DNA of 64,000 nucleotides from Burkholderiales bacterium (GTDB taxonomy: Bacteria > Pseudomonadota > Gammaproteobacteria > Burkholderiales > Casimicrobiaceae): contig JAICKU010000008.1 in NCBI GenBank assembly GCA_025927765.1, positions 1-64,000 of the forward strand, in the 5' to 3' direction. Shown in pieces: positions 1 to 64,000 of this stretch (its first letter is position 1; each line of letters starts with the position of its first letter). The notes under the pieces were generated by a model, which saw only the letters and a program-made list of their open reading frames with translations, did no database searches and was not told the origin of the DNA. The translations under genes were made by a program, and so were the position numbers.

Positions 1-186
1 CCGCGCGCGGGCCTGATGCTGCTCGCCGCCGCGCGCGCGCTCGCGCTGATCGAGGGCCGCAGCATGGTCGTGCCCGAGCACGTGCAGACGGTGTTCCCCG
101 CCGTCGCGGGGCACCGGCTTGCGGGCGCCGCACGTGCAGGCGCGCTGCAGGCGCAGGCGCTGCTGCGCGCCGTGCCGCTGCCGTGA
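1..186 (+). CDS. MoxR-family AAA+ ATPase, C-terminal end only
   Basis: The first 186 bases are the last 61 codons plus TGA of a frame that begins before the window. The visible peptide is helical and Ala/Leu-rich and carries EGRSMVVPEHVQTVF, which resembles the C-terminal lid of MoxR-type AAA+ ATPases, where a GR-x-V-x-P-x-DV segment precedes the last helices. The nucleotide-binding motifs lie outside the window. A DUF58 protein starts 10 bases downstream and a transglutaminase follows, which is the usual MoxR/DUF58/TgpA operon. In that arrangement the ATPase is thought to act as a chaperone or remodeller for the DUF58 partner. The identification rests on context and a short tail. Confidence 0.75.
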   Translation, partial: PRAGLMLLAAARALALIEGRSMVVPEHVQTVFPAVAGHRLAGAARAGALQAQALLRAVPLP

Positions 187-196
187 TCGTTCGCGC

Positions 197-1177
197 ATGA
201 TGGGTCAGGCGGCCGCCGTCCCGCAGCACCTCGTCGCGAAACTCCGCCAGCGCGCGTTTCGCCATGCCCCGGCGGATCGCGCGCCGGTGGTGCTGCGTCA
301 TTCGCGGATCTACATCCTGCCCACGCGCCGCGGCTACGCGGTGATCGCGACGCTGCTGCTGATGCTGCTGACATCGCTCAACTACGCACTGTCGCTCGGA
401 CTCGCCGTCACGTTCCTGCTGGGGGGCCTCGTCGCCGCCGCGCTGCTGCACACTTTTCGCAATCTCGCGGGCATCGAGATCAAGCCACTGTCGGCCGGCG
501 ATGCATTCGCGGGCGACGAACTCGTGTTCACGCTGTCGCTCGCTGCGGGCTCCGTCGAGCGGCGCGCGATCACGATCGCGGCGAACGGCGCCGATACGAC
601 GGCGAGCGTCGCTGCGGGCGTGCTTGCGACCGTGCCGCTCGCCGTCGCAGCGGCCAGGCGCGGTCGTCTGCCGCTCGGCCGCGTCACGCTGTCGTCGAGC
701 TATCCGCTCGCGCTGTGGCGCGGCTTCGCGTACGTGCACTTCCCGCTGACCGGCGTCGTCTACCCATCGCCCGAGGCGTCGGCACCGCCGTTGCCGGCCG
801 GCGATTACGGCGCGGACGCCCACGCCGAAGGCCGCGGCGACGAAAGCGATCTCGCGGGACTGCGCGATTACCAGCGCGGCGACCCGCTGCAGCGCGTCGC
901 GTGGAAGGCGGTCGCGCGCGGCGCGGGCTGGTTTTCGAAGGCGTTCGAGGGCACGGCGACGGGCGGACCGGTGACGCTCGAATGGTCGCGCCTGCCGCCC
1001 GAGCTCGACACCGAAGCCCGGCTGTCGCGCCTCACCGCCTGGATTCTCGCGGCCGAGCGCTCGGCGCAGCCGTTCGCATTGGCGATGCCGGGCTGCGTGC
1101 TGCCGCGCGCTGCCGACGCCGAGCATCGCCGCGCAGCACTGACCGCGCTCGCGCTCTTCCCCACAGGCGCCCGCTGA
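197..1177 (+). CDS. DUF58 domain membrane protein
   Basis: 326 residues from the ATG at 197, ten bases after the MoxR stop. Two hydrophobic segments, about residues 46-65 and 67-86, anchor it in the inner membrane, followed by a beta-rich region. The DUF58 signature GDESDLAGLRDYQRGD with following WKA lies near residues 215-240. Function is not established for the family; DUF58 proteins are nearly always encoded with a MoxR ATPase and often a transglutaminase, and are proposed to work in periplasmic or cell-envelope protein maturation. The TGA overlaps the ATG of the next gene (ATGA), so the two are probably translationally coupled. Longer starts are possible but would overlap the MoxR gene. 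Confidence 0.88.
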   Translation: MMGQAAAVPQHLVAKLRQRAFRHAPADRAPVVLRHSRIYILPTRRGYAVIATLLLMLLTSLNYALSLGLAVTFLLGGLVAAALLHTFRNLAGIEIKPLSAGDAFAGDELVFTLSLAAGSVERRAITIAANGADTTASVAAGVLATVPLAVAAARRGRLPLGRVTLSSSYPLALWRGFAYVHFPLTGVVYPSPEASAPPLPAGDYGADAHAEGRGDESDLAGLRDYQRGDPLQRVAWKAVARGAGWFSKAFEGTATGGPVTLEWSRLPPELDTEARLSRLTAWILAAERSAQPFALAMPGCVLPRAADAEHRRAALTALALFPTGAR

Positions 1178-3270
1178 TGGCGATGGCGTTGCGTTGGCCG
1201 CTCGGGCGCTCGCGCGGTGCGACCGCGAAGCCGGCGCTGCCACTGACGCTCGCGCAGGTCGCAAGCCTCGGGCTCCTGCTCGCGCTCGCGCAGGTGCCGC
1301 AGGCGCCGCACGTACCGCTGTGGGTGGCGTGCATCGGCCTTGCGCTCGTCGGGGTGCGTCTCGTCCTCGAATGGCGCGCGCATCGGCGTGGCCGATCGTT
1401 TCCGCATCTGCCCGCGTTCGTGCTCGCGCTCGCCGCGGTCGCGATCGCGTTCCTGATTCGCAAGACGTACGGCTACTTCGTCGGACGCGATCCCTGCGTC
1501 GCCTTCCTGTTCGCGCTCGTAGGCATCAAGTTCCTCGAAGTGCGCACGATGCGCGACGGCACCCTGCTCGTGTGCCTCGCGATCTTCCTGCTCGTCACGC
1601 CGTTCTTCTACAGCCAGTCGCTCGCCACGGCGTTGTTCGCGCTGCCGGCGATCGTGGCCGTGGGCGCCGCGCTCGATGCGCTCGCGCATCGCGACGCGAG
1701 CGCCAACTTCGCGACGATGCGCGCGTCGTGGCGCCGCACGCTCGTCATGCTCGCGCAGGGCCTCCCGATCGCCGCGGCGCTGTTCGTGCTGTTTCCGCGA
1801 CTCGCGAGCCCGCTATGGGGCCTGCCGGCCGATCGTGCGGCCGCGACGGGCCTTTCCGACACGATGTCGCCGGGTTCGATCAGCGAGCTGTCGCTCTCCG
1901 ACGCGATCGCGTTTCGCGTCGATTTCGACGGCGCCGTGCCGCCGCCGCGGCTTCGCTATTGGCGGGGACCGGTGCTGTCGACGTTCGACGGACGCGAATG
2001 GCGCGCGCTGCCGCCGCAGGCCGGAGGTCGCCTGCTGCAGGGCGACGCCCCGACGTCGCGCTACACCGTCACGCTCGAGGCGAACGATCACCCGTGGCTG
2101 TTCGCGCTCGACTTCCCCGCGACCCTGCCCGACATCGACGCCGCGGGCATGCGCGGCCGCGGCGGCGCGCTCGCCGGCTATTCGCGCGAGCAGCAGTTCA
2201 TCCTGCGTTCCCCGCTGACGCAGCCGATCCGCTACACGCTCGAATCGCTGCTGGTCGACGCGTATCCCGTCGCTTCGCCGCGCGAGGTCGCGATGAATCG
2301 TCGCACGCCGCGCGGCAATCCGCGCACCGCAGATTTCGTCCGCGGGATGCGCGGGAAGTACCCCGACGATCGCCGCTTCATCTCCGCGGTGCTGCAATGG
2401 TTCCACGCGGAGCCGTTCTTCTACACGCTGTCGCCACCGCTCCTCGACGAGCCCGAGCCTGTCGACGAGTTCCTGTTCGACACGCGGCGCGGCTTCTGCG
2501 AACACTACGCGAGTGCGTTCGTCGTGATGTTGCGCGACGCGGGCATTGCGGCGCGCGTGGTCACCGGGTACCAGGGCGGCGAGATCAATCCCCGTGGCGG
2601 CTACATGATCGTGCGCCAGTCCGATGCGCACGCGTGGGCCGAAGCCGTGATCGACGGACGCTGGCAGCGCTTCGATCCCACTGCCGCCGTCGCGCCGTCG
2701 CGCATCGACCGCGGCCTCTATGGCTCGGTGCCCGCGAGCGACCCGGTGCCGCTTTTCGCGCGCGAGGACGGCGGCTGGCTGAAGGGCCTGCAACTCGCCG
2801 TCGACGCGATCAATCATCAGTGGCGCCGCCACGTCGTCGAATTCAACCGCGATCGCCAGCGCGCGCTTTGGCGGGAATGGAAGATCGACGCCTTCGCGCC
2901 GTGGCAAATGGTCGTCGTCGTGACGATGGGCGTGGTGGCGTGGGCCATCGTCGTGCTGCTCGCGTTCGCGCTGCGGCGCAAGCGCCGCGAGCGCGCGATC
3001 GTGCTGTGGGAAGCCGCGTGCCGGCGTCTTGCGCGTGCCGGATTGCCGCGCCTGCCCTACGAGGGTCCGCTCGCGTTCGCCGAGCGCGCCGCGCGGCGCT
3101 GGCCGCAGTTCGCGATTGCGCTGCGCGCGATCGGCGAATCCTTTACCGCATTGCGCTACGGCACTGCCGCGAGCCGCGAGCGCGAGCGCAACGCGCTGCT
3201 CGCGACGCTCGAGCGTGCGATCGACGCGCTGCCGCGCGCGTCGCGGTTGCGGGCGATGTCGCAGGGGTAA
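1177..3270 (+). CDS. tgpA: TgpA-like transmembrane transglutaminase-domain protein
   Basis: 697 residues starting at the ATG that overlaps the DUF58 stop. A cluster of hydrophobic helices fills the first 200 residues, then comes a periplasmic region with a transglutaminase-like core. The catalytic triad is visible as C441 in RRGFCEHYA, H485 in SDAHAWAE and D500 in RFDPTAA. A further membrane helix (about 575-595, WQMVVVVTMGVVAW) and a DUF4129-like cytoplasmic tail follow. This order (TM bundle, transglutaminase, TM, tail) is that of Pseudomonas TgpA, a protein important for envelope integrity, whose natural substrate is unknown. It ends the MoxR-DUF58-TgpA operon and converges on nlpD 30 bases away. 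The family is clear and the substrate cannot be read from the sequence. Confidence 0.88.
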   Translation: MAMALRWPLGRSRGATAKPALPLTLAQVASLGLLLALAQVPQAPHVPLWVACIGLALVGVRLVLEWRAHRRGRSFPHLPAFVLALAAVAIAFLIRKTYGYFVGRDPCVAFLFALVGIKFLEVRTMRDGTLLVCLAIFLLVTPFFYSQSLATALFALPAIVAVGAALDALAHRDASANFATMRASWRRTLVMLAQGLPIAAALFVLFPRLASPLWGLPADRAAATGLSDTMSPGSISELSLSDAIAFRVDFDGAVPPPRLRYWRGPVLSTFDGREWRALPPQAGGRLLQGDAPTSRYTVTLEANDHPWLFALDFPATLPDIDAAGMRGRGGALAGYSREQQFILRSPLTQPIRYTLESLLVDAYPVASPREVAMNRRTPRGNPRTADFVRGMRGKYPDDRRFISAVLQWFHAEPFFYTLSPPLLDEPEPVDEFLFDTRRGFCEHYASAFVVMLRDAGIAARVVTGYQGGEINPRGGYMIVRQSDAHAWAEAVIDGRWQRFDPTAAVAPSRIDRGLYGSVPASDPVPLFAREDGGWLKGLQLAVDAINHQWRRHVVEFNRDRQRALWREWKIDAFAPWQMVVVVTMGVVAWAIVVLLAFALRRKRRERAIVLWEAACRRLARAGLPRLPYEGPLAFAERAARRWPQFAIALRAIGESFTALRYGTAASRERERNALLATLERAIDALPRASRLRAMSQG

Positions 3271-3300
3271 TCGTTCCGCTCGCTTGCATCGATGCGCGAG

Positions 3301-4416
3301 TCAGGTCGGCGGCAGGAACTTCGTCGGGTCCATCGGCTTGCCGTGGCGGCGGATCTCGAAGTGCAGCTTCACCTGGTCGGCGTCGGTGTTGCCCATCTCG
3401 GCGATCTTCTGCCCGCGCGTCACCTGCTGCCCTTCCTTGACGAGGATGTCGCGGTTGTGCGCGTAGGCCGACAGGTACGTGTTGTTGTGCTTGATGATGA
3501 TGAGCTTGCCGTAGCCGCGCAGCCCGTTGCCGGCATACACGACGCGTCCCGCCGCGCTCGCGCGCACCGGCTCGCCGGCGGTGCCTGCGATGTCGATGCC
3601 CTTCAGGTTCGACGTCTCCGAGAAGTTCGTGACGATCTTCCCCTTCGCGGGCCACGCCCAGTCGAGTTGATCGGCGTCGCCCGACGCCGCCGGTCGCGCA
3701 GGCGTGCTGCTCGACGTGCTCGCATTCGGCGCGGCCGACGGCGCAACCGTTTCCGGCTTTGCCTCGGTCGGGACGTGCGGGTGTGCTGCCGCGGGCGCGT
3801 TCGCCGGTGCGGGTCCCGCGCTCGCCGCGAGATTCATGTCGCGCACCGCCTGCTCGGAATACGGCTCCTTGATGGCCTTCGGCGACGTTTTCACGTTGGC
3901 TGCGCCGGAAGGCGGCGGCGTCGCGTTGGCAGGTGCGGGCACGGCTGCGGAAGGGGCTGCGGGCGCGGCCGCTGAGATCGGCGGCGGTGCGCGAAGCGGC
4001 GCAGTGGTGACGCCGGCGCCGTTCGTGTTCGCGTCCTGCGCAATCGTCATCGGCGGCGCTTCACCCGGCGCCGTCAATCGGAGCACCTGTCCGGGAAAAA
4101 TCCGGTTCACGTTCTCGATGTTGTTCCACGCCGCGAGCTCGCGGTAATCGAGGCCGTTGTCGAGCGCGATCTGATGCAGCGTGTCGCCGCGCTTCACCGT
4201 GTACGCTGCGGCCGGCGGCGCCTCGGCCTGCGGCAGCGTGCCGGGCGGTGTAGCTTGTGCGCCCGCGCGCGCGGGTGGCGGCGCATTGCGCGACAGTGCG
4301 CGCTCTTCGACGGGGACCGGGCGACGGGTCGCGCAGCCGGCGACGACCAGTGTGGCAACGAGAACGAGTGCGACGTGAACGCGCAGCGCGCGCAGGAGCG
4401 ACAGGGGCGATTGCAT
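3301..4416 (-). CDS. nlpD: NlpD-like lipoprotein, LysM plus degenerate LytM (M23) domain
   Basis: 371 residues from the ATG at 4416. This start gives a lipoprotein signal with lipobox LVVAGC (C28); a GTG at 4461 that overlaps the pcm stop would put 15 extra residues in front. A LysM domain (about 72-116, YTVKRGDTLHQIA) is followed by a long Ala/Pro-rich linker and a C-terminal M23 domain (about 275-371). The domain has KGIDIAG where active enzymes have HxGxD, and VKLHFEIR where they have HLHFE, so two zinc ligands are absent. E. coli NlpD shows the same losses and acts as an activator of the amidase AmiC during septum splitting. Order surE-pcm-nlpD is conserved, but the usual next gene, rpoS, is absent here. 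Confidence 0.92.
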   Translation of the reverse strand: MQSPLSLLRALRVHVALVLVATLVVAGCATRRPVPVEERALSRNAPPPARAGAQATPPGTLPQAEAPPAAAYTVKRGDTLHQIALDNGLDYRELAAWNNIENVNRIFPGQVLRLTAPGEAPPMTIAQDANTNGAGVTTAPLRAPPPISAAAPAAPSAAVPAPANATPPPSGAANVKTSPKAIKEPYSEQAVRDMNLAASAGPAPANAPAAAHPHVPTEAKPETVAPSAAPNASTSSSTPARPAASGDADQLDWAWPAKGKIVTNFSETSNLKGIDIAGTAGEPVRASAAGRVVYAGNGLRGYGKLIIIKHNNTYLSAYAHNRDILVKEGQQVTRGQKIAEMGNTDADQVKLHFEIRRHGKPMDPTKFLPPT

Positions 4417-4457
4417 GGAAGCGAAACCGGAAGGACCGTACCCCGCAGCACGCGGCG

Positions 4458-5147
4458 TCACGCGAGGCCCGGCAAAAGTGGCACGAATCTTACCGTATCG
4501 AACACTTGCTCACGCGGTCCGGCGGGCGCCATTTCGATCACCGTGAGTTTCTGCACGCCGCGCTCGCCGTCGTCGCTCCTCGCGAGCGGCAGCACGAGGC
4601 GACCGCCGGGCTTCAGGTAGCGCAGGAGCGGCGCCGGCACGTGCGTGGCACCGGCGGCGACGATGATCGCGTCGACGCGCAGATCCTCGCCGAGATCGGT
4701 GCTGCCGTCGGCGTGCGCGAGGCGCACGTTGCGGATCTTCAGCGCCTGCAGGTGGCGTCGCGCCTTGTTGACGAGCGCGACGATGCGCTCGACGGTGTAG
4801 ACGGTCTTCGCGATCTGCGCGAGCACCGCGGTCTGGTAGCCGCAGCCGGTGCCGATCTCGAGCACGCCGTCGAGATCGCGGCCGTTCCGCGCGAGTTCGC
4901 TCATGCGGGCGACGATCCACGGCTGCGAGATCGTCTGGCCGTTGCCGATCGGCAGCGGCGAATCGTCGTACGCGCGGATCGCGAGCGCCTCGTCGACGAA
5001 GATGTGACGCGGAACCGCGTTCATCGCCGACAGCACGACTTCGTCGCGGATGCCTTCGCCGCGCAGCCGCTCGACCATGCGCGCGCGCGTGCGATCGGAC
5101 GTCATGCCGATGCCGCTCGTGCCCCGCCCGGCGCCCGGTGTCGCCAT
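4458..5147 (-). CDS. pcm: protein-L-isoaspartate O-methyltransferase
   Basis: 229 residues. It methylates L-isoaspartyl residues in aged proteins using S-adenosylmethionine, starting their repair. The SAM-binding glycine loop VLEIGTGCGYQTAVL is at residues 95-109, the family loop IGNGQTISQP at 67-76, and LKPGGRLVLPL lies near the C-terminus. The length matches the family. The ATG at 5147 is chosen over a GTG one codon earlier; a later ATG at 5105 (MTSDRTRARM) is also plausible because the conserved core begins there. It follows surE by 19 bases and its TGA overlaps a possible GTG start for nlpD, so the three genes probably form one transcript. Confidence 0.93.
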   Translation of the reverse strand: MATPGAGRGTSGIGMTSDRTRARMVERLRGEGIRDEVVLSAMNAVPRHIFVDEALAIRAYDDSPLPIGNGQTISQPWIVARMSELARNGRDLDGVLEIGTGCGYQTAVLAQIAKTVYTVERIVALVNKARRHLQALKIRNVRLAHADGSTDLGEDLRVDAIIVAAGATHVPAPLLRYLKPGGRLVLPLARSDDGERGVQKLTVIEMAPAGPREQVFDTVRFVPLLPGLA

Positions 5148-5166
5148 CACGCCGGCGCGTTGCTCA

Positions 5167-5904
5167 TCACTGAAGCCACGCGTCGACGCCCGCCATCTGC
5201 TCGCGATTGGTAAGGTCGATCTGCAGCGGCGTCACGGAGATGAACTTGTTCTCCACCGCGTGGAAGTCGGTGCCCTCGCCCGCATCGGCGGCCGGCCCCG
5301 CCGCGCCGACCCAGTACACCGTTTCGCCGCGCGGGCTTTGCATGCGCACGACGTCCTCGGCCTTATGGCGCCGGCCGAGGCGCGTGATCCGGTAGCCCTG
5401 CACACGATCGCGCGCGATGTCGGGGATGTTGACGTTCAGGAGCCACGCTCCGGCCGGCTGGCGCTTGTGGCGCTCCAGCAACTCGACGGCGACGGCCGCG
5501 GCCGTCTCGAAATGCGCGGCAGTCTTCGACGCGAGCGACAGCGCGACCGACGGCACGCCGAGCAGATAGCCTTCGGTCGCGGCGGCGACGGTGCCCGAGT
5601 AGATCGTGTCGTCGCCCATGTTGGCGCCGAGGTTGATGCCCGACATCACCATGTCGGGCAGATCGTTCAAGAGTCCGGTCACCGCGAGGTGAACGCAATC
5701 GGTGGGCGTTCCGTTGACGAACAGGAAGCCGTTCGGCGCGCGCCGCACCGACAGCGGCCGGTCGAGCGTCAGCGAATTGGACGCACCGCTGCGGTCGCGC
5801 TCGGGCGCGACGACGGTGATGTCGGCGTGCGGAGCCAGGGCCGCGGCGAGATGCTCGAGCCCCGGCGCGAAATAGCCGTCGTCGTTGGAAAGGAGGATGC
5901 GCAT
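5167..5904 (-). CDS. surE: 5'/3'-nucleotidase SurE
   Basis: 245 residues. SurE is a metal-dependent phosphatase acting on nucleoside monophosphates, 3'-nucleotides and short polyphosphate. The N-terminal [10 protein letters not shown] carries the paired aspartates (D8, D9) that bind the metal; the active-site serine segment SGASNSLTL and the [11 protein letters not shown] and [18 protein letters not shown] motifs follow in order. The ATG at 5904 gives exactly the conserved N-terminus, and a GGA/AGG-poor leader precedes it. It is the first gene of surE-pcm-nlpD and is divergent from pgi, with 82 bases between the two starts. Confidence 0.95.
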
Positions 5905-5975
5905 CGCGCGGTTCGCGCTTTGTCTTCGTCCGCCACGCGCGTTCGAATTGCCGCGCGACCGCGATCGGCGCAAAT

Positions 5976-5981
5976 TATACT
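5976..5981 (+). promoter_or_regulatory. candidate -10 element for pgi
   Basis: TATACT sits in a short AT-rich patch (AAATTATACTTC) in otherwise GC-rich sequence between surE and pgi. Its last base is only five bases before the pgi ATG at 5987, so transcription would begin at or next to the start codon. No convincing -35 hexamer is seen 16-18 bases upstream. Confidence 0.4.
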
Positions 5982-5986
5982 TCCCC

Positions 5987-7630
5987 ATGCTCGCCGAAAA
6001 CGATTCCGCGGCAAGCGGCCTCGCGGAGCACGCGAAGAGGCTTCGTGCCACGCGCCTGTCCGAACTGTTCGCGCGCGACCCGCAGCGCGTGGCCGCGCTG
6101 ACGCTCGACTGGGACGACTGGCGCGTCGATCTCTCCAAGGAGCGTATCGACGAGGCCGCCCTCGCCGCCCTCCTGAAGGCGGCCGACACCGTCGGCCTGC
6201 CGAACTGGATCGCGGCGCTCTTCGCCGGCGAGAAGATCAATCTGTCCGAGCGGCGGCCGGTGCTGCACACTGCACTGCGCGCGCCCGCGTCGACGCAGGT
6301 TCTCGTCGACGGCGTCGACGTCACGCGCGAGATGCGCGCGACGCGCGAACGCATGGCGGAACTCGCGGGCGCGGTGCGCGAAGGACGCCGCAAGGGTGCG
6401 ACAGGTCGGCCGCTGCGCTTCGTCGTCAACATCGGCATCGGCGGTTCGGACCTCGGTCCCAAACTCGTCTGCGAAGCGCTCGGCGACGACGGCATGCCCG
6501 GTACGCCCGACGTCGCCTTCGTCTCGAACGTCGACCCGGAACACCTGTGGCGCACGCTCGAAGGACGCGACCCCGCGTCGACGCTCTTCGTCGTGACGTC
6601 GAAGACGTTCACCACGCAGGAGACGCTCGCGAACGCGCGAAGCGGGCGCGCATGGCTCGCGCGTGCCCTGGGCCACGAACGCGATCTCGCGCCGCACTTC
6701 ATTGCCGTGACCTCGAACATCGAGGCCGCACGCGCCTTCGGCGTGCGCGACTCCGACATCCTGCCCATGTCCGAAGGCGTCGGCGGCCGCTATTCGCTGT
6801 GGTCGGCGGTGGGCCTCGTCATCGCGCTTCGCGCCGGTTGGCAGAGCTTCGCGGAACTGCTGGACGGCGCGCAGGCGATGGACACGCATTTCCGGATGAC
6901 GCCGCCGCCCCGCAATCTTCCGGTCGTGCTCGGCCTGCTCGCGTACTGGAATTCGCGCTGGCTCGCGCATCGCCAGCGCGTCGTGGTGCCGTATGCGCAG
7001 GCGCTCGCGCTCCTGCCGTCGTTCCTGCAGCAGCTCGAGCTCGAGAGCAACGGCAAGAGCGTGCGGCGCGACGGCACGCCGGTCGACGGACCGACGGCGG
7101 CCGCACTGTGGGGCGACGTGGGCACCGACAGCCAGCACGCGTTCTTCCAGTGGCTGCACCAAGGCACATCGGAGATCCCCGTCGAGTTCGTCGTACCCGT
7201 GCGTGCGCGCCATCCGCTCGACGACCAGCAGACGCTGCTCGTCGCGAACGCGCTCGCGCAGGCGCAGGCGCTGATGAGCGGGCGCAGCGATGAGACGATC
7301 CGCGCGGAGCTCGGCACGGCGCTCTCGGGTCCCGCGCTCGACGCCGCGATCGCGGCGCGACGCAGCCCCGGCAACCGCGCGTCGACGACCCTCCTGCTGC
7401 CCATGCTCGATGCGCGAAGCCTCGGTGCGCTGCTCGCGCTCTACGAGCACCGCACGTTCGTGGAAGGCATCATGTACGGCATCAATTCGTTCGACCAGTG
7501 GGGCGTCGAGCTGGGAAAAAGCCTCGCAAAGCCGATCGTCGCGGCGTTGTCGACCCAGGCGCCACTGCCCGACGCAACCGACGCGTCGACGCGCGCGCTC
7601 GTCGCGTACGTGCAAAAGCTCCAAACGTAG
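5987..7630 (+). CDS. pgi: glucose-6-phosphate isomerase
   Basis: 547 residues, the normal length. It interconverts glucose 6-phosphate and fructose 6-phosphate in glycolysis and gluconeogenesis. Conserved blocks are [10 protein letters not shown] (about 147-156), [29 protein letters not shown] (about 265-278), [21 protein letters not shown] with the catalytic histidine, and the C-terminal [19 protein letters not shown] with the catalytic lysine. The ATG at 5987 gives a short N-terminus before the conserved [13 protein letters not shown]; earlier in-frame codons would overlap the surE promoter region. Its TAG stop lies in GTAGGGTCC, a likely relic of the repeat family described at 44211-44282. 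Confidence 0.96.
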
Positions 7631-7703
7631 GGTCCGGCACTGCTTCCCGGCACGATCGTCCGCTTGTCTTCGATCGGCAGCGGAAAGCAGGGTCTAAACG
7701 CTA
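7627..7703. repeat. probable decayed copy of the GGGTCGGACTCC repeat family
   Basis: The 70-base gap between the convergent pgi and mltB genes contains GTAGGGTCC (7627-7635) and AAAGCAGGGTC (7684-7694), followed by CTACCTTTGG. These words match the edges of the intact copies behind hisZ and serB. The two AGGGTC words now lie in the same orientation and the inverted arms are no longer complete. Both converging genes take their TAG stop from the repeat-like edges. No T-rich intrinsic terminator is present. Confidence 0.45.
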
Positions 7704-8753
7704 CCTTTGGTATTGCGCGCGGATCGCCTCGGCGAGCGACGTGACCGCCGCCGCGTAGAGCCGGCTCTTGTTGTAGCGCGTGATCACGTAGAAATTCGGG
7801 AACACGACGTAGAGGTCCTGCGCGGCGTCGCCGTCGCCGGTGCCTTCGAGCAGCAGCAGGCCCACGGGCTCGGGCGACATCGGATCGGGCAGGCGCTCGG
7901 CCGCCACGCCGTCGTCGTTCCATGCCGCGAGCGGACGCCGCTCCGAGAGTCCACCGTCGAGCTTTTGCATGACGGCATCGAACTGCGACGGCGCGATCAT
8001 CGCCTTCGACCAGATCGGCTGGCCGCGCAGCCAGTCGTGGCGTGCGAGGTAGTTGGCCACGCTGCCGATCGCGTCGTCACCGCTGTCCCACAAATCGATG
8101 TGCCCGTCGCCGTCGTAGTCGACCGCGAAGCGGCGCACGCTTCCCGGCATGAACTGCGGCACGCCGAACGCGCCGGCGAACGAGCCCTTGTGCACGAGCG
8201 GCGAGAACTTCTCGTCGCGCGCAAGCAGCAGGTACTGGCGCAGCTCGTTGCGGAAGTAGGCCGCGCGGCGCGGATAGTCGAAGGCGAGCGTGGCGAGCGC
8301 ATCGATGACGCGATAGCCGCCGGTGTTGCGACCGTAGAACGTCTCGACGCCGACGATCGCGACGATGATCTGCGGCGGCACGCCGAACTCGCGCTCGGCG
8401 CGCGCCAGCGCGTCGGCGTGCATGCGCCAGAACGCGACGCCCGCATCGACCCGCGCGGGCGTCAGGAACCGCGGCGCGTACTCGTACCACTTGGGCGGCG
8501 CGACGAGCGGCCGATCCATCGCCTCGATGATCGCCGGCTGATAACGCACGTCGCGGAACCAGCGCACCAGCGTCTTGTGCGGGATGTGCTCGTCGCGCGC
8601 GAGTTCGGCGATGAACGCGCGCACCTCGGGGCGTTTCTCGTACCCGGATCCGGACTGCACCGCGGGTTGTCGGCCGCGCGCGGCCTCGACATCGTGAACG
8701 GCGGCAAGGGAGAGTGCTGCAACGAGCGCAGCGGCGAAACGAATCTTCGACAT
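7701..8753 (-). CDS. mltB: lytic murein transglycosylase B
   Basis: 350 residues. It cleaves the MurNAc-GlcNAc bond of peptidoglycan with formation of 1,6-anhydromuramic acid. An N-terminal signal peptide (about residues 1-25, [19 protein letters not shown]) lacks a lipobox cysteine, so this copy is likely periplasmic rather than a lipoprotein. The catalytic glutamate is E137 in [12 protein letters not shown], and the family blocks [25 protein letters not shown] and SVANYL follow. The ATG at 8753 is preferred to a GTG one codon upstream. It is divergent from pyrD with 63 bases between the starts and convergent with pgi. Confidence 0.94.
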
Positions 8754-8816
8754 CACGAGGCGCGAAACGCGAAATGGCCTGATGGTATCGTCGCACGCGC
8801 CCGCGGTCGACGATTC

Positions 8817-9857
8817 ATGTCAATTTCCCCGATGCACCGCCTCTATCCGTTGTTTCGGCCGCTGCTCTTCGCGGCCGATCCGGAACTCGCGCACGACGTC
8901 GTGCTGCGCGGCCTCGACCTCGCCGCCGCGACGGGCATCGCGCAATTCGCGAGCCCGGCCCTGCCCGCATCGCCCGTCGAGGTGATGGGACTGGCATTCC
9001 CCAATCGCGTCGGCCTCGCCGCAGGCCTCGACAAGAACGCCGCGCACCTCGACGGCCTCGCAACCCTCGGCTTCGGGTTTCTCGAGGCCGGTACCGTCAC
9101 GCCGCGGCCGCAGCCCGGCAATCCGCGCCCGCGCATGTTCCGCATTCCGCGCGCGCAGGCGATCGTCAACCGGCTGGGCTTCAACAACGAAGGCGTCGCG
9201 CGCTTCGTTGCGAACGTCGAGCGCGCGGCGCACCGCGGCATCCTCGGCGTCAACATCGGCAAGAACTTCGACACGCCGCTCGAGAATGCGGCCGAGGACT
9301 ACGTGCTCGCGTTGCATGCGGTGTACCAACATGCGAGCTACGTCACGATCAACGTCTCGTCGCCGAACACGAAGGGCCTGCGCGATCTGCAGGCGGAGGA
9401 TGCGCTGTCGGCATTGCTCGCCCGCATCACCGCCGAACGCGACGCGCTCGCCGACCGTCACGGCCGGCGCGTGCCGCTTGCCGTGAAGATCGCGCCCGAC
9501 CTGACCGACGACGCCGTGCGCGCGATCGCACAGCTCTTCGTGCGCCAACGCATCGACGCGGCGATCGCGACCAATACGACGATCGCGCGGGACGGCGTCG
9601 CTGGCCTGCCGCACGCCGCCGAAGCCGGCGGACTTTCGGGCGCGCCGCTCGCGCCGCGCGCGCTGGCGACGCTGCGCACGCTCGTCGCCGCGCTCGACGG
9701 CGCACTGCCGGTGATCGCGGTCGGCGGCATCATGAGCGGTGACGATGCGCGCGAACGCATCGCCGCCGGCGCCGCGCTCGTGCAGCTCTACACGGGATTG
9801 ATCTACCGCGGCCCGGCGCTCGTCGCCGAATGCGCCAACGCGCTCGCGTGTCCCTGA
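8817..9857 (+). CDS. pyrD: dihydroorotate dehydrogenase (quinone), class 2
   Basis: 346 residues. It oxidises dihydroorotate to orotate in pyrimidine synthesis and passes electrons to ubiquinone. The N-terminal helices ([18 protein letters not shown]) that dock on the membrane mark the class 2 type. FMN and substrate motifs are visible: [14 protein letters not shown]-like [33 protein letters not shown] with the catalytic serine at 181-182, VKIAPDL, and GGIMSGDDA near the C-terminus. An ATG at 8832 would give 341 residues and is equally likely as the start. The 3' end overlaps by 128 bases with the convergent gene ending at 9730. Confidence 0.95.
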
Positions 9858-10362
9858 TCGGCGCGCGTGCCCAGCGGCCGGACGCGGCGAGGCGCGAAAC
9901 GCATGCGAGCCGGACGCAGCCGTCGTCGAGGGGCGGCGGCTCTGCGGCGTCTGCCGCAAGCGCCACGCGTAACCTTTCGGCGGGGTCCGACGACGAAGCG
10001 GCGACGAAGAGCGACGCGACAGCGCGTGCGCGCGCGACGCAGCCGTCCTGCAGCAGCAGCGGCCGGAGCCGATCGCGTAGCACCGCCGCGTCGGCGCCGA
10101 GGTAGCGCGCCGCCGAGAAGAGCAGATCGGCTCGCGTGGCAGTCTCGAGCACTTCGACGAAAAATGCCGCGACGCGCTTGTCGCGGAACACCGAAAGTGC
10201 GGCCGCGACGGCAATCCATTCCGAGTCATGCGAGGACAGGCGGGCAGCGCGAAGCAGCAACGCGTCGATGACGTCGCGACCCTCGACGAGCCCGGATGCC
10301 CTGGCGGCGTCGGGCTGTGCGTGGATCGCCTTCAGTGCGGCGAACGCAATTTTTGTCGACAC
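9730..10362 (-). CDS. HEAT-repeat-like hypothetical protein, possibly 3'-damaged
   Basis: A 210-codon frame beginning with GTG (10362), 14 bases after the MaoC stop. Residues 1 to about 160 look like alternating amphipathic helices ([40 protein letters not shown]) of the kind found in HEAT or adaptin-like repeats, so a scaffold role is possible. The last 40 or so residues are arginine-rich (for example [17 protein letters not shown]) and lie antisense to the end of pyrD, which suggests that the natural stop has been lost and translation runs on. No family could be named. It probably shares a transcript with the MaoC and EI24 genes upstream. Confidence 0.55.
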
Positions 10363-10376
10363 CCGGCGGGCCTGCG

Positions 10377-10826
10377 CTATCCGCGTCGCGACACGAGCAT
10401 GCGCGCCTCGGCCTCGGCCACGACGACGTCGCCGTGGATCTTCGCCGTGCCGGTCAGCACGACGACCCCGGCCTGGTGCTGCGGCTTGTCGAGAAGCTCG
10501 GCAATCGTCCACGTCGTCGCGAGCGTATCGCCGGCGCGGACGGGGGCGAGAAAGCGCACGCGATGCTCGAGGTACGCGATCGCCGTGCCGTGGAAGTACA
10601 TGCCAACCGCCGCGCCCATGATCGACGACGTGAGCATGCCGTGCAGGATCGGCGTGCCGAAGCGCGACGTCTTCGCGTATTCGGCGTTCATGTGATGCGG
10701 GTTGGTGTCGCCGATGAGGCCCGCGCCCACCACGATGTGCGTCTCGGTCACCGTGAGCGCGCTCGCGAACGTGTCGCCCGCATGAAGCTCGTCGAACCAC
10801 TTGCCGCTGCCGATGAGCCCGTTCAC
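10377..10826 (-). CDS. MaoC-like (R)-specific hydratase/dehydratase
   Basis: 149 residues, a single hot-dog domain of typical MaoC length. The motif HIVVGAGLIGDTNPHHMN (about residues 28-45) contains the catalytic Asp and His of the overlapping hydratase motif, and FGTPILHGMLTSS follows. Such enzymes hydrate trans-2-enoyl-CoA to (R)-3-hydroxyacyl-CoA in beta-oxidation or polyhydroxyalkanoate supply, though the acyl substrate cannot be inferred here. Translation appears to start at GTG 10826, which overlaps the TGA of the EI24 gene (GTGA) and implies coupled translation. Confidence 0.85.
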   Translation of the reverse strand: MNGLIGSGKWFDELHAGDTFASALTVTETHIVVGAGLIGDTNPHHMNAEYAKTSRFGTPILHGMLTSSIMGAAVGMYFHGTAIAYLEHRVRFLAPVRAGDTLATTWTIAELLDKPQHQAGVVVLTGTAKIHGDVVVAEAEARMLVSRRG

Positions 10827-11536
10827 GCAGCGGCGACCGGCGAGGACGAGCGCAGCGACGCGAGTTCGGCGAGGCACAACTCCGTGAAGGCGATGCCGGC
10901 GAAGAGCGGCAGCACCAGCACGTTGAAGATCGGCACGAACGACAGCGGCGCGAGCACGAGGCCGAGTCCCATCAACCGCCAGCGGCTGCGCGCCAGCAGC
11001 ACCGCGATCTCGGCGCGCTCGGCGTGCTCGGCGAGCGCGTCGTAGCGGAACATGCGCTGCGTGAGCCACGCGTTCAGCAGCAGCGACGCGATCGCATAGA
11101 TCGGTGGCACGAACAGCAGCACGAGCGAGGCGAGCCACAGCGGCACGAAGATCGCGAGCGCCGTCATCGCGTTGCCGAGGCTGCCGGCGAAGGTGCCTCC
11201 GCGGCGCGCGGCGAGCGCCGGAAAATCGCGCGTGGCAACCGTGCGCACGATCACCGGCATCGCGAGGAGGGCGATCGCCGTGAACGCGGTGGCGACCGCG
11301 AGCACCGCGAAGCCGATGCCGGCGACGACGTTCGCGGCAACGCTCCACCACAGCGAATCGGGCGCCGCGCCCACGATCGACACGAGCCACGCGACGAGCG
11401 GGTGCCAGGCCGCGATCGCGATGCCGGTCCACACGATCGCCGCGACGACGAGCGGCAGGAACGCGAGGCCGACGATGCGCGGCGTGAAGAGGATCGGGAT
11501 CGCGCGGGCGAGCGCGGCGAAGATGGCGGCGGCCAA
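10823..11536 (-). CDS. EI24-domain (CysZ-like) integral membrane protein
   Basis: 237 residues with four or more long hydrophobic stretches, including residues 18-45, 60-95, 125-152 and 190-220. The overall pattern, with WRLMGLGLVLAPLSFVPIFN near the end, fits the EI24/CysZ family; the family includes the sulfate importer CysZ but many members have unknown roles. The only in-frame start near the conserved N-terminus is TTG at 11536, five bases after the stop of the DUF1631 gene. It overlaps the MaoC start downstream. Transport of sulfate is possible but not shown; no sulfur genes are adjacent. Confidence 0.78.
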   Translation of the reverse strand: MAAAIFAALARAIPILFTPRIVGLAFLPLVVAAIVWTGIAIAAWHPLVAWLVSIVGAAPDSLWWSVAANVVAGIGFAVLAVATAFTAIALLAMPVIVRTVATRDFPALAARRGGTFAGSLGNAMTALAIFVPLWLASLVLLFVPPIYAIASLLLNAWLTQRMFRYDALAEHAERAEIAVLLARSRWRLMGLGLVLAPLSFVPIFNVLVLPLFAGIAFTELCLAELASLRSSSPVAAA

Positions 11537-11540
11537 GCGC

Positions 11541-13877
11541 TTACGCCGGCGCGGCCTCGAACTCGAAGCGGTCGCGAAGCTCCGACATCACGCTCGTCAG
11601 TGCGCGATCGATCAGCGGCTCGGCTTCGACGAGGCGCGCGCGATTGGCGCGGAACTGGAGGGCGAGGTCCTCCGCCGTCATCGACAGCGCCTTCTGCCCC
11701 TGCCGGTTCGTGAACAGGTACGTGCCGCGCAGCGGGCTGATCCACGCGAGCTTCGCGAACGACAACTGCGCGTCGGCATCCTCGAACTCGACCCACGTGC
11801 CGCGATCGAGGCTGCGCGCGATTTCGAGATACTCGTCCTCGAGCACCGCTGCACCGTCGGGCATCACGGGCTCCGCCGGCGCCATCGCCTGCGCGAGCGC
11901 TTCGGCACGCGCGGCCGCTTCGGCGTTGCCGGCGGCCTTGGCGACCTGCGCTTCGGCCTTCGCCGCCTCGGCGACCGCCGCCGTGGGCGAGGCGACCGAC
12001 GCGAGCGAAGGCTTCACCGCGGCGGCGTGCGCTTCGACGAGGTTCGCCATGAACGCTTCGCGCTCGCCGCCTGCCCATTGCTTTGGGGGAACGCCGGCGG
12101 CGAGTCGCTTCAGAAGCGACGGCAGCAGCGCGACGAGGTGCTTGCGATCCTCGGGCGTGCGCTTCGGCTGCACGCTCCACACGAGATCCTCGAGCGTGGC
12201 CACACCCGACGTCCACCGCTCGCTCTCGTCGCCGTCGCGCAGGTAGACGTCTTCGAGCGTGGCCTGCCAGCGCGTGCGCAGGAACTGCGCGAGGAACCGC
12301 GGCACCGGGTACGTTTCGACGCGCCGCTCGATCTCGGACTTCGCGATGACGCTCGCGAGGTCCTTGCGATCGTCCTCGTTGATCGCGTCGGCCGTCGACG
12401 AAAAATTCTCTTCCGCATGGCGCTCCTCGGAGGCGAGGAACGCTTCGAGCTCGGCGCGCAGCTCGTCGAAGATCGCGAGGTTTTCGGCGAACCCGTCGAT
12501 CACGCGGCGAACGATGCGCTCGATCGTGCGATAGAGCGCGTCGTCGGTGCCCATCGCCGGCGACCAGCCGAGGCCGGCCTGCGCGAGCGCGTTGACGAGC
12601 AGCCGCGACGGATGCGTCTTCTTCGCGAAGAACGCGCCGTCGAGCATCGCGACCTTCAGCACCGGAATCTGCAGCCGCGCGAGCAGCGCCTTGATGCCGT
12701 CGGGCAGGTCGCGCGTCTCGAAGATGAAGTCGAACAGCATCGCGACCATCTCGATCGTCATCGCTTCGAGCTGGTTCGCGCGCTGGCCGAGTGGCGATTC
12801 CTGCAGGTCGCGCAGCACGTTGTGCGTGCCCTGCGGAATGCCCGCGAAGGCGACCTGCATGCCCTCCACGTCGAACTGCGTCTCGCCGCCCTGCAGGCGC
12901 GTCAGGCCTTCGCGCAACCCCGGGGTGGCGACGATCGGCGCGCCGGGGACGTAACCCGACGGCGTGGGCGCGAGCGGCGGAATGACGCGCGATGGCGGCG
13001 GCGGGTGCCCCGCGAGCGGGAAGCCGCCGTGCGATGCCGCGCGGCGAAACATCGCCATCACGTCGGTCTCGGCGGACGGTTGCGACGGGTCCGGCTTGTC
13101 GTCCGTGGCGCGCCGGCGTCGCGCTTCACGGGCGCGCGTCACCGTCCCGCGTCCGCTGCCCGGCGGAATGATCCGCAGGTTCGCGAGATGGCGATTGACG
13201 TCGGCGTAGATGCTCGCGATCTCCCCGAGCGGCGCCTGGTTCAGCTCCTTCAGAATCTGGAACTTGATCGGCCCCGTGGTGGCCTGCGCGTCGAGCGCTT
13301 CCGCGAACGCCGTGACGATCGTCGTGGGGCCGAGGGGATTCTGGGCGCTTTCGAGCACCGAGCGGCCGAGCAGATGGCCGACGCCGCGATTGAGCGCGAC
13401 GAGCTCCTCGTGCGACGCGTTCTCGATGACGCGCACGATGTTGCCGACGATCACGGAGAGGTCGATCGAGTCGAGGTCGACGAGCGCGAGCTTGGTCGCA
13501 TCGGCCTTCGAGAAATCGTTGCGCTCGGCGGCGCGCCCCGAGATCTGATCCTCGATCCGCGTACGCAGCCGCGACTCGAAGCCGGTCAGCAAGTCCGCGC
13601 GGCCCGTGATCAGCAGCTGGCGCGCCTCGAGGTAGAGCTGCTGCTCGTCGCGGATGTCCGACTTGCCCGCGCGATCCATCAACATGTCGCACAGCCGGTC
13701 GGACAGCGCGCTGAACGACAGCAGCAGCCGGTGGACGGTGATGTCGCGACAGTCGGCGAGGATTTTCGCCAGTTCCCGGGGGACGGGACGGCGCGCGGGC
13801 GCAACCTGCGTCGTTACGTTCGGGGGTGGCACAGGATTGCCGCGGAATCCGTCACGTGAGTGACCCTCTCTCGCCAA
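11541..13877 (-). CDS. DUF1631 family protein
   Basis: Up to 778 residues. DUF1631 proteins are long, mostly helical proteins of Gammaproteobacteria and Betaproteobacteria with unknown biochemical function (older records call them thymidine phosphorylase, without support). Here the N-terminal helical region (about 40-220) is followed by a Pro-rich linker (about 290-330), a second helical block containing LLDFIF-like FDFIFETRDLP and ERIVRRVIDGF, an Ala-rich stretch (about 630-680), and a C-terminal beta segment (WVEFEDADAQLSFAKLAWISP) resembling a PilZ-like fold. In other bacteria PilZ-like ends bind cyclic-di-GMP, but the RxxxR motif is not obvious here. The longest start is TTG 13877; GTG 13832 is an alternative. 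It lies 45 bases after hrpA. Confidence 0.82.
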   Translation of the reverse strand: MAREGHSRDGFRGNPVPPPNVTTQVAPARRPVPRELAKILADCRDITVHRLLLSFSALSDRLCDMLMDRAGKSDIRDEQQLYLEARQLLITGRADLLTGFESRLRTRIEDQISGRAAERNDFSKADATKLALVDLDSIDLSVIVGNIVRVIENASHEELVALNRGVGHLLGRSVLESAQNPLGPTTIVTAFAEALDAQATTGPIKFQILKELNQAPLGEIASIYADVNRHLANLRIIPPGSGRGTVTRAREARRRRATDDKPDPSQPSAETDVMAMFRRAASHGGFPLAGHPPPPSRVIPPLAPTPSGYVPGAPIVATPGLREGLTRLQGGETQFDVEGMQVAFAGIPQGTHNVLRDLQESPLGQRANQLEAMTIEMVAMLFDFIFETRDLPDGIKALLARLQIPVLKVAMLDGAFFAKKTHPSRLLVNALAQAGLGWSPAMGTDDALYRTIERIVRRVIDGFAENLAIFDELRAELEAFLASEERHAEENFSSTADAINEDDRKDLASVIAKSEIERRVETYPVPRFLAQFLRTRWQATLEDVYLRDGDESERWTSGVATLEDLVWSVQPKRTPEDRKHLVALLPSLLKRLAAGVPPKQWAGGEREAFMANLVEAHAAAVKPSLASVASPTAAVAEAAKAEAQVAKAAGNAEAAARAEALAQAMAPAEPVMPDGAAVLEDEYLEIARSLDRGTWVEFEDADAQLSFAKLAWISPLRGTYLFTNRQGQKALSMTAEDLALQFRANRARLVEAEPLIDRALTSVMSELRDRFEFEAAPA

Positions 13878-13922
13878 CTGACTCTAGCACGGGGACGCAT
13901 TGTATGCCACGTCATGGCGGGA

Positions 13923-16900
13923 TCAACCCTGCCGCGTGAGGTCGTTCCAGGCCTTTTCGATGCGCTTCAGCGACACCGGCACGCTGGTGCGCAGTTCCTG
14001 CGCGAACAAGGACACGCGGAGCTCCTCGAGGAGCCAGCGGAAGTCCTCGAGCGCCTGCGAGCGGTCACCGTCGCCGCGCTCTCGCTCGGCACGCTCGCGC
14101 CAGCGCCCCCACCACGCGCCCACCTGCGCGGCGTGCCGGGCGTCGCGGTCGGGATTTTGCGCATGGCGTTCGAGCCTCCTCGCCAGCGCCTTGAGAAAGC
14201 GCGGGAGGTGCGCGAGCTGCGGCCAGGGCGTGTCGGCGAGGAATCCGGGATGGACCAGTGCGTCGCGCTGCGCCTTCGCTTCCGCGGCCAGCCGCCGTTG
14301 CGCGGGCGGCAGCGCGTTGATGCGCTGCGTGAGCGCCAGATGCTCGGTGGCGATCGCGGCGGCAAGCCGCAACGCGCTGTCGACCACCGCCGGCAGGCGC
14401 GCGCGTGCCCGCTTGACCTCTGCCAGGTACGCATTGCGGTCGCGCGGCAGCGGATCGTCGCCGACGAACGCGCGGTCGGCGATCGCGCGCGCGAGGTCGT
14501 CGCGCAGCGCATCGACAGCGACGGCCCCGCGCAGGTCGCTGGCGATCGACGCGATCGCGGGCGACGACTTCAATTGGCGCGCAAGCGTGTCGCCGAGCTC
14601 GAAGCCGATCAGGCGCACCACGCCCTGGCGCGTCGCGGCGAGCGCGGCGTCGCGCGTGTCGAGCAGCGTCAGCGCGACGCCGTCGCGTTCGTCGACGAGC
14701 GCCGGATACCCGGTTCGCCGCGCGCCGTCGCGGCGCGTGCTGAGGCTTTCCGGCAGCTCTCCGAAGTCCCAGCTCTTCAAGCCGCGCCGCTCGAACGACG
14801 GCTGCTCGGACGCGAATTCGAGGCGCGCGGCTTCGGAGAGGCGGTCGCGCAGCGCGGACAGGTCGCGATCCATCGCGAGCTCGCGCCCCGCGGCGTCGAC
14901 GACGCGCACGTTCATCGCGAGATGCGGCGGCACGTCGACGCTGCGAAACGCCTCGGGTGGCGGCGCATCGCCGAGGCGCTGGTCGACGAACGTGCGCAGC
15001 GCGTCGGCGAGCGCGACGTCGTGCGACGGCGCGTGCTCGAGAAATGCCGTCACGGTTTCGGGCACCGGCACGAGGCGGCTTCGCCACGCTTTCGGCAGTG
15101 CCTTCAGGTACGCGGTGACCTTGTCGCGGATCATGCCGGGCACGAGCCACGACAGCGTCGCCTCGTCGATCTGGTTCAGGAGCGCGAGCGGGACCGTGAG
15201 CGTGAGCCCGTCGAGCGGATGGCCCGGCGCGAAGCGGTATTTGACGGGCAGCGCGGCACCCGCAACGCGCAGCGTGTCGGGATACAGCGCTTCGGTCACG
15301 CCGGCGGCTGCGTGGCGCATCAGTTCGTCGCGCGTCATGAAGAGGCGCTTCGGTTGCCGCTTCTCGTCGGCGCGGCGCCACTTCTCGAACGTCGCGCGCG
15401 AATGCACGTCCGCCGGCACGCGCTCGGCGTAGAACGCGGCGATCGCGTCCTCGTCGACGAGCACGTCGGCGCGCCGTGCCTTGTGCTCGAGTTCCGCAAT
15501 CTCGGCGACGAGGCGGCGGTTGTGCGCGAGGAACGGTGCGTCAACGCCGAGTTCACCGGCCACCAGCGCTTCGCGGACGAATACCTCGCGCGCATCGGCA
15601 GGTGCGATCGGGCCGTAGACGACCGGACGCCGCGGCACGAGCGTCAAGCCGTAGAGCTGGATGCGCTCGCTCGCGACGACTTCGCCGCGCGCCTTCTCCC
15701 AGTGCGCCTCGAAGTATGTGCGCGTGACGCGCTCGCCCGCCACCGCGGCGATCCACTCCGGCTCGACGCGCGCCGCGCAACGCGCGTAGAGGCGCGTCGT
15801 CTGCGTGAGCTCGGCCGCGACGACCCACTTCGGACCCTTCTTCGCGAGTCCCGAGCCCGGATGCAGGTGGAAGTTGATGCCGCGCGCGCCGTCGTACTGG
15901 CCTCCCCGCTCGGCGGCCGGCTCCGATTTCACGCCGATGTTGCCGAGCAGGCCGGTGAGGAGCGCCTTGTGGATCGATTCGTAGCGCGCCGCGTCGATGT
16001 CCTCGGGCAGCGCGCCGTCGACGTTCCAGCCCGCCTCCTTCAGCACGCTCACGAGCTGCGCATGCACGTCGTGCCATTCGCGAAGCCGCAGGAACGACAC
16101 GAAGTGCGCGCGGCACGCGTCGACGCGGCGCCTGTGCGACAGCGCCTTCTGCGCGGGACTCTCGAAGAACTCCCACAGCGCGAGCAGCGACAGGAAGTCC
16201 GAACGTGGATCGCGAAACTGCAGGTGCGCCTGATCGGCGGCTTCGGCCTTGCCGAGCGGCCGCTCGCGCGGGTCGGGGACGGACAGCGCGCTCGCGATGA
16301 CGATGCCCTCCGCGAGACAGCCGAGGTCGCGTCCGCCGATCACGATGCGGCCGACGCGCGGATCGAGCGGCAGGCGCGCGAGCTCGCGGCCGAGGGGTGT
16401 GAGCGCCTGCGTATCGTCGACGGCGCCGAGCTCGTCGAGCAGCTGGTAGCCGTCGTGGATCGCGCGCGGAGACGGCGGATCGAGGAACGGGAACGCGGCG
16501 ACGTCGCCCAGGCCGACCGATGCCATCTGCAGGATCACCGACGCGAGCGAGCTGCGCAGGATCTCCGGATCGGTGAACGCCGGCCGTGACGCGAAATCCG
16601 CTTCGTCGTAGAGGCGTACGCACACGCCGTTCTGCACGCGACCCGAGCGCCCGGCACGCTGGTTCGCCGCGGCCCGGGAAATCTTCTCGATCTGCAACAG
16701 CGTCGTCTTGTTGCGCAGCGAATAGCGCTTGACGCGCGCAAGCCCGCTATCGACGACGTAGCGGATGCCGGGTACGGTGAGCGATGTCTCGGCGACGTTC
16801 GTCGCCAGCACGACGCGCCGGCCGCGCGAAGTCGCGAACACCCGCTGCTGCTCGTCGACGGACAGCCGCGCGTACAGCGGCAGGATCTCGACCGCGTCCG

Positions 16901-17834
16901 CGTACGGGCGCCGCGCCAGCGAACGGCGCAGCACGTCCGACGTCTCGCGGATCTCGCGTTCGCCGGGCAGGAACACGAGCACGTCGCCCGGGCCCTCGCG
17001 CCACAGGTCCTCGACGGTCGCGGCCATGGCGTCCTCGAGCTCGGCCTCGTCGTCGGCTTCCTCGTCGCCCGACGACAGCGGCCGATAGCGCACTTCGACC
17101 GGATACGTGCGGCCCGACACGACGATGGTCGGCGCCGCAGAGGCGGGGTCGGACCCTGCCTTGTCGTTCACGTCGGCGAAATGCTGCGCGAAGCGCTCGG
17201 CGTCGATGGTGGCCGACGTGACGATCAACTTGAGATCGTCGCGCCGCTCGAGCAGGCGCTTCAGATAACCGAGCAGGAAGTCGATGTTGAGCGTGCGCTC
17301 GTGCGCTTCGTCGATGATGATCGTGTCATAGCGCAGCAGGTCCGGATCGCCCAGCGTTTCCGCGAGCAGGATGCCGTCGGTCATCAGCTTCACGTACGCC
17401 TCGGGCCGCGTGCGATCGGTGAAGCGCACCTTGTAGCCGACGGCCTCGCCCACGCGCGTGCCGAGTTCCTGCGCGATGCGCGACGCGAGCGCGCGCGCCG
17501 CGATCCGTCGCGGTTGCGTGTGCCCGATCAGCCCGCGCACGCCGCGGCCGGCGTCGAGGCAGATCTTCGGCAACTGCGTCGACTTGCCCGAGCCCGTTTC
17601 GCCCGACACGATCACGACGCGATGCTTGCGGATCGCCTCCGCGATTTCGTTCGCACGCTGCGAGACCGGCAGCTCGGGCGGATAGACGATGCGTGGCTTG
17701 TCGGCCTCGCGCCGTGCACGAACGGCAATCGACCGCTCGACGTCCGCGGCGATCTTCCGCCACGCCGCAGCCGGCGCACGACGCCGGCGCGCATCGTCGA
17801 TGCGCGCACGAAGGCGCGGCACATCGGCGGACAT
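13923..17834 (-). CDS. hrpA: ATP-dependent RNA helicase HrpA
   Basis: 1303 residues, close to the 1300 of E. coli HrpA. This DEAH-box helicase rescues stalled ribosomes and processes some mRNAs. Walker A GETGSGKST is at 78-86, DEAH at 175-178, SAT at 206-208, and motif VI QRAGRSGRV is present, followed by the winged-helix and OB-type HrpA C-terminal regions (EATL-like ... ALYPDTLRVAGAALP). The ATG at 17834 gives the expected N-terminus. Between motif III (TSATIDAERFAQHF) and TIVVSGRTYPVEVRYRP there are about 15 extra residues (DVNDKAGSDPASAAP). The DNA coding for this insert contains a palindrome of the local repeat family, suggesting an in-frame insertion. Confidence 0.95.
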   Translation of the reverse strand: MSADVPRLRARIDDARRRRAPAAAWRKIAADVERSIAVRARREADKPRIVYPPELPVSQRANEIAEAIRKHRVVIVSGETGSGKSTQLPKICLDAGRGVRGLIGHTQPRRIAARALASRIAQELGTRVGEAVGYKVRFTDRTRPEAYVKLMTDGILLAETLGDPDLLRYDTIIIDEAHERTLNIDFLLGYLKRLLERRDDLKLIVTSATIDAERFAQHFADVNDKAGSDPASAAPTIVVSGRTYPVEVRYRPLSSGDEEADDEAELEDAMAATVEDLWREGPGDVLVFLPGEREIRETSDVLRRSLARRPYADAVEILPLYARLSVDEQQRVFATSRGRRVVLATNVAETSLTVPGIRYVVDSGLARVKRYSLRNKTTLLQIEKISRAAANQRAGRSGRVQNGVCVRLYDEADFASRPAFTDPEILRSSLASVILQMASVGLGDVAAFPFLDPPSPRAIHDGYQLLDELGAVDDTQALTPLGRELARLPLDPRVGRIVIGGRDLGCLAEGIVIASALSVPDPRERPLGKAEAADQAHLQFRDPRSDFLSLLALWEFFESPAQKALSHRRRVDACRAHFVSFLRLREWHDVHAQLVSVLKEAGWNVDGALPEDIDAARYESIHKALLTGLLGNIGVKSEPAAERGGQYDGARGINFHLHPGSGLAKKGPKWVVAAELTQTTRLYARCAARVEPEWIAAVAGERVTRTYFEAHWEKARGEVVASERIQLYGLTLVPRRPVVYGPIAPADAREVFVREALVAGELGVDAPFLAHNRRLVAEIAELEHKARRADVLVDEDAIAAFYAERVPADVHSRATFEKWRRADEKRQPKRLFMTRDELMRHAAAGVTEALYPDTLRVAGAALPVKYRFAPGHPLDGLTLTVPLALLNQIDEATLSWLVPGMIRDKVTAYLKALPKAWRSRLVPVPETVTAFLEHAPSHDVALADALRTFVDQRLGDAPPPEAFRSVDVPPHLAMNVRVVDAAGRELAMDRDLSALRDRLSEAARLEFASEQPSFERRGLKSWDFGELPESLSTRRDGARRTGYPALVDERDGVALTLLDTRDAALAATRQGVVRLIGFELGDTLARQLKSSPAIASIASDLRGAVAVDALRDDLARAIADRAFVGDDPLPRDRNAYLAEVKRARARLPAVVDSALRLAAAIATEHLALTQRINALPPAQRRLAAEAKAQRDALVHPGFLADTPWPQLAHLPRFLKALARRLERHAQNPDRDARHAAQVGAWWGRWRERAERERGDGDRSQALEDFRWLLEELRVSLFAQELRTSVPVSLKRIEKAWNDLTRQG
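17142..17160. repeat. in-frame palindrome of the GGGTC family inside hrpA
   Basis: GGCGGGGTC (17142-17150), one central G, then GACCCTGCC (17152-17160): a hairpin with eight of nine pairs whose core equals that of the palindrome between suhB and the AI-2E gene. On the coding strand it specifies AGSDPA within the extra residues of HrpA. The same core could arise by chance in GC-rich DNA, so membership of the family is inferred. Confidence 0.45.
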
Positions 17835-17892
17835 CGCGTCGGCGGTGCGGGAGATCAGCGGCTCATCGCGAGCCCCTCTCTTCCCTCGCCCC

Positions 17893-20800
17893 TCACCGCT
17901 CACCCTCGTCCCGCCTTTGCTTTCGGAGATATCCGGTGAATATGACGGCGACCGCGACCGTCGCAAGCGCGTCGAGCGCGAACGGCGCCAGCGCGTTCGA
18001 CTGCGCCGCCTTGACGGCGCCGCCGAGCAGCACGACGGTGGCGGCGAACGCGGGCACGATGCGCGGGTCGTAGCGCAGCAGCATCAGCAGCACCGCCGAG
18101 GCGACGAGGCCCGCGACGACGCCGCCGATCAGCGCGGCCGGCAGGTTCGCGCGGCCCTGCGCGAGCGACGTCGCGAGTTCGAGCGCCACGACGATCGCGA
18201 AAGCGAGCCACAGGCGGCGCGAGAATCCATCGGTGAGCCGCGACACCACGTAGAGCACGAAGAGCTCGGCGCACGCGAGCCCGACGAAGCCCGCGCCGGA
18301 CAGCACACCGCCGGCGAGTGGCAGCGCCAACGACGTCCACTGCTCGCTTGGCCACGTCGGTGCCGCGGGGATCGCGAGCGCCCCGAGCGCGAACTGCAGG
18401 CCGACGACGAACGCGCCGGCGGCAACCGCGGCGCCGATCGCCGACAGCGAGCCCAGGCGCGCGCGCACCGGCATGCGCGTCGCACCGAATACGCCCACGC
18501 CGGCGCAAAGCGCGAAGAGCAGCGCACCCGCGAGCGCCGACACGATCGCGCCGAGAACCTTCGTCGTGAGCTGCGCGGCGAGGGGCTCGGTGGTCGAGAG
18601 TCCCATCGCGATCACCGGCCACGCATTGGCAGCCGAAAGCAGCGAAATGACGAGCGTGGCCGCGAACACGACGCGAAGCGCCGGCGAGTCGACGCGATGG
18701 CGCACGAAGCCGACGATGCCGACCAGCAATGCAGCGAGGCCCGCGGCGAGGAACACGACGACACCGGCGAGCGCCAGGACCTCGAGACGGTTGTCGATTT
18801 CGCGCTCGCCGCGCGTCCAGGTTTCCGGCACGTACACGTAGCGGCCCGCGGCCGCGACTTCGTCGCCGGCGATCGCCACCACGTAGCGTGCTTCGCCGCC
18901 CTTGCCCACGTCGATGCGCGGATCGCCGAATACGAACGACCAGTCGGTACGCGCGGGCCGCCGCGTCTGGTCGGCGGACACGAGCGTCAACGGCGCGGGA
19001 TCGATCGCGAAGCGCGCATGCAGCGCCGAGCGCGCGCGTGCGAGCGCGTCGTCGCGCGAGAGCGTGGCCCCGGGCCGCGATTCGGGGATCGCGTGCGTGA
19101 TCGTGCGCACGCTGCCGTCGCCCGCGACTGTCACACGCCATTCCTCGGCGCGCGCCACGACGTCGCCTTCGAACATCGCGTAGCGCACCTGCCACACCGG
19201 GGGCGCGAGGAAGGTGCCGACGAGCGCGCGATACGCCTTCGGCCCGGCTTCCTGCCACACGAAGCGATGCCACAGCCATTGCTGCGGATCCTCGCTCGCG
19301 AGCTTGACCGTCGCGACGCGATGCCATGGCGGCCCGAGCGCAGCCGCCTGTGCCGCGATCGCGGCGTCCGCGCGCGCGATCGCAGCGTCACGGCTGATCG
19401 CGAGCGGTGGCACGTCGGGGCGAAACGGCGCAAACAGCGCCCACGCGATCGCACCGGCGACGCCGAGGATGGGCAGCACGCGCTGAAAGACGGCCGACGC
19501 GCGGCCGATCGACAGCGGCGAGCGCAGCGTCGACCCCTCGGCGGCCTGCGCAGCAGGATGCCAGGCGCCATTCAGAAGCGTTGGCGGCAGTTCGCGCCAC
19601 CGGCCGGTCTGGATGCGGCGGATCAGCACCATCCACAACGGCACGAGCGCGACGACGATCACGAGCGCCTGCTGCGCGCGTGCGCCCGGCGCATCGACGA
19701 GGAAGACCGGAATCGAGAACAGCGACAGGTCGAACGTCGCGTGCAGCAGGATCGTGGGCAAAAGCCCGAAGCGCAGGAAGATCAGCGCCCACACGATCGA
19801 CGGCAGCAGGAGCTCGACGGGCCGCGAATACGCGGGGAAGCCCGGATAGTTGGCGTGCGCGCTGCCGAACACCAGCGCCTGCAGCACGACGGCGAGCGCA
19901 ACGCCGAGCGCGCGATGCCCGTAGCGGGCCCCGATCAGCGCGCCAAGCGACAGCGGGATCGCGCGAAACACGCACTCCTCCATGAAACCCGCCTGCAGCG
20001 ACATCGCGATCGGCGACAACGCCGGCACCGCCGACGCGAGGATGTCGGGGTCGGTCAGCACCTCGGACGGTTGCCACCAGCCGAGCCAGCGATTCGTCGC
20101 GTAATAGAACGCGGCGATCAGTGCGAGCTCGAGCGGCACGAAGAGGTACCCGCCGAACGTGCGCCCCACGATCTGCGGCGTGGCCGCCGCCTCGCGCGAC
20201 CAGAGCTTCCACAGCTGCGGCTGATGCGCGAATGCGCGCCGCGACAGGCTTTCCGCGGCCATGAACACGAGCGCGTACGCGAGGCCGCCCGCCGCGAAGA
20301 TCACGATGGCGAGGCCGACGTGCTTCGACCAGAACGTCGTCGCCGTCTCGGTGGTGTCGGCACCGAACCACGACGTGTTCGCCGAAGCGAGCGACGCGGC
20401 GGCGAGCAAGCCGCCCACGACGAGGCCCGCGACGAGCGCGGGCCGCCACAGCAGCCAGTGGCGCCGCGCGAGCCACAGCACGCCGAGAACGCAACCGCCG
20501 ATGCCGTAGAGCAGGCCCGCGGTAATCGTCGCGAGGTTCGCGATCAGGTTGTTGGTACTGCGCAATGCCTGGAAACGCAGTCCGAACGCTTCGGGAATGT
20601 GCACGAACGGCGCGACGCCGACGAGTTCGTCCCCCGCGACGCTGAGCGCGAGCCGGATGCGCGCTTCGCCGAGCGGCTCGGGGCGCTCGTAGGTGAACGT
20701 GTGGTCGACGCGGCCGCTCGGCTGCGTGTCCTGCGACGCGTCGAGGAACCGGTACGTGCGAAGGTCGACGTTCCAGTGCGCCGTCGCCTGCGCTTCGGCG

Positions 20801-21273
20801 AGCTTGCGCGCGGTGTCCGCGTCGAGCGCCTTGTGCGCGGCATCGCGGACGTACGTCTCCGGCAGGCGGCGCGCGAAGCCGATCGGCCGGCCATCCGGCG
20901 CGAGGCGGATCAGCGCTTCGCCGATGGCGCCCAACGTGAAGAGCCGCACCTCCCACCAATACGGTCGATAGCGATCCCCGCGCGTCAGCGCGGCGAACGC
21001 CTCCTTGCCGCCGCCTTCGAGCTCGACGTAGTTCTGCGCGGCGGTGTCGTGCGAAAAGCGTGCGGCAGCGCGCGCGTCGGATGGGGCGAGTCGCAAGGCG
21101 TCGGCGACGTCGCGCGCCTTGGCGATCGCCTGCGCGCGCGACGTCGTCACGTCGAGATTGACGATCGGTATCGCGCGCGGAAAGAGCTTGCCCGCCACGA
21201 CGAGCGCGACGAGCGCGACGACGGCGTAGACGATCCAGAACGCCGGCTTGCGCGTGATGCCGGCGAGCGTCAT
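17893..21273 (-). CDS. very large CPBP-family intramembrane metalloprotease
   Basis: 1126 residues, several times the usual 200-300 of CPBP (CAAX) proteases. The glutamate motif EECVFR (E432, E433, R437), HANYPG (H473) and HATFD (H511, D515) provide the expected metal-site residues in the middle of the protein, within a membrane bundle of about eight helices. An N-terminal helix (12-30) precedes a soluble region with PepSY-like helices (SRAQAIAKARDVADALRL). A second soluble region after the protease core again has such helices (SRDAAIARADAAIA, SRDDALARARSALHARF), followed by a further bundle of about ten helices without catalytic motifs. Substrate is unknown. ATG 21273 overlaps the TGA of the CoA-transferase gene upstream (ATGA). 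Confidence 0.83.
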   Translation of the reverse strand: MTLAGITRKPAFWIVYAVVALVALVVAGKLFPRAIPIVNLDVTTSRAQAIAKARDVADALRLAPSDARAAARFSHDTAAQNYVELEGGGKEAFAALTRGDRYRPYWWEVRLFTLGAIGEALIRLAPDGRPIGFARRLPETYVRDAAHKALDADTARKLAEAQATAHWNVDLRTYRFLDASQDTQPSGRVDHTFTYERPEPLGEARIRLALSVAGDELVGVAPFVHIPEAFGLRFQALRSTNNLIANLATITAGLLYGIGGCVLGVLWLARRHWLLWRPALVAGLVVGGLLAAASLASANTSWFGADTTETATTFWSKHVGLAIVIFAAGGLAYALVFMAAESLSRRAFAHQPQLWKLWSREAAATPQIVGRTFGGYLFVPLELALIAAFYYATNRWLGWWQPSEVLTDPDILASAVPALSPIAMSLQAGFMEECVFRAIPLSLGALIGARYGHRALGVALAVVLQALVFGSAHANYPGFPAYSRPVELLLPSIVWALIFLRFGLLPTILLHATFDLSLFSIPVFLVDAPGARAQQALVIVVALVPLWMVLIRRIQTGRWRELPPTLLNGAWHPAAQAAEGSTLRSPLSIGRASAVFQRVLPILGVAGAIAWALFAPFRPDVPPLAISRDAAIARADAAIAAQAAALGPPWHRVATVKLASEDPQQWLWHRFVWQEAGPKAYRALVGTFLAPPVWQVRYAMFEGDVVARAEEWRVTVAGDGSVRTITHAIPESRPGATLSRDDALARARSALHARFAIDPAPLTLVSADQTRRPARTDWSFVFGDPRIDVGKGGEARYVVAIAGDEVAAAGRYVYVPETWTRGEREIDNRLEVLALAGVVVFLAAGLAALLVGIVGFVRHRVDSPALRVVFAATLVISLLSAANAWPVIAMGLSTTEPLAAQLTTKVLGAIVSALAGALLFALCAGVGVFGATRMPVRARLGSLSAIGAAVAAGAFVVGLQFALGALAIPAAPTWPSEQWTSLALPLAGGVLSGAGFVGLACAELFVLYVVSRLTDGFSRRLWLAFAIVVALELATSLAQGRANLPAALIGGVVAGLVASAVLLMLLRYDPRIVPAFAATVVLLGGAVKAAQSNALAPFALDALATVAVAVIFTGYLRKQRRDEGER

Positions 21274-22523
21274 CGGGCCCGAAGAGCGCCTGATTGCGAC
21301 CCGATCACGCCTTCGGCGGAAAGACGCGCGAGCGCGGCCGCGTCGAGTCCAAGGCGCTCGCGCAGCACCGCTTCAGTGTCCGCGCCGAGGAGCGGCGGCG
21401 CGGCATCGTATGCAAGCCTTGTATCGGAAAAGCGCAGTGGCGAACGCACCTGCGGCACGGTGCCCGACAACGGATGCGGCAGATCGAGCTTCATCGTGCG
21501 GGCGACCACCTGCGGATCGGCGAACACCTGGTCCATGCGGTTGATCGGTCCGCAGGGAATGCCCGCGGGTTCGAGCGCGTCGAGCCACGCGCGCTGCGCG
21601 CGGCCGCTCATGACGTCGGCGATCATGGGGACGAGCGATTCGCGATGACGCACGCGCGCGGCATTTGTCGCGAAGCGTTCGTCGTCGGCCCATTCGGGAC
21701 GCGCGGCGATTTCGCAGAACTTGCGGAATTGCAAATCGTTGCCCACCGCCAGGATCACGTGGCCATCGGCGCACGCGAACACCTGGTACGGCACGATGTT
21801 CTGGTGCGCGTTGCCCACGCGTTTCGGTACGACGCCGCTCACCAGGTAGTTCATGTCGATCACGGACATCATCGCGACCGACGAATCGAACAGGCACGCG
21901 TCGATCCACTGCCCCGCGCCCGTACGATCGCGATGGGCGAGAGCGGCGAGGATGGCCACCGACGCGTACATGCCGGTCATCAGATCGGTGATCGCGATGC
22001 CCGCCTTTTGCGGACCGCCGCCCGGGACGTCGTCGCGCTCGCCGGTCACGCTCATGAAGCCGCTCATGCCCTGGATGATGAAGTCGTAGCCGGCGCGCGC
22101 GGCGTATGGGCCGGTTTGCCCGAAGCCCGTGATGGACGCGTAGACAAGGCGCTCGTTCACCGACCTGACGCTTTCGTAGTCGAGGCCGTGCTTGGCGAGG
22201 CCGCCCACCTTGAAGTTCTCGACGAACGCGTCGGCCTGGCGTGCGAGGCCGAGCACGAGATCGCGGCCGGCGCGCTGCGTGAAATCGATCGCGATCGAGC
22301 GCTTGCCGCGGTTGCAGGCGAGGTAGTACGCCGCTTCACGCGTGTCGTGCCCATCGCGGTCCTTCAGGAACGGCGGGCCCCATGCGCGCGTGTCGTCACC
22401 GGTGCCCGGCCGCTCGATCTTCAGCACGGTGGCGCCGAGGTCGGCGAGGAGCTGCGTGCACCAGGGGCCGGCGAGCACGCGCGAAAGGTCGAGGATCGTG
22501 AGGTGGGAAAGCGGGCCGGGCAT
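21270..22523 (-). CDS. CaiB/BaiF-type family III CoA-transferase
   Basis: 417 residues, the normal length for family III CoA-transferases, which move CoA between organic acids. Typical blocks are LTILDLSRVLAGPWCTQLLAD at the N-terminus (RVLAGP), VLKIERPGTGDDTR, NRGKRSIAID, FVENFKVGGLAKHGLDY, ASITGFGQTGPYA and GYDFIIQGMSG. The C-terminal PLRFSDT and GADTEAVL are also usual. Which acids it uses cannot be told; no dicarboxylate or carnitine genes are adjacent. The ATG at 22523 matches the conserved N-terminus. It overlaps the giant CPBP gene downstream by four bases, so both are likely translated from one message. Confidence 0.92.
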   Translation of the reverse strand: MPGPLSHLTILDLSRVLAGPWCTQLLADLGATVLKIERPGTGDDTRAWGPPFLKDRDGHDTREAAYYLACNRGKRSIAIDFTQRAGRDLVLGLARQADAFVENFKVGGLAKHGLDYESVRSVNERLVYASITGFGQTGPYAARAGYDFIIQGMSGFMSVTGERDDVPGGGPQKAGIAITDLMTGMYASVAILAALAHRDRTGAGQWIDACLFDSSVAMMSVIDMNYLVSGVVPKRVGNAHQNIVPYQVFACADGHVILAVGNDLQFRKFCEIAARPEWADDERFATNAARVRHRESLVPMIADVMSGRAQRAWLDALEPAGIPCGPINRMDQVFADPQVVARTMKLDLPHPLSGTVPQVRSPLRFSDTRLAYDAAPPLLGADTEAVLRERLGLDAAALARLSAEGVIGSQSGALRAR

Positions 22524-22620
22524 GAAGCGATCCCGGATCAACCGGGCGCGACGCAGGGCACCACGCGACGGAACGGACTCGCAGGTCCGCCACGGCAATG
22601 CGAGGCGCCTGTCGTCGGCG

Positions 22621-24015
22621 TCAGTCGATCGCCTTGACGATGTCCTCGACGACCTTCTTCGCGTCGCCGAACACCATCATCGTCTTGTCCATGTAGAACA
22701 GCGGATTGTCGAGGCCGGCGTACCCCGACGCCATCGACCGCTTGTTGACGATCACCGTCTTCGCCTTGTACGCCTCGAGGATCGGCATGCCGTAGATCGG
22801 GCTGCCCTTCTCCTCGGCGAGCGGATTCACGACGTCGTTCGCGCCGAGGATCAGGGCCACGTCGGCGGTGCCGAACTCGCTGTTGATGTCCTCCATCTCG
22901 AACACCTGGTCGTACGGCACCTCGGCTTCGGCGAGCAGCACGTTCATGTGTCCCGGCATGCGCCCCGCCACCGGATGGATCGCGTACTTGACCGTCACGC
23001 CCTTGTCGCGCAGCTTCGTCGCGAGCTCCTTCACCGCGTGCTGCGCGCGCGCGACCGCGAGGCCATAGCCGGGAACGATGATCACGGTTTCCGCGTTCTC
23101 GAGGATGAACGCCGCGTCGTCCGGGCTGCCGCTACGCACCGCCTTCTGCTCGGTGCCCGTCGCCGCCGTGCCACCCTCGGCACCGAAGCCGCCGAGGATC
23201 ACGCTGATGAACGAGCGGTTCATCGCGCGGCACATGATGTACGACAGGATGGCGCCCGAGCTGCCCACGAGCGACCCGGCGATGATCAGCATCGGGTTGT
23301 TGAGCGAGAAGCCGATGCCCGCCGCCGCCCAGCCCGAGTAGCTGTTCAGCATCGAGATCACCACCGGCATGTCGGCGCCCCCGATCGGGATGATGATCAG
23401 CACGCCGAGCAGGAACGCGAGCGCCGTCATCACGATGTACGGCAGCCATTTCGCTTCGTCGGACGCGGTGAAGAACGCGATGCCGAACGCGATCATCGCG
23501 ATGCCGATCGCGAGATTGAACCAATGCTGGCCGGGGAAAACGACGGGCGCGCTGCGGATGCGACCGGACAGCTTGCCGAATGCGATCACCGAGCCCGAGA
23601 ACGTGATCGCGCCGATGAACGTGCCGATGAAGAGCTCGAGGCGATTGCCGGCGGGAATCGGGTCGTGCAGGCCGAACGCGGTCGGATCGTGAATCGCGGA
23701 GATCGCGATCAGCACCGCGGCGAGGCCGACGAGCGAGTGGAACGCCGCGACGAGCTCGGGCATCTGCGTCATCTGCACGCGCCGCGCGATCACCGCGCCG
23801 ATCACCGCGCCGACGGCGATGCCGGCGAGGATCATTCCGATGTTCTTCGTGTGCGAATAGACGAGCGCGAGCGTGACGATCACCGCGATCGCCATGCCGA
23901 CGATGCCGAGCACGTTGCCGCGCCGCGCCGTCGACGGGTGCGACAGGCCCTTCAGCGCCAGGATGAAGCACACCGACGCGACGAGGTACCACAGCGCGAC
24001 CTGGTCGGCGCTCAT
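22621..24015 (-). CDS. pntB: NAD(P) transhydrogenase subunit beta
   Basis: 464 residues. With PntA it couples inward proton flow to hydride transfer from NADH to NADP+. Eight or nine membrane helices fill residues 5-265 (domain II), with IGGADMPVVISMLNSYSGWA at the end. The NADP(H)-binding domain III occupies the last 180 residues with VIIVPGYGLAVARAQHA, HPVAGRMPGHMNVLLAEA, LGANDVVNPLA and IVNKRSM. The ATG at 24015 has a good ribosome site (AGGAG eight bases upstream). It is the last of the three pnt genes, 58 bases after pntAB. Confidence 0.96.
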   Translation of the reverse strand: MSADQVALWYLVASVCFILALKGLSHPSTARRGNVLGIVGMAIAVIVTLALVYSHTKNIGMILAGIAVGAVIGAVIARRVQMTQMPELVAAFHSLVGLAAVLIAISAIHDPTAFGLHDPIPAGNRLELFIGTFIGAITFSGSVIAFGKLSGRIRSAPVVFPGQHWFNLAIGIAMIAFGIAFFTASDEAKWLPYIVMTALAFLLGVLIIIPIGGADMPVVISMLNSYSGWAAAGIGFSLNNPMLIIAGSLVGSSGAILSYIMCRAMNRSFISVILGGFGAEGGTAATGTEQKAVRSGSPDDAAFILENAETVIIVPGYGLAVARAQHAVKELATKLRDKGVTVKYAIHPVAGRMPGHMNVLLAEAEVPYDQVFEMEDINSEFGTADVALILGANDVVNPLAEEKGSPIYGMPILEAYKAKTVIVNKRSMASGYAGLDNPLFYMDKTMMVFGDAKKVVEDIVKAID

Positions 24016-24073
24016 CGTGAGACTCCTGCCGCGGCTTCGGATGCGCCGCCGCGCATCGCCGCCTGCGCGCGCC

Positions 24074-24394
24074 TCAAGGCTTCGCCGCCGGCTTTTGCGC
24101 CGGCTCCTTGCGCTTGAACATCTCGAGCATCCGCTGCGTGACGAGGAAGCCGCCGAACACGTTGATCGACGCAAGCACGACGGCGGCGACACCCACCCAG
24201 CCGCCCCAGTCGAAGGCCATCGGCCCGGCGGCGAGCATCGCGCCGACGAGGATGATCCCCGAGATCGCGTTGGTGACCGACATCAGCGGCGTATGCAGCG
24301 CGGGCGTGACGCTCCACACGACGTGATAGCCGACGAAGATCGCCAGCACGAAGATGATCAGGTAGAAGACGATGGGGTCTACGCCTGTGGCCAT
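24074..24394 (-). CDS. pntAB: NAD(P) transhydrogenase subunit alpha, membrane part
   Basis: 106 residues. This is the separate membrane half (alpha-2) of a split PntA, with three helices: about 8-27 ([19 protein letters not shown]), 38-58 and 65-88 ([18 protein letters not shown]). The signature [20 protein letters not shown] contains the conserved HTPLMS and NAISG. Together with PntB it forms the proton channel. E. coli has a fused PntA, whereas many Betaproteobacteria and Alphaproteobacteria split it as here. The tail is charged and low in complexity ([13 protein letters not shown]). It lies between pntAA and pntB in one operon. Confidence 0.95.
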
Positions 24395-24605
24395 TGGCTG
24401 CTCCGATGCTTTGCGTCAGTGCCTTGCGCACGCCGGGGGTCCGGCCCGCAGGCGCGTTGGACCGTCGTCGCGGTCCGCGTTCATTGCCTTTGCGTACGTC
24501 TCGTCGCGCCGGCGTTCAACGCGTCTGCGCGCCGTTGCGTTACCGTGGTGGAGCTTCGGCACGTCTTCGCTTGCTGCCCGATCACGATCCCCAGTCCCTT
24601 GTCGC
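24395..24605. other. 211-base gap inside the pnt operon
   Basis: No gene is supported between pntAA and pntAB. The minus strand carries an open extension of the -1 frame of pntAA down to a TGA ending at 24481 (about 40 codons, no recognisable domain). GC content and codon pattern are less coding-like than in the flanking genes. No clear terminator or promoter is seen. Confidence 0.5.
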
Positions 24606-25733
24606 CTATCCCTTTTTTTCCGTCACCTTGCCGCCCTCGCACACCATCGTCGCCTGCACGATCTCGTCGTCGCGCGCGAGCGCGAAGTCGCCGGTCTTCA
24701 GGTTGAGCGACAGCGCGACGAAGTTCAGCACGTTGCGCGCATAGAGCGCCGACGCATCGGCCGGCACGAGCGCCGGCAGGTTCGTGAACCCGACGATCCT
24801 GACGCCGCCGACGCCGGCGATCTGCCCCGGCACCGAGCCTTCGACGTTGCCGCCCTGCTCGACCGCGAGATCGACGATCACCGCACCCGGCTTCATCGCC
24901 GCCACCGTTTGCGCGGAGACGAGGCGCGGCGCAGGACGGCCGGGAATGAGCGCGGTCGTGATCACGATGTCGACCTGCTTGCAGCGCTCGGCGATGATCG
25001 CCGCCTGCCGCTGCATCCACGGCGCGGGCATCGGCCGCGCATAGCCGCCCACGCCTTCGGCGATCTCGCGTTCCTCGTCGGTCTCGTACGGCACGTCGAG
25101 CCACTTGCCGCCGAGCGACTCGACCTGGTCCTTCACCGAAGGCCGCACGTCGGACGCTTCGATCACCGCGCCGAGGCGTTTCGCCGTGGCGATCGCCTGC
25201 AAACCCGCAACGCCCACGCCGAGCACCAGCACGCGCGCGGCCTTCACCGTACCGGCGGCGGTCATCAGCATCGGCATGAAGCGGCCGTACACGTCGGCCG
25301 CGATGATCACCGCCTTGTAGCCCGCGATGTTCGCCTGCGACGACAGCACGTCCATCGACTGCGCGCGCGTGATGCGCGGCAGGCGCTCGAGTGCAAACCC
25401 ACTCACGCCCGTCTGCGCGATCGCCTGGATGCCCGCTGCGTCGTAGGGATCGAGCAGGCCCACGAGCATCGCACCGTTGCGAAGCGCGCCGAGTTCCGGT
25501 CCGACCGGCGCGCGCACCTTCAGCACGAGCTCGCTCGCGAGCGCCTCGGCGGTGTTGCCGATGCGTGCGCCCGCCTGCACATAGGCGTCGTCGGGAATGC
25601 TGCTCGCGACGCCCGCGCCGGCTTCGACGACGACCTGGTGCTTGCCGCTCGCGCCGAGCTTCTTGATGGTCTCGGGCGTGGCCGCGACGCGCGTTTCGCC
25701 GGGCCGCGTCTCGCGCGGTATGCCGATCAGCAT
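24606..25733 (-). CDS. pntAA: NAD(P) transhydrogenase subunit alpha, soluble part
   Basis: 375 residues. This is the NAD(H)-binding domain I of the proton-pumping transhydrogenase. It shows MLIGIPRETRPGETRVA at the N-terminus, RITRAQSMDVLSSQANIAGYKAV, the Rossmann loop VLVLGVGVAGLQAIATAKRL and ASDVRPSVKDQVESLGGKWL, and RPAPRLVSAQTVAAMKPGAV in the C-terminal half. ATG 25733 gives the standard N-terminus. The frame ends in GAA AAA AAG GGA TAG, a seven-A run that forms the slippery heptamer A AAA AAG two codons before the stop. First gene of pntAA-pntAB-pntB; it starts 133 bases after the dehydrogenase gene upstream, so a promoter of its own is possible. Confidence 0.95.
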   Translation of the reverse strand: MLIGIPRETRPGETRVAATPETIKKLGASGKHQVVVEAGAGVASSIPDDAYVQAGARIGNTAEALASELVLKVRAPVGPELGALRNGAMLVGLLDPYDAAGIQAIAQTGVSGFALERLPRITRAQSMDVLSSQANIAGYKAVIIAADVYGRFMPMLMTAAGTVKAARVLVLGVGVAGLQAIATAKRLGAVIEASDVRPSVKDQVESLGGKWLDVPYETDEEREIAEGVGGYARPMPAPWMQRQAAIIAERCKQVDIVITTALIPGRPAPRLVSAQTVAAMKPGAVIVDLAVEQGGNVEGSVPGQIAGVGGVRIVGFTNLPALVPADASALYARNVLNFVALSLNLKTGDFALARDDEIVQATMVCEGGKVTEKKG

Positions 25734-25866
25734 GTTGTTGTTGGCCTCTCGATCGTCCGCATGGCGCCGCGCGCTTCGCGCGATCGTGACGTCGCGCGCG
25801 CTGCGAAGCATGCGCCCGCTATCGTGCCACAAGTCGCGCGCGCCATCGCCGACGGCGCGCAACGGA

Positions 25867-26925
25867 TCACAGTGCGGCCGCGATCGCCTTGCCCGCTTCC
25901 GTCGTGCTCGCCGTGCCGCCGATGTCGCGCGTACGCGGCGCGCCCGGGTCCGCCAGCACGCGCTCGATCGCCGAAACCACGGCGCGCGACGCCTCGGGAT
26001 AGCCGAGGAAATCGAGCATCAGCCCGCCCGACCAGATCTGCCCGATCGGATTTGCGAGGCCCTTGCCGGCGATGTCGGGCGCCGAACCGTGCACCGGCTC
26101 GAACAGCGACGGGTGCTTGCGCTCGGGATTGATGTTGCCCGACGGCGCGATCGCGATCGTGCCGCAGACCGCGGGCCCGAGGTCCGACAGGATGTCGCCG
26201 AAGAGATTCGAGCCGACGACCACGTCGAAGAGCTGCGGACGCTGCACGAAATGCGCGGCGAGGATGTCGATGTGGAACTGGTCGACGCGCACGTTCGGAT
26301 AGTTCTGCGCCATCGCGCGCACGCGCTCGTCCCAATACGGCATGGTGATCGAAATGCCGTTCGACTTCGTCGCCGACGTCAGATGGCGGTCGGGCCGCGC
26401 CGCCGCGAGCTCGAACGCGTACTCGAGAATTCGATCGACGCCGGTGCGCGTGAACACGGACTCCTGCACGACGAACTCGCGCTCGGTACCTTCGAACAGG
26501 CGCCCCCCCACCGACGAGTATTCACCCTCGGTGTTCTCGCGCACGACGACGAAGTCGATGTCGCCGGGCTTTCGGTTCGCGAGCGGACTCGGGATGCCGG
26601 GCATCAGGCGGCACGGCCGCAAGTTCACGTACTGGTCGAAGCGGCGGCGAAACTGGATCAGCGAGCCCCACAGCGACACGTGATCGGGGACGAGCGCCGG
26701 CCAGCCGACGGCGCCGTAGAAAATCGCCTCGAAGCCGGACAGTGTCTCGAACCAGTCCTCCGGCATCATCCGGCCGGTGGCCGCGTAGTAGTCGCAGCTC
26801 CAGTCGAAATGCACGAGCTCGAGCTCGATGCCGAACTTCGCCGCCGCCTTCTCGAGCACGCGCAGCCCCTCGGGCACGACTTCCTTGCCGATCCCGTCGC
26901 CGGGAATGACCGCGATCCGGTGCAT
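25867..26925 (-). CDS. ttuC: tartrate dehydrogenase/decarboxylase-type isocitrate/isopropylmalate family enzyme
   Basis: 352 residues. The protein belongs to the beta-decarboxylating dehydrogenase family (isopropylmalate, isocitrate, tartrate, malate). Visible motifs are RIAVIPGDGIGKEV, the substrate loop RENTEGEYSSVGGR, KSNGI, DVVVGSNLFGDILSDLG and EPVHGSAPDIAGKGLANP. The whole pattern, with DWSCDYYAATGRMMPEDWFE and LIQFRRRFDQYVNLRPCRL, matches TtuC/YeaU-type tartrate or D-malate dehydrogenases better than LeuB. It uses NAD+ and divalent metal and acts in dicarboxylic acid use. The ATG at 26925 has GGAGG seven bases upstream. Substrate is inferred and D-malate is an alternative. Confidence 0.88.
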   Translation of the reverse strand: MHRIAVIPGDGIGKEVVPEGLRVLEKAAAKFGIELELVHFDWSCDYYAATGRMMPEDWFETLSGFEAIFYGAVGWPALVPDHVSLWGSLIQFRRRFDQYVNLRPCRLMPGIPSPLANRKPGDIDFVVVRENTEGEYSSVGGRLFEGTEREFVVQESVFTRTGVDRILEYAFELAAARPDRHLTSATKSNGISITMPYWDERVRAMAQNYPNVRVDQFHIDILAAHFVQRPQLFDVVVGSNLFGDILSDLGPAVCGTIAIAPSGNINPERKHPSLFEPVHGSAPDIAGKGLANPIGQIWSGGLMLDFLGYPEASRAVVSAIERVLADPGAPRTRDIGGTASTTEAGKAIAAAL

Positions 26926-27081
26926 GCGCTGCCTCCAATCGTTCGAGTTACCGGCGATTATCGCGCGGCGTCGCCTGCCGCCCTTTCGCCGCGCGCCCCA
27001 GTTAGGCCATTTGGCCGATGCGCGATCGCGAGGTTCGGCGCTTACATTCGGCGCGTCGTCCCACCACCGAGAGGACACGCC

Positions 27082-27534
27082 ATGAACGAACGTCGCTACT
27101 GGATTGCGGTTGCGCCGCGCGATCACGCGGCGCAGGGCGTCGCGAACGGATTCGTCGAGTTGACCTACGGTCGCGCCGAGCCGCTCGCGCGCCTCATGCC
27201 GGGAGACGGGCTGCTCGTCTACTCGCCGCGCGAGAGCGCACCCCACGGCGAGCCGCTGCAGGCCTTCACCGCCATCGGACACGTCGCCGAAGGGCCGATC
27301 TTCGAAGCCCCGGTCGCCGCCACCGCTCCGATCTTCCGCCGCCCGGCGGCCTGGCTCGCCGCCTCGCCGGCGGCGATCCGTCCGCTCATCGACGAGCTGT
27401 CGTTCATCCGAAACAAGGCGCACTGGGGCGCCGCGTTCCGCTTCGGCATGCTGCGCGTTTCGCGCGACGATTTCGCGGCGATCGCCATCGCGATGGGCCG
27501 CGACCCCGCTGCCGATTTCGCCGACGCGCTATGA
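27082..27534 (+). CDS. EVE domain protein (UPF0310)
   Basis: 150 residues, one PUA-like EVE domain. The N-terminal RYWIAVAPRDHAAQGVANGF and the central PGDGLLVYSPRE, followed by FTAIGHVAEG and FIRNKAHWGAAFRFGMLRV, follow the family profile. EVE domains are aromatic-cage readers of modified DNA or RNA bases; solitary bacterial ones are poorly understood. The ATG at 27082 has GAGAGGAC upstream. It opens the long plus-strand run, divergent from ttuC over 156 bases, and lies 24 bases before accA. Its link to accA may be only positional. Confidence 0.87.
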   Translation: MNERRYWIAVAPRDHAAQGVANGFVELTYGRAEPLARLMPGDGLLVYSPRESAPHGEPLQAFTAIGHVAEGPIFEAPVAATAPIFRRPAAWLAASPAAIRPLIDELSFIRNKAHWGAAFRFGMLRVSRDDFAAIAIAMGRDPAADFADAL

Positions 27535-27558
27535 TGCGGCTCGCCCCCGCGCCCGCCC

Positions 27559-28527
27559 ATGAAGCAGACGTTCCTCGATTTCGAGCAGCCCATCGCCGAA
27601 CTTCAGCAGAAGATCGACGAGCTTCGCTACGTGCACGAGGATTCGGCGGTCGACATCTCCGACGAGATCGCGCGGCTCACGAAGAAAAGCCAGCAGCTCA
27701 CGCGGGACATCTACGCCAAGCTGACCGCGTGGCAGATCGCGCAGGTCGCGCGGCATCCGGCGCGGCCGTACACGCGCGACTACATCAACGGGCTCTTCAG
27801 CGAATTTCGCGAACTGCACGGCGACCGCGCGTTCGGCGACGATCCCGCGATCATCGGCGGCCTCGCCCGCTTCAATGGCGCGCCATGCATGGTGATCGGC
27901 CAGCAGAAGGGACGCGACACCAAGGAGAAGATCTACCGCAACTTCGGCATGCCGCGTCCGGAGGGCTATCGCAAGGCGCTGCGGCTCATGAAGCTCGCGG
28001 AGAAATTCTCGATTCCGCTGTTCACGTTCGTCGACACGCCCGGCGCGTATCCCGGCATCGGCGCCGAGGAGCGCGGGCAATCCGAGGCGATCGGGCGCAA
28101 CCTCTACGAGATGGCGGGACTGCGCACGCCGATCATCGCCACGGTGATCGGCGAAGGCGGCTCGGGTGGCGCGCTCGCGCTCGCGGTCGGCGACATCACG
28201 CTGATGCTGCAGTACGCAACGTATTCGGTGATCTCGCCCGAAGGCTGTGCGTCGATCCTGTGGAAGTCGGCCGAGCACGCGTCGACCGCCGCCGAAACGC
28301 TCGGCATCACTGCGGCGCGCCTGAAGCAGCTCGGCCTCGTCGACAAGATCGTCAACGAGCCGGTGGGCGGCGCGCATCGCGACCACGCGGCGATGATAGT
28401 CGCGCTGCGCAAGGCGCTCACCGAGGCGCTGCGGCAGCTGCAGGACCAGACGCTCGAAGCGCTGCTCGAGGCGCGCGAAGACAAGATCCTCGGCTATGGC
28501 CGCTTCAAGGAGATTGCCGCCGGCTGA
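27559..28527 (+). CDS. accA: acetyl-CoA carboxylase carboxyltransferase subunit alpha
   Basis: 322 residues, the family length. With AccD it transfers CO2 from carboxybiotin to acetyl-CoA, making malonyl-CoA for fatty acids. Blocks include [19 protein letters not shown] at the N-terminus, [43 protein letters not shown], the oxyanion-hole region [17 protein letters not shown], and [14 protein letters not shown]. Its last 32 bases overlap the start of tilS, a common arrangement in Betaproteobacteria and an indication of translational coupling. Confidence 0.97.
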
Positions 28528-29917
28528 CGGGGGAGACCGCTGCGCCGTCCGCGCCGCCGTCGCCACCGCGCTCCGCCACGCATCGCCGCCCGGCGCCCAC
28601 CTGGCCGTCGCGCTCTCCGGCGGTCGCGATTCGATCGCGCTGCTCGATGCCGCCGCGAACGTTGCGGCGACAAGTGGCGACACGCTCGTCGCCTTTCACG
28701 TTCATCACGGCCTGTCGTCCGCGGCCGATGCGTGGATGGCGTTCTGCGCGGATGCATGCGCGCGCCGCGACATCGCGTTCGCAGCCCGCAACGTGGAAGT
28801 GCGCAACGCCGGCGACGGCGTCGAAGCGACCGCGCGCGAGCGCCGCTACGAGGCGCTCGCCGCCATGGCTCGCGAGCACCGCGTCGACGCGATCCTGCTC
28901 GCCCATCACGCCGACGATCAGGCGGAAACGCTGCTGCTGCAACTGCTTCGCGGCGCCGGCCCGCGCGGGCTCGCGGCGATGCCGGTCGTCGCCCGCGCTC
29001 GCGGCACGCGCTTCGTGCGGCCGTTCCTGTCGCTGCCGCGCGCGGCGATCGACGCCTACGTCACGTCGCACGCGCTCGCCTACGTCGACGACGACAGCAA
29101 CGCGCACACGTCGCTCCGGCGCAACGCGCTCCGCGCCCGCGTGATCCCGGCGCTGCGCACGATTGCCCCCGGCTATCCCGCAACGCTCGTGCGCGCCGCG
29201 CGTCACCAGTCCGACGCCATCGAACTGCTCGACGACCTCGCGCGGCTCGACGCGCACGGCGCCGGCCACGATTCGCTCGACCTCGCCGCGCTTCGGGCAC
29301 TGGCAGCGCCGCGTGCGCGCAACCTGCTGCGCTGGTTCCTGCGCGAGCGCGGCCTGCGCGCACCGTCCGCGGCACGCCTCGACGCGATGCTGCAGCAACT
29401 GCTCGGCGCGCCGCCGGACGCGCGCGTCGCCGTGGAGCACGACGGTGCGGTGATCGGCATCCATCGCGCACGAGTGGTCGTTCACACGCCGGCCGTCACG
29501 TTCGACGCGCGCCCCTGGCGCGGCGAGCCCGAGATCACGCTGCCCCACGGCGTGCTCGCACTCCTGCCTGCGGAAGGCGAAGGCGTGGCGCGGCAGTACC
29601 TGCACGGCCGGCCGGTGACGATTCGCATGGGCGGCACCGGCGAACGCCTGCGCCTTGCGGTGCGCGGCGGTCGCCGCAACGTTATGGATCTGCTGCGCGA
29701 GGCCGGCGTGCCGCCGTGGCAACGCCTTGCCATGCCGCGCCTCTATTGCGGCGACACGCTCGCCGCCGTCGCGGGTGCCGGCATCGACGCATCGTTCGCC
29801 GCCGGCGATGGCGAGGCCGGCCTGCGACTCGAGTGGCGCGCATGCGCAGGGACACATGAACCAGCCCCCGGCCAACCCGCCAAAAAGCAGGGATGCGGCT
29901 CCGACGAACGGTCATGA
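28496..29917 (+). CDS. tilS: tRNA(Ile)-lysidine synthetase
   Basis: 473 residues. TilS puts lysine on C34 of tRNA-Ile(CAU) using ATP, changing both codon and amino-acid identity, and is essential. The PP-loop [12 protein letters not shown] is at residues 39-50 and [17 protein letters not shown] near 142; [17 protein letters not shown] is the family segment near 195. A central helical domain and the C-terminal TilS domain with [29 protein letters not shown] complete it. The ATG at 28496 lies inside accA. The last codons (AAGCAGGGATGCGGCTCCGAC) weakly resemble the edge of the GGGTCGGACTCC repeats, so the extreme C-terminus may be derived from one. Confidence 0.94.
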
Positions 29918-29923
29918 CGATGT

Positions 29924-29929
29924 TATAAT
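29924..29929 (+). promoter_or_regulatory. -10 element of the ndk promoter
   Basis: A perfect TATAAT in the AT-rich patch TTATAATTTTGAATTTG, seven bases after the tilS stop and 38 bases before the ndk ATG. No consensus -35 is visible. It marks a probable start point for the ndk-rlmN-pilW-rodZ-ispG-hisS run. Confidence 0.65.
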
Positions 29930-29967
29930 TTTGAATTTGCTCGCTTTTATCCTGTCGGAGCCATCAG

Positions 29968-30393
29968 ATGGCTGTTGAACGCACCCTTTCGATCATCAAG
30001 CCCGACGCGGTCGGGAAAAACGTCATCGGCGAAATCTACGCGCGCTTCGAAAAGGCGGGCCTGCGTGTCGTCGCCGCCCGCATGCAGTGGCTGTCGCGTC
30101 GCGACGCCGAAGGCTTCTACGCCGTCCACCGGGAACGTCCGTTCTTCAAGGATCTGGTCGATTTCATGACCACCGGACCCGTGATGATCCAGGTGCTGGA
30201 AGGCGAGAACGCGATCGCGAAGAACCGCGAGCTCATGGGGGCCACCGATCCGAAGAAGGCCGCGGCGGGCACCATCCGCGCCGACTTCGCGCAGTCGATC
30301 GACGCGAACGCCGTGCATGGTTCCGATGCCGCCGAGACCGCCGCGACCGAAATCGCCTACTTCTTCCCGTCGCACGCAATCTACGGCCGCTGA
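29968..30393 (+). CDS. ndk: nucleoside diphosphate kinase
   Basis: 141 residues. It transfers the gamma phosphate of ATP to nucleoside diphosphates through a phosphohistidine. The N-terminal [15 protein letters not shown], the [11 protein letters not shown] block, and the active-site NAVHGSD with H117 are all present. A ribosome site GTCGGAG precedes the ATG at 29968. It heads a same-strand run and stands ten bases before rlmN, an order seen in many Betaproteobacteria. Confidence 0.98.
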
Positions 30394-30403
30394 AACGCGC
30401 CAC

Positions 30404-31510
30404 ATGCAGAACCTCCTCGACCTCGAACCCGCGGCGCTCGCGCAGTGGCTCGCCGCGCGCGGCGAGAAGCCGTTTCGCGGACGCCAGGTGACACGCTGGA
30501 TCCACCAGCGCTTCGCCGCAAGCGTCGAGGAGATGACCGATCTCGCGAAGCCGCTGCGCGCAGCACTGGCGCGGGACGCGCAGATTCGTGCGCCGCGCAT
30601 CCTGCGCGATACCACGGCCAGCGACGGCACGCGCAAGTGGCTGCTCGACGCGGGCAGCGGCAATGCGGTCGAGGCCGTGTACATCCCCGAGGACGACCGC
30701 GCAACGCTTTGCATCTCGTCGCAGGCGGGCTGCGCGCTCGACTGCGCGTTCTGCTCGACCGGCCGCCAGGGCTTCAACCGCAACCTCTCCACCGGCGAGA
30801 TCGTCGGGCAGCTGTGGCTCTCGAATCGCACGCTGCTGCAGGACGGCGTCGACGCGCCATGGGTCGAAGCGGGCCGCGCGCCGATCACCAACGTGGTGAT
30901 GATGGGCATGGGCGAGCCGCTCGCGAATTTCGACAACGTCGTGCCGGCGCTCCGCACGTTCCTCGACGACAACGCCTACGGCCTGTCGCGGCGGCGCGTC
31001 ACGCTGTCGACGTCCGGTCTCGTGCCGTGGATCGATCGCCTGCGCGACGAGTGCCCGGTGGCGCTCGCCGTATCGCTTCATGCGCCCACGAACGAGCTGC
31101 GCGACCATCTGGTGCCGATCAATCGCAGGCATCCGCTGGAAAGCCTGATGGCCGCGTGCCTGCGCTATCTCGAACGCGCGCCGCGCGATTTCATCACGTT
31201 CGAATACGTGATGCTCGACGGCGTCAACGACCAGCCCGAGCACACGCACGCGCTGATCGACCTCGTGCGCGACGTGCCGTGCAAGCTCAATCTGATCCCG
31301 TTCAATCCGTTCCCGGGCAGCGGCTTCGCCACCAGCCCGCGCGAGCGCATTCGCGGCTTCGCGCACGCGTTGCAGGATGCCGGGATCGTCGCGACAATTC
31401 GCAAGACGCGTGGCGACGACATCGACGCCGCGTGCGGCCAGCTCGCAGGTCAGGTGCAGGATCGCACCAAGCGCCGCCTCGCGAGCCGCGTCGCCCCCGC
31501 CCTGCACTAG
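30404..31510 (+). CDS. rlmN: dual-specificity 23S rRNA/tRNA adenine-C2 methyltransferase RlmN
   Basis: 368 residues. A radical SAM enzyme that methylates C2 of A2503 in 23S rRNA and A37 in several tRNAs. The cluster motif CALDCAFC places cysteines at 110, 114 and 117. [14 protein letters not shown] and [13 protein letters not shown] are family blocks, [11 protein letters not shown] follows, and the methyl-carrying cysteine is C344 in [12 protein letters not shown]. The ATG at 30404 gives [16 protein letters not shown], the usual N-terminus. Ten bases separate it from ndk and 25 from pilW. Confidence 0.97.
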
Positions 31511-31535
31511 CACGCTCGTCACCGGACTTCGTCGG

Positions 31536-32339
31536 ATGAAACGTTTCGCATCGCCCCTGCTGGTCGTGGCGGCGCTCGCGCTCGCCGCCTGCGCCTCGAA
31601 GGCGCCGGCGCCGCAACAGGCGCAGGCCGAGGCCGACTTACCGCCGCCCGTCAAGACGCAGCAGGCCACGCCGCAGCAGCGTGCGCAGATTCGCACCGAG
31701 CTCGCCGCCGGGTACTACGAGCGCGGGCAGATGGACGTGGCGCTCGAGGAGCTCGGCAACGCAAAGGCGCTCGACCCCACGTACCCGAAGCTCTACAACA
31801 TCTACGGGCTCGTCTACTCGATGCTGGGCGAGAAGGCGAAGGCCGAGGAGAGCTTCCGGCAGGCGCTGTCGCTCGCGCCGACCGATTCGGAGATCCGCGA
31901 GAACTGGGGCGCGTTCCTGTGCGGCACCGGTCGCCCGAAGGAAGCGATGCCCGAGTTCGAGCAGGTGCTGAAGGATCCGCTTTACAAGACGCCCGAGATC
32001 GCGCTGATCAACGCCGGCAAGTGCAGCGCCGCGCTCGGCGACACCAAGAGCGCAGAGGATTACCTGCGGCGCGCGCTGTCGGCGTCGCCCGGCAACCCGA
32101 CCGCCGCATACAACCTCGCGCTGCTCGCGTACCGCGAAAAGCGCAACGGCGAGGCGCGCGCGTGGATGCGGCCGGTGATGCAGCAGCAGTCGCCGTCGCC
32201 CGCGGCGCTCTACCTCGGCGCGTGCATCGAGCGGCGCCAGGGCGATCGCGAGGCCGAGCGGTCGTACGAGTCGCAGCTGAAGAACCGCTGGCCCGACTCG
32301 CCGGAAGCGAAGGCGATCGCGAGCGGAGGGTGCGAATGA
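31536..32339 (+). CDS. pilW: type IV pilus biogenesis lipoprotein PilW (PilF), TPR protein
   Basis: 267 residues. A lipoprotein signal ends in LALAAC (C19). Six or so tetratricopeptide helical pairs follow between about 45 and 250 (for example AAGYYERGQMDVALEELGNAKAL, YNIYGLVYSMLGEKAKAEES, YNLALLAYREKRNGEARAW). In Pseudomonas, PilF helps the secretin PilQ reach and oligomerise in the outer membrane. The position between rlmN and rodZ is the conserved one. The TGA stop overlaps the ATG of a 40-codon frame that in turn overlaps rodZ. Confidence 0.93.
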   Translation: MKRFASPLLVVAALALAACASKAPAPQQAQAEADLPPPVKTQQATPQQRAQIRTELAAGYYERGQMDVALEELGNAKALDPTYPKLYNIYGLVYSMLGEKAKAEESFRQALSLAPTDSEIRENWGAFLCGTGRPKEAMPEFEQVLKDPLYKTPEIALINAGKCSAALGDTKSAEDYLRRALSASPGNPTAAYNLALLAYREKRNGEARAWMRPVMQQQSPSPAALYLGACIERRQGDREAERSYESQLKNRWPDSPEAKAIASGGCE

Positions 32340-32458
32340 GCGTGGCGCGCGAGGGGCAGCCGAGCGGAGGCCCGAAGGGCCCGTCGCCGCGCGATTTCGG
32401 CGACGCCTGCACACGCACCCGCGCACCGGGACGGTGTTCCAGGGAGACCGGGGAGTGA
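32336..32458 (+). CDS. possible 40-codon bridging ORF between pilW and rodZ
   Basis: The 116 bases between pilW and rodZ hold a frame that starts with the ATG overlapping the pilW stop (ATGA) and stops in the TGA that overlaps the preferred rodZ GTG (GTGA). It would encode a polar, Gly/Pro/Arg-rich 40-mer beginning MSVAREGQPSGGPKG. The composition is not that of a folded protein. It may merely carry ribosomes from pilW to rodZ, or be fortuitous. Confidence 0.25.
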   Translation: MSVAREGQPSGGPKGPSPRDFGDACTRTRAPGRCSRETGE

Positions 32459-33420
32459 CCGAAGTTGCGACGTCCGCCGGTGGTCGCCTGCGCGCCGCGC
32501 GTGAAGCGGCCGGCCTCTCGGTCGATGCGGTCGCGCAGCAACTGAAGCTCGCACCGCGGCAGGTGACGGCGCTCGAGGAAGACGACTGGCAGGGATTGCC
32601 GGGACGCACGTTCATCCGCGGCTTCGCGCGGAACTACGCGCGCTTCGTACGCCTCGACCCGGAAGCCGTGCTTGCATTGCTTCCGGCCCCCGAAACGGCG
32701 CCGGCGCTCGAGCGTCCTGCGCTGCGTACGTCGACGCGGCCCATGGGCGAGATCCCCGCCGAACGCGAAGCGAAGGCCTCGGCATGGCGCTGGCTCGCGC
32801 CGCTCGCGATCGTCGCCATCGTCGCCGCGGTCGCGTATTACGGACTGTCGCCGCGCGCATCGCTGCATCTGCCCGCGTCGCTGTCGCTGCCGGGCATGAC
32901 GACGTCGACCGACACGAAGCCCACGGCCAGGCCGGCGGCCGACACGCCTCCGCCCGCCACACCTGCACCGGCGAACGCGTCTCCATCGTCGACGTCCACG
33001 CTTGCGCTGACGCCGAAGGTCGTCGACGGCACGCCGGCGGCGCCGCCCGCCGGCAGCGACGCGCAAGGCGCGAACGCGCCGGCGCCGGTCACGCCCGAAG
33101 CACCGGGCACGTCGTCGGCAACGACGTCAGGTGCAGCGCCCTCTGTCACCGCGACGACGCCGTCATCCGCGTCCGCCGCCGCTGAAGCACCGCTCGTGCT
33201 CACGTTCCGCGGCACGTCGTGGGCCGAAGTGAAGGACGCGAACGGCCACGTCGTACTGCAGATGACCGGCGGCGCAGGCATGACGCAAACGGTCAACGCG
33301 ACGCCGCCGCTCGAGCTGGCGTTGGGCAACGCGCCCGCGGTCGGCGTCACGTTCCGCGGCCAGCCGCTCGATCTGTCCGCGTACACGCGCGGCAGCGTCG
33401 CGCGCGTCGGGTTGAAGTAA
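32455..33420 (+). CDS. rodZ: RodZ-like cytoskeletal membrane protein (HTH plus DUF4115)
   Basis: 321 residues from GTG 32455, which is preceded by AGGGAG; a GTG at 32434 would add seven residues. An Xre-type helix-turn-helix domain (about 9-75, [22 protein letters not shown]) contains [15 protein letters not shown], typical of RodZ. One membrane helix at 111-131 is followed by a long Pro/Ala/Thr/Ser linker (about 145-235) and a C-terminal DUF4115 beta domain (about 240-315, [18 protein letters not shown]). RodZ links MreB to the wall-elongation machinery and sets rod shape. Its place between pilW and ispG is conserved. Confidence 0.92.
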
Positions 33421-33427
33421 CGCCACC

Positions 33428-34741
33428 ATGACATCACTCGTGCGCCCCGTCATCCAGCGCCGCGCCAGCCGCCGCGTCACGATCGGCAACATCGCGGTCG
33501 GGGGCGGCGCACCGATCGTCGTGCAGTCGATGACGAACACCGACACCGCCGACGTCGCGGCGACCGTCGCGCAGGTACGCGCGCTCGCCATCGCCGGCTC
33601 CGAGCTCGTGCGCGTCACGGTCAACACGTCGGAAGCGGCAGCCGCCGTGCCCGAGATCCGGCAGCGGCTCGACGACCTCGGTTGCCACGTGCCGCTGATC
33701 GGCGACTTCCATTTCAACGGTCACAAGCTCCTGACCGAACATCCGGGTTGCGCGAAGGCGCTTGCGAAGTTCCGGATCAATCCGGGCAACGTCGGCAAGG
33801 GCAGCAAGCGCGATGCGCAGTTCGCAACGCTGATCGAGCTCGCGCTTCACTACGACAAGCCGGTGCGCATCGGCGTCAACTGGGGCAGCCTCGACCAGGC
33901 GCTGCTCGCGCAGATGATGGACGACAACGCGCGCGCCGCCGAGCCCGCCGACGCCGACGCGGTCATGCGCGAAGCGCTCGTCACGTCGGCGCTGCGCAGT
34001 GCCGAGCAGGCGGAAGCGCTGGGCCTTCCGGGGAACCGCATCATCCTGTCGTGCAAGGTCTCGAACGTCCAGGACCTGATCGCCGTGTACGGCGAGCTCG
34101 CGCGACGCTGCGACTATCCGCTGCACCTCGGCCTCACCGAAGCGGGCATGGGCAGCAAGGGCATCGTGGCCTCCAGCGCGGCGATGGGCGTGCTGCTGCA
34201 GCAGGGCATCGGCGACACGATCCGCATTTCGCTCACCCCCGAGCCCAACGGCGAGCGCACGCGCGAAGTGATCGTCGCGCAGGAACTGCTGCAGACGATG
34301 GGCCTGCGCTCGTTCACGCCGATGGTCAGCGCGTGTCCCGGGTGCGGCCGCACGACGAGCAGCTATTTCCAGGAGCTCGCGGGGCGCATCCAGTCGTTCC
34401 TGCGCGAATCGATGCCGGTGTGGCGAGCGCGTTATCCGGGTGTCGAAGCGATGCACGTCGCGGTGATGGGCTGCGTCGTCAACGGTCCCGGCGAGTCGAA
34501 GCTCGCGAACATCGGCATCTCGCTGCCGGGCACCGGCGAAACGCCGGTCGCGCCGGTGTTCGTCGACGGACAGAAGACGGTCACGCTGAAGGGCGATCGC
34601 ATCGCCGAGGAGTTCGAGCAGATCGTCGTCGACTACGTGCGCGCGACGTACGGCGGCGAGGCGAAGACTGCGGCGCTCGTCCCGCAGCACAAGACGATTC
34701 CCGTCAAGGCGACGGACACCGCCGGCGCGGCCCACCGCTGA
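33428..34741 (+). CDS. ispG: (E)-4-hydroxy-3-methylbut-2-enyl-diphosphate synthase
   Basis: 437 residues. It reduces methylerythritol cyclodiphosphate in the MEP isoprenoid pathway and carries a 4Fe-4S cluster. The N-terminal [22 protein letters not shown] is typical. The barrel is followed by a cluster domain with [10 protein letters not shown] and [11 protein letters not shown], which hold the cysteine ligands. Betaproteobacterial proteins carry an insertion relative to E. coli, as seen here in the [20 protein letters not shown] region. Seven bases separate it from rodZ; hisS follows after 26. Confidence 0.97.
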
Positions 34742-34767
34742 CCGGCATCGACCTTCCAGGAAAGGCA

Positions 34768-36036
34768 ATGGCAACGGCATTGCAGGCCGTGCGCGGCATG
34801 AACGACGTGCTTCCCGACGAGGCGCCGCTGTGGCAGCGCTTCGAGGACACGGCGCGCCGCGTGTTCGAGCAATACGGCTACCGGAACCTGCGCGTGCCGC
34901 TCGTCGAGCCCACGCCGCTGTACGTGCGCAGCATCGGCGAGCACACCGACGTCGTCGAGAAGGAGATGTACACGTTCGCCGACCGGCTGAACGGCGACAG
35001 CCTCACGCTGCGCCCCGAAGCCACCGCGGGCATCGTGCGCGCGGCGATCGAGCACAGCTTGACCTACGAGCGCCCGCAGCGCGTGTGGACGGCGGGACCG
35101 ATGTTCCGCCACGAGCGCCCGCAGAAAGGCCGCTACCGGCAGTTTCACCAGTTCGACGTCGAGGCCCTCGGTTTTCCCGGGCCTGACGTCGACGCCGAGC
35201 AGATCGTCATGCTCGCGCGGTTGTGGCGCGCGCTCGGCCTCACCGGCATCGCGCTGTCGATCAATTCGATCGGCGATGCCGACGAACGTCGCGCGCATCG
35301 CGCCGCGCTGATCGAATACTTCGAAGCGCACAACAACGCGCTCGACGAAGACGCGAAGCGCAGGCTGCACGCGAATCCGCTGCGCATCCTCGACAGCAAG
35401 AATCCGGCGATGCAGGCGATCGTCGAAGGCGCGCCGCGCCTCGTCGACCGGCTCGGCGCCGCGTCGCGCGCGCACTTCGACGAACTGCGTGCGCTGCTCG
35501 ACGAAGCGGGCGTGCGCTACACGGTGAATCCACGCCTCGTGCGCGGGCTCGACTACTACAATCGCACCGTTTTCGAGTGGGTCACCGACGCGCTCGGCGC
35601 GCAGGGCACGGTCGCCGGCGGGGGCCGCTACGACGGCCTCTTCGCCGAGCTCGGCGGCAAGCCGACGCCCGCGTGCGGCTTTGCGATCGGCGTCGAGCGC
35701 ATGGTGCTGCTGCTCGAAGCGCAGGCGAAGCGCGACGCGAGCGCGGCCGACGCGTACGTCGTGCACGCCGGCGCCACGGCGGCGCCCACCGCACGCCGCG
35801 CGGCGGAGGCACTGCGCGACCACGGCGCGAACGTCGTCGTGCATGCAGGCGCGGGCAATTTCCGCGCGCAAATGAAAAAGGCCGATGCCAGCGGCGCGCG
35901 CTTCGCGATCATCGTCGGCGACGACGAAGCCGCCGCGGGCACCGTCGCGATCAAGCCGCTGCGCGAAGGCGGCGAGCAGGTCGCGGTGCCGGTCGCCGAC
36001 CTCGCCGCGCGCTTTGCGGCGCTTCAATCTCGATAG
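34768..36036 (+). CDS. hisS: histidyl-tRNA synthetase
   Basis: 422 residues, class II. Motif 1 lies in the N-terminal block ([33 protein letters not shown]), motif 2 in [23 protein letters not shown], the histidine A loop in [15 protein letters not shown], and motif 3 in [28 protein letters not shown]. The anticodon-binding domain is at the C-terminus. The ATG at 34768 has AGGAAAGG upstream. Conserved neighbour of ispG and yfgM. Confidence 0.98.
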
Positions 36037-36046
36037 GACGAAGGAC

Positions 36047-36727
36047 ATGGCTGTCTACGACTTGGAAGAGCAGGACCAGATCGACGAACTGAAGGCCTGG
36101 TGGACGCGTTACGGCAGTGCCGTGACCGTCGCGCTCGTGCTCGGATGCCTGCTCATTGCCGGCGTGCAGGGCTGGCGCTACTACGCCGGCAAGCGCGCGG
36201 AGAGCGCGTCGGTGCTCTACAGCGCGGTCAGCGAGGCCGTGCGCACGAAGGATGCCGCGAAGGCGAAGGATGCGATCGCGGAATTGACGCAGAGCTACGC
36301 GAGCACCGGATACGCGCCGCGCGGCGAATTGCTCTACGCGAAGATGCTCTACGACAACGGCGACAAGAAAGGCGCGGCGGCGCAACTGCAATGGGTCGTC
36401 GAGCACGCGTCCGAGCCCGAGCTGCAGGCGATCGGCCGCTACCGGCTCGCACAGGTGCAGATCGACGACAAGCAGTACGACGCGGCGCTCGCGACGCTCG
36501 AGGCGAAGCATCCGCCGTCGTTCGATGCGATGTATGCCGATTTGCGCGGCGACGCGCTCGCCGCGGCGGGACGCGTCGCCGATGCGCGCGCGGCCTACGA
36601 AACCGCGCTCGCGAAGCTCGATCCGAAATCGACGTATCGCAACTACGTGCAGGCGAAGCAGGACGCGATCGCGCCGGCGCCGACCGTCGCGCAGGCGACG
36701 CCTGCCGCCGCCGGCCCCGCCAAATGA
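36047..36727 (+). CDS. yfgM: YfgM-like membrane-anchored TPR protein
   Basis: 226 residues. The short cytoplasmic N-terminus (YDLEEQDQIDELKAWW) is followed by one membrane helix at about 23-42 (VTVALVLGCLLIAGVQGWR) and a periplasmic helical-repeat domain. The YfgM/DUF2133 family in E. coli associates with the SecYEG-PpiD complex and is a periplasmic chaperone component. AAGGA stands just before the ATG at 36047. The TGA overlaps the bamB ATG (ATGA), as in many relatives. Confidence 0.93.
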   Translation: MAVYDLEEQDQIDELKAWWTRYGSAVTVALVLGCLLIAGVQGWRYYAGKRAESASVLYSAVSEAVRTKDAAKAKDAIAELTQSYASTGYAPRGELLYAKMLYDNGDKKGAAAQLQWVVEHASEPELQAIGRYRLAQVQIDDKQYDAALATLEAKHPPSFDAMYADLRGDALAAAGRVADARAAYETALAKLDPKSTYRNYVQAKQDAIAPAPTVAQATPAAAGPAK

Positions 36728-37917
36728 CGCGGCCGTTGCGTAGCGCAGCGTCGATCGTCGCGGCCGTCGTGCTTTGCGCCGGCTGCGCGTCGCTGTCCGA
36801 ATCGCCGCTCACGTCGTGGATGACGTCGTTCAAGCCGCCGTCGTTCGCGTGGCTGACCGGCGGCGACAAGAAGCCGGGACCGCTGCCCACGCTCGAGGCG
36901 AAGGTCACCCCGCGCATCGACTGGCAACAGAACATCGGCGATGCCGGACCGGGCGTCGCACCCGCGATCACGGCGTCGGCCATCTACGCGGCCGCGGGCG
37001 ACGGCACGATCGCGCGCCTCGACCCTGCCACCGGGCGCGTCGACTGGAAGATGAATGCCGACCATCCGCTATCCGCGGGCCCGGGCGCCGGCGACACCCT
37101 CGTCGTCGTCGGCACGAGCAAGGGCGAGGTGCTCGCGTTCGGCAGCGACGGCAAGCCGCGCTGGAACGTGCGCGTGTCGAGCGAGCTGATCGCGCCACCG
37201 CGCGTCACCGACAGCAACGTCGTCGTGTTCTCCGGTGACGGCCGCATCTACGGCTTGGCCCCCGCCGATGGGAAAACGGTGTGGGTCGATCCGCGCACGA
37301 ATCCGCCGCTCACCGTGCGCAACTCCGCCGGCGGCGTGTACGTGCGCGGCGGACTGTTCGTGGGGACCGCAGGCGGCCACCTGCTGGCGATCGATCCGCG
37401 CACCGGCCAACTCGGCTGGGACGGCACGGTGGCGACGCCGAAGGGCGCGACCGAGCTCGAGCGCATCGCCGACGTCACGAGCCTGCCCTACGTCGACGAC
37501 AAGGAAGCGTGCGCGGTCGCCTACCAGGGCCGCGTTGCATGCTTCGACCTCGTGCGCGGCACGCTCATCTGGACGCGCGACGTGTCGAGTCTCGCGGGCC
37601 TCACCGGCGACGACAGCCGCATCTACGTGGTCGACGACAAGGGTTCCGTGCAGGCATTCGATCGCAGCAACGGCGCCACGATCTGGAAGCAGGACGTGCT
37701 CGCGAAGCGGCGCATCGGCGGTCCGCAACTGATCGGCGACGAGCTCGGCGTGGTCGACGTCGAAGGTTACCTGCATCTGCTGTCACGCACCGACGGTGCC
37801 TATGTCGGGCGCATCGCCACCGACGGCAGCGCGCCCACGGCGCAGCCGTCGCGCCTCGGCGGCGGCATGGTGTGGCAGTCGCAGAAGGGGACGGTGTTCG
37901 CGGTGAACGCGAAGTGA
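36724..37917 (+). CDS. bamB: outer membrane assembly lipoprotein BamB
   Basis: 397 residues. The lipoprotein signal ends LCAGC with C21. The mature part forms an eight-bladed beta-propeller with repeated PQQ-like units ([65 protein letters not shown]). BamB is a component of the BAM machine that inserts outer membrane beta-barrels. It overlaps yfgM upstream by four bases and stands one base before der, so the block hisS-yfgM-bamB-der is likely one operon. Confidence 0.95.
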
Positions 37918-37918
37918 G

Positions 37919-39277
37919 ATGCTCCCCACCCTCGCCCTAGTCGGCCGTCCCAACGTCGGCAAGTCGACGCTCTTCAACCGGCTGACGAAGTCGCGCAACG
38001 CGCTCGTCCACGACTTCCCCGGGCTCACGCGCGACCGGCATTACGGGCGTGGTCGCGCCGGTGAGCGCGAATTCCTCGTCGTCGACACCGGCGGCTTCGA
38101 GCCCGTCGCCGCGTCGGGCATCATGGCCGAAATGGCGAAGCAGGCGAAGGCGGCGATCGCCGAATCCGACGTCGTGATCTTCATCGTCGACGCGCGTGAG
38201 GGCGTCACGCCGCAGGATCACGCGATCGCGACGCTGCTGCGCCGATCCGGTCGCCCGGTGCTCGTCGCGGTGAACAAGGCCGAAGGCATGCCGGCCGCGC
38301 AGACGGTGGCCGAATTCCACGAGCTCGGCGTCGGCGAACCGTTGCCGATCTCGGCTGCGCACGGCGAGAACGTGCGCGATCTCGTCGACATCGCGCTCGA
38401 CGAAGTCCCGGCGCGGAACACGGTGGAGGAAGCGCCGGCCGACGAAGCGAACGCCGGCGAGCGACGCGTCAGGGTGGCCGTCGTCGGACGACCGAACGTC
38501 GGCAAGTCGACGCTCGTCAACACGCTGCTCGGCGAAGAGCGCGTGATCGCGTTCGACGAGCCCGGCACGACCCGCGACGCGATCCGTCTCGACTTCGAGC
38601 GCGGCGATCGTCGCTACACGCTGATCGACACGGCGGGCGTCCGCCGGCGCGGCAAGGTGAGCGAGACGGTCGAGAAGTTTTCCGTCATCAAGACGCTGCA
38701 GGCGATCGAGGATGCGAACGTCGTGATCCTGCTGCTCGACGCGGTCGACGGCATCACCGAGCAGGACGCGCATCTCGCGGGTCATATCGTCGAAGCGGGC
38801 CGCGCGCTCACCGTCGGCATCAACAAATGGGATGCCGCAGACGCCGATCAGCGCGCGCTCGCGAAGCGCGAACTCACGCGCAAGCTCGGCTTCCTCGACT
38901 TCGCCGAACAGCACACGATCTCGGCGCGCGAAGGCCGCGGCGTCGATGCGCTGCTCGCATCGGTCGATCGGGCGTATGCGGCCGCGATGTCGCGGCTGCC
39001 GACGCCGAAGCTCACGCGTACGCTACAGCTCGCAGTCGAGCGCCAGCAGCCGCCGCGCGCCGGTGTCGTGCGCCCGAAAATGCGCTACGCGCACCAAGGC
39101 GGCGTCAACCCGCCGATCGTCGTCGTGCACGGCTCGGCGCTCGTCCACGTGCCCGACGCCTACCGGCGCTATCTGGAACATTTTTTCCGGGACACGTTCC
39201 AACTGCGGGGCACGCCCCTTAGGATACAATTCAAGACGGGCGCCAATCCCTACGCGGACTCCACCGCACGCCGCTAG
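37919..39277 (+). CDS. der: ribosome-assembly GTPase Der (EngA)
   Basis: 452 residues with two tandem GTPase domains. First P-loop GRPNVGKST at 9-17 with DTGGFEP and NKAE; second GRPNVGKST around 190 with [11 protein letters not shown] and NKWD. A KH-like C-terminal domain (about 360-440) carries [30 protein letters not shown]. Der acts in maturation of the large ribosomal subunit. The ATG at 37919 follows the bamB TGA by one base. A gap of 99 bases separates it from hfq. Confidence 0.97.
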
Positions 39278-39376
39278 CGAGGCGGCACTCCCGGCCTTGC
39301 ACCACGATCCGCCCGTCGGCAGAAGGCGGCGGGCCGGACGACAAGATGCGGAAATAACAAGCGCGGAGCTCAATCG

Positions 39377-39622
39377 ATGAGCAATAAAGGGCAAATGCTA
39401 CAAGACCCGTTTCTCAACACCCTGCGCAAGGAGCACGTGCAGGTTTCGATCTATCTCGTGAACGGCATCAAACTCCAGGGCCAGATCGAATCGTTCGATC
39501 AGTACGTCGTGCTCCTCAAGAACACCGTCACCCAGATGGTCTACAAGCACGCGATCTCGACGGTCGTGCCGTCGCGCCCGGTCGCGATGCCGCACCAGAA
39601 TCATCACGAAAGCGAAAGCTGA
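39377..39622 (+). CDS. hfq: RNA chaperone Hfq
   Basis: 81 residues. This Sm-like hexamer pairs small RNAs with mRNA targets. The Sm1 motif ([21 protein letters not shown]) and Sm2 motif ([11 protein letters not shown]) are complete, as is the conserved [11 protein letters not shown]. The C-terminal tail is short and histidine-rich ([10 protein letters not shown]). GGAG lies 12 bases before the ATG. Next to hflX as in most Proteobacteria. Confidence 0.98.
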
Positions 39623-39659
39623 CGTTCGCGCGTTCGGCGCCTCCATTGACCGGTTGCTC

Positions 39660-39679
39660 GCGGCGGCACGCGCCGCCGC
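39660..39679 (+). terminator. strong GC hairpin between hfq and hflX
   Basis: GCGGCGGC, loop ACGC, GCCGCCGC form an uninterrupted eight-pair stem 38 bases after the hfq stop. No T-run follows, so it is not a classical intrinsic terminator. It could protect the hfq 3' end, partly uncouple hflX, or be a chance product of GC-rich sequence. Confidence 0.4.
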
Positions 39680-39739
39680 GGTGAACGCACGCGCGGTTGC
39701 CGTACGGCGTTCGGCCGTGCACGCAACCGGTACCGCCGC

Positions 39740-40888
39740 GTGACGACGACGCTGTTCGAACGGCCCACCGGGGGCGATCGCGCGCTCGTCGTCGCGCTCG
39801 ACATCGGTCGCGAAGCCCACGCGTCGCGCCGCGAGGAAATCGAAGCGCTCGCGCAATCGGCCGGCGCGACGATCGTCGGCAACGTCGCCGGCCGGCGAAG
39901 CCGGCCCGATCCGGCGCTCTTCGCCGGACGCGGCAAGGTCGACGAGATTGCCGCCGCCCGGCGCGAAGGAGATGCCGATCTCGTGATCTTCGATCACACG
40001 CTGTCCGGCGTGCAGCAGCGCAACCTCGAGCAGGCGCTCGAATGCCGCGTCGTCGATCGCACGAGCCTGATCCTCGACATCTTCGCGCAACGTGCGCGCA
40101 GCGCCGAAGGGAAGCTGCAGGTCGAGCTCGCGCAGTTGAATCACATGGCCACGCGCCTCGTCGGCGGCTGGACGCACCTCGAGCGGCAGAAGGGCGGGAT
40201 CGGCCTGCGCGGTCCCGGCGAGACGCAGCTCGAAACCGACCGGCGATTGATCACGCAACGCGTGAAGCTCCTGCGCGAGCGCCTCGCCCGCGTGGCGAAG
40301 AGCCGCGCCACGCAGAATCGCGCTCGCCGGCGCGCGTCGGTGCGCACGGTCGCGCTCGTCGGCTACACGAACGCCGGCAAGTCGACCCTCTTCAATCGCA
40401 TGACCGCCGCGAAGGTGTACGCGGCGAACCAGCTCTTCGCCACGCTCGACACCACGCTTCGCAGCGTGCACGTCGAGGACGCCGAGACGATCGTGCTGTC
40501 CGATACCGTCGGCTTCATCCGCGAACTGCCGCACGATCTCGTCGCGGCATTCCGCGCCACGCTCGCGGAGGCCGCCGACGCCGACCTGCTGCTGCACGTG
40601 ATCGACGCCAGCGCGCAAAATCGCCTCGAGCAGATCGAGGCCGTCGACGCGTTGCTGGGGGAAATCGGCGCGGCCGACGTGCCCCAGATCCGCGTCTACA
40701 ACAAGATCGATCTCGCCGCAATCCCGCCGGGCGTCGAGCGTGACGCCTGTGGTAACATCGCGTCGGTCCGCGTGAGTGCCGCGACCGGCGCCGGCCTCGC
40801 GATGCTGCGGGCTGCGCTTGCCGAGCGCTTCCCGGCGCCCCGCGCCGCGATTTCCGAACACATCGACACGCCGGAACGCTCCGGCTAG
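39740..40888 (+). CDS. hflX: ribosome-splitting GTPase HflX
   Basis: 382 residues, lacking the longer C-terminal extension of E. coli. The N-terminal HflX domain (about 10-190) contains DPALFAGRGKVDEIAA and VVDRTSLILDIFAQRARSAEGKLQVE..., then RGPGETQLETDRR and a coiled-coil arm. The G domain starts near 205 with GYTNAGKSTLFN, DTVGFIRELP and YNKIDL. HflX splits stalled 70S ribosomes under stress. Start is GTG 39740, 117 bases after hfq. hflK follows after 79 bases. Confidence 0.96.
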   Translation: MTTTLFERPTGGDRALVVALDIGREAHASRREEIEALAQSAGATIVGNVAGRRSRPDPALFAGRGKVDEIAAARREGDADLVIFDHTLSGVQQRNLEQALECRVVDRTSLILDIFAQRARSAEGKLQVELAQLNHMATRLVGGWTHLERQKGGIGLRGPGETQLETDRRLITQRVKLLRERLARVAKSRATQNRARRRASVRTVALVGYTNAGKSTLFNRMTAAKVYAANQLFATLDTTLRSVHVEDAETIVLSDTVGFIRELPHDLVAAFRATLAEAADADLLLHVIDASAQNRLEQIEAVDALLGEIGAADVPQIRVYNKIDLAAIPPGVERDACGNIASVRVSAATGAGLAMLRAALAERFPAPRAAISEHIDTPERSG

Positions 40889-40967
40889 CTCTTCGCTTGT
40901 CCCATTGCCCACGAGGGTGCGCCTTGCGCGCCGCATGTTCCATGTCCGAAGCCCGCGCACTCCGAGT

Positions 40968-42161
40968 ATGTCGCTGAACGATCCCCAATGGGGCAAGCGC
41001 GGCAGCAACCAGAGCGGACCGCCCGACCTCGACGAAATCTGGCGCAACGTCAACCGGCGCATGAACGAGCTGTTCGGCCGCCGGCGCGAGCCGCAGGACA
41101 GCGGCGGCGGCGACGCCGGCCCGGGGCTGCGCCTGCCGCTCGGCGGCGTGGGCCTGCTCATCGTGCTCGTGGTCGTGATCTGGCTCGCGAGCGGCTTCTA
41201 CATCGTCGACGAAGGCCGGCGCGGCGTGGTCACCCGCTTCGGCAAGTACACCGAGACGACGCAGCCCGGCCCGCGCTGGCATCTGCCGTTCCCGATCGAG
41301 GCCGTCGAGCTCGTCGACTTCTCGCAGGTGAAGACGATCGAGATCGGCTACCGCAACACGCCGAAGAACAAGATCGACAAGGAAGCGGTGATGCTCACGG
41401 AAGACGAGAACATCATCGATATCCAGTTCGCGGTGCAATACAACCTGAAGAGCGCGGAAGACTACGTGTTCAACAACCGGCGCCCCGACCAGATCGTGGC
41501 GTACGTCGCCGAGTCTGCGATCCGCGAAGTGGTCGGCAAGTCGAAGATGGACTTCGCGCTCTACGAAGGGCGCGAGCAGATCGCGAAGCAGACCGAGCAG
41601 CTGATGCAGCAGAACCTCGACCGCTACGGCACCGGGGTGTTCGTGCAGAAGGTCACGCTGCAGAACGTGCAGCCGCCCGACAAGGTGCAGGCGGCGTTCG
41701 ACGACGCGGTCAAGGCAGGGCAGGACCGCGAGCGCCTCAAGAACGAAGGCCAGGCGTACGCGAACGACGTCGTGCCGCGCGCACGCGGCATGGCGGCGCG
41801 GCTGCTGGAGGAAGCGAACGGCTATGCCTCCGAGGTCGTGCAGCGCGCGGAAGGTGACGCCGAGCGCTTCGAAAAGATCCTCGTCGAGTACCAGAAGGCG
41901 CCGGGCGTCACGCGCGAGCGGCTGTACCTCGACATGATGCAATCGGTGCTCGGCAACTCGAGCAAGGTGCTCGTCGACCAGAAGAGCTCGAGCCTTCTTT
42001 ACCTGCCGCTCGACCAGCTCGTGAAGCAGGCGACGCAGCCGTCGACAACGCCGCCGGATGCGACGACGCCGACCCGCATCCCGCCGCCGCCCGACGCGTC
42101 GATGCCGCTCGACGGCGGCACGCGCTCGCGCGAGGCGCTGCGCAACCGGGAGGGACGATGA
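40968..42161 (+). CDS. hflK: HflK, subunit of the HflKC modulator of FtsH
   Basis: 397 residues. A Gly-rich cytoplasmic start (SLNDPQWGKRGSNQSGPPDLDEIW) is followed by a membrane helix at about 58-79 and an SPFH (band 7) domain (ASGFYIVDEGRRGVVTRFGKY). A long coiled coil (about 250-320) and a Pro/Thr-rich tail complete it. HflK and HflC build large cage-like assemblies in the inner membrane that restrict the FtsH protease. Its TGA overlaps the hflC ATG (ATGA). Confidence 0.96.
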   Translation: MSLNDPQWGKRGSNQSGPPDLDEIWRNVNRRMNELFGRRREPQDSGGGDAGPGLRLPLGGVGLLIVLVVVIWLASGFYIVDEGRRGVVTRFGKYTETTQPGPRWHLPFPIEAVELVDFSQVKTIEIGYRNTPKNKIDKEAVMLTEDENIIDIQFAVQYNLKSAEDYVFNNRRPDQIVAYVAESAIREVVGKSKMDFALYEGREQIAKQTEQLMQQNLDRYGTGVFVQKVTLQNVQPPDKVQAAFDDAVKAGQDRERLKNEGQAYANDVVPRARGMAARLLEEANGYASEVVQRAEGDAERFEKILVEYQKAPGVTRERLYLDMMQSVLGNSSKVLVDQKSSSLLYLPLDQLVKQATQPSTTPPDATTPTRIPPPPDASMPLDGGTRSREALRNREGR

Positions 42162-43054
42162 AATTTTCGATACCTCTGCTCGCCGTCATCGTCGCGCTGC
42201 TGTTCATCGCGTCGCAGTCGATCTACACCGTCGACCAGCGCAAGTACGCGATCAAGTTCCAGCTCGGTGAAGTGATCGAGACCACGAACAAGGCCGGTCT
42301 CTACTTCAAGCTGCCGCTCGTGCAGAACGTCAAGTTCTACGACAAGGTGAACCTGACGCTCGACAATCCCGAGCCCGATCGCGTCACGACGTCTGAGAAG
42401 AAGCCGCTGCTCGTCGACTTCGTCGTGCTGTGGCGGATCGTCGACGTGCGCCAGTACTACGTGTCCGTGCAGGGCGACGAGGAAGCGGCGCGCCGGCGGC
42501 TGTCGCAGACGGTGCGCGCGAACCTCGCCGAGGAATTCAACAAGCACGACGTGCACGAGGCGATCTCGTCCGCGCGCGACAAGATCACGAGCGTCACGCA
42601 GCAGAAGGCGAACGCCGATGCGAAGTCGATCGGTGTCGAGGTGGTGGACGTGCGGCTGCGCCGCGTCGAGCTGCCGCCCGACGTGACGGGGCCCGTGTAC
42701 CAGCGGATGGAATCCGAGCGGCGGCGCGTCGCGAACGAGTTGCGCTCGCTCGGTGCCGCGGAATCGGAGAAGATCCGCGCCGATGCCGACCGCCAGCGCA
42801 CGGTGATCCTCGCCGACGCCTACAGCCAGGCGCAAAAGCTCAAGGGCGCGGGCGACGCGAAGGCGTCGGCAATCTACGGGCAGGCGTACAGCGCAAACCC
42901 GGAGTTCTACGCGTTCTATCGCAGCCTCGAGGCGTACAAGGCGACGTTCCGCAACAAGAGCGACCTGATGGTGCTCGACCCGAGCTCCGATTTCTTCCAG
43001 TACTTCAAGGATCCGGCGAGCGGACGCCCGCCCCAACGCACGCCGGCGAAGTAG
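42158..43054 (+). CDS. hflC: HflC, subunit of the HflKC modulator of FtsH
   Basis: 298 residues. An N-terminal membrane anchor (about 5-22, IPLLAVIVALLFIASQSIY) leads into an SPFH domain with TVDQRKYAIKFQLGEVIE and a coiled-coil region with ESERRRVANELRSLGAAESEK. It partners HflK one to one. The start overlaps the hflK stop. Nine bases separate it from the DUF2065 gene. Confidence 0.97.
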   Translation: MKFSIPLLAVIVALLFIASQSIYTVDQRKYAIKFQLGEVIETTNKAGLYFKLPLVQNVKFYDKVNLTLDNPEPDRVTTSEKKPLLVDFVVLWRIVDVRQYYVSVQGDEEAARRRLSQTVRANLAEEFNKHDVHEAISSARDKITSVTQQKANADAKSIGVEVVDVRLRRVELPPDVTGPVYQRMESERRRVANELRSLGAAESEKIRADADRQRTVILADAYSQAQKLKGAGDAKASAIYGQAYSANPEFYAFYRSLEAYKATFRNKSDLMVLDPSSDFFQYFKDPASGRPPQRTPAK

Positions 43055-43063
43055 GAGCAAGCC

Positions 43064-45614
<2,551 letters not shown>

Positions 45615-45622
45615 GTCTCCAG

Positions 45623-46153
45623 ATGACGCTCGACATCGACTGGCCGCGCTACAACACGCTCGTCGAGAAGCTCGCGCTCGAAGTCCATCGGTCTGGCTTC
45701 CGCTTCAACCAGATCATCTGCATCGCCCGCGGCGGCTTGCGCGTCGGCGACGTGCTGTCGCGGATCTTCGACCAGCCGCTCGCGATCCTGTCGACGCACT
45801 CCTACACCGCGGACGGCGGCAAGATCCGCGGCGAACTGGTGATCGCCGAGCACATGACGATGACGAAGCCGAGGCTCGGCGATCGCGTGCTGCTCGTCGA
45901 CGACATGGTCGATTCCGGCCACACGCTCGCGGCGGTCCACGACGAATTGCCCCGGCGCTTTCCACACATCGCCGAGCTTCGCACCGCCGTGCTGTGGTGG
46001 AAGGCCTGCTCGGTGTTCAAGCCCGACTATTACGTCGATTACCTGGCCGAGAATCCGTGGATTCGCCAACCGTTCGAGGTGTACGACGATCTCGATCCGC
46101 AGCGGCTGGCGGCGCGCCTTGCGGCTACGCACATTGCGACCGACGAGGTCTGA
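45623..46153 (+). CDS. type I phosphoribosyltransferase, purine-salvage type
   Basis: 176 residues. The PRPP-binding motif VLLVDDMVDSGHT is at about residues 91-103 and the N-terminal IICIARGGLRVGDVLSRIF is the usual purine PRTase entry. It resembles the hypoxanthine/xanthine-guanine branch found beside purA in Betaproteobacteria, which would return bases to IMP, XMP or GMP. The base it uses cannot be fixed from sequence alone. It is followed by a tRNA on the other strand. Confidence 0.88.
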   Translation: MTLDIDWPRYNTLVEKLALEVHRSGFRFNQIICIARGGLRVGDVLSRIFDQPLAILSTHSYTADGGKIRGELVIAEHMTMTKPRLGDRVLLVDDMVDSGHTLAAVHDELPRRFPHIAELRTAVLWWKACSVFKPDYYVDYLAENPWIRQPFEVYDDLDPQRLAARLAATHIATDEV

Positions 46154-46189
46154 TCAGGGGAAACTTCGAGGGGGAACTTCGAAGGGAAT

Positions 46190-46276
46190 TGGTGCCCAGA
46201 AGAGGACTCGAACCTCCACAGTGTTGCCACCGCCAGGACCTGAACCTGGTGCGTCTACCAATTCCGCCATCTGGGC
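46190..46276 (-). tRNA. tRNA-Leu, anticodon CAG
   Basis: Read on the minus strand, GCCCAGA (46276-46270) pairs with TCTGGGC (46200-46194), followed by discriminator A and an encoded CCA (46192-46190). The anticodon arm is CCAGG-TTCAGGT-CCTGG, giving anticodon CAG, and the TPsiC arm contains GGTTCGAGTCC. A long variable arm (GGCGGTGGCAACACTGT) marks it as class II leucine. It would read CUG, the likely main leucine codon in this GC-rich genome. Divergent from rnr by 40 bases. Confidence 0.97.
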
Positions 46277-46316
46277 ATGCGTGACTAACCCGCGATTTTA
46301 AATTTCACATCGAGTC

Positions 46317-48605
46317 TTGTCAAAGACGATTCCGCTCCGCCGACGCGCTGCTGCGCGACCCCGCACGAACAAGGGCGCGGACGATGCCCTTCCGGCGCCG
46401 ACGTGCGAAGCGATCCTGCATGAACTGACGGAAGCGGGCGTGCCGCTCGCGCCGGCCGAAGTCGCCGCGCGCCTCGCGATCGGCCGCAAGCAGCAGCACC
46501 TGTTCGACGCGTGCGTCGAAACGCTCGAGCGCGACGGCGAGATCCTCGTCAATCGCAAGGGCGAGCTTTGCATCGTCGCCAAGCTCGACCTGATCCGAGG
46601 CACCGTGCAGGGACATCCCGACGGCTACGGCTTCGTCGTGCCCGACGAAGGCGGCGACGATTTGTTCCTGTCGCCGCGCGAGATGCACAAGGTGCTGCAC
46701 GGCGACCGCGTCACGACGCGGCGTATCGGCTTCGACCGCCGCGGACGGCCGGAAGCGGCGATCGTCGACGTGCTCGAGCGGGCGAACCGCGAAGTGGTCG
46801 GGCGCCTGCACGAAGAGCGCGGGCTGTGGTTCGTCGAAGCGGAGAACCGGCGCATCAACCAGGACCTGCTGGTGGCGCCCGACGGGCGCATGGACGCGCA
46901 GCCCGGGCAGGTCGTCGTCGTCGAGATCGTCGAGCCGCCGTCGGAGCACGGCGAGGCCGTCGTGCGCGTCAAGGAAGTGCTGGGGAGTCCCACCGACGCG
47001 GGCATCGAAATCGAGATCGCGCTGCGCAAGCACGACCTGCCGTTCGAATGGAGCGTGGCCGCGAAGCGCCAGGCGCAGCGGCTGCCGGCGGAGGTGCGGC
47101 CGGCCGACTGCAAAGGCCGCACCGATCTCACCGACCTCGCACTCGTGACGATCGACGGCGAGACGGCGAAGGACTTCGACGACGCCGTGTATTGCGAGCC
47201 CGAAGGCCGCGGTTTCCGGCTCGTCGTCGCGATCGCCGATGTCGCGCATTACGTGCGCGATGACGACGCGCTCGACCACGACGCGCGCGAGCGCGGCACG
47301 TCGGTGTATTTCCCGCGCCGCGTGATCCCGATGCTGCCCGAGGCGCTGTCGAACGAACTGTGTTCGCTGCGCGCCGACGTCGATCGGCTGTGCATGGCCT
47401 GCGACATGAAGATCGACGCGCGCGGCGCGATCACCTCCTACGCGTTCTATCCGGCCGTCATGCATTCGCGTGCGCGGCTCACGTATACGCAGGTGTATGA
47501 GTGGCTGCGCGATCCGGCGACCGCGAAGGGCACGGTCGGTGCGCCACTGCTGCCGCATCTCGCGCAGCTCTACACGCTCTACAAGGTCCTCTTCGCCGCG
47601 CGCGAACGCCGTGGCGCAATCGATTTCGACACGGCGGAGCTCGCGCTGCAGTTCGATCCGCAGGGCAAGATCGCCGGCGTCGTGCCCGCGCCGCGCAACG
47701 ATGCGCACCGGCTGATCGAGGAATGCATGCTGGCGGCGAACGTGTGCGCGGCGAACTTCCTCACCGAGCACGAGCAGCCCGCGCTCTACCGGGTGCACGA
47801 GGGGCCGCCGCCGGAGAAGCTCGCGGCATTGCGCGAGTTCCTCGCGAGCTCGGCGCTGACGCTGACCGGCGGCGACTCGCCGACCGCGATGGACTACGCG
47901 GCGCTGATCGATCGCATTCGTGAGCGCCCCGACTTCGCCCTGCTGCAGACGGTGCTGCTGCGCTCGCTGTCGCGCGCGGAATACAGCCCCGACAACGTGG
48001 GACACTTCGGGCTCGCGTACGACGCGTATGCGCACTTCACGTCGCCCATTCGCCGCTATCCCGACCTCCTCGTGCACCGCGCGATCAAGGCGGTGCTGGC
48101 GGGGAAACGCTACACGCCCAAGGGCGCGACGTGGGCCGAGTTGGGCGTGCACTGCTCGATGACCGAGCGGCGCGCCGACGACGCATCGCGCGACGTGCTG
48201 CAGTGGCTGAAGTGCTACTACATGAAGGACCGCATCGGCGAGACGTTCGCGGGCACGATCAGCGGCGTCGCGAGCTTCGGCATCTTCGTGACGCTCGACG
48301 GGCTCGAGATCGACGGCCTCGTGCACGTCACCGATTTGCCGCGCGATTACTTCCACTTCGACGGCGTGCGCCACGCGCTGATCGGCGAGCGCACCGGCCG
48401 CGTGTTCCAGCTCGCCTCGCGCGTGCGCGTCAAGGTCGCGCGCGTCGACCTCGACCGCGCGAAGATCGACTTCACGCTCGACGAATCGGCGCAGGTCGAA
48501 AAGGCTGCCGCCGTCGGCCGGCCGACGTTCGCCGAGCCGCTTGCGCGAAGCGATGGCACGCGCCGGATCGCCAAGCGCGCGAGTCCCGGCCGGCGTCGCC
48601 AATGA
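46317..48605 (+). CDS. rnr: ribonuclease R
   Basis: 762 residues. A 3'-to-5' exoribonuclease able to digest structured RNA. The order is an N-terminal helix-turn-helix-like region (about 25-90), cold-shock domains (about 90-240, RGTVQGHPDGYGFVVPDEGG), the RNB catalytic domain with LALVTIDGETAKDFDDAVY (metal-binding aspartates) and DRLCMACDMKID, and an S1 domain near 640-720 (ISGVASFGIFVTLDGLEIDGLVHV). The basic tail is short. TTG 46317 is the only near start before the conserved region. The final ATGA overlaps serB. Confidence 0.95.
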   Translation: MSKTIPLRRRAAARPRTNKGADDALPAPTCEAILHELTEAGVPLAPAEVAARLAIGRKQQHLFDACVETLERDGEILVNRKGELCIVAKLDLIRGTVQGHPDGYGFVVPDEGGDDLFLSPREMHKVLHGDRVTTRRIGFDRRGRPEAAIVDVLERANREVVGRLHEERGLWFVEAENRRINQDLLVAPDGRMDAQPGQVVVVEIVEPPSEHGEAVVRVKEVLGSPTDAGIEIEIALRKHDLPFEWSVAAKRQAQRLPAEVRPADCKGRTDLTDLALVTIDGETAKDFDDAVYCEPEGRGFRLVVAIADVAHYVRDDDALDHDARERGTSVYFPRRVIPMLPEALSNELCSLRADVDRLCMACDMKIDARGAITSYAFYPAVMHSRARLTYTQVYEWLRDPATAKGTVGAPLLPHLAQLYTLYKVLFAARERRGAIDFDTAELALQFDPQGKIAGVVPAPRNDAHRLIEECMLAANVCAANFLTEHEQPALYRVHEGPPPEKLAALREFLASSALTLTGGDSPTAMDYAALIDRIRERPDFALLQTVLLRSLSRAEYSPDNVGHFGLAYDAYAHFTSPIRRYPDLLVHRAIKAVLAGKRYTPKGATWAELGVHCSMTERRADDASRDVLQWLKCYYMKDRIGETFAGTISGVASFGIFVTLDGLEIDGLVHVTDLPRDYFHFDGVRHALIGERTGRVFQLASRVRVKVARVDLDRAKIDFTLDESAQVEKAAAVGRPTFAEPLARSDGTRRIAKRASPGRRRQ

Positions 48606-49456
48606 AACTGGCGAATGCCGATCTCGTGATCCAGGCGCCGCAGGTCCTGCGCGAGGATCTCGAGATCCTGCGCCTGATGACCGGCGCGCAAGGGGTCGAG
48701 CCGCTCGCGCGCGCGCAGTGCGACGCGTATCGGCTGCGCGAGCCCGATGCGCTCGCAGGCGTCGCCGAGGCGTGCACGGCAGCCGGCTACGACTTCGCGG
48801 TGGTGCCGCACGCGCGCACGCTCGACCGCGTGCGCCTCGTCGCGCTCGACATGGATTCGACGCTGATCACGATCGAGTGCATCGACGAGATCGCGCATCT
48901 GCAGGGCATCGGGCCGCAGGTCGCGGCGGTGACCGCGGCGGCGATGCGCGGCGAGATCGACTTTCGCGAAAGCCTCGCGCGCCGCGTCGCGCTCCTCGCG
49001 GGCCTGCCGCTCGACGCGCTCGAGCGCGTCTACGACGAACGGCTGCAGCTGTCGCCGGGTGCAAAGCGGCTGTTCGAAACGCTGCGCGACGTGCGCGCGC
49101 AAACGCTGCTCGTCTCGGGGGGCTTCACGTTCTTCACCGATCGCCTGCGCGTGCGGCTCGGCATCGACCACGTGCTCGCGAACACGCTCGAAGTCGCCGA
49201 AGGGCGGCTGACCGGGCGCGTCGTCGGCGACATCGTCGACGCCGACGCGAAGGCAAACGCGTTCTCCAGACTCGCCGAACGCTGCCGCGGAGACGAGGGG
49301 GCCGCCGTCGCGATCGGCGACGGCGCGAACGACGTGCCGATGCTGAAGCGCGCCGACGTATCGGTCGCGTACCACGCGAAGCCCATCGTGCGTGCGCATG
49401 CCACACACGCGATCGACCACTGCGGTCTCGACGCAGCGCTGAACCTCTTCGCCTGA
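48602..49456 (+). CDS. serB: phosphoserine phosphatase
   Basis: 284 residues. It dephosphorylates phosphoserine in the last step of serine synthesis. An ACT-like N-terminal region (about 1-75) precedes the HAD phosphatase core with the nucleophile D83 in ALDMDSTLI, ECIDEIA in the cap, LVSGGFTFF, and GDGANDVPML. The start ATG 48602 overlaps the rnr stop. Serine made here feeds CysE, encoded nearby on the other strand. The stop is three bases before a GGGTCGGACTCC repeat. Confidence 0.95.
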   Translation: MKLANADLVIQAPQVLREDLEILRLMTGAQGVEPLARAQCDAYRLREPDALAGVAEACTAAGYDFAVVPHARTLDRVRLVALDMDSTLITIECIDEIAHLQGIGPQVAAVTAAAMRGEIDFRESLARRVALLAGLPLDALERVYDERLQLSPGAKRLFETLRDVRAQTLLVSGGFTFFTDRLRVRLGIDHVLANTLEVAEGRLTGRVVGDIVDADAKANAFSRLAERCRGDEGAAVAIGDGANDVPMLKRADVSVAYHAKPIVRAHATHAIDHCGLDAALNLFA

Positions 49457-49458
49457 AA

Positions 49459-49514
49459 AGCAGGGTCGGACTCCATGATTCGTCCTCGACAAATCAGTGG
49501 AGTCCGACCCTGCT
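49459..49514. repeat. intact GGGTCGGACTCC inverted-repeat element between serB and iscA
   Basis: Arms AGCAGGGTCGGACTCCA (49459-49475) and TGGAGTCCGACCCTGCT (49498-49514) are perfect 17-base complements with a 22-base loop. The inner twelve bases are identical to the hisZ-purA element; the outer bases differ by compensated changes (GTAGGG/CCCTAC to GCAGGG/CCCTGC). It lies between convergent genes and could serve as a terminator for both. Confidence 0.85.
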
Positions 49515-49526
49515 CAGGACCTCGTT

Positions 49527-49850
49527 TCAGACGTTGAACGACTCGCCGCAGCCGCACGAATCGCGGACGTTCGGGTTCGTGAAGCGAAACGCCGCGTTCA
49601 ACCCGTCGCGCGTGTAATCGAGCTCGGTCCCTTCGAGCATCGGCAGGCTCTTCAGGTCCACCAGGATGCGCACGCCGTGGCTTTCGAATTCGGCATCGCC
49701 AGGGCGCACCTCGTCCGCGTACTCCACGTCGTACGCGAAGCCCGAGCATCCGGACCTTCGTACGCCGAGACGCAATCCGACGCCCTTGCCACGTTTCGCG
49801 AGATGGGCGGCGACGTGACGCGCCGCGCTTTCCGTCAGGGTGATGGCCAT
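49527..49850 (-). CDS. iscA: iron-sulfur assembly protein IscA
   Basis: 107 residues, A-type carrier. The three ligand cysteines are present in SGCSGF and at the C-terminal DSCGCGESF. IscA receives or delivers clusters or iron. The ATG at 49850 lies inside the last codons of iscU (16-base overlap). It is the last gene of the operon. In most relatives hscB, hscA and fdx follow, but here the next gene is the convergent serB. Confidence 0.95.
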   Translation of the reverse strand: MAITLTESAARHVAAHLAKRGKGVGLRLGVRRSGCSGFAYDVEYADEVRPGDAEFESHGVRILVDLKSLPMLEGTELDYTRDGLNAAFRFTNPNVRDSCGCGESFNV

Positions 49851-50260
49851 TTGAGTGGTTCCACAGGTTTCGCCGCTTCGCGTTCCGCGTGCTTGCCGCG
49901 GTAGTCGGCAACCGCATCGCGTATCGCGTCGAAGGCGAGGATCGAACAATGGAGGCGCTCGGGCGGCAGCGCAAGCGCCGAGGCGAGATCGGCGTGGCCG
50001 ATGGCGAGCGCGTCGTCGAGCGAGCGGCCCTTCAGCCATTCGGTCGCAAGCGATGCGCACGCGATCGCCGCAGGACTGCCCTGCGTGCGGAATCGCGTGT
50101 CGGCGATCGCGCCGTCGCCGCCGACCTTGATCTGCAACTTCACGACGTCGCCGCCGGGCGCGCCTGCGCGCCCGGTGCCGACGTTCGCATCGTCGGCGGC
50201 GAACGCGCCGACGTTGCGCGGCCGTGCGAAATGGTCGAGCAGGAGCTCGCTATGAGCCAT
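49835..50260 (-). CDS. iscU: variant IscU scaffold lacking two ligand cysteines
   Basis: 141 residues, clearly homologous to IscU along its length ([58 protein letters not shown]). Of the four usual cluster-site residues, the first cysteine (E. coli C37 in APACGD) is gone, reading APGGD with one residue deleted; the aspartate remains as D38; the second cysteine (C63 in GCGSAI) is S62 in GSPAAI; the third remains as C105. A new cysteine C68 lies six residues after S62. The HscA recognition motif LPPVK reads LPPER (98-102). ATG 50260 overlaps iscS by 11 bases. Scaffold activity may be altered or absent. Confidence 0.9.
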
Positions 50261-51482
50261 GCGCAACCTCGGCTTCGCGCGGCGTCGCGCCCGCGGCAGC
50301 GAAACGCCCGCGCGCTTCGCGCGCTTCCCACAGCGGCGACAGCTCGCGCAATCGCGCGACCTGCTCGCGTATGCGCGCGATCGCGAAATCGATCTCGTCT
50401 TCGGTGCTGAAGCGCCCGACGGTGAAGCGGATCGACGCGTGCGCGAGCTCGTCGCTGCGCCCGAGGGCGCGCAGCACGTACGACGGCTCGACCGACGCCG
50501 ACGTGCATGCCGAGCCCGACGACACCGCGATGTCGGCGAGCGCGAGCAGCAGGCTCTCGCCTTCGACGTAACCGAAGGTCAGGTTCAGGTTGTGTGCGAT
50601 GCGCTGCGCGAGATCGCCGTTGACGTACACGTCGTCGAGATCGCGAAGACCCGCCCACAGGCGATCGCGAAGCGCGCGGATGCGCGCGTTGTCTGCGTCC
50701 ATCTCGAGCTCTGCGACCCGATACGCCTCGCCCATGCCGACGATCTGGTGCGTGGGCAGCGTTCCCGAGCGCAATCCGCGCTCGTGGCCCCCGCCGTGCA
50801 TCTGCGCCTCGAGCCGCGCACGCGGCTTGCGCCGCACGAACAGCGCGCCGATGCCCTTCGGGCCGTACGTCTTGTGCGCCGAGAACGACATGAGGTCGAC
50901 GGGCAGCGTCGCGAGGTCGATCGGCACCTTGCCGGTCGCCTGCGCGCTGTCGACGTGGAACACGATGCCGCGCGCGCGGCACAGCGCGCCGATCGCCGCG
51001 ATGTCCTGCACGACGCCGATCTCGTTGTTGACGTACATGACCGACACGAGCGTGGTGTCGGCGCGCAGAGCAGCTTCGAGGCGCGCAAGATCGAGCAAAC
51101 CGTCGGCCGCGACGTCGAGGTACGTCACCTCGAAGCCCTCGCGCTCGAGCTCGCGCATCGTGTCGAGCGTCGCCTTGTGCTCGGTGCACACCGTCACGAG
51201 ATGGCGTCCCTTGGCGGCATGGAAATGCGCGCTGCCCTTCAGCGCCAGGTTGATGGACTCGGTGGCGCCCGACGTGAACACCAGTTCCCGCGCCTCGCAG
51301 CCGACGAGCGACGCGATGCTCTCGCGCGCGGCCTCGACCGCCGCCTCCGCGTCGCGGCCGTACTCGTGCGAGCGCGACGCCGGGTTGCCGTAGCGCTCGC
51401 ACAGGAACGGAATCATCGCCGCCGCGACCCGCGGATCGACGGGCGTGGTGGCCGAATAGTCGAGGTAGATCGGAAGATGCAT
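50250..51482 (-). CDS. iscS: cysteine desulfurase IscS
   Basis: 410 residues. It takes sulfur from cysteine using pyridoxal phosphate. The PLP lysine is in [12 protein letters not shown], the N-terminal [14 protein letters not shown] is standard, EHKA and [10 protein letters not shown] are the cofactor contacts, and the mobile-loop cysteine is C326 in [10 protein letters not shown]. It appears fully active, unlike its partner IscU. ATG 51482 (with AGGA upstream) is 14 bases after iscR. The C-terminal tail is longer than in E. coli and Ala/Arg-rich. Confidence 0.95.
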
Positions 51483-51496
51483 CGGCAATGTCCTGA

Positions 51497-51964
51497 CTAA
51501 GCCTGCGCGGCCGCGCGCGGCGGCCGTTCGTCATGCAGCACGGCAACCTCGCAGGGCGACGTGCGCTGCTGGCGCACGAGCTCGGCGAGCGTCACCGATT
51601 GGAGGTACGCGAGGATGCAATCGTTGAGGCCCGCCCACAGTCCGTGCGTCATGCACCGGCGATCGTCGTGGCAGTTCTCGCGCCCGCGACACTGCGTCGC
51701 ATCGATGGGCTCGTCGACGGCAAGCATGATGTCCGCGACCGCGAGGCGCTCCGGCGCGCGGCCCAGCGTGTAGCCCCCGCCCGGCCCGCGCACGCTCTCG
51801 ACGAGGCCACTGCGCCGCAGCTTGCAGAAGAGCTGCTCGAGGTACGCGAGCGAGATCTTCTGCCGCTCCGCGATCGCGGACAGCGTCACCGGCCCCGCAC
51901 TGCCGTGCAGCGCGACGTCGAGCATGGCGGTGACCGCGAAGCGTCCCTTGGTCGTCAGGCGCAT
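51497..51964 (-). CDS. iscR: Rrf2-family iron-sulfur regulator IscR
   Basis: 155 residues. The Rrf2 winged helix begins [16 protein letters not shown], with [19 protein letters not shown] as the recognition region and [10 protein letters not shown]. Cluster ligands C92, C98 and C104 lie in [14 protein letters not shown], so it can bind a 2Fe-2S cluster and repress isc transcription when the cluster is available. It leads the isc genes, 47 bases after cysE, with which it may share transcripts. An AT-rich stretch upstream (TTGATGATTTGTTCAAGG) may hold its promoter and self-binding site. Confidence 0.94.
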
Positions 51965-52011
51965 TTCAAGCGTCGATCCTTGAACAAATCATCAACGACG
52001 AACGTTCTCGC

Positions 52012-52767
52012 CTATTCGAACATGCGGTTGATCTGCCGCGGGTCAAATGCATCGGCCACTTCTTTCGCCGACGTGCAGTCGACGCCTTCCTGCTGCAAAA
52101 GCGAGCAGAGCCGATCGAAGCGCTCCTCGGTCGCCGCGGCGTGCTCGAGGAGCTTGTGGATCGCCTGCACGACGGGATCGTCCATGTCGGACGAGATCGC
52201 GTAGGCCGAAAAGCCCAGCTTCGCGGCCTGCGCCTCGTGGCGGTCGCGGTCGGATTCGGTGAGCGTGCGTGCGGGAATGCCGACAGCCGTCGCGCCGGAC
52301 GGGACATCGCGCACCACCACCGCGTTCGAGCCGATCTTCGCCGCGTCGCCGATATGGATCGGTCCGAGGATCTTTGCGCCGGCGCCGACGACGACGCCCC
52401 TGCCGAGCGTCGGGTGCCGCTTGCCCTTGTTCCACGACGTGCCGCCGAGCGTGACGCCGTGATAGAGCGTCGTGTCGTCGCCGATTTCCGCCGTTTCGCC
52501 GACGACGACGCCCATGCCGTGGTCGATGAACACGCGCCGGCCGATGCGCGCGCCGGGATGGATCTCGATGCCGGTCCCGAAGCGGCTCCAGTGCGCGAGC
52601 CAGCGCGCGAGCCAGCGCAGGCCCATCCGCCACGCGGGATGCACGACGACGCGATGCCACACGAGCGCATGCAGGCCCGGGTAGCAGGTCAGTACCTCCC
52701 ACCAGGTGCGCGCCGCGGGGTCGCGCTCGAACACGACACGGATGTCTTCGCGCAGGCGATCGAACAT
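52012..52767 (-). CDS. cysE: serine O-acetyltransferase
   Basis: 251 residues. It acetylates serine to O-acetylserine, the acceptor for sulfide in cysteine synthesis. The protein has the short N-terminus of EpsC/NifP-type enzymes and a left-handed beta-helix with hexapeptide repeats ([42 protein letters not shown]). Catalytic His and Asp lie in FIDHG and in YHGVTLGGT. Cysteine made from its product is the substrate of IscS encoded just downstream, so the order cysE-iscR-iscS makes metabolic sense. Confidence 0.95.
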
Positions 52768-52882
52768 TCGGCGATTATGCCATTTCCCGAGTTTTTTACT
52801 CGACTATTGCCGATGCGCTGCGTGCCCTTTGCTACACTGGCGCGCGCCGACCGCGCCCTCGCGGCCGAGGAGGACATTCGAG

Positions 52883-53203
52883 ATGCCAACATTGCTTCGT
52901 CGCGCGTGGCTCGTCGTGCCGCTCGCGGCGCTCGCCTGCATGACTGCCGTCGATGCCGGCGCCGCCGATCAGTCGCGGCAGTGCACGAAGGCGCAGCGCA
53001 AGGTCACGAAGGAGCAGAACTGGGCCGTGCGGGCCGAGGCGACGAGCGAGCGCGATCGCAAGGGACGTGCAAGCTGCACCACACCCGAAGTCTGCCAACG
53101 CTACGACGCGCGCCTCGGCGAAATGGAAAAGCGCAAGCTGCGCCACGAGTCGCGGCTCGCGAAATTCAAGGCCGACGCGGCGAAGGCCTGCGCGAGCGGC
53201 TAG
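52883..53203 (+). CDS. small secreted cysteine-containing hypothetical protein
   Basis: 106 residues. A signal peptide (about 1-28, ending DAGA-AD) precedes a highly charged mature part rich in Lys, Arg and Ala with four cysteines (in RQCTK, ASCTT, EVCQR and KACAS). The pattern suggests one or two disulfides in the periplasm. I do not recognise a family. A possible promoter with TTGCCG (52807-52812) and TACACT (52833-52838) is spaced 20 bases, which is loose. AGGAGG precedes the ATG by nine bases. It converges on the DUF3667 gene with a three-base gap. Confidence 0.75.
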   Translation: MPTLLRRAWLVVPLAALACMTAVDAGAADQSRQCTKAQRKVTKEQNWAVRAEATSERDRKGRASCTTPEVCQRYDARLGEMEKRKLRHESRLAKFKADAAKACASG

Positions 53204-53206
53204 CTT

Positions 53207-54145
53207 CTAACGCAGCAGCACCGCGGCCACGACGACCATCGCGGTCGCGACCGCGAAGAGCAGCAGGTAGACGAGCCCGATCACGCCCGCGCGCAGCACC
53301 ACGCCCGGCCATCGGCCGCCGTACACGGCCTTCAGCGCGACGAGCGCGTAGACGAACGCGCCGACGACGAGCACGGTGTGAAGGGGTGCCCACGGCGTCA
53401 CGACGACGAACGTCGCGACGACGAACGCGAACGCATGCAGATGCGCGCCGAACACGAGGTGCGCCGCATAGTGCCGCGGACGATCGGGATGGCGGCCGCG
53501 ACTGCCGGCATAGGCGAGTGCGACCAGCAACGCGAAGAGCGGCAGCAGCGCGATCGCCGCATACGGCGCGTAGCGGAACAATCCGCTCTTCAACTGCTCG
53601 CCCTTCAGGTCGCGCGGCAGCTTGTTGAACGCGTCGAGCCGCTCGCGCACCGGCGCGAAGACCTTTGCCTTGCCGAGATCGATGTCGAGCACGGGCTCGA
53701 CGTCGTCGGCGCCGAGCCGCACCTCGGCCCGCGTCTTCGCGGCGCCGCCGTCCGCAGCGTCGGGTGACTCGAATTGGCGAAACGTCGGTGTGCCGGCCGT
53801 GAGGCGCATCACGGCGAAGAGCACGATCGACAGCGCGACGAAAAGGCGTGCGGGCGCCACGTAGCGCCTGCGGCGGCCGACGAGATACTCGCGCGTCAGG
53901 AAACCGGGGCGCAGCAGCAGCGCCGCGAGCGTGCGCCACATGCGTCCGTCGAAACGGATGTAGCGGCCCGCCGCGTCGCGCAGGAACGCGAAGGCCGACG
54001 GCAGTTCGATGCGCGTCTCCTGTCCGCACGATGGACAGTAATTCCCGGGCGCACCGGCGCCGCAATTGGGGCATGGCCGCATCGCCTCGGCTTCCGGGCG
54101 CACGATGTTGCGCGCGCGTTCGGTGCGCTGCGTGAGGACGTTCAT
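53207..54145 (-). CDS. DUF3667 zinc-ribbon membrane protein
   Basis: 312 residues. An N-terminal zinc ribbon has cysteines 25, 28, 37 and 40 (CPNCGAGAPGNYCPSCG). The conserved DUF3667 segment follows: DGRMWRTLAALLLRPGFLTREYLVGRRRRYV. Membrane helices occur at about 100-116, 200-220, 235-260, and two near the C-terminus. Function is unknown. The ATG overlaps the trmJ stop (ATGA), suggesting coupling. In many Betaproteobacteria trmJ is directly beside cysE; here this gene and the small secreted protein are interposed. Confidence 0.85.
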   Translation of the reverse strand: MNVLTQRTERARNIVRPEAEAMRPCPNCGAGAPGNYCPSCGQETRIELPSAFAFLRDAAGRYIRFDGRMWRTLAALLLRPGFLTREYLVGRRRRYVAPARLFVALSIVLFAVMRLTAGTPTFRQFESPDAADGGAAKTRAEVRLGADDVEPVLDIDLGKAKVFAPVRERLDAFNKLPRDLKGEQLKSGLFRYAPYAAIALLPLFALLVALAYAGSRGRHPDRPRHYAAHLVFGAHLHAFAFVVATFVVVTPWAPLHTVLVVGAFVYALVALKAVYGGRWPGVVLRAGVIGLVYLLLFAVATAMVVVAAVLLR

Positions 54146-54879
54146 CGCGGTTCGCGCGCGCAGACGTCGTCGATGCGTGCGAGCACGCCGCGCAGGATGT
54201 TCACTTCCTCGTGCTCGAGGCCCGAGCGCGAGAACAGGCGCCGCAGCCGCGTCATCAGCCGCCGGGGCCGCTCGGGATCGTAGAAGCCGAGCGTGCGCAG
54301 CGTCGCGAGCGCGTGCGCGTACAGCGCCTCGATCTCGTCGTGCGTCGCGGTGGCGAAGCGACGCGCCTCGGGCACGTCGCCGCCCACGGCGGCCATGCGT
54401 AATTCCCAGGTCGCGACCTGCACGGCCGCCGCGAGGTTGAGCGAGCCGTACTCGGGATTCGCGGCGATCGTCGCGGCATGGGTACAGCGCAGCAGCTGCT
54501 CGTTCGAAAGCCCCGACATCTCGGTGCCGAACACGAAGGCAACATCGCCGCCGACGGTCGCTGCGACCGCGCGCGCGGCCGCGTCGCGCAGCGGCAGCAC
54601 GCGGCCGGCGAACTTGCGCGAGCGTGCAGTCATGGCGACCGAGAGCACGCTGCCTTCGAGCGCCTCGTCGAGCGTGTCGACGACGCGCGCGCGCTCGAGC
54701 ACGTGTGTCGCACCGGCGGCAAGCGCCGTGGCATCGGCGTGCGGGAAGTGCTTCGGGCGCACGAGCGCGAGGCGCGTGAGGCCCATCGTCAGCATCGCGC
54801 GCGCCGCCGCGCCGATGTTCGCGGCAAGGCTCGTTTCGACGAGCACGATGCGGATGCGGCCGAGGGCTGGCGCGGGCAT
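54142..54879 (-). CDS. trmJ: tRNA (cytidine/uridine-2'-O)-methyltransferase TrmJ
   Basis: 245 residues. A SPOUT-fold enzyme that methylates the ribose of nucleotide 32 in several tRNAs. The start RIRIVLVETSLAANIGAAARAM is the family signature, and the knotted SAM site contains VAFVFGTEMSGLSNEQL and PEYGSLNLAAAVQVATWEL. A C-terminal helical extension (about 165-245) is normal for TrmJ. ATG 54879 is only 16 bases from the divergent suhB ATG. The 3' end overlaps the DUF3667 gene. Confidence 0.94.
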   Translation of the reverse strand: MPAPALGRIRIVLVETSLAANIGAAARAMLTMGLTRLALVRPKHFPHADATALAAGATHVLERARVVDTLDEALEGSVLSVAMTARSRKFAGRVLPLRDAAARAVAATVGGDVAFVFGTEMSGLSNEQLLRCTHAATIAANPEYGSLNLAAAVQVATWELRMAAVGGDVPEARRFATATHDEIEALYAHALATLRTLGFYDPERPRRLMTRLRRLFSRSGLEHEEVNILRGVLARIDDVCAREPR

Positions 54880-54883
54880 TCCG

Positions 54884-54889
54884 TAGAAT
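54884..54889 (+). promoter_or_regulatory. candidate -10 element for suhB
   Basis: TAGAAT lies in the 16-base gap between trmJ and suhB and ends six bases before the suhB ATG. The remainder of the promoter would be inside trmJ. A start at the ATG itself would give a leaderless message. Confidence 0.35.
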
Positions 54890-54895
54890 AGCGGA

Positions 54896-55710
<815 letters not shown>

Positions 55711-55720
<10 letters not shown>

Positions 55721-55739
55721 GGTCCGACCCTACTTTTCC
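55711..55739. repeat. 29-base palindrome shared by two convergent stop codons
   Basis: GGAAAAGTAGGGTC (55711-55724), a central C, and GACCCTACTTTTCC (55726-55739) are perfect 14-base complements. suhB ends GAA AAG TAG on the plus strand and the AI-2E gene ends GAA AAG TAG on the minus strand, both in this palindrome. It looks like the outer arms of the GGGTCGGACTCC element joined after loss of the inner stem. The hairpin flanked by A-runs and T-runs would work as a bidirectional terminator. Confidence 0.85.
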
Positions 55740-56842
55740 CGCTCCACGCTCCGAAGCTCGGCCCACTCGGCAATCAGCGCGTAGCCGACCGCGAGCAGCA
55801 CGGGTCCGAGGAACACGCCGATCGCACCGAACGCGATCGCGCCGCCGAGCACGCCGAGCAGCACGAGCAGGAACGGCAGCACCGCGCCGCGGCTGATGAT
55901 GAGCGGCTTGATCACGTTGTCGATCGTCGACACGGCGAACACCCCCCACAGCAGCACGAAGATCCCCCACGCGGTCTCGCCCGAATTGATGAGCCACAGG
56001 CCCGCCGGCGCCCATACGAGCGGCGGTCCGACGGGCACCGGCGACAGCACGAACGTGAGGAGGCCGAGAAGCGGCGCCGCGGCGATGCCGGCGATCCAGA
56101 AGCCGATCGCCGCGACCACGCCCTGCACGAGTGCGGTGCCGAGGATGCCGAGCACCACGCCGCGCACGGTCAGCGTGGCGACGGTGGCAAGATGCGCGCC
56201 GCGCTCGCCCGCGATGCGCCGCGCCGCCACCTGCAGCCGCTCGGCGATCGCGTAGCCGTCGCGAAACATGAACCACGCGATGAAGATCGACAGCGCGAGC
56301 TGCAGCAGCGCGCCGACCACCGACGCGCCCGAGGCCACCGCGAACTTGCGCAGCGGATCGAGGTACTGCGACAGCACCGCGAGCATTTGCGCGGTGTCGT
56401 GCGCCATGCCGTTCCAGTACGCGGCGATCGTCGCGCCGATCCAGGGCAGCGACGCGATCCAAGGCGGCGCTTCCGGCGGCCCGCCCGCGAGCGCCGCCCT
56501 CACCCACGCCACCACGCGCTCGGCGTTGTCCGCGATCGTCGCGCCCACGACGACGAACGGCGCGAGCATCAGGAGGGCGAGCACGAGCACCATCGCGAGC
56601 GCGGCGAGCGCATCGCGGCCGCCGAGGCGCACGTGCAGGCGCACGTAGAGCGGCCACGTCGTCGTGCACAGGATCGCCGCCCAGACGAGCGCGGTCAGGA
56701 ACGGCTGCAGCACGAGGTAGCAGCCGCCGATCAGCATCGCCAGCACGGCAAGCGTCAGGATCTGGTCGATCCGCGAAGGCGCTTCAACGACGCTTCGCGC
56801 TTCCCGCTGCGCGGCCTCCTCGGGATGCCCTTTCAGATGCAT
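55730..56842 (-). CDS. AI-2E family transporter (permease)
   Basis: 370 residues with seven or eight membrane helices: paired helices at about 27-65, one at 80-105, then a soluble part (105-150), and four to five in the C-terminal half (for example ALVQGVVAAIGFWIAGI, LLGLLTFVLSPVPVGPPLVW, FAVSTIDNVIKPLIISRG). The PVGPPLVW and DNVIKPLII blocks are typical of the AI-2E/PerM family. Members have been linked to autoinducer-2 export or Na+/H+ exchange, so the substrate is open. Converges with suhB, and the hybrid kinase gene precedes it by 69 bases. Confidence 0.9.
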   Translation of the reverse strand: MHLKGHPEEAAQREARSVVEAPSRIDQILTLAVLAMLIGGCYLVLQPFLTALVWAAILCTTTWPLYVRLHVRLGGRDALAALAMVLVLALLMLAPFVVVGATIADNAERVVAWVRAALAGGPPEAPPWIASLPWIGATIAAYWNGMAHDTAQMLAVLSQYLDPLRKFAVASGASVVGALLQLALSIFIAWFMFRDGYAIAERLQVAARRIAGERGAHLATVATLTVRGVVLGILGTALVQGVVAAIGFWIAGIAAAPLLGLLTFVLSPVPVGPPLVWAPAGLWLINSGETAWGIFVLLWGVFAVSTIDNVIKPLIISRGAVLPFLLVLLGVLGGAIAFGAIGVFLGPVLLAVGYALIAEWAELRSVEREK

Positions 56843-56911
56843 TGCAGTTCCCTCCGCGCTTTGCGCTTCGGGGCTCGTTCGCCCTTGGGGCGGCCCGTCG
56901 GGCTCACCTGA

Positions 56912-59542
56912 TCACGCCCGACGCGGTGCGTCGGCAAGAATGGCTTCGATGCGCGCGTCGAGTTGCTCGAGGTCGACCGGCTTCACGAGGTAGCCGTCGA
57001 AGCCCGCCTCGCGCGCCTGTTCCGTGTCTCCGGGCTGGCCGTAGCCCGTGATCGCGAGGAGCTTCGCGCGCCGCGCGACGGGATCGGCGTGCAGCTTCTT
57101 CGCGAGCTCGTACCCGGTCATGCCGGGCAGGCCGATGTCGAGCAGGATCACGTCGGGATCGAACGCGTGCGCGCGCTCCATCGCCTCGGCGGGGTTGTGT
57201 GCGGTCTTTACGTCGTAGGCGTTGAGCGAAAGCAGCGTAGCGATCGCATCCGCGGCGTCGACGTTGTCGTCGACCACGAGCAGCTTCCGCGCAGTCGCCG
57301 TCGCACGCGGCGCCCCCTGCTCGCCCGTCGTTGCGATGTCCGCCGCGCCGGGCAACCGCAGCACGAACGTGCTCCCGCGACCCCTGCCTTCGCTCGCCGC
57401 GTCGATGCTGCCGCCGGACAGGCGCGCGAGCCGCGCGACGATCGCGAGGCCCGTACCGAGCCGATGCGAGTTGTCGATGCCGGCATTGTCGAAGAGGTCG
57501 AACAGGATCGGCTGCAAGGCTTCGTCGATGCCGGCACCCGTGTCGTGCACGTCGATCTCCACGTCGCCGTCGACGCTCTTCGCGGTGATGCCGATCTCGC
57601 CGCCCTGCGGCGTGTGCTTCGAGGCGTTGCCGATCAGGATCGACAGCATCTGCTCGACGCGCTCGGCGTCGCCCTGCACGTGCACGCCCGGCTCGACGTC
57701 GATCGCGACCTGCTGGCCGCGGTCGCGCATGGCCGCGGCATGACGCGCGGTCGCGCGCTCGACGGCGGCTTCGACGTCGACCCGCCCGATGTCGAGCTGC
57801 ACGTTGCCGCTGTCCAGTCGCGAGAGGTCGAGAAGATCGTCGACGAGCCCGGCGAGACGTGCGCAGTTGCGCTCGATGATCTCCTGCGCGCGTTGCACGC
57901 GCGGGTCGTTGCCGGCGGGCATGCGTTGCAAAAGCTCGATCGAGCTTCGGATCGGCGCGAGCGGGTTGCGCAGTTCATGCGCGAGCGACGCCAGGAACGC
58001 GGTGCGGCGCTGCTCGAACAAGCCGCGCGTCGTCGCCGCCTCCTTGCGATCGGTCACGTCGAGCACCGCGCCGATGTACCCGGCGAAATGCGCGTCGCCG
58101 TCGAAGCGCGGCGCGCCGTGGTCGAGCACCCAGCGGTACTGGCCATCGTGCCGCCGCAGCCGGTATTCGAGCGTGAACGACGTGCGCGCCTCGAACGCGT
58201 CGGCGAACGCCGCCTGCCGCGGACCGAAGTCCTCGGGGTGGATGCAGGCGGTCCAGCCATCGCCGAGCTCCTCGTCTTCTCGGCGACCGGTGAACGCGAG
58301 CCACGCGGGATTGACGTAGACGTAGGCGCGATTCTCGTCCGACATCCACACCGGCAGCGGCATCTGGTCGGCCAGCACGCGAAAGCGCGCTTCGCTTTCC
58401 TCGAGCGCGGCGCGCGCACGCCGCGCTTCGGTCGTGTCGTGGAACACGAGCACGAAGCCCGCGGGCGCATCGTTGCGCCCGCGCAGCGGACGCACCTTCG
58501 ACGCGACCGCGCGCTCGGTGCCGTCGCGCGCGACGAGCAGCATGCCCGCGGTCGCATCCGCCTGCTCTTCCTCGACCGACAGCGTGGTGTTGCGCCGCGT
58601 GCTCTCGTCGATCGTGCGGAAGATTCGCGACAGCGGCTTGCCGACCGCCTCGGCAGCGGGCCACCCGGTCAGCGCCACCGCGCAGTGGTTGACGAACGTC
58701 ACCGTCCACTGCGCGTCGGTCGCGATCACCGCGTCCGCGATCGATTGCAGCGTCACCTGCATGCGATCGCGCTCCGCTGCGAGGTCGCGTCGCGCGCGCT
58801 CGAGGCCCGCTTCGCGCGCGAGCACTTCGCGGGCGAGCGTCTGCGCGCGCTCGCGCGAGGCGCGCAGCGCCGACGCGATGCCGCCGATGCAGAGCGCAGC
58901 GGCGCAATAGAGCCCGAGCTGCACCGCGTCGTCCACGCCGAGCACGCCGAAGCGATCGCGCGGCGACAGGTATGCGTACCAGGAAATGCCCGCGCCGAGC
59001 AGCGTCGCCAGGGCGGCGGGCCCGAGGCCGCCGTACCACGCGGCGAAGGCCACCGACAGCAGAAGGGGCGCGTACGTCACCTGCTGGCCGAGCAGCGGAT
59101 CGAGCAGGATGCGCACGCCCCAGGCGGCGATGCAGGCAAGCACCGCGACGACGTACGCCCAGGCGACGTTCGCGAGCACCGGCTTCGGCGGGACGATGGG
59201 CTCGCTCGCCTCCTCGTCGTCTTCGAGGTCCGCCTCGCCCGACCCGAGCGAGTTCAGGATCCACGCCACGACGAACGCGACGACGGCAGGCAAGCCAAGG
59301 CCGAGGCCCGCGACGGTGAGGGCCACGAGCAGGTCGTCGACGCCGACCGTGCGAAACACCGCCCACACGATGACGGCGCCGCTCGCGACGAGGAATGCGC
59401 CCCCGATCCACGTGAGTCCCTGGGCGATCTGCGAAAGCGTACGGTCGCGTTCCAAATTGGCGCTGATCCTCGTGCTGCGAACAGGTGACGGCGCCAGGCA
59501 CTGCGACAAGACGCCGTCGATTGCGCGGCGCGCGACGCGCAC
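56912..59542 (-). CDS. hybrid sensor histidine kinase with two PAS domains and receiver
   Basis: Up to 876 residues. An N-terminal membrane region (six or so helices, about 42-215) resembles the DUF4118 sensor module of KdpD-type proteins (LLLSVAFAAWYGGLGPAALA). It is followed by a coiled coil, two PAS domains (about 255-365 and 375-500, the latter with a PAC-like YRWVLDHGAP), a HisKA domain with phospho-accepting His in LAHELRNPL, an ATPase domain with NASKHTP, DTGAGID and GTGLAIV, and a C-terminal receiver with LLVVDD, phospho-acceptor LLDIGLPG and VKPVD. No partner regulator is next to it. The start is uncertain: GTG 59542 or TTG 59455. Confidence 0.88.
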   Translation of the reverse strand: MRVARRAIDGVLSQCLAPSPVRSTRISANLERDRTLSQIAQGLTWIGGAFLVASGAVIVWAVFRTVGVDDLLVALTVAGLGLGLPAVVAFVVAWILNSLGSGEADLEDDEEASEPIVPPKPVLANVAWAYVVAVLACIAAWGVRILLDPLLGQQVTYAPLLLSVAFAAWYGGLGPAALATLLGAGISWYAYLSPRDRFGVLGVDDAVQLGLYCAAALCIGGIASALRASRERAQTLAREVLAREAGLERARRDLAAERDRMQVTLQSIADAVIATDAQWTVTFVNHCAVALTGWPAAEAVGKPLSRIFRTIDESTRRNTTLSVEEEQADATAGMLLVARDGTERAVASKVRPLRGRNDAPAGFVLVFHDTTEARRARAALEESEARFRVLADQMPLPVWMSDENRAYVYVNPAWLAFTGRREDEELGDGWTACIHPEDFGPRQAAFADAFEARTSFTLEYRLRRHDGQYRWVLDHGAPRFDGDAHFAGYIGAVLDVTDRKEAATTRGLFEQRRTAFLASLAHELRNPLAPIRSSIELLQRMPAGNDPRVQRAQEIIERNCARLAGLVDDLLDLSRLDSGNVQLDIGRVDVEAAVERATARHAAAMRDRGQQVAIDVEPGVHVQGDAERVEQMLSILIGNASKHTPQGGEIGITAKSVDGDVEIDVHDTGAGIDEALQPILFDLFDNAGIDNSHRLGTGLAIVARLARLSGGSIDAASEGRGRGSTFVLRLPGAADIATTGEQGAPRATATARKLLVVDDNVDAADAIATLLSLNAYDVKTAHNPAEAMERAHAFDPDVILLDIGLPGMTGYELAKKLHADPVARRAKLLAITGYGQPGDTEQAREAGFDGYLVKPVDLEQLDARIEAILADAPRRA

Positions 59543-59563
59543 CGCGAAGTCCCATTGTATCGG

Positions 59564-60754
59564 TCAGCTGGCGCTTGCCCCGCCGGGCCTCCCCGCGAGG
59601 CGGACGGGCGGCGCCGCGCCCCGTGCGCGGGCCGGGTGCTGCGACGACGCGAGAGTTTGCAGCAGATCGCCCATGCGGCTTGCGCATGCGCGTTGCGGCC
59701 ACGTTGCGAGCGCGTGCTCGCGCGCTCGCGCGCCGATCGCGGCCGCCCAGGGTGGGTCGTCGAGCAGCCCGTCGACAGCGATCGCGAGATTGCGCGCGCT
59801 GCCGGGGTCGACCAGGAGTCCGGTACGAAGATGGGCGATCAGCTCGGGTACGCCGCCGACCGACGTCGCGACGACCGGCAGCCCGGCCGCCATGCCTTCC
59901 ATGAGCGCGAGCGGCATGCCTTCGGCGTACGAGGGCACGACGAGCGCGGTGAGCGAGGGCAACAGCGGCAGCGCGTCCCGCGTCTCGCCCATGAAGCGAA
60001 CGTACGCGTCGAGGCCGAGCAGGTGTACTTCGGCTTCGAGACGCTCGCGCATCAGCCCGTCGCCGATCACGACGAAGCGGGCACGCGCATGCTTCGGCAG
60101 CAGCTCGGCGACCATGCGCACGAAGAGGTCCGGACCCTTCTCGGGCGACAGGCGTCCCACGAAGGCCACGAGCGGCGCATCGGCGGGAAAGCCCAGCCGC
60201 GTCGCGAACGCGCCGGGCGCTTCGCCGCGATCGGCCGCGGGCACGCCGTTTTGCACGAGGTGCAGGCGGTCGCGCGCGACGCCGATGGCGAGCGCATGGC
60301 TTTCCGCGGCCCGGCATACGACGCTCATGTGCATCGCGTCGGACATCCGGTGCGCCTCGAGGTCGAGCATCGGCACGCCGCGGCCGTGGATCGTCGCGAG
60401 GCCGGGACGCTCGGTCAGCGACGAGACGAGGGACGCGAGCGCGTGCGCGTTCGCGAGGTGCGCATGCATGACGTCGACGTCGTGGTCGACGACGAACTGC
60501 GCAGCGAGTTCGATCGTGAGCCACGGCGGATCGTCGCGGATCGGTGCGATCAGCACGTCGGCGCCAGCCTCGCGCAGCGCCTCGGTCACGTGGCTTTCGA
60601 ACGGACACAACGCAGTGACATGGATGTCGCTGCGTGACCATTCGCGCACGAGCCGCACGACGTAGGTTTCCATGCCGCCGACGATCGCGTTGCCGAGGAT
60701 CTCCAGCACGTGCAGCGGGCGCGCTGCCGCGCCGGCCTGCGCGTCGCGCGTCAT
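59564..60754 (-). CDS. GT4-type glycosyltransferase
   Basis: 396 residues. Two Rossmann-like halves: the N-terminal half has EILGNAIVGGMETYVVRLVREW and DVMHAHLANAHALAS, the C-terminal half VAFVGRLSPEKGPDLFVRMV and the nucleotide-sugar motif EGMPLALMEGMAAGLPVVAT (E-x7-E). It would transfer a sugar from a nucleotide donor to a lipid-linked or glycan acceptor at the inner membrane face. Donor and acceptor are not deducible. Its ATG overlaps the amidohydrolase stop (ATGA), so the two are translated together. Confidence 0.9.
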   Translation of the reverse strand: MTRDAQAGAAARPLHVLEILGNAIVGGMETYVVRLVREWSRSDIHVTALCPFESHVTEALREAGADVLIAPIRDDPPWLTIELAAQFVVDHDVDVMHAHLANAHALASLVSSLTERPGLATIHGRGVPMLDLEAHRMSDAMHMSVVCRAAESHALAIGVARDRLHLVQNGVPAADRGEAPGAFATRLGFPADAPLVAFVGRLSPEKGPDLFVRMVAELLPKHARARFVVIGDGLMRERLEAEVHLLGLDAYVRFMGETRDALPLLPSLTALVVPSYAEGMPLALMEGMAAGLPVVATSVGGVPELIAHLRTGLLVDPGSARNLAIAVDGLLDDPPWAAAIGARAREHALATWPQRACASRMGDLLQTLASSQHPARARGAAPPVRLAGRPGGASAS

Positions 60755-61563
60755 GCTTTCGCGATGCCGAGCCACGCCGCAGCGGTGCCGGCGAAGATGC
60801 GCTCGCGATCGCCGGCCGCGACCTCGAGCTCGTCGAAGAGGCGACGCACCGTGTCGATGCGCGCGGCAATGTCCTTTCCCGCACACGGCAGGAAGCAATC
60901 GCTGCCGAACTGCAGCAGCGCGGGCGTCAGCACGTCGAGCGCGAGACGCAGCACGGGAATCCGATACGGCGGCGGCGGGCCGAACGAGATGTCGAAGCGG
61001 AACTGGCTCTCGTCGGGCGGCACGCCGTTGATGAGGTCGATCACCCCGACGGCGTTCGCCTCGTCGCACCAGGGCCAGCCGAGATGCGCGAGCGTCACCT
61101 TGAGCGTCGGATGCTCGCGCACCGCCTCGTATTCGACCGGCCGGCAATAGCGTCCCGACTTGCCGTCGATGAAGATGCCGCTGTGGAACAGGATCGGCGC
61201 GCGAAATTCGGCGGCGACGGCGAACACCGCCTGTGCGCAATCGTCGGCGGGCACCCACCCGGACGGCACCATCTTGAGTCCGCGCAGGCGATGCTCGCCG
61301 AGCGCGCGCCGCGTTTCGTCGACGGCGCCGGGCAGGCTCGGATTGACGACCGCGAGGCCGATCAGCCGCTCCTCGTGTCCGCGCACCAGCGACGCGAGGT
61401 ACGCGTTCGCGCGCGTAAGCGACGCGGCGTCGTGCATGCTGTAGCCGTCGGACAGAAACGGCGCGAGCAGCACGCCGGCATCGACGCCCGCTTCGTCGAA
61501 CGCGCGCAGCACGTCGCCGGCGCGCTCGCGTCCCGTGCAGTGCAGGTGCGCGTCGATCAGCAC
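60751..61563 (-). CDS. amidohydrolase family (TIM-barrel) protein
   Basis: 270 residues. The metal-site start MLIDAHLHCTG, the internal ILFHSG and LAHLGWPW histidines and the C-terminal FGSDCFLP aspartate fit amidohydrolase family 2 (amidohydro-related, ACMSD-like). Such enzymes act as hydrolases or decarboxylases on diverse small molecules. A catalytic role on a sugar derivative or glycan precursor is suggested only by its position between glycosyltransferase genes. GTG 61563 is the start, 19 bases after the fusion gene stop. Confidence 0.82.
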   Translation of the reverse strand: MLIDAHLHCTGRERAGDVLRAFDEAGVDAGVLLAPFLSDGYSMHDAASLTRANAYLASLVRGHEERLIGLAVVNPSLPGAVDETRRALGEHRLRGLKMVPSGWVPADDCAQAVFAVAAEFRAPILFHSGIFIDGKSGRYCRPVEYEAVREHPTLKVTLAHLGWPWCDEANAVGVIDLINGVPPDESQFRFDISFGPPPPYRIPVLRLALDVLTPALLQFGSDCFLPCAGKDIAARIDTVRRLFDELEVAAGDRERIFAGTAAAWLGIAKA

Positions 61564-61582
61564 GCCGCGGCGCCCGCCCGGG

Positions 61583-64000
61583 TCAGGCCGATTTCGCGGC
61601 CACCTGCGAGCTGCCCAGTTGCTGCGCCACCTCCGCCGCCTTCTTCCCGGCGATGAACGCGTGGTCCGAGTTGTAGTACTCCCATTCGCTGTAGCGGCCG
61701 GCGAGGATGATGTCGAAGTGCGTCAGCCATTCGCGGATCCGCGCCACGCGCTCGGCGCGCCCGTGGTCGTACACCACGTACGCGTACGGCATGTCGACTT
61801 CGTTCCACGTGAGCAGCCCATCCGAGGGATCGAGCAGGCCGACGCGCACGCAATCGGCGACGCAGCGGTCGACGAGCGCCCGCCCCGTGGCGGGCAGCGG
61901 CTTCCACGGCGAATAGCTGATCTCGCACGTCAAGCCGAAGCCGCCCGGCGGATTGCAGTGCGGGCTCGCATTGCCCTGCAGGAAGACGCGATGGAACACC
62001 GTGTCTTCCGGGAAGTAGATCCAGTGCTTGTCGGAAAGGTGCGGCCGCGCAATGCCGAGGTTCACGCAGCGGATCGACACGTGCCGCAGCTCGCTCGCCG
62101 CCTGCCGGATCTCCGCCGGCGCTTCGTCGCCCATGGCCGCGATCAGCACGGGCAGCGGCAGCGTGCTGATCAGCGTGTCGAAGTGGAAGCGCCGGCCGTC
62201 CTTCAGCGTGACGTTGCGCAGCAGCGGGGACACCTTCTCGACGTCGGCCTGCAGCACGAGCTCGCCGCGCAGAAGCGGCAGGAAGCCGTTCATCAATGCC
62301 TGGAAGCCACCGCGGAGCGGATAGCCGAAGCGCGCGTTGGGTCCCATCGGCTTCGGCACCGGCGACAGCGCGCCTTCGATCATTTCCTCGAGATCGGGGA
62401 GCGGGACGCGTCCGCCGAGCCACGACGTTTCCATCTCCGCCAACGGTACCGTCCACAGCTTGCGGTTGTAGGGAATCGCGAAGTGCTTGGCGACGCCGGC
62501 GCCCCACGTGCGATAGATGAATTCCTCGAAGTTCTGGGGCCGATCCGCCGGTGCCGACTCGCGCGACGCGACGCCGGTCGCGTCGGCGCAGCAATCCTTG
62601 ACGTCGGCGCCGTCGCCATCGGGCGCATCGGCGTTTCGCGCGAGCGTGCCGAAGCGCGCCTCGATCGCGCCGATCAGGCATTCGCGCAGCACCTCGGGAG
62701 GCAGGCCGTGCAGCGCACCCTGGAACGGATAGCGCGTGTACACGCCCTTGCTGTGGATCCACGCTTCGCGTTCCTGCCAATGCACGTTGTCGCCGAGCAG
62801 CAGCCGATAGAGGTCCTGCACGTACGGATCGTCGGAGAACATGATGTGCCCCGCGTGATCGAACGTGAAGCCGGTGTCCTCGATCGAGCGGCACCAGCCG
62901 CCGACCTTCGCCTCGCGCTCCAGGACCGTGCATCCGGCGCCGTAGTGATACGCGGCCGACAGTCCGGTGGGGCCGGCGCCGAGGATCAGGCACGACGACG
63001 CGGCCGAGGATGACGACTGCGCCACCTGCGGCACCTTCCGGCCACGCGATGGCTCGAGCATCATGCGTGCGGCTTCGGTGAGGCCGCGCGTGGCCGCGAC
63101 ATCGATTACGCGGCGCATCTCGCGCGCCGTTTCGTCCCATGACGTCGCCGCGACGATGCGGCGCATGGCCGCGACGCGTTCGCTGCGCGACGCTTCGGGC
63201 TCGACGAGCGCCGCTTCGCATGCCGCGACGAAATCGTCCGGCGTGTCGGCGAAGCGGACGACGTCGCCGTACAGGCGCTCGACGTCGCCGATCGACGTCG
63301 ACACGATCGAGCGGCCGGCCGCCATGTATTCGAGCGTCTTCGTCGGGCTGATGCAGCGCGTCGCCTCGTTTCGCGCAAACGGCAGGATCGCGAGATCCCA
63401 GCCCGCGAGAAACGACGGCAGGTCCGCGTAGTCGCGCTGGCCGAAGTAGTGGATGTTGGGCGCGCGCGGCAGCGTGGCGCGGTCGATCTTCACCACCGGC
63501 CCGACGAGGCAGATCTCCCATTCGGGACGGCGCTCGGCGATCGCAGCGACGAGGTCGACGTCGAGGCGCTCGTCGAGCACGCCGAAGAAGCCGAGGCGCG
63601 GGCGCGAGAGCGCCTTCACTTCAGGGTGCGTGATCGCGACGTCGCCGCCGCGTGCGAAATGGTCGCGATCGACGCTGCTCGGGAAGAGATGCACGTTGAA
63701 GTGCCGGCCGCGTCGCGCTTCGTAGAGGCTCGGGCCACCGCAGAACACGACGTTCGCCACGCGCAGCAACGCGTTCTCGCGCTGCACGAGCTGGCGCGGG
63801 GCCGCCTTGAACGCCGTCAGCTCGTCCATGCAGTCGTACACGACGATCTTCGGCGCGAGCTTCGTCAAGAGCGGCAGCGCCATCGGCGTGTAGAGCCATA
63901 CGCCGTAGTCGTCGAAATGCTCGCGCGCGAGCGCCTGCCCGACGAGCTTCTGCAATAGCGGGATCTGGTCGTCGTGGAACCCCGGCGCGGTGAGCGGGGT
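61583..64000 (-). CDS. fusion of a glycosyltransferase and an FAD-dependent (UDP-galactopyranose mutase-like) oxidoreductase, 5' end outside window
   Basis: 805 residues are visible and the frame is open to the right edge. The first 320 or so form a GT4-type domain without its N-terminus: IVVYDCMDELTAF, LGFFGVLDERLDVDLV, and the donor-site SPTKTLEYMAAGRSIVST. A Ser-rich linker (QSSSSAASS) leads into a Rossmann FAD domain LILGAGPTGLSAAYHY with EREAKVGGWCRS, as in UDP-galactopyranose mutase/protoporphyrinogen oxidase-like proteins, with RYPFQGALHGLP, YNRKLWTVPL and RYSEWEYYNSDHAF near the end. A low-complexity insert (DAPDGDGADVKDCC) interrupts the FAD part. In one chain it could remodel a sugar or lipid-linked precursor and transfer it. 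Substrate unknown. Confidence 0.85.
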   Translation of the reverse strand, partial: TPLTAPGFHDDQIPLLQKLVGQALAREHFDDYGVWLYTPMALPLLTKLAPKIVVYDCMDELTAFKAAPRQLVQRENALLRVANVVFCGGPSLYEARRGRHFNVHLFPSSVDRDHFARGGDVAITHPEVKALSRPRLGFFGVLDERLDVDLVAAIAERRPEWEICLVGPVVKIDRATLPRAPNIHYFGQRDYADLPSFLAGWDLAILPFARNEATRCISPTKTLEYMAAGRSIVSTSIGDVERLYGDVVRFADTPDDFVAACEAALVEPEASRSERVAAMRRIVAATSWDETAREMRRVIDVAATRGLTEAARMMLEPSRGRKVPQVAQSSSSAASSCLILGAGPTGLSAAYHYGAGCTVLEREAKVGGWCRSIEDTGFTFDHAGHIMFSDDPYVQDLYRLLLGDNVHWQEREAWIHSKGVYTRYPFQGALHGLPPEVLRECLIGAIEARFGTLARNADAPDGDGADVKDCCADATGVASRESAPADRPQNFEEFIYRTWGAGVAKHFAIPYNRKLWTVPLAEMETSWLGGRVPLPDLEEMIEGALSPVPKPMGPNARFGYPLRGGFQALMNGFLPLLRGELVLQADVEKVSPLLRNVTLKDGRRFHFDTLISTLPLPVLIAAMGDEAPAEIRQAASELRHVSIRCVNLGIARPHLSDKHWIYFPEDTVFHRVFLQGNASPHCNPPGGFGLTCEISYSPWKPLPATGRALVDRCVADCVRVGLLDPSDGLLTWNEVDMPYAYVVYDHGRAERVARIREWLTHFDIILAGRYSEWEYYNSDHAFIAGKKAAEVAQQLGSSQVAAKSA

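Follow-up and report, generated by a model that had tools for sequence, protein, structure and literature searches.

IscU is the normally essential scaffold for iron-sulfur (Fe-S) clusters, and its textbook definition rests on three cluster cysteines. What role is left to an IscU homologue that lacks two of them and is still encoded in an open frame between iscS and iscA? Such a gene, here iscU* (protein IscU*), lies in a 64,000-nucleotide stretch (the window; contig JAICKU010000008.1, positions 1 to 64,000) of a draft genome from the order Burkholderiales (GCA_025927765.1; 4.0 Mb, 148 contigs, 95.6% complete, 2.1% contaminated), where the isc locus sits on an 82.5-kb contig. We compared the gene and its neighbourhood with relatives in its own family and across the order. 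We propose, with a probability of about 0.58, that IscU* is a former scaffold turned non-scaffold, a "pseudo-scaffold" that most likely partners the cysteine desulfurase IscS and influences either IscS activity or the choice of acceptor. The loss of the scaffold role is well supported; the partnership with IscS we infer from retained residues and gene arrangement.

IscU* has a predicted IscU fold and lacks two cluster ligands

From an ATG at 50260 to a stop codon at 49835–49837 (Table 1), the iscU* reading frame is unbroken and free of the frameshifts by which a pseudogene would be recognized. Alignment to E. coli IscU (PDB 2l4x) confirmed what an initial sequence-only reading of the window had noticed: the equivalents of C37 and C63 are missing, C105 and D38 (IscU* numbering) are present, and the LPPVK motif has become LPPER. 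That reading also spoke of clean residue replacement in an intact frame, which stands for the frame and for C63 (Ser62 in IscU*) but not for C37, which was lost by a one-codon deletion (GAPACGDV to GAPG-GDV) with no substitution. Retained are D39, H105 and C106 of the E. coli protein (D38, H104 and C105 in IscU*), C106 being the sole cysteine left among the ligands C37, C63 and C106; an extra cysteine, Cys68, lies at E. coli position 69. The aligned relatives are canonical throughout, with C37, D39, C63, H105, C106 and LPPVK present in 39/39. IscU* alters 28 of the 84 columns that are invariant among them, against a leave-one-out maximum of two for any relative, and on this alignment its change exceeds ordinary drift.

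On the NCBIfam model for IscU (TIGR01999), IscU* scored 141.1 bits (E 1.8e-41), short of the cut-off of 192.4; the canonical IscU of a relative (G014), used as a control, reached 221 bits. AlphaFold predicted an IscU fold (pLDDT 91.4, pTM 0.82) which matches, among other PDB entries, human ISCU (5wkp) and E. coli IscU (3lvl), the latter with 57% identity over the aligned part, and because the input alignment consisted of IscU homologues, the model indicates compatibility with this fold and is no proof of it. Fold, identity and position between iscS and iscA tie IscU* to the IscU scaffold (TIGR01999/Pfam NifU_N), whereas the loss of two of three ligand cysteines and of LPPVK, the score under the cut-off and a genome in which HscA and HscB were not found set it apart. 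Judged on these features, IscU* is best regarded as a protein with the IscU fold that does not qualify as an IscU scaffold by the criteria that define one. SufU, the zinc-bound sulfur-transfer protein of SUF systems with three conserved cysteines as zinc ligands, belongs to the same superfamily and partners a cysteine desulfurase but is not the main scaffold; IscU* differs from it in score (41.1 bits on TIGR01994, cut-off 92.5), in lacking the C37/C63 equivalents and in its location in the isc operon. Within the family, 56 of the 64 genomes searched gave a match to IscU* at 1e-12 or better, and the only full-length match above 60% identity was the window's own.

Sequencing or assembly error, a natural suspicion in a draft of 148 contigs, is an extremely improbable source of these changes: the replacements are dispersed, leave the frame intact and lie on a contig of 82.5 kb, they come together with the one-codon deletion, the loss of hscBA-fdx from the locus and a changed IscS tail, and the same kind of change occurs in other genomes. 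The sequence-only reading had further suggested that C68, C105, H104 and D38 form an alternative set of metal or Fe-S ligands. All four potential ligands are indeed present, but C68 is private to the window's genome (Ser in 39/39 relatives, Ala in 40 of 44 variants of a second family described below) and would lie, in the model, within helix 63–76, six residues beyond the lost ligand. Moreover, searches of the genome turned up neither hscA nor hscB, the locus lacks fdx, and the second-family variants lose further ligands, which makes this proposal very improbable.

Table 1. The isc locus and its flanks in the window
Feature	Position	Strand	Description
serB	48605..49456	+	TIGR00338, 219.3 bits, above cut-off; convergent to iscA, flanks the missing hscBA-fdx segment
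iscA-serB gap	49457..49526		70 nt; site of hscA in G014, G015 and G019; contains an inverted repeat
iscA	49527..49850	-	A-type carrier; TIGR02011, 152.5 bits, above cut-off (150.6)
iscU*	49835..50260	-	IscU homologue, 141 aa, without C37 and C63 (E. coli numbering); LPPVK changed to LPPER
iscS	50250..51482	-	Cysteine desulfurase; TIGR02006, 652.6 bits, above cut-off (643.2)
iscR	51497..51964	-	Rrf2 regulator; TIGR02010, 203.8 bits, just below cut-off (207.55)
cysE	52012..52767	-	Serine O-acetyltransferase; TIGR01172, 247.8 bits, above cut-off

A shortened isc operon beside a complete SUF system

The operon reads iscR-iscS-iscU*-iscA downstream of cysE, which is upstream of the isc operon also in G002, G011, G014, G015 and G019. 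The genes iscS and iscU* overlap by 11 nt, and the start of iscA overlaps the end of iscU*. IscA keeps its three cysteines (GCSGFAY, CGCGESF), and in alignment IscR retains the three cluster cysteines and the histidine. IscS carries the SPLW stretch, after which its sequence differs from the relatives: the C-terminal tail, of the type EGIDLxTVQWAAH in G002, G014, G015 and G019, has been replaced.

Absent from the locus are hscB, hscA and fdx, with iscA and serB only a short gap apart (Table 1). The serB synteny is common to the window, G011, G014, G015 and G019; in the last three hscA sits between iscA and serB, and the G014 locus additionally has the ISC ferredoxin gene (fdx) and an hscB-sized J-domain ORF. 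The inverted repeat in the gap may have mediated the deletion of hscBA-fdx. Between genes, short inverted repeats of a shared type, built from AGGGTCGGACTCC and its complement or from a close variant of these, were observed at 49457–49526, at about 44205–44300 and at 55712–55740.

Genome-wide searches of the 95.6% complete window genome gave no match over the cut-off to HscA or HscB. The HscA-like sequence with the best score is a DnaK fragment at the end of a contig. This HscA search covered the window's genome and 60 relatives; the second family was judged by hscA adjacency at the locus. A SUF operon is present, with sufB, sufC, sufD, sufS and the SufU gene each over the curated NCBIfam cut-off, and its SufU has three cysteines (168.7 bits on TIGR01994). 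Looking for a second IscU or a SUF system had been suggested at the outset: SUF is complete, and the genome holds no second canonical IscU, the sole other NifU_N match being the SufU of this operon. Because HscA and HscB were not found, SUF is present and the ligand change recurs with hscA absence (see below), the non-scaffold role, one of several options in the sequence-only reading, is the one best supported.

Gene content across the window's family

The relatives show which gene combinations occur around this state. A five-genome tree places G014 as sister to the window's genome (a 117-row IscS+IscA tree joins these two and four others in an unresolved fork). G014 combines a full ISC operon, located on two contigs whose ends overlap exactly, with SUF and a canonical IscU. 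G002, G015 and G019, from the same genus, have ISC with hscA, and the SufB search gave no match in them. In G011, also of this genus, SUF occurs with iscR, iscS and iscA, and there is no iscU at the isc locus. Among the 18 genomes with SufB over the cut-off, three carry a canonical IscU (G014 and G077 by residues, G044 by score only, at 86% identity), one carries IscU*, and in 14 a search with the window's IscU* gave nothing at 1e-12 or better. Since canonical IscU persists in SUF-bearing G014, G077 and G044, SUF alone does not cause ligand loss.

G018 has SUF and gave no IscS match at 1e-60 and no IscU match at 1e-12. G010, likewise with no IscS match at 1e-60, carries iscR-iscA beside its SUF cluster, an arrangement reminiscent of a SUF operon that has taken over the ISC regulator and carrier; at L134 (5503–11624) the two genes stand directly upstream of sufBCDSU. 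SUF with iscR, iscS and iscA and without iscU was observed at L159 (5904–8001, G011) and L160 (5853–8021, G069), and the IscS tails of both genomes also depart from the canonical tail. Because these SUF-bearing genomes retain iscS and iscA without iscU, the role of IscU* would be a dispensable one.

We hypothesize the following path. The lineage would have gained a complete SUF system and then lost hscB-hscA-fdx from its isc operon; IscU would next have lost ligand C37 and, in the window's genome, C63. In the remaining module, iscR-iscS-iscU*-iscA, an IscU-fold protein may still meet IscS and modulate how active that enzyme is or which sulfur acceptor it serves, while no longer assembling clusters.

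C37 loss recurs in a second family

A screen of the order gave a match in 280 of 399 genomes, eight of which, besides the window's, had a best E worse than 1e-60. In this screen, residues were read for these eight only (among the rest, milder variants lacking C37 may have gone unnoticed, and an IscU* that has diverged very far may count as absent): C37 is missing in three (G265, G323 and G406), another four are canonical, and the last is a fragment. The three belong to one family, different from the window's, in which 253 of 268 searched genomes gave a match. Here C37 was missing in 51 of the 76 genomes read, namely in 44 of a mostly low-scoring set of 48 and in seven more among 29 high-scoring loci (21 canonical; one, G521, already counted, so that this set added 28 genomes); because the 48 were picked mostly for low IscU scores, these frequencies are no estimate of prevalence. 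The window's IscU* arose independently of these variants. Aligning IscU variants across the order, an early suggestion, has thus shown both uniformly canonical relatives and a recurrent loss of C37 elsewhere.

We labelled 120 IscU loci (window included), 52 without C37 and 68 with it. Among the former, D39 is gone in 44, C63 in 13, C106 in 11 and H105 in two; loss of any of these four residues was found in 0/68 of the latter. Seven of the 44 low-scoring variants have no cysteine anywhere. Eight of nine second-family variants tested fall under the TIGR01999 cut-off, and G624 (200 bits) passes. A SufU-like second match occurs in 42 of the 44 variant genomes (exceptions G504 and G668) and in 0/4 canonical genomes of the same 48-genome set. 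Around this match, SUF genes were present in 12/12 sampled variant genomes, with sufB seen in ten; in the other two the contig starts inside the SUF cluster. In a locus with hscA and fdx (L268, G664, 6694–7073), what appears to be a frameshift near residue 36, either a sequencing error or real, divides a canonical iscU in two.

The residue counts bear on the idea that the protein only relays sulfur, C105 (E. coli C106) taking persulfide sulfur from IscS and handing it on with no cluster assembly. IscU* has kept C105, H104 and D38, and among the C37-less homologues H105 persists in 50/52 and C106 in 41/52. Eight of the 52, however, lack C63 and C106 in addition to C37, and in E. coli C106 is reported to be buried and furthest from the IscS loop, with C37 the proposed first sulfur acceptor (PMC2854127). 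Because of these eight, and of the variants with no cysteine at all, a relay cannot be the general role. In the window, where C105 is kept, it is conceivable, as the sequence-only reading had it, and we consider it improbable.

C37 loss coincides with the absence of hscA

The two features go together at the locus level. hscA is adjacent to 0/46 C37-less loci that have at least 2 kb downstream (window included) and to 64/68 loci with C37, the other four of which (G001, G035, G068 and G698) end too soon; downstream sequence was also too short for a label at C37-less G507, G557, G558, G559, G563 and G668, and the positive labels of G022, G028, G043 and G057 come from the genome-wide HscA search. 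Where both labels exist they coincide (110/110 loci). In the 117-row IscS+IscA tree, built by a quick method and leaving out G004 and G065 (short) and G668 (no IscA), C37 and hscA each change five times. Independent pairs agree in 3/3 cases on well-supported branches (five pairs on the whole tree), a test that is non-significant (p 0.25) because the pairs are too few. A single genus (g184, four species read) contains both states: C37 and hscA are present in G638 and G640, and neither is in G639 and G642.

Loss of the HscA motif was considered as a hallmark of the change and ruled out. In the 44 variants, which lack an adjacent hscA, the LPPVK positions are better kept (mean retention 0.78) than the ligand site (0.51). 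Since the motif is mostly kept where hscA is not nearby, it may serve a purpose beyond HscA, perhaps contact with IscS via K103.

Selection maintains the recurrent variants

One-ratio codon models gave omega values of 0.093, 0.176, 0.094, 0.119 and 0.091 for IscU* in five second-family clades of 8, 7 (five cysteine-free), 7, 5 and 3 species, respectively (G504 and G511 were excluded from the g163 estimate, and that for g179 comes from three sequences with one saturated branch, dS 4.1). Omega = 1 was rejected in all five (LRT 109–260). In the same clades the neighbours had lower values, 0.041–0.064 for IscS and 0.026–0.057 for IscA; canonical IscU on the background branches of the window's genus had an omega of 0.067. 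The second-family variants are maintained by purifying selection and are less constrained than IscS and IscA, so they probably have a different job beside IscS.

Does this extend to the window's own copy? It could instead be a young relic, drifting to loss after SUF took over and hscBA-fdx was deleted, its frame open by chance or through translational coupling to iscA. Such decay would fit the 28 changed columns among 84 otherwise invariant ones, the degenerate IscS tail, the overlap of iscU* with both iscS and iscA, and SUF-bearing G011 of the same genus, whose isc locus lacks iscU. When neutral evolution was simulated with substitutions but without indels, 14–33% of copies were still free of stops at 25–40% amino-acid divergence. 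The intact frame, which the sequence-only reading had held against random decay, is therefore a weak argument by itself and no proof of function; a better one comes from the recurrent variants, whose omega is far under 1 and which are clearly under selection. On the window branch, too, omega = 1 is rejected (LRT 81), though dS reached its bound and the branch may have turned neutral late (because of the bound the branch estimate of 0.020 is unusable, and only the test against omega = 1 was kept). The substitutions also fall less often on invariant than on variable columns (28/84 vs 27/49, p 0.018), and no frameshift has accumulated. We regard a relic as doubtful and, from these patterns in the sequence, a function of the window copy as likely.

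A probable link to IscS

In the E. coli complex, IscU is described as contacting the C-terminal helix Arg379–Lys391 of IscS, IscS(del 376–404) fails to bind it, and Y3 and G38 of IscU are among the residues in contact (PMC2854127). E. coli IscU is also reported to compete with TusA on IscS and to alter IscS activity (PMC11302665). Among the second-family variants, Y3 and G38 are kept in 44/44 and H105 in 42/44, though the ten IscS-contact positions as a whole have a mean retention of 0.68, just slightly above the 0.57 of other canonical invariants. Their genes also overlap iscS in 24/44 cases, against 0/8 canonical loci measured. Because Y3, G38 and H105 are retained, iscS and iscU* overlap and IscU competes with TusA in E. 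coli, these proteins are most plausibly IscS partners that build no clusters.

The window's protein may share this role, with a looser hold. It retains five of the ten contact positions (changed are Y3H, Y11F, K59R, Y61Q and G64P; K103R is a further change) and, because the IscS tail is replaced as well, its grip on IscS may be weakened and weaker than in the second family. The most divergent second-family variants also have eroded IscS tails.

A broader version of the proposal is offered tentatively, at less than even odds: that bacteria of this order in which SUF has taken over from ISC carry a class of pseudo-scaffold IscU proteins, some of them cysteine-free, selected as IscS-bound regulators of sulfur traffic, and that the loss of C37 would be an adaptive first step, stopping dead-end cluster assembly once HscBA is lost.

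Significance

Of the two systems, ISC and SUF, most bacteria reportedly have just one (PMC11559095). Mycobacterium tuberculosis, described as a SUF organism that keeps iscS alone from ISC (PMC10848736), resembles the window's genome in joining SUF to a partial ISC, but has no iscU, whereas the window's genome keeps an altered iscU* with iscR and iscA. Among the top-ranked literature matches (titles and abstract openings), we found no description of a ligand-less IscU kept beside SUF. The window's genus offers a graded natural series of how one essential machinery gives way to another, from ISC alone through ISC with SUF, iscRSU*A with SUF and iscRS-A with SUF to SUF without iscS or iscU. That a C37-less, partly cysteine-free class recurs and is kept by purifying selection suggests a second role for IscU, independent of its cysteines, that persists once Fe-S assembly is gone.
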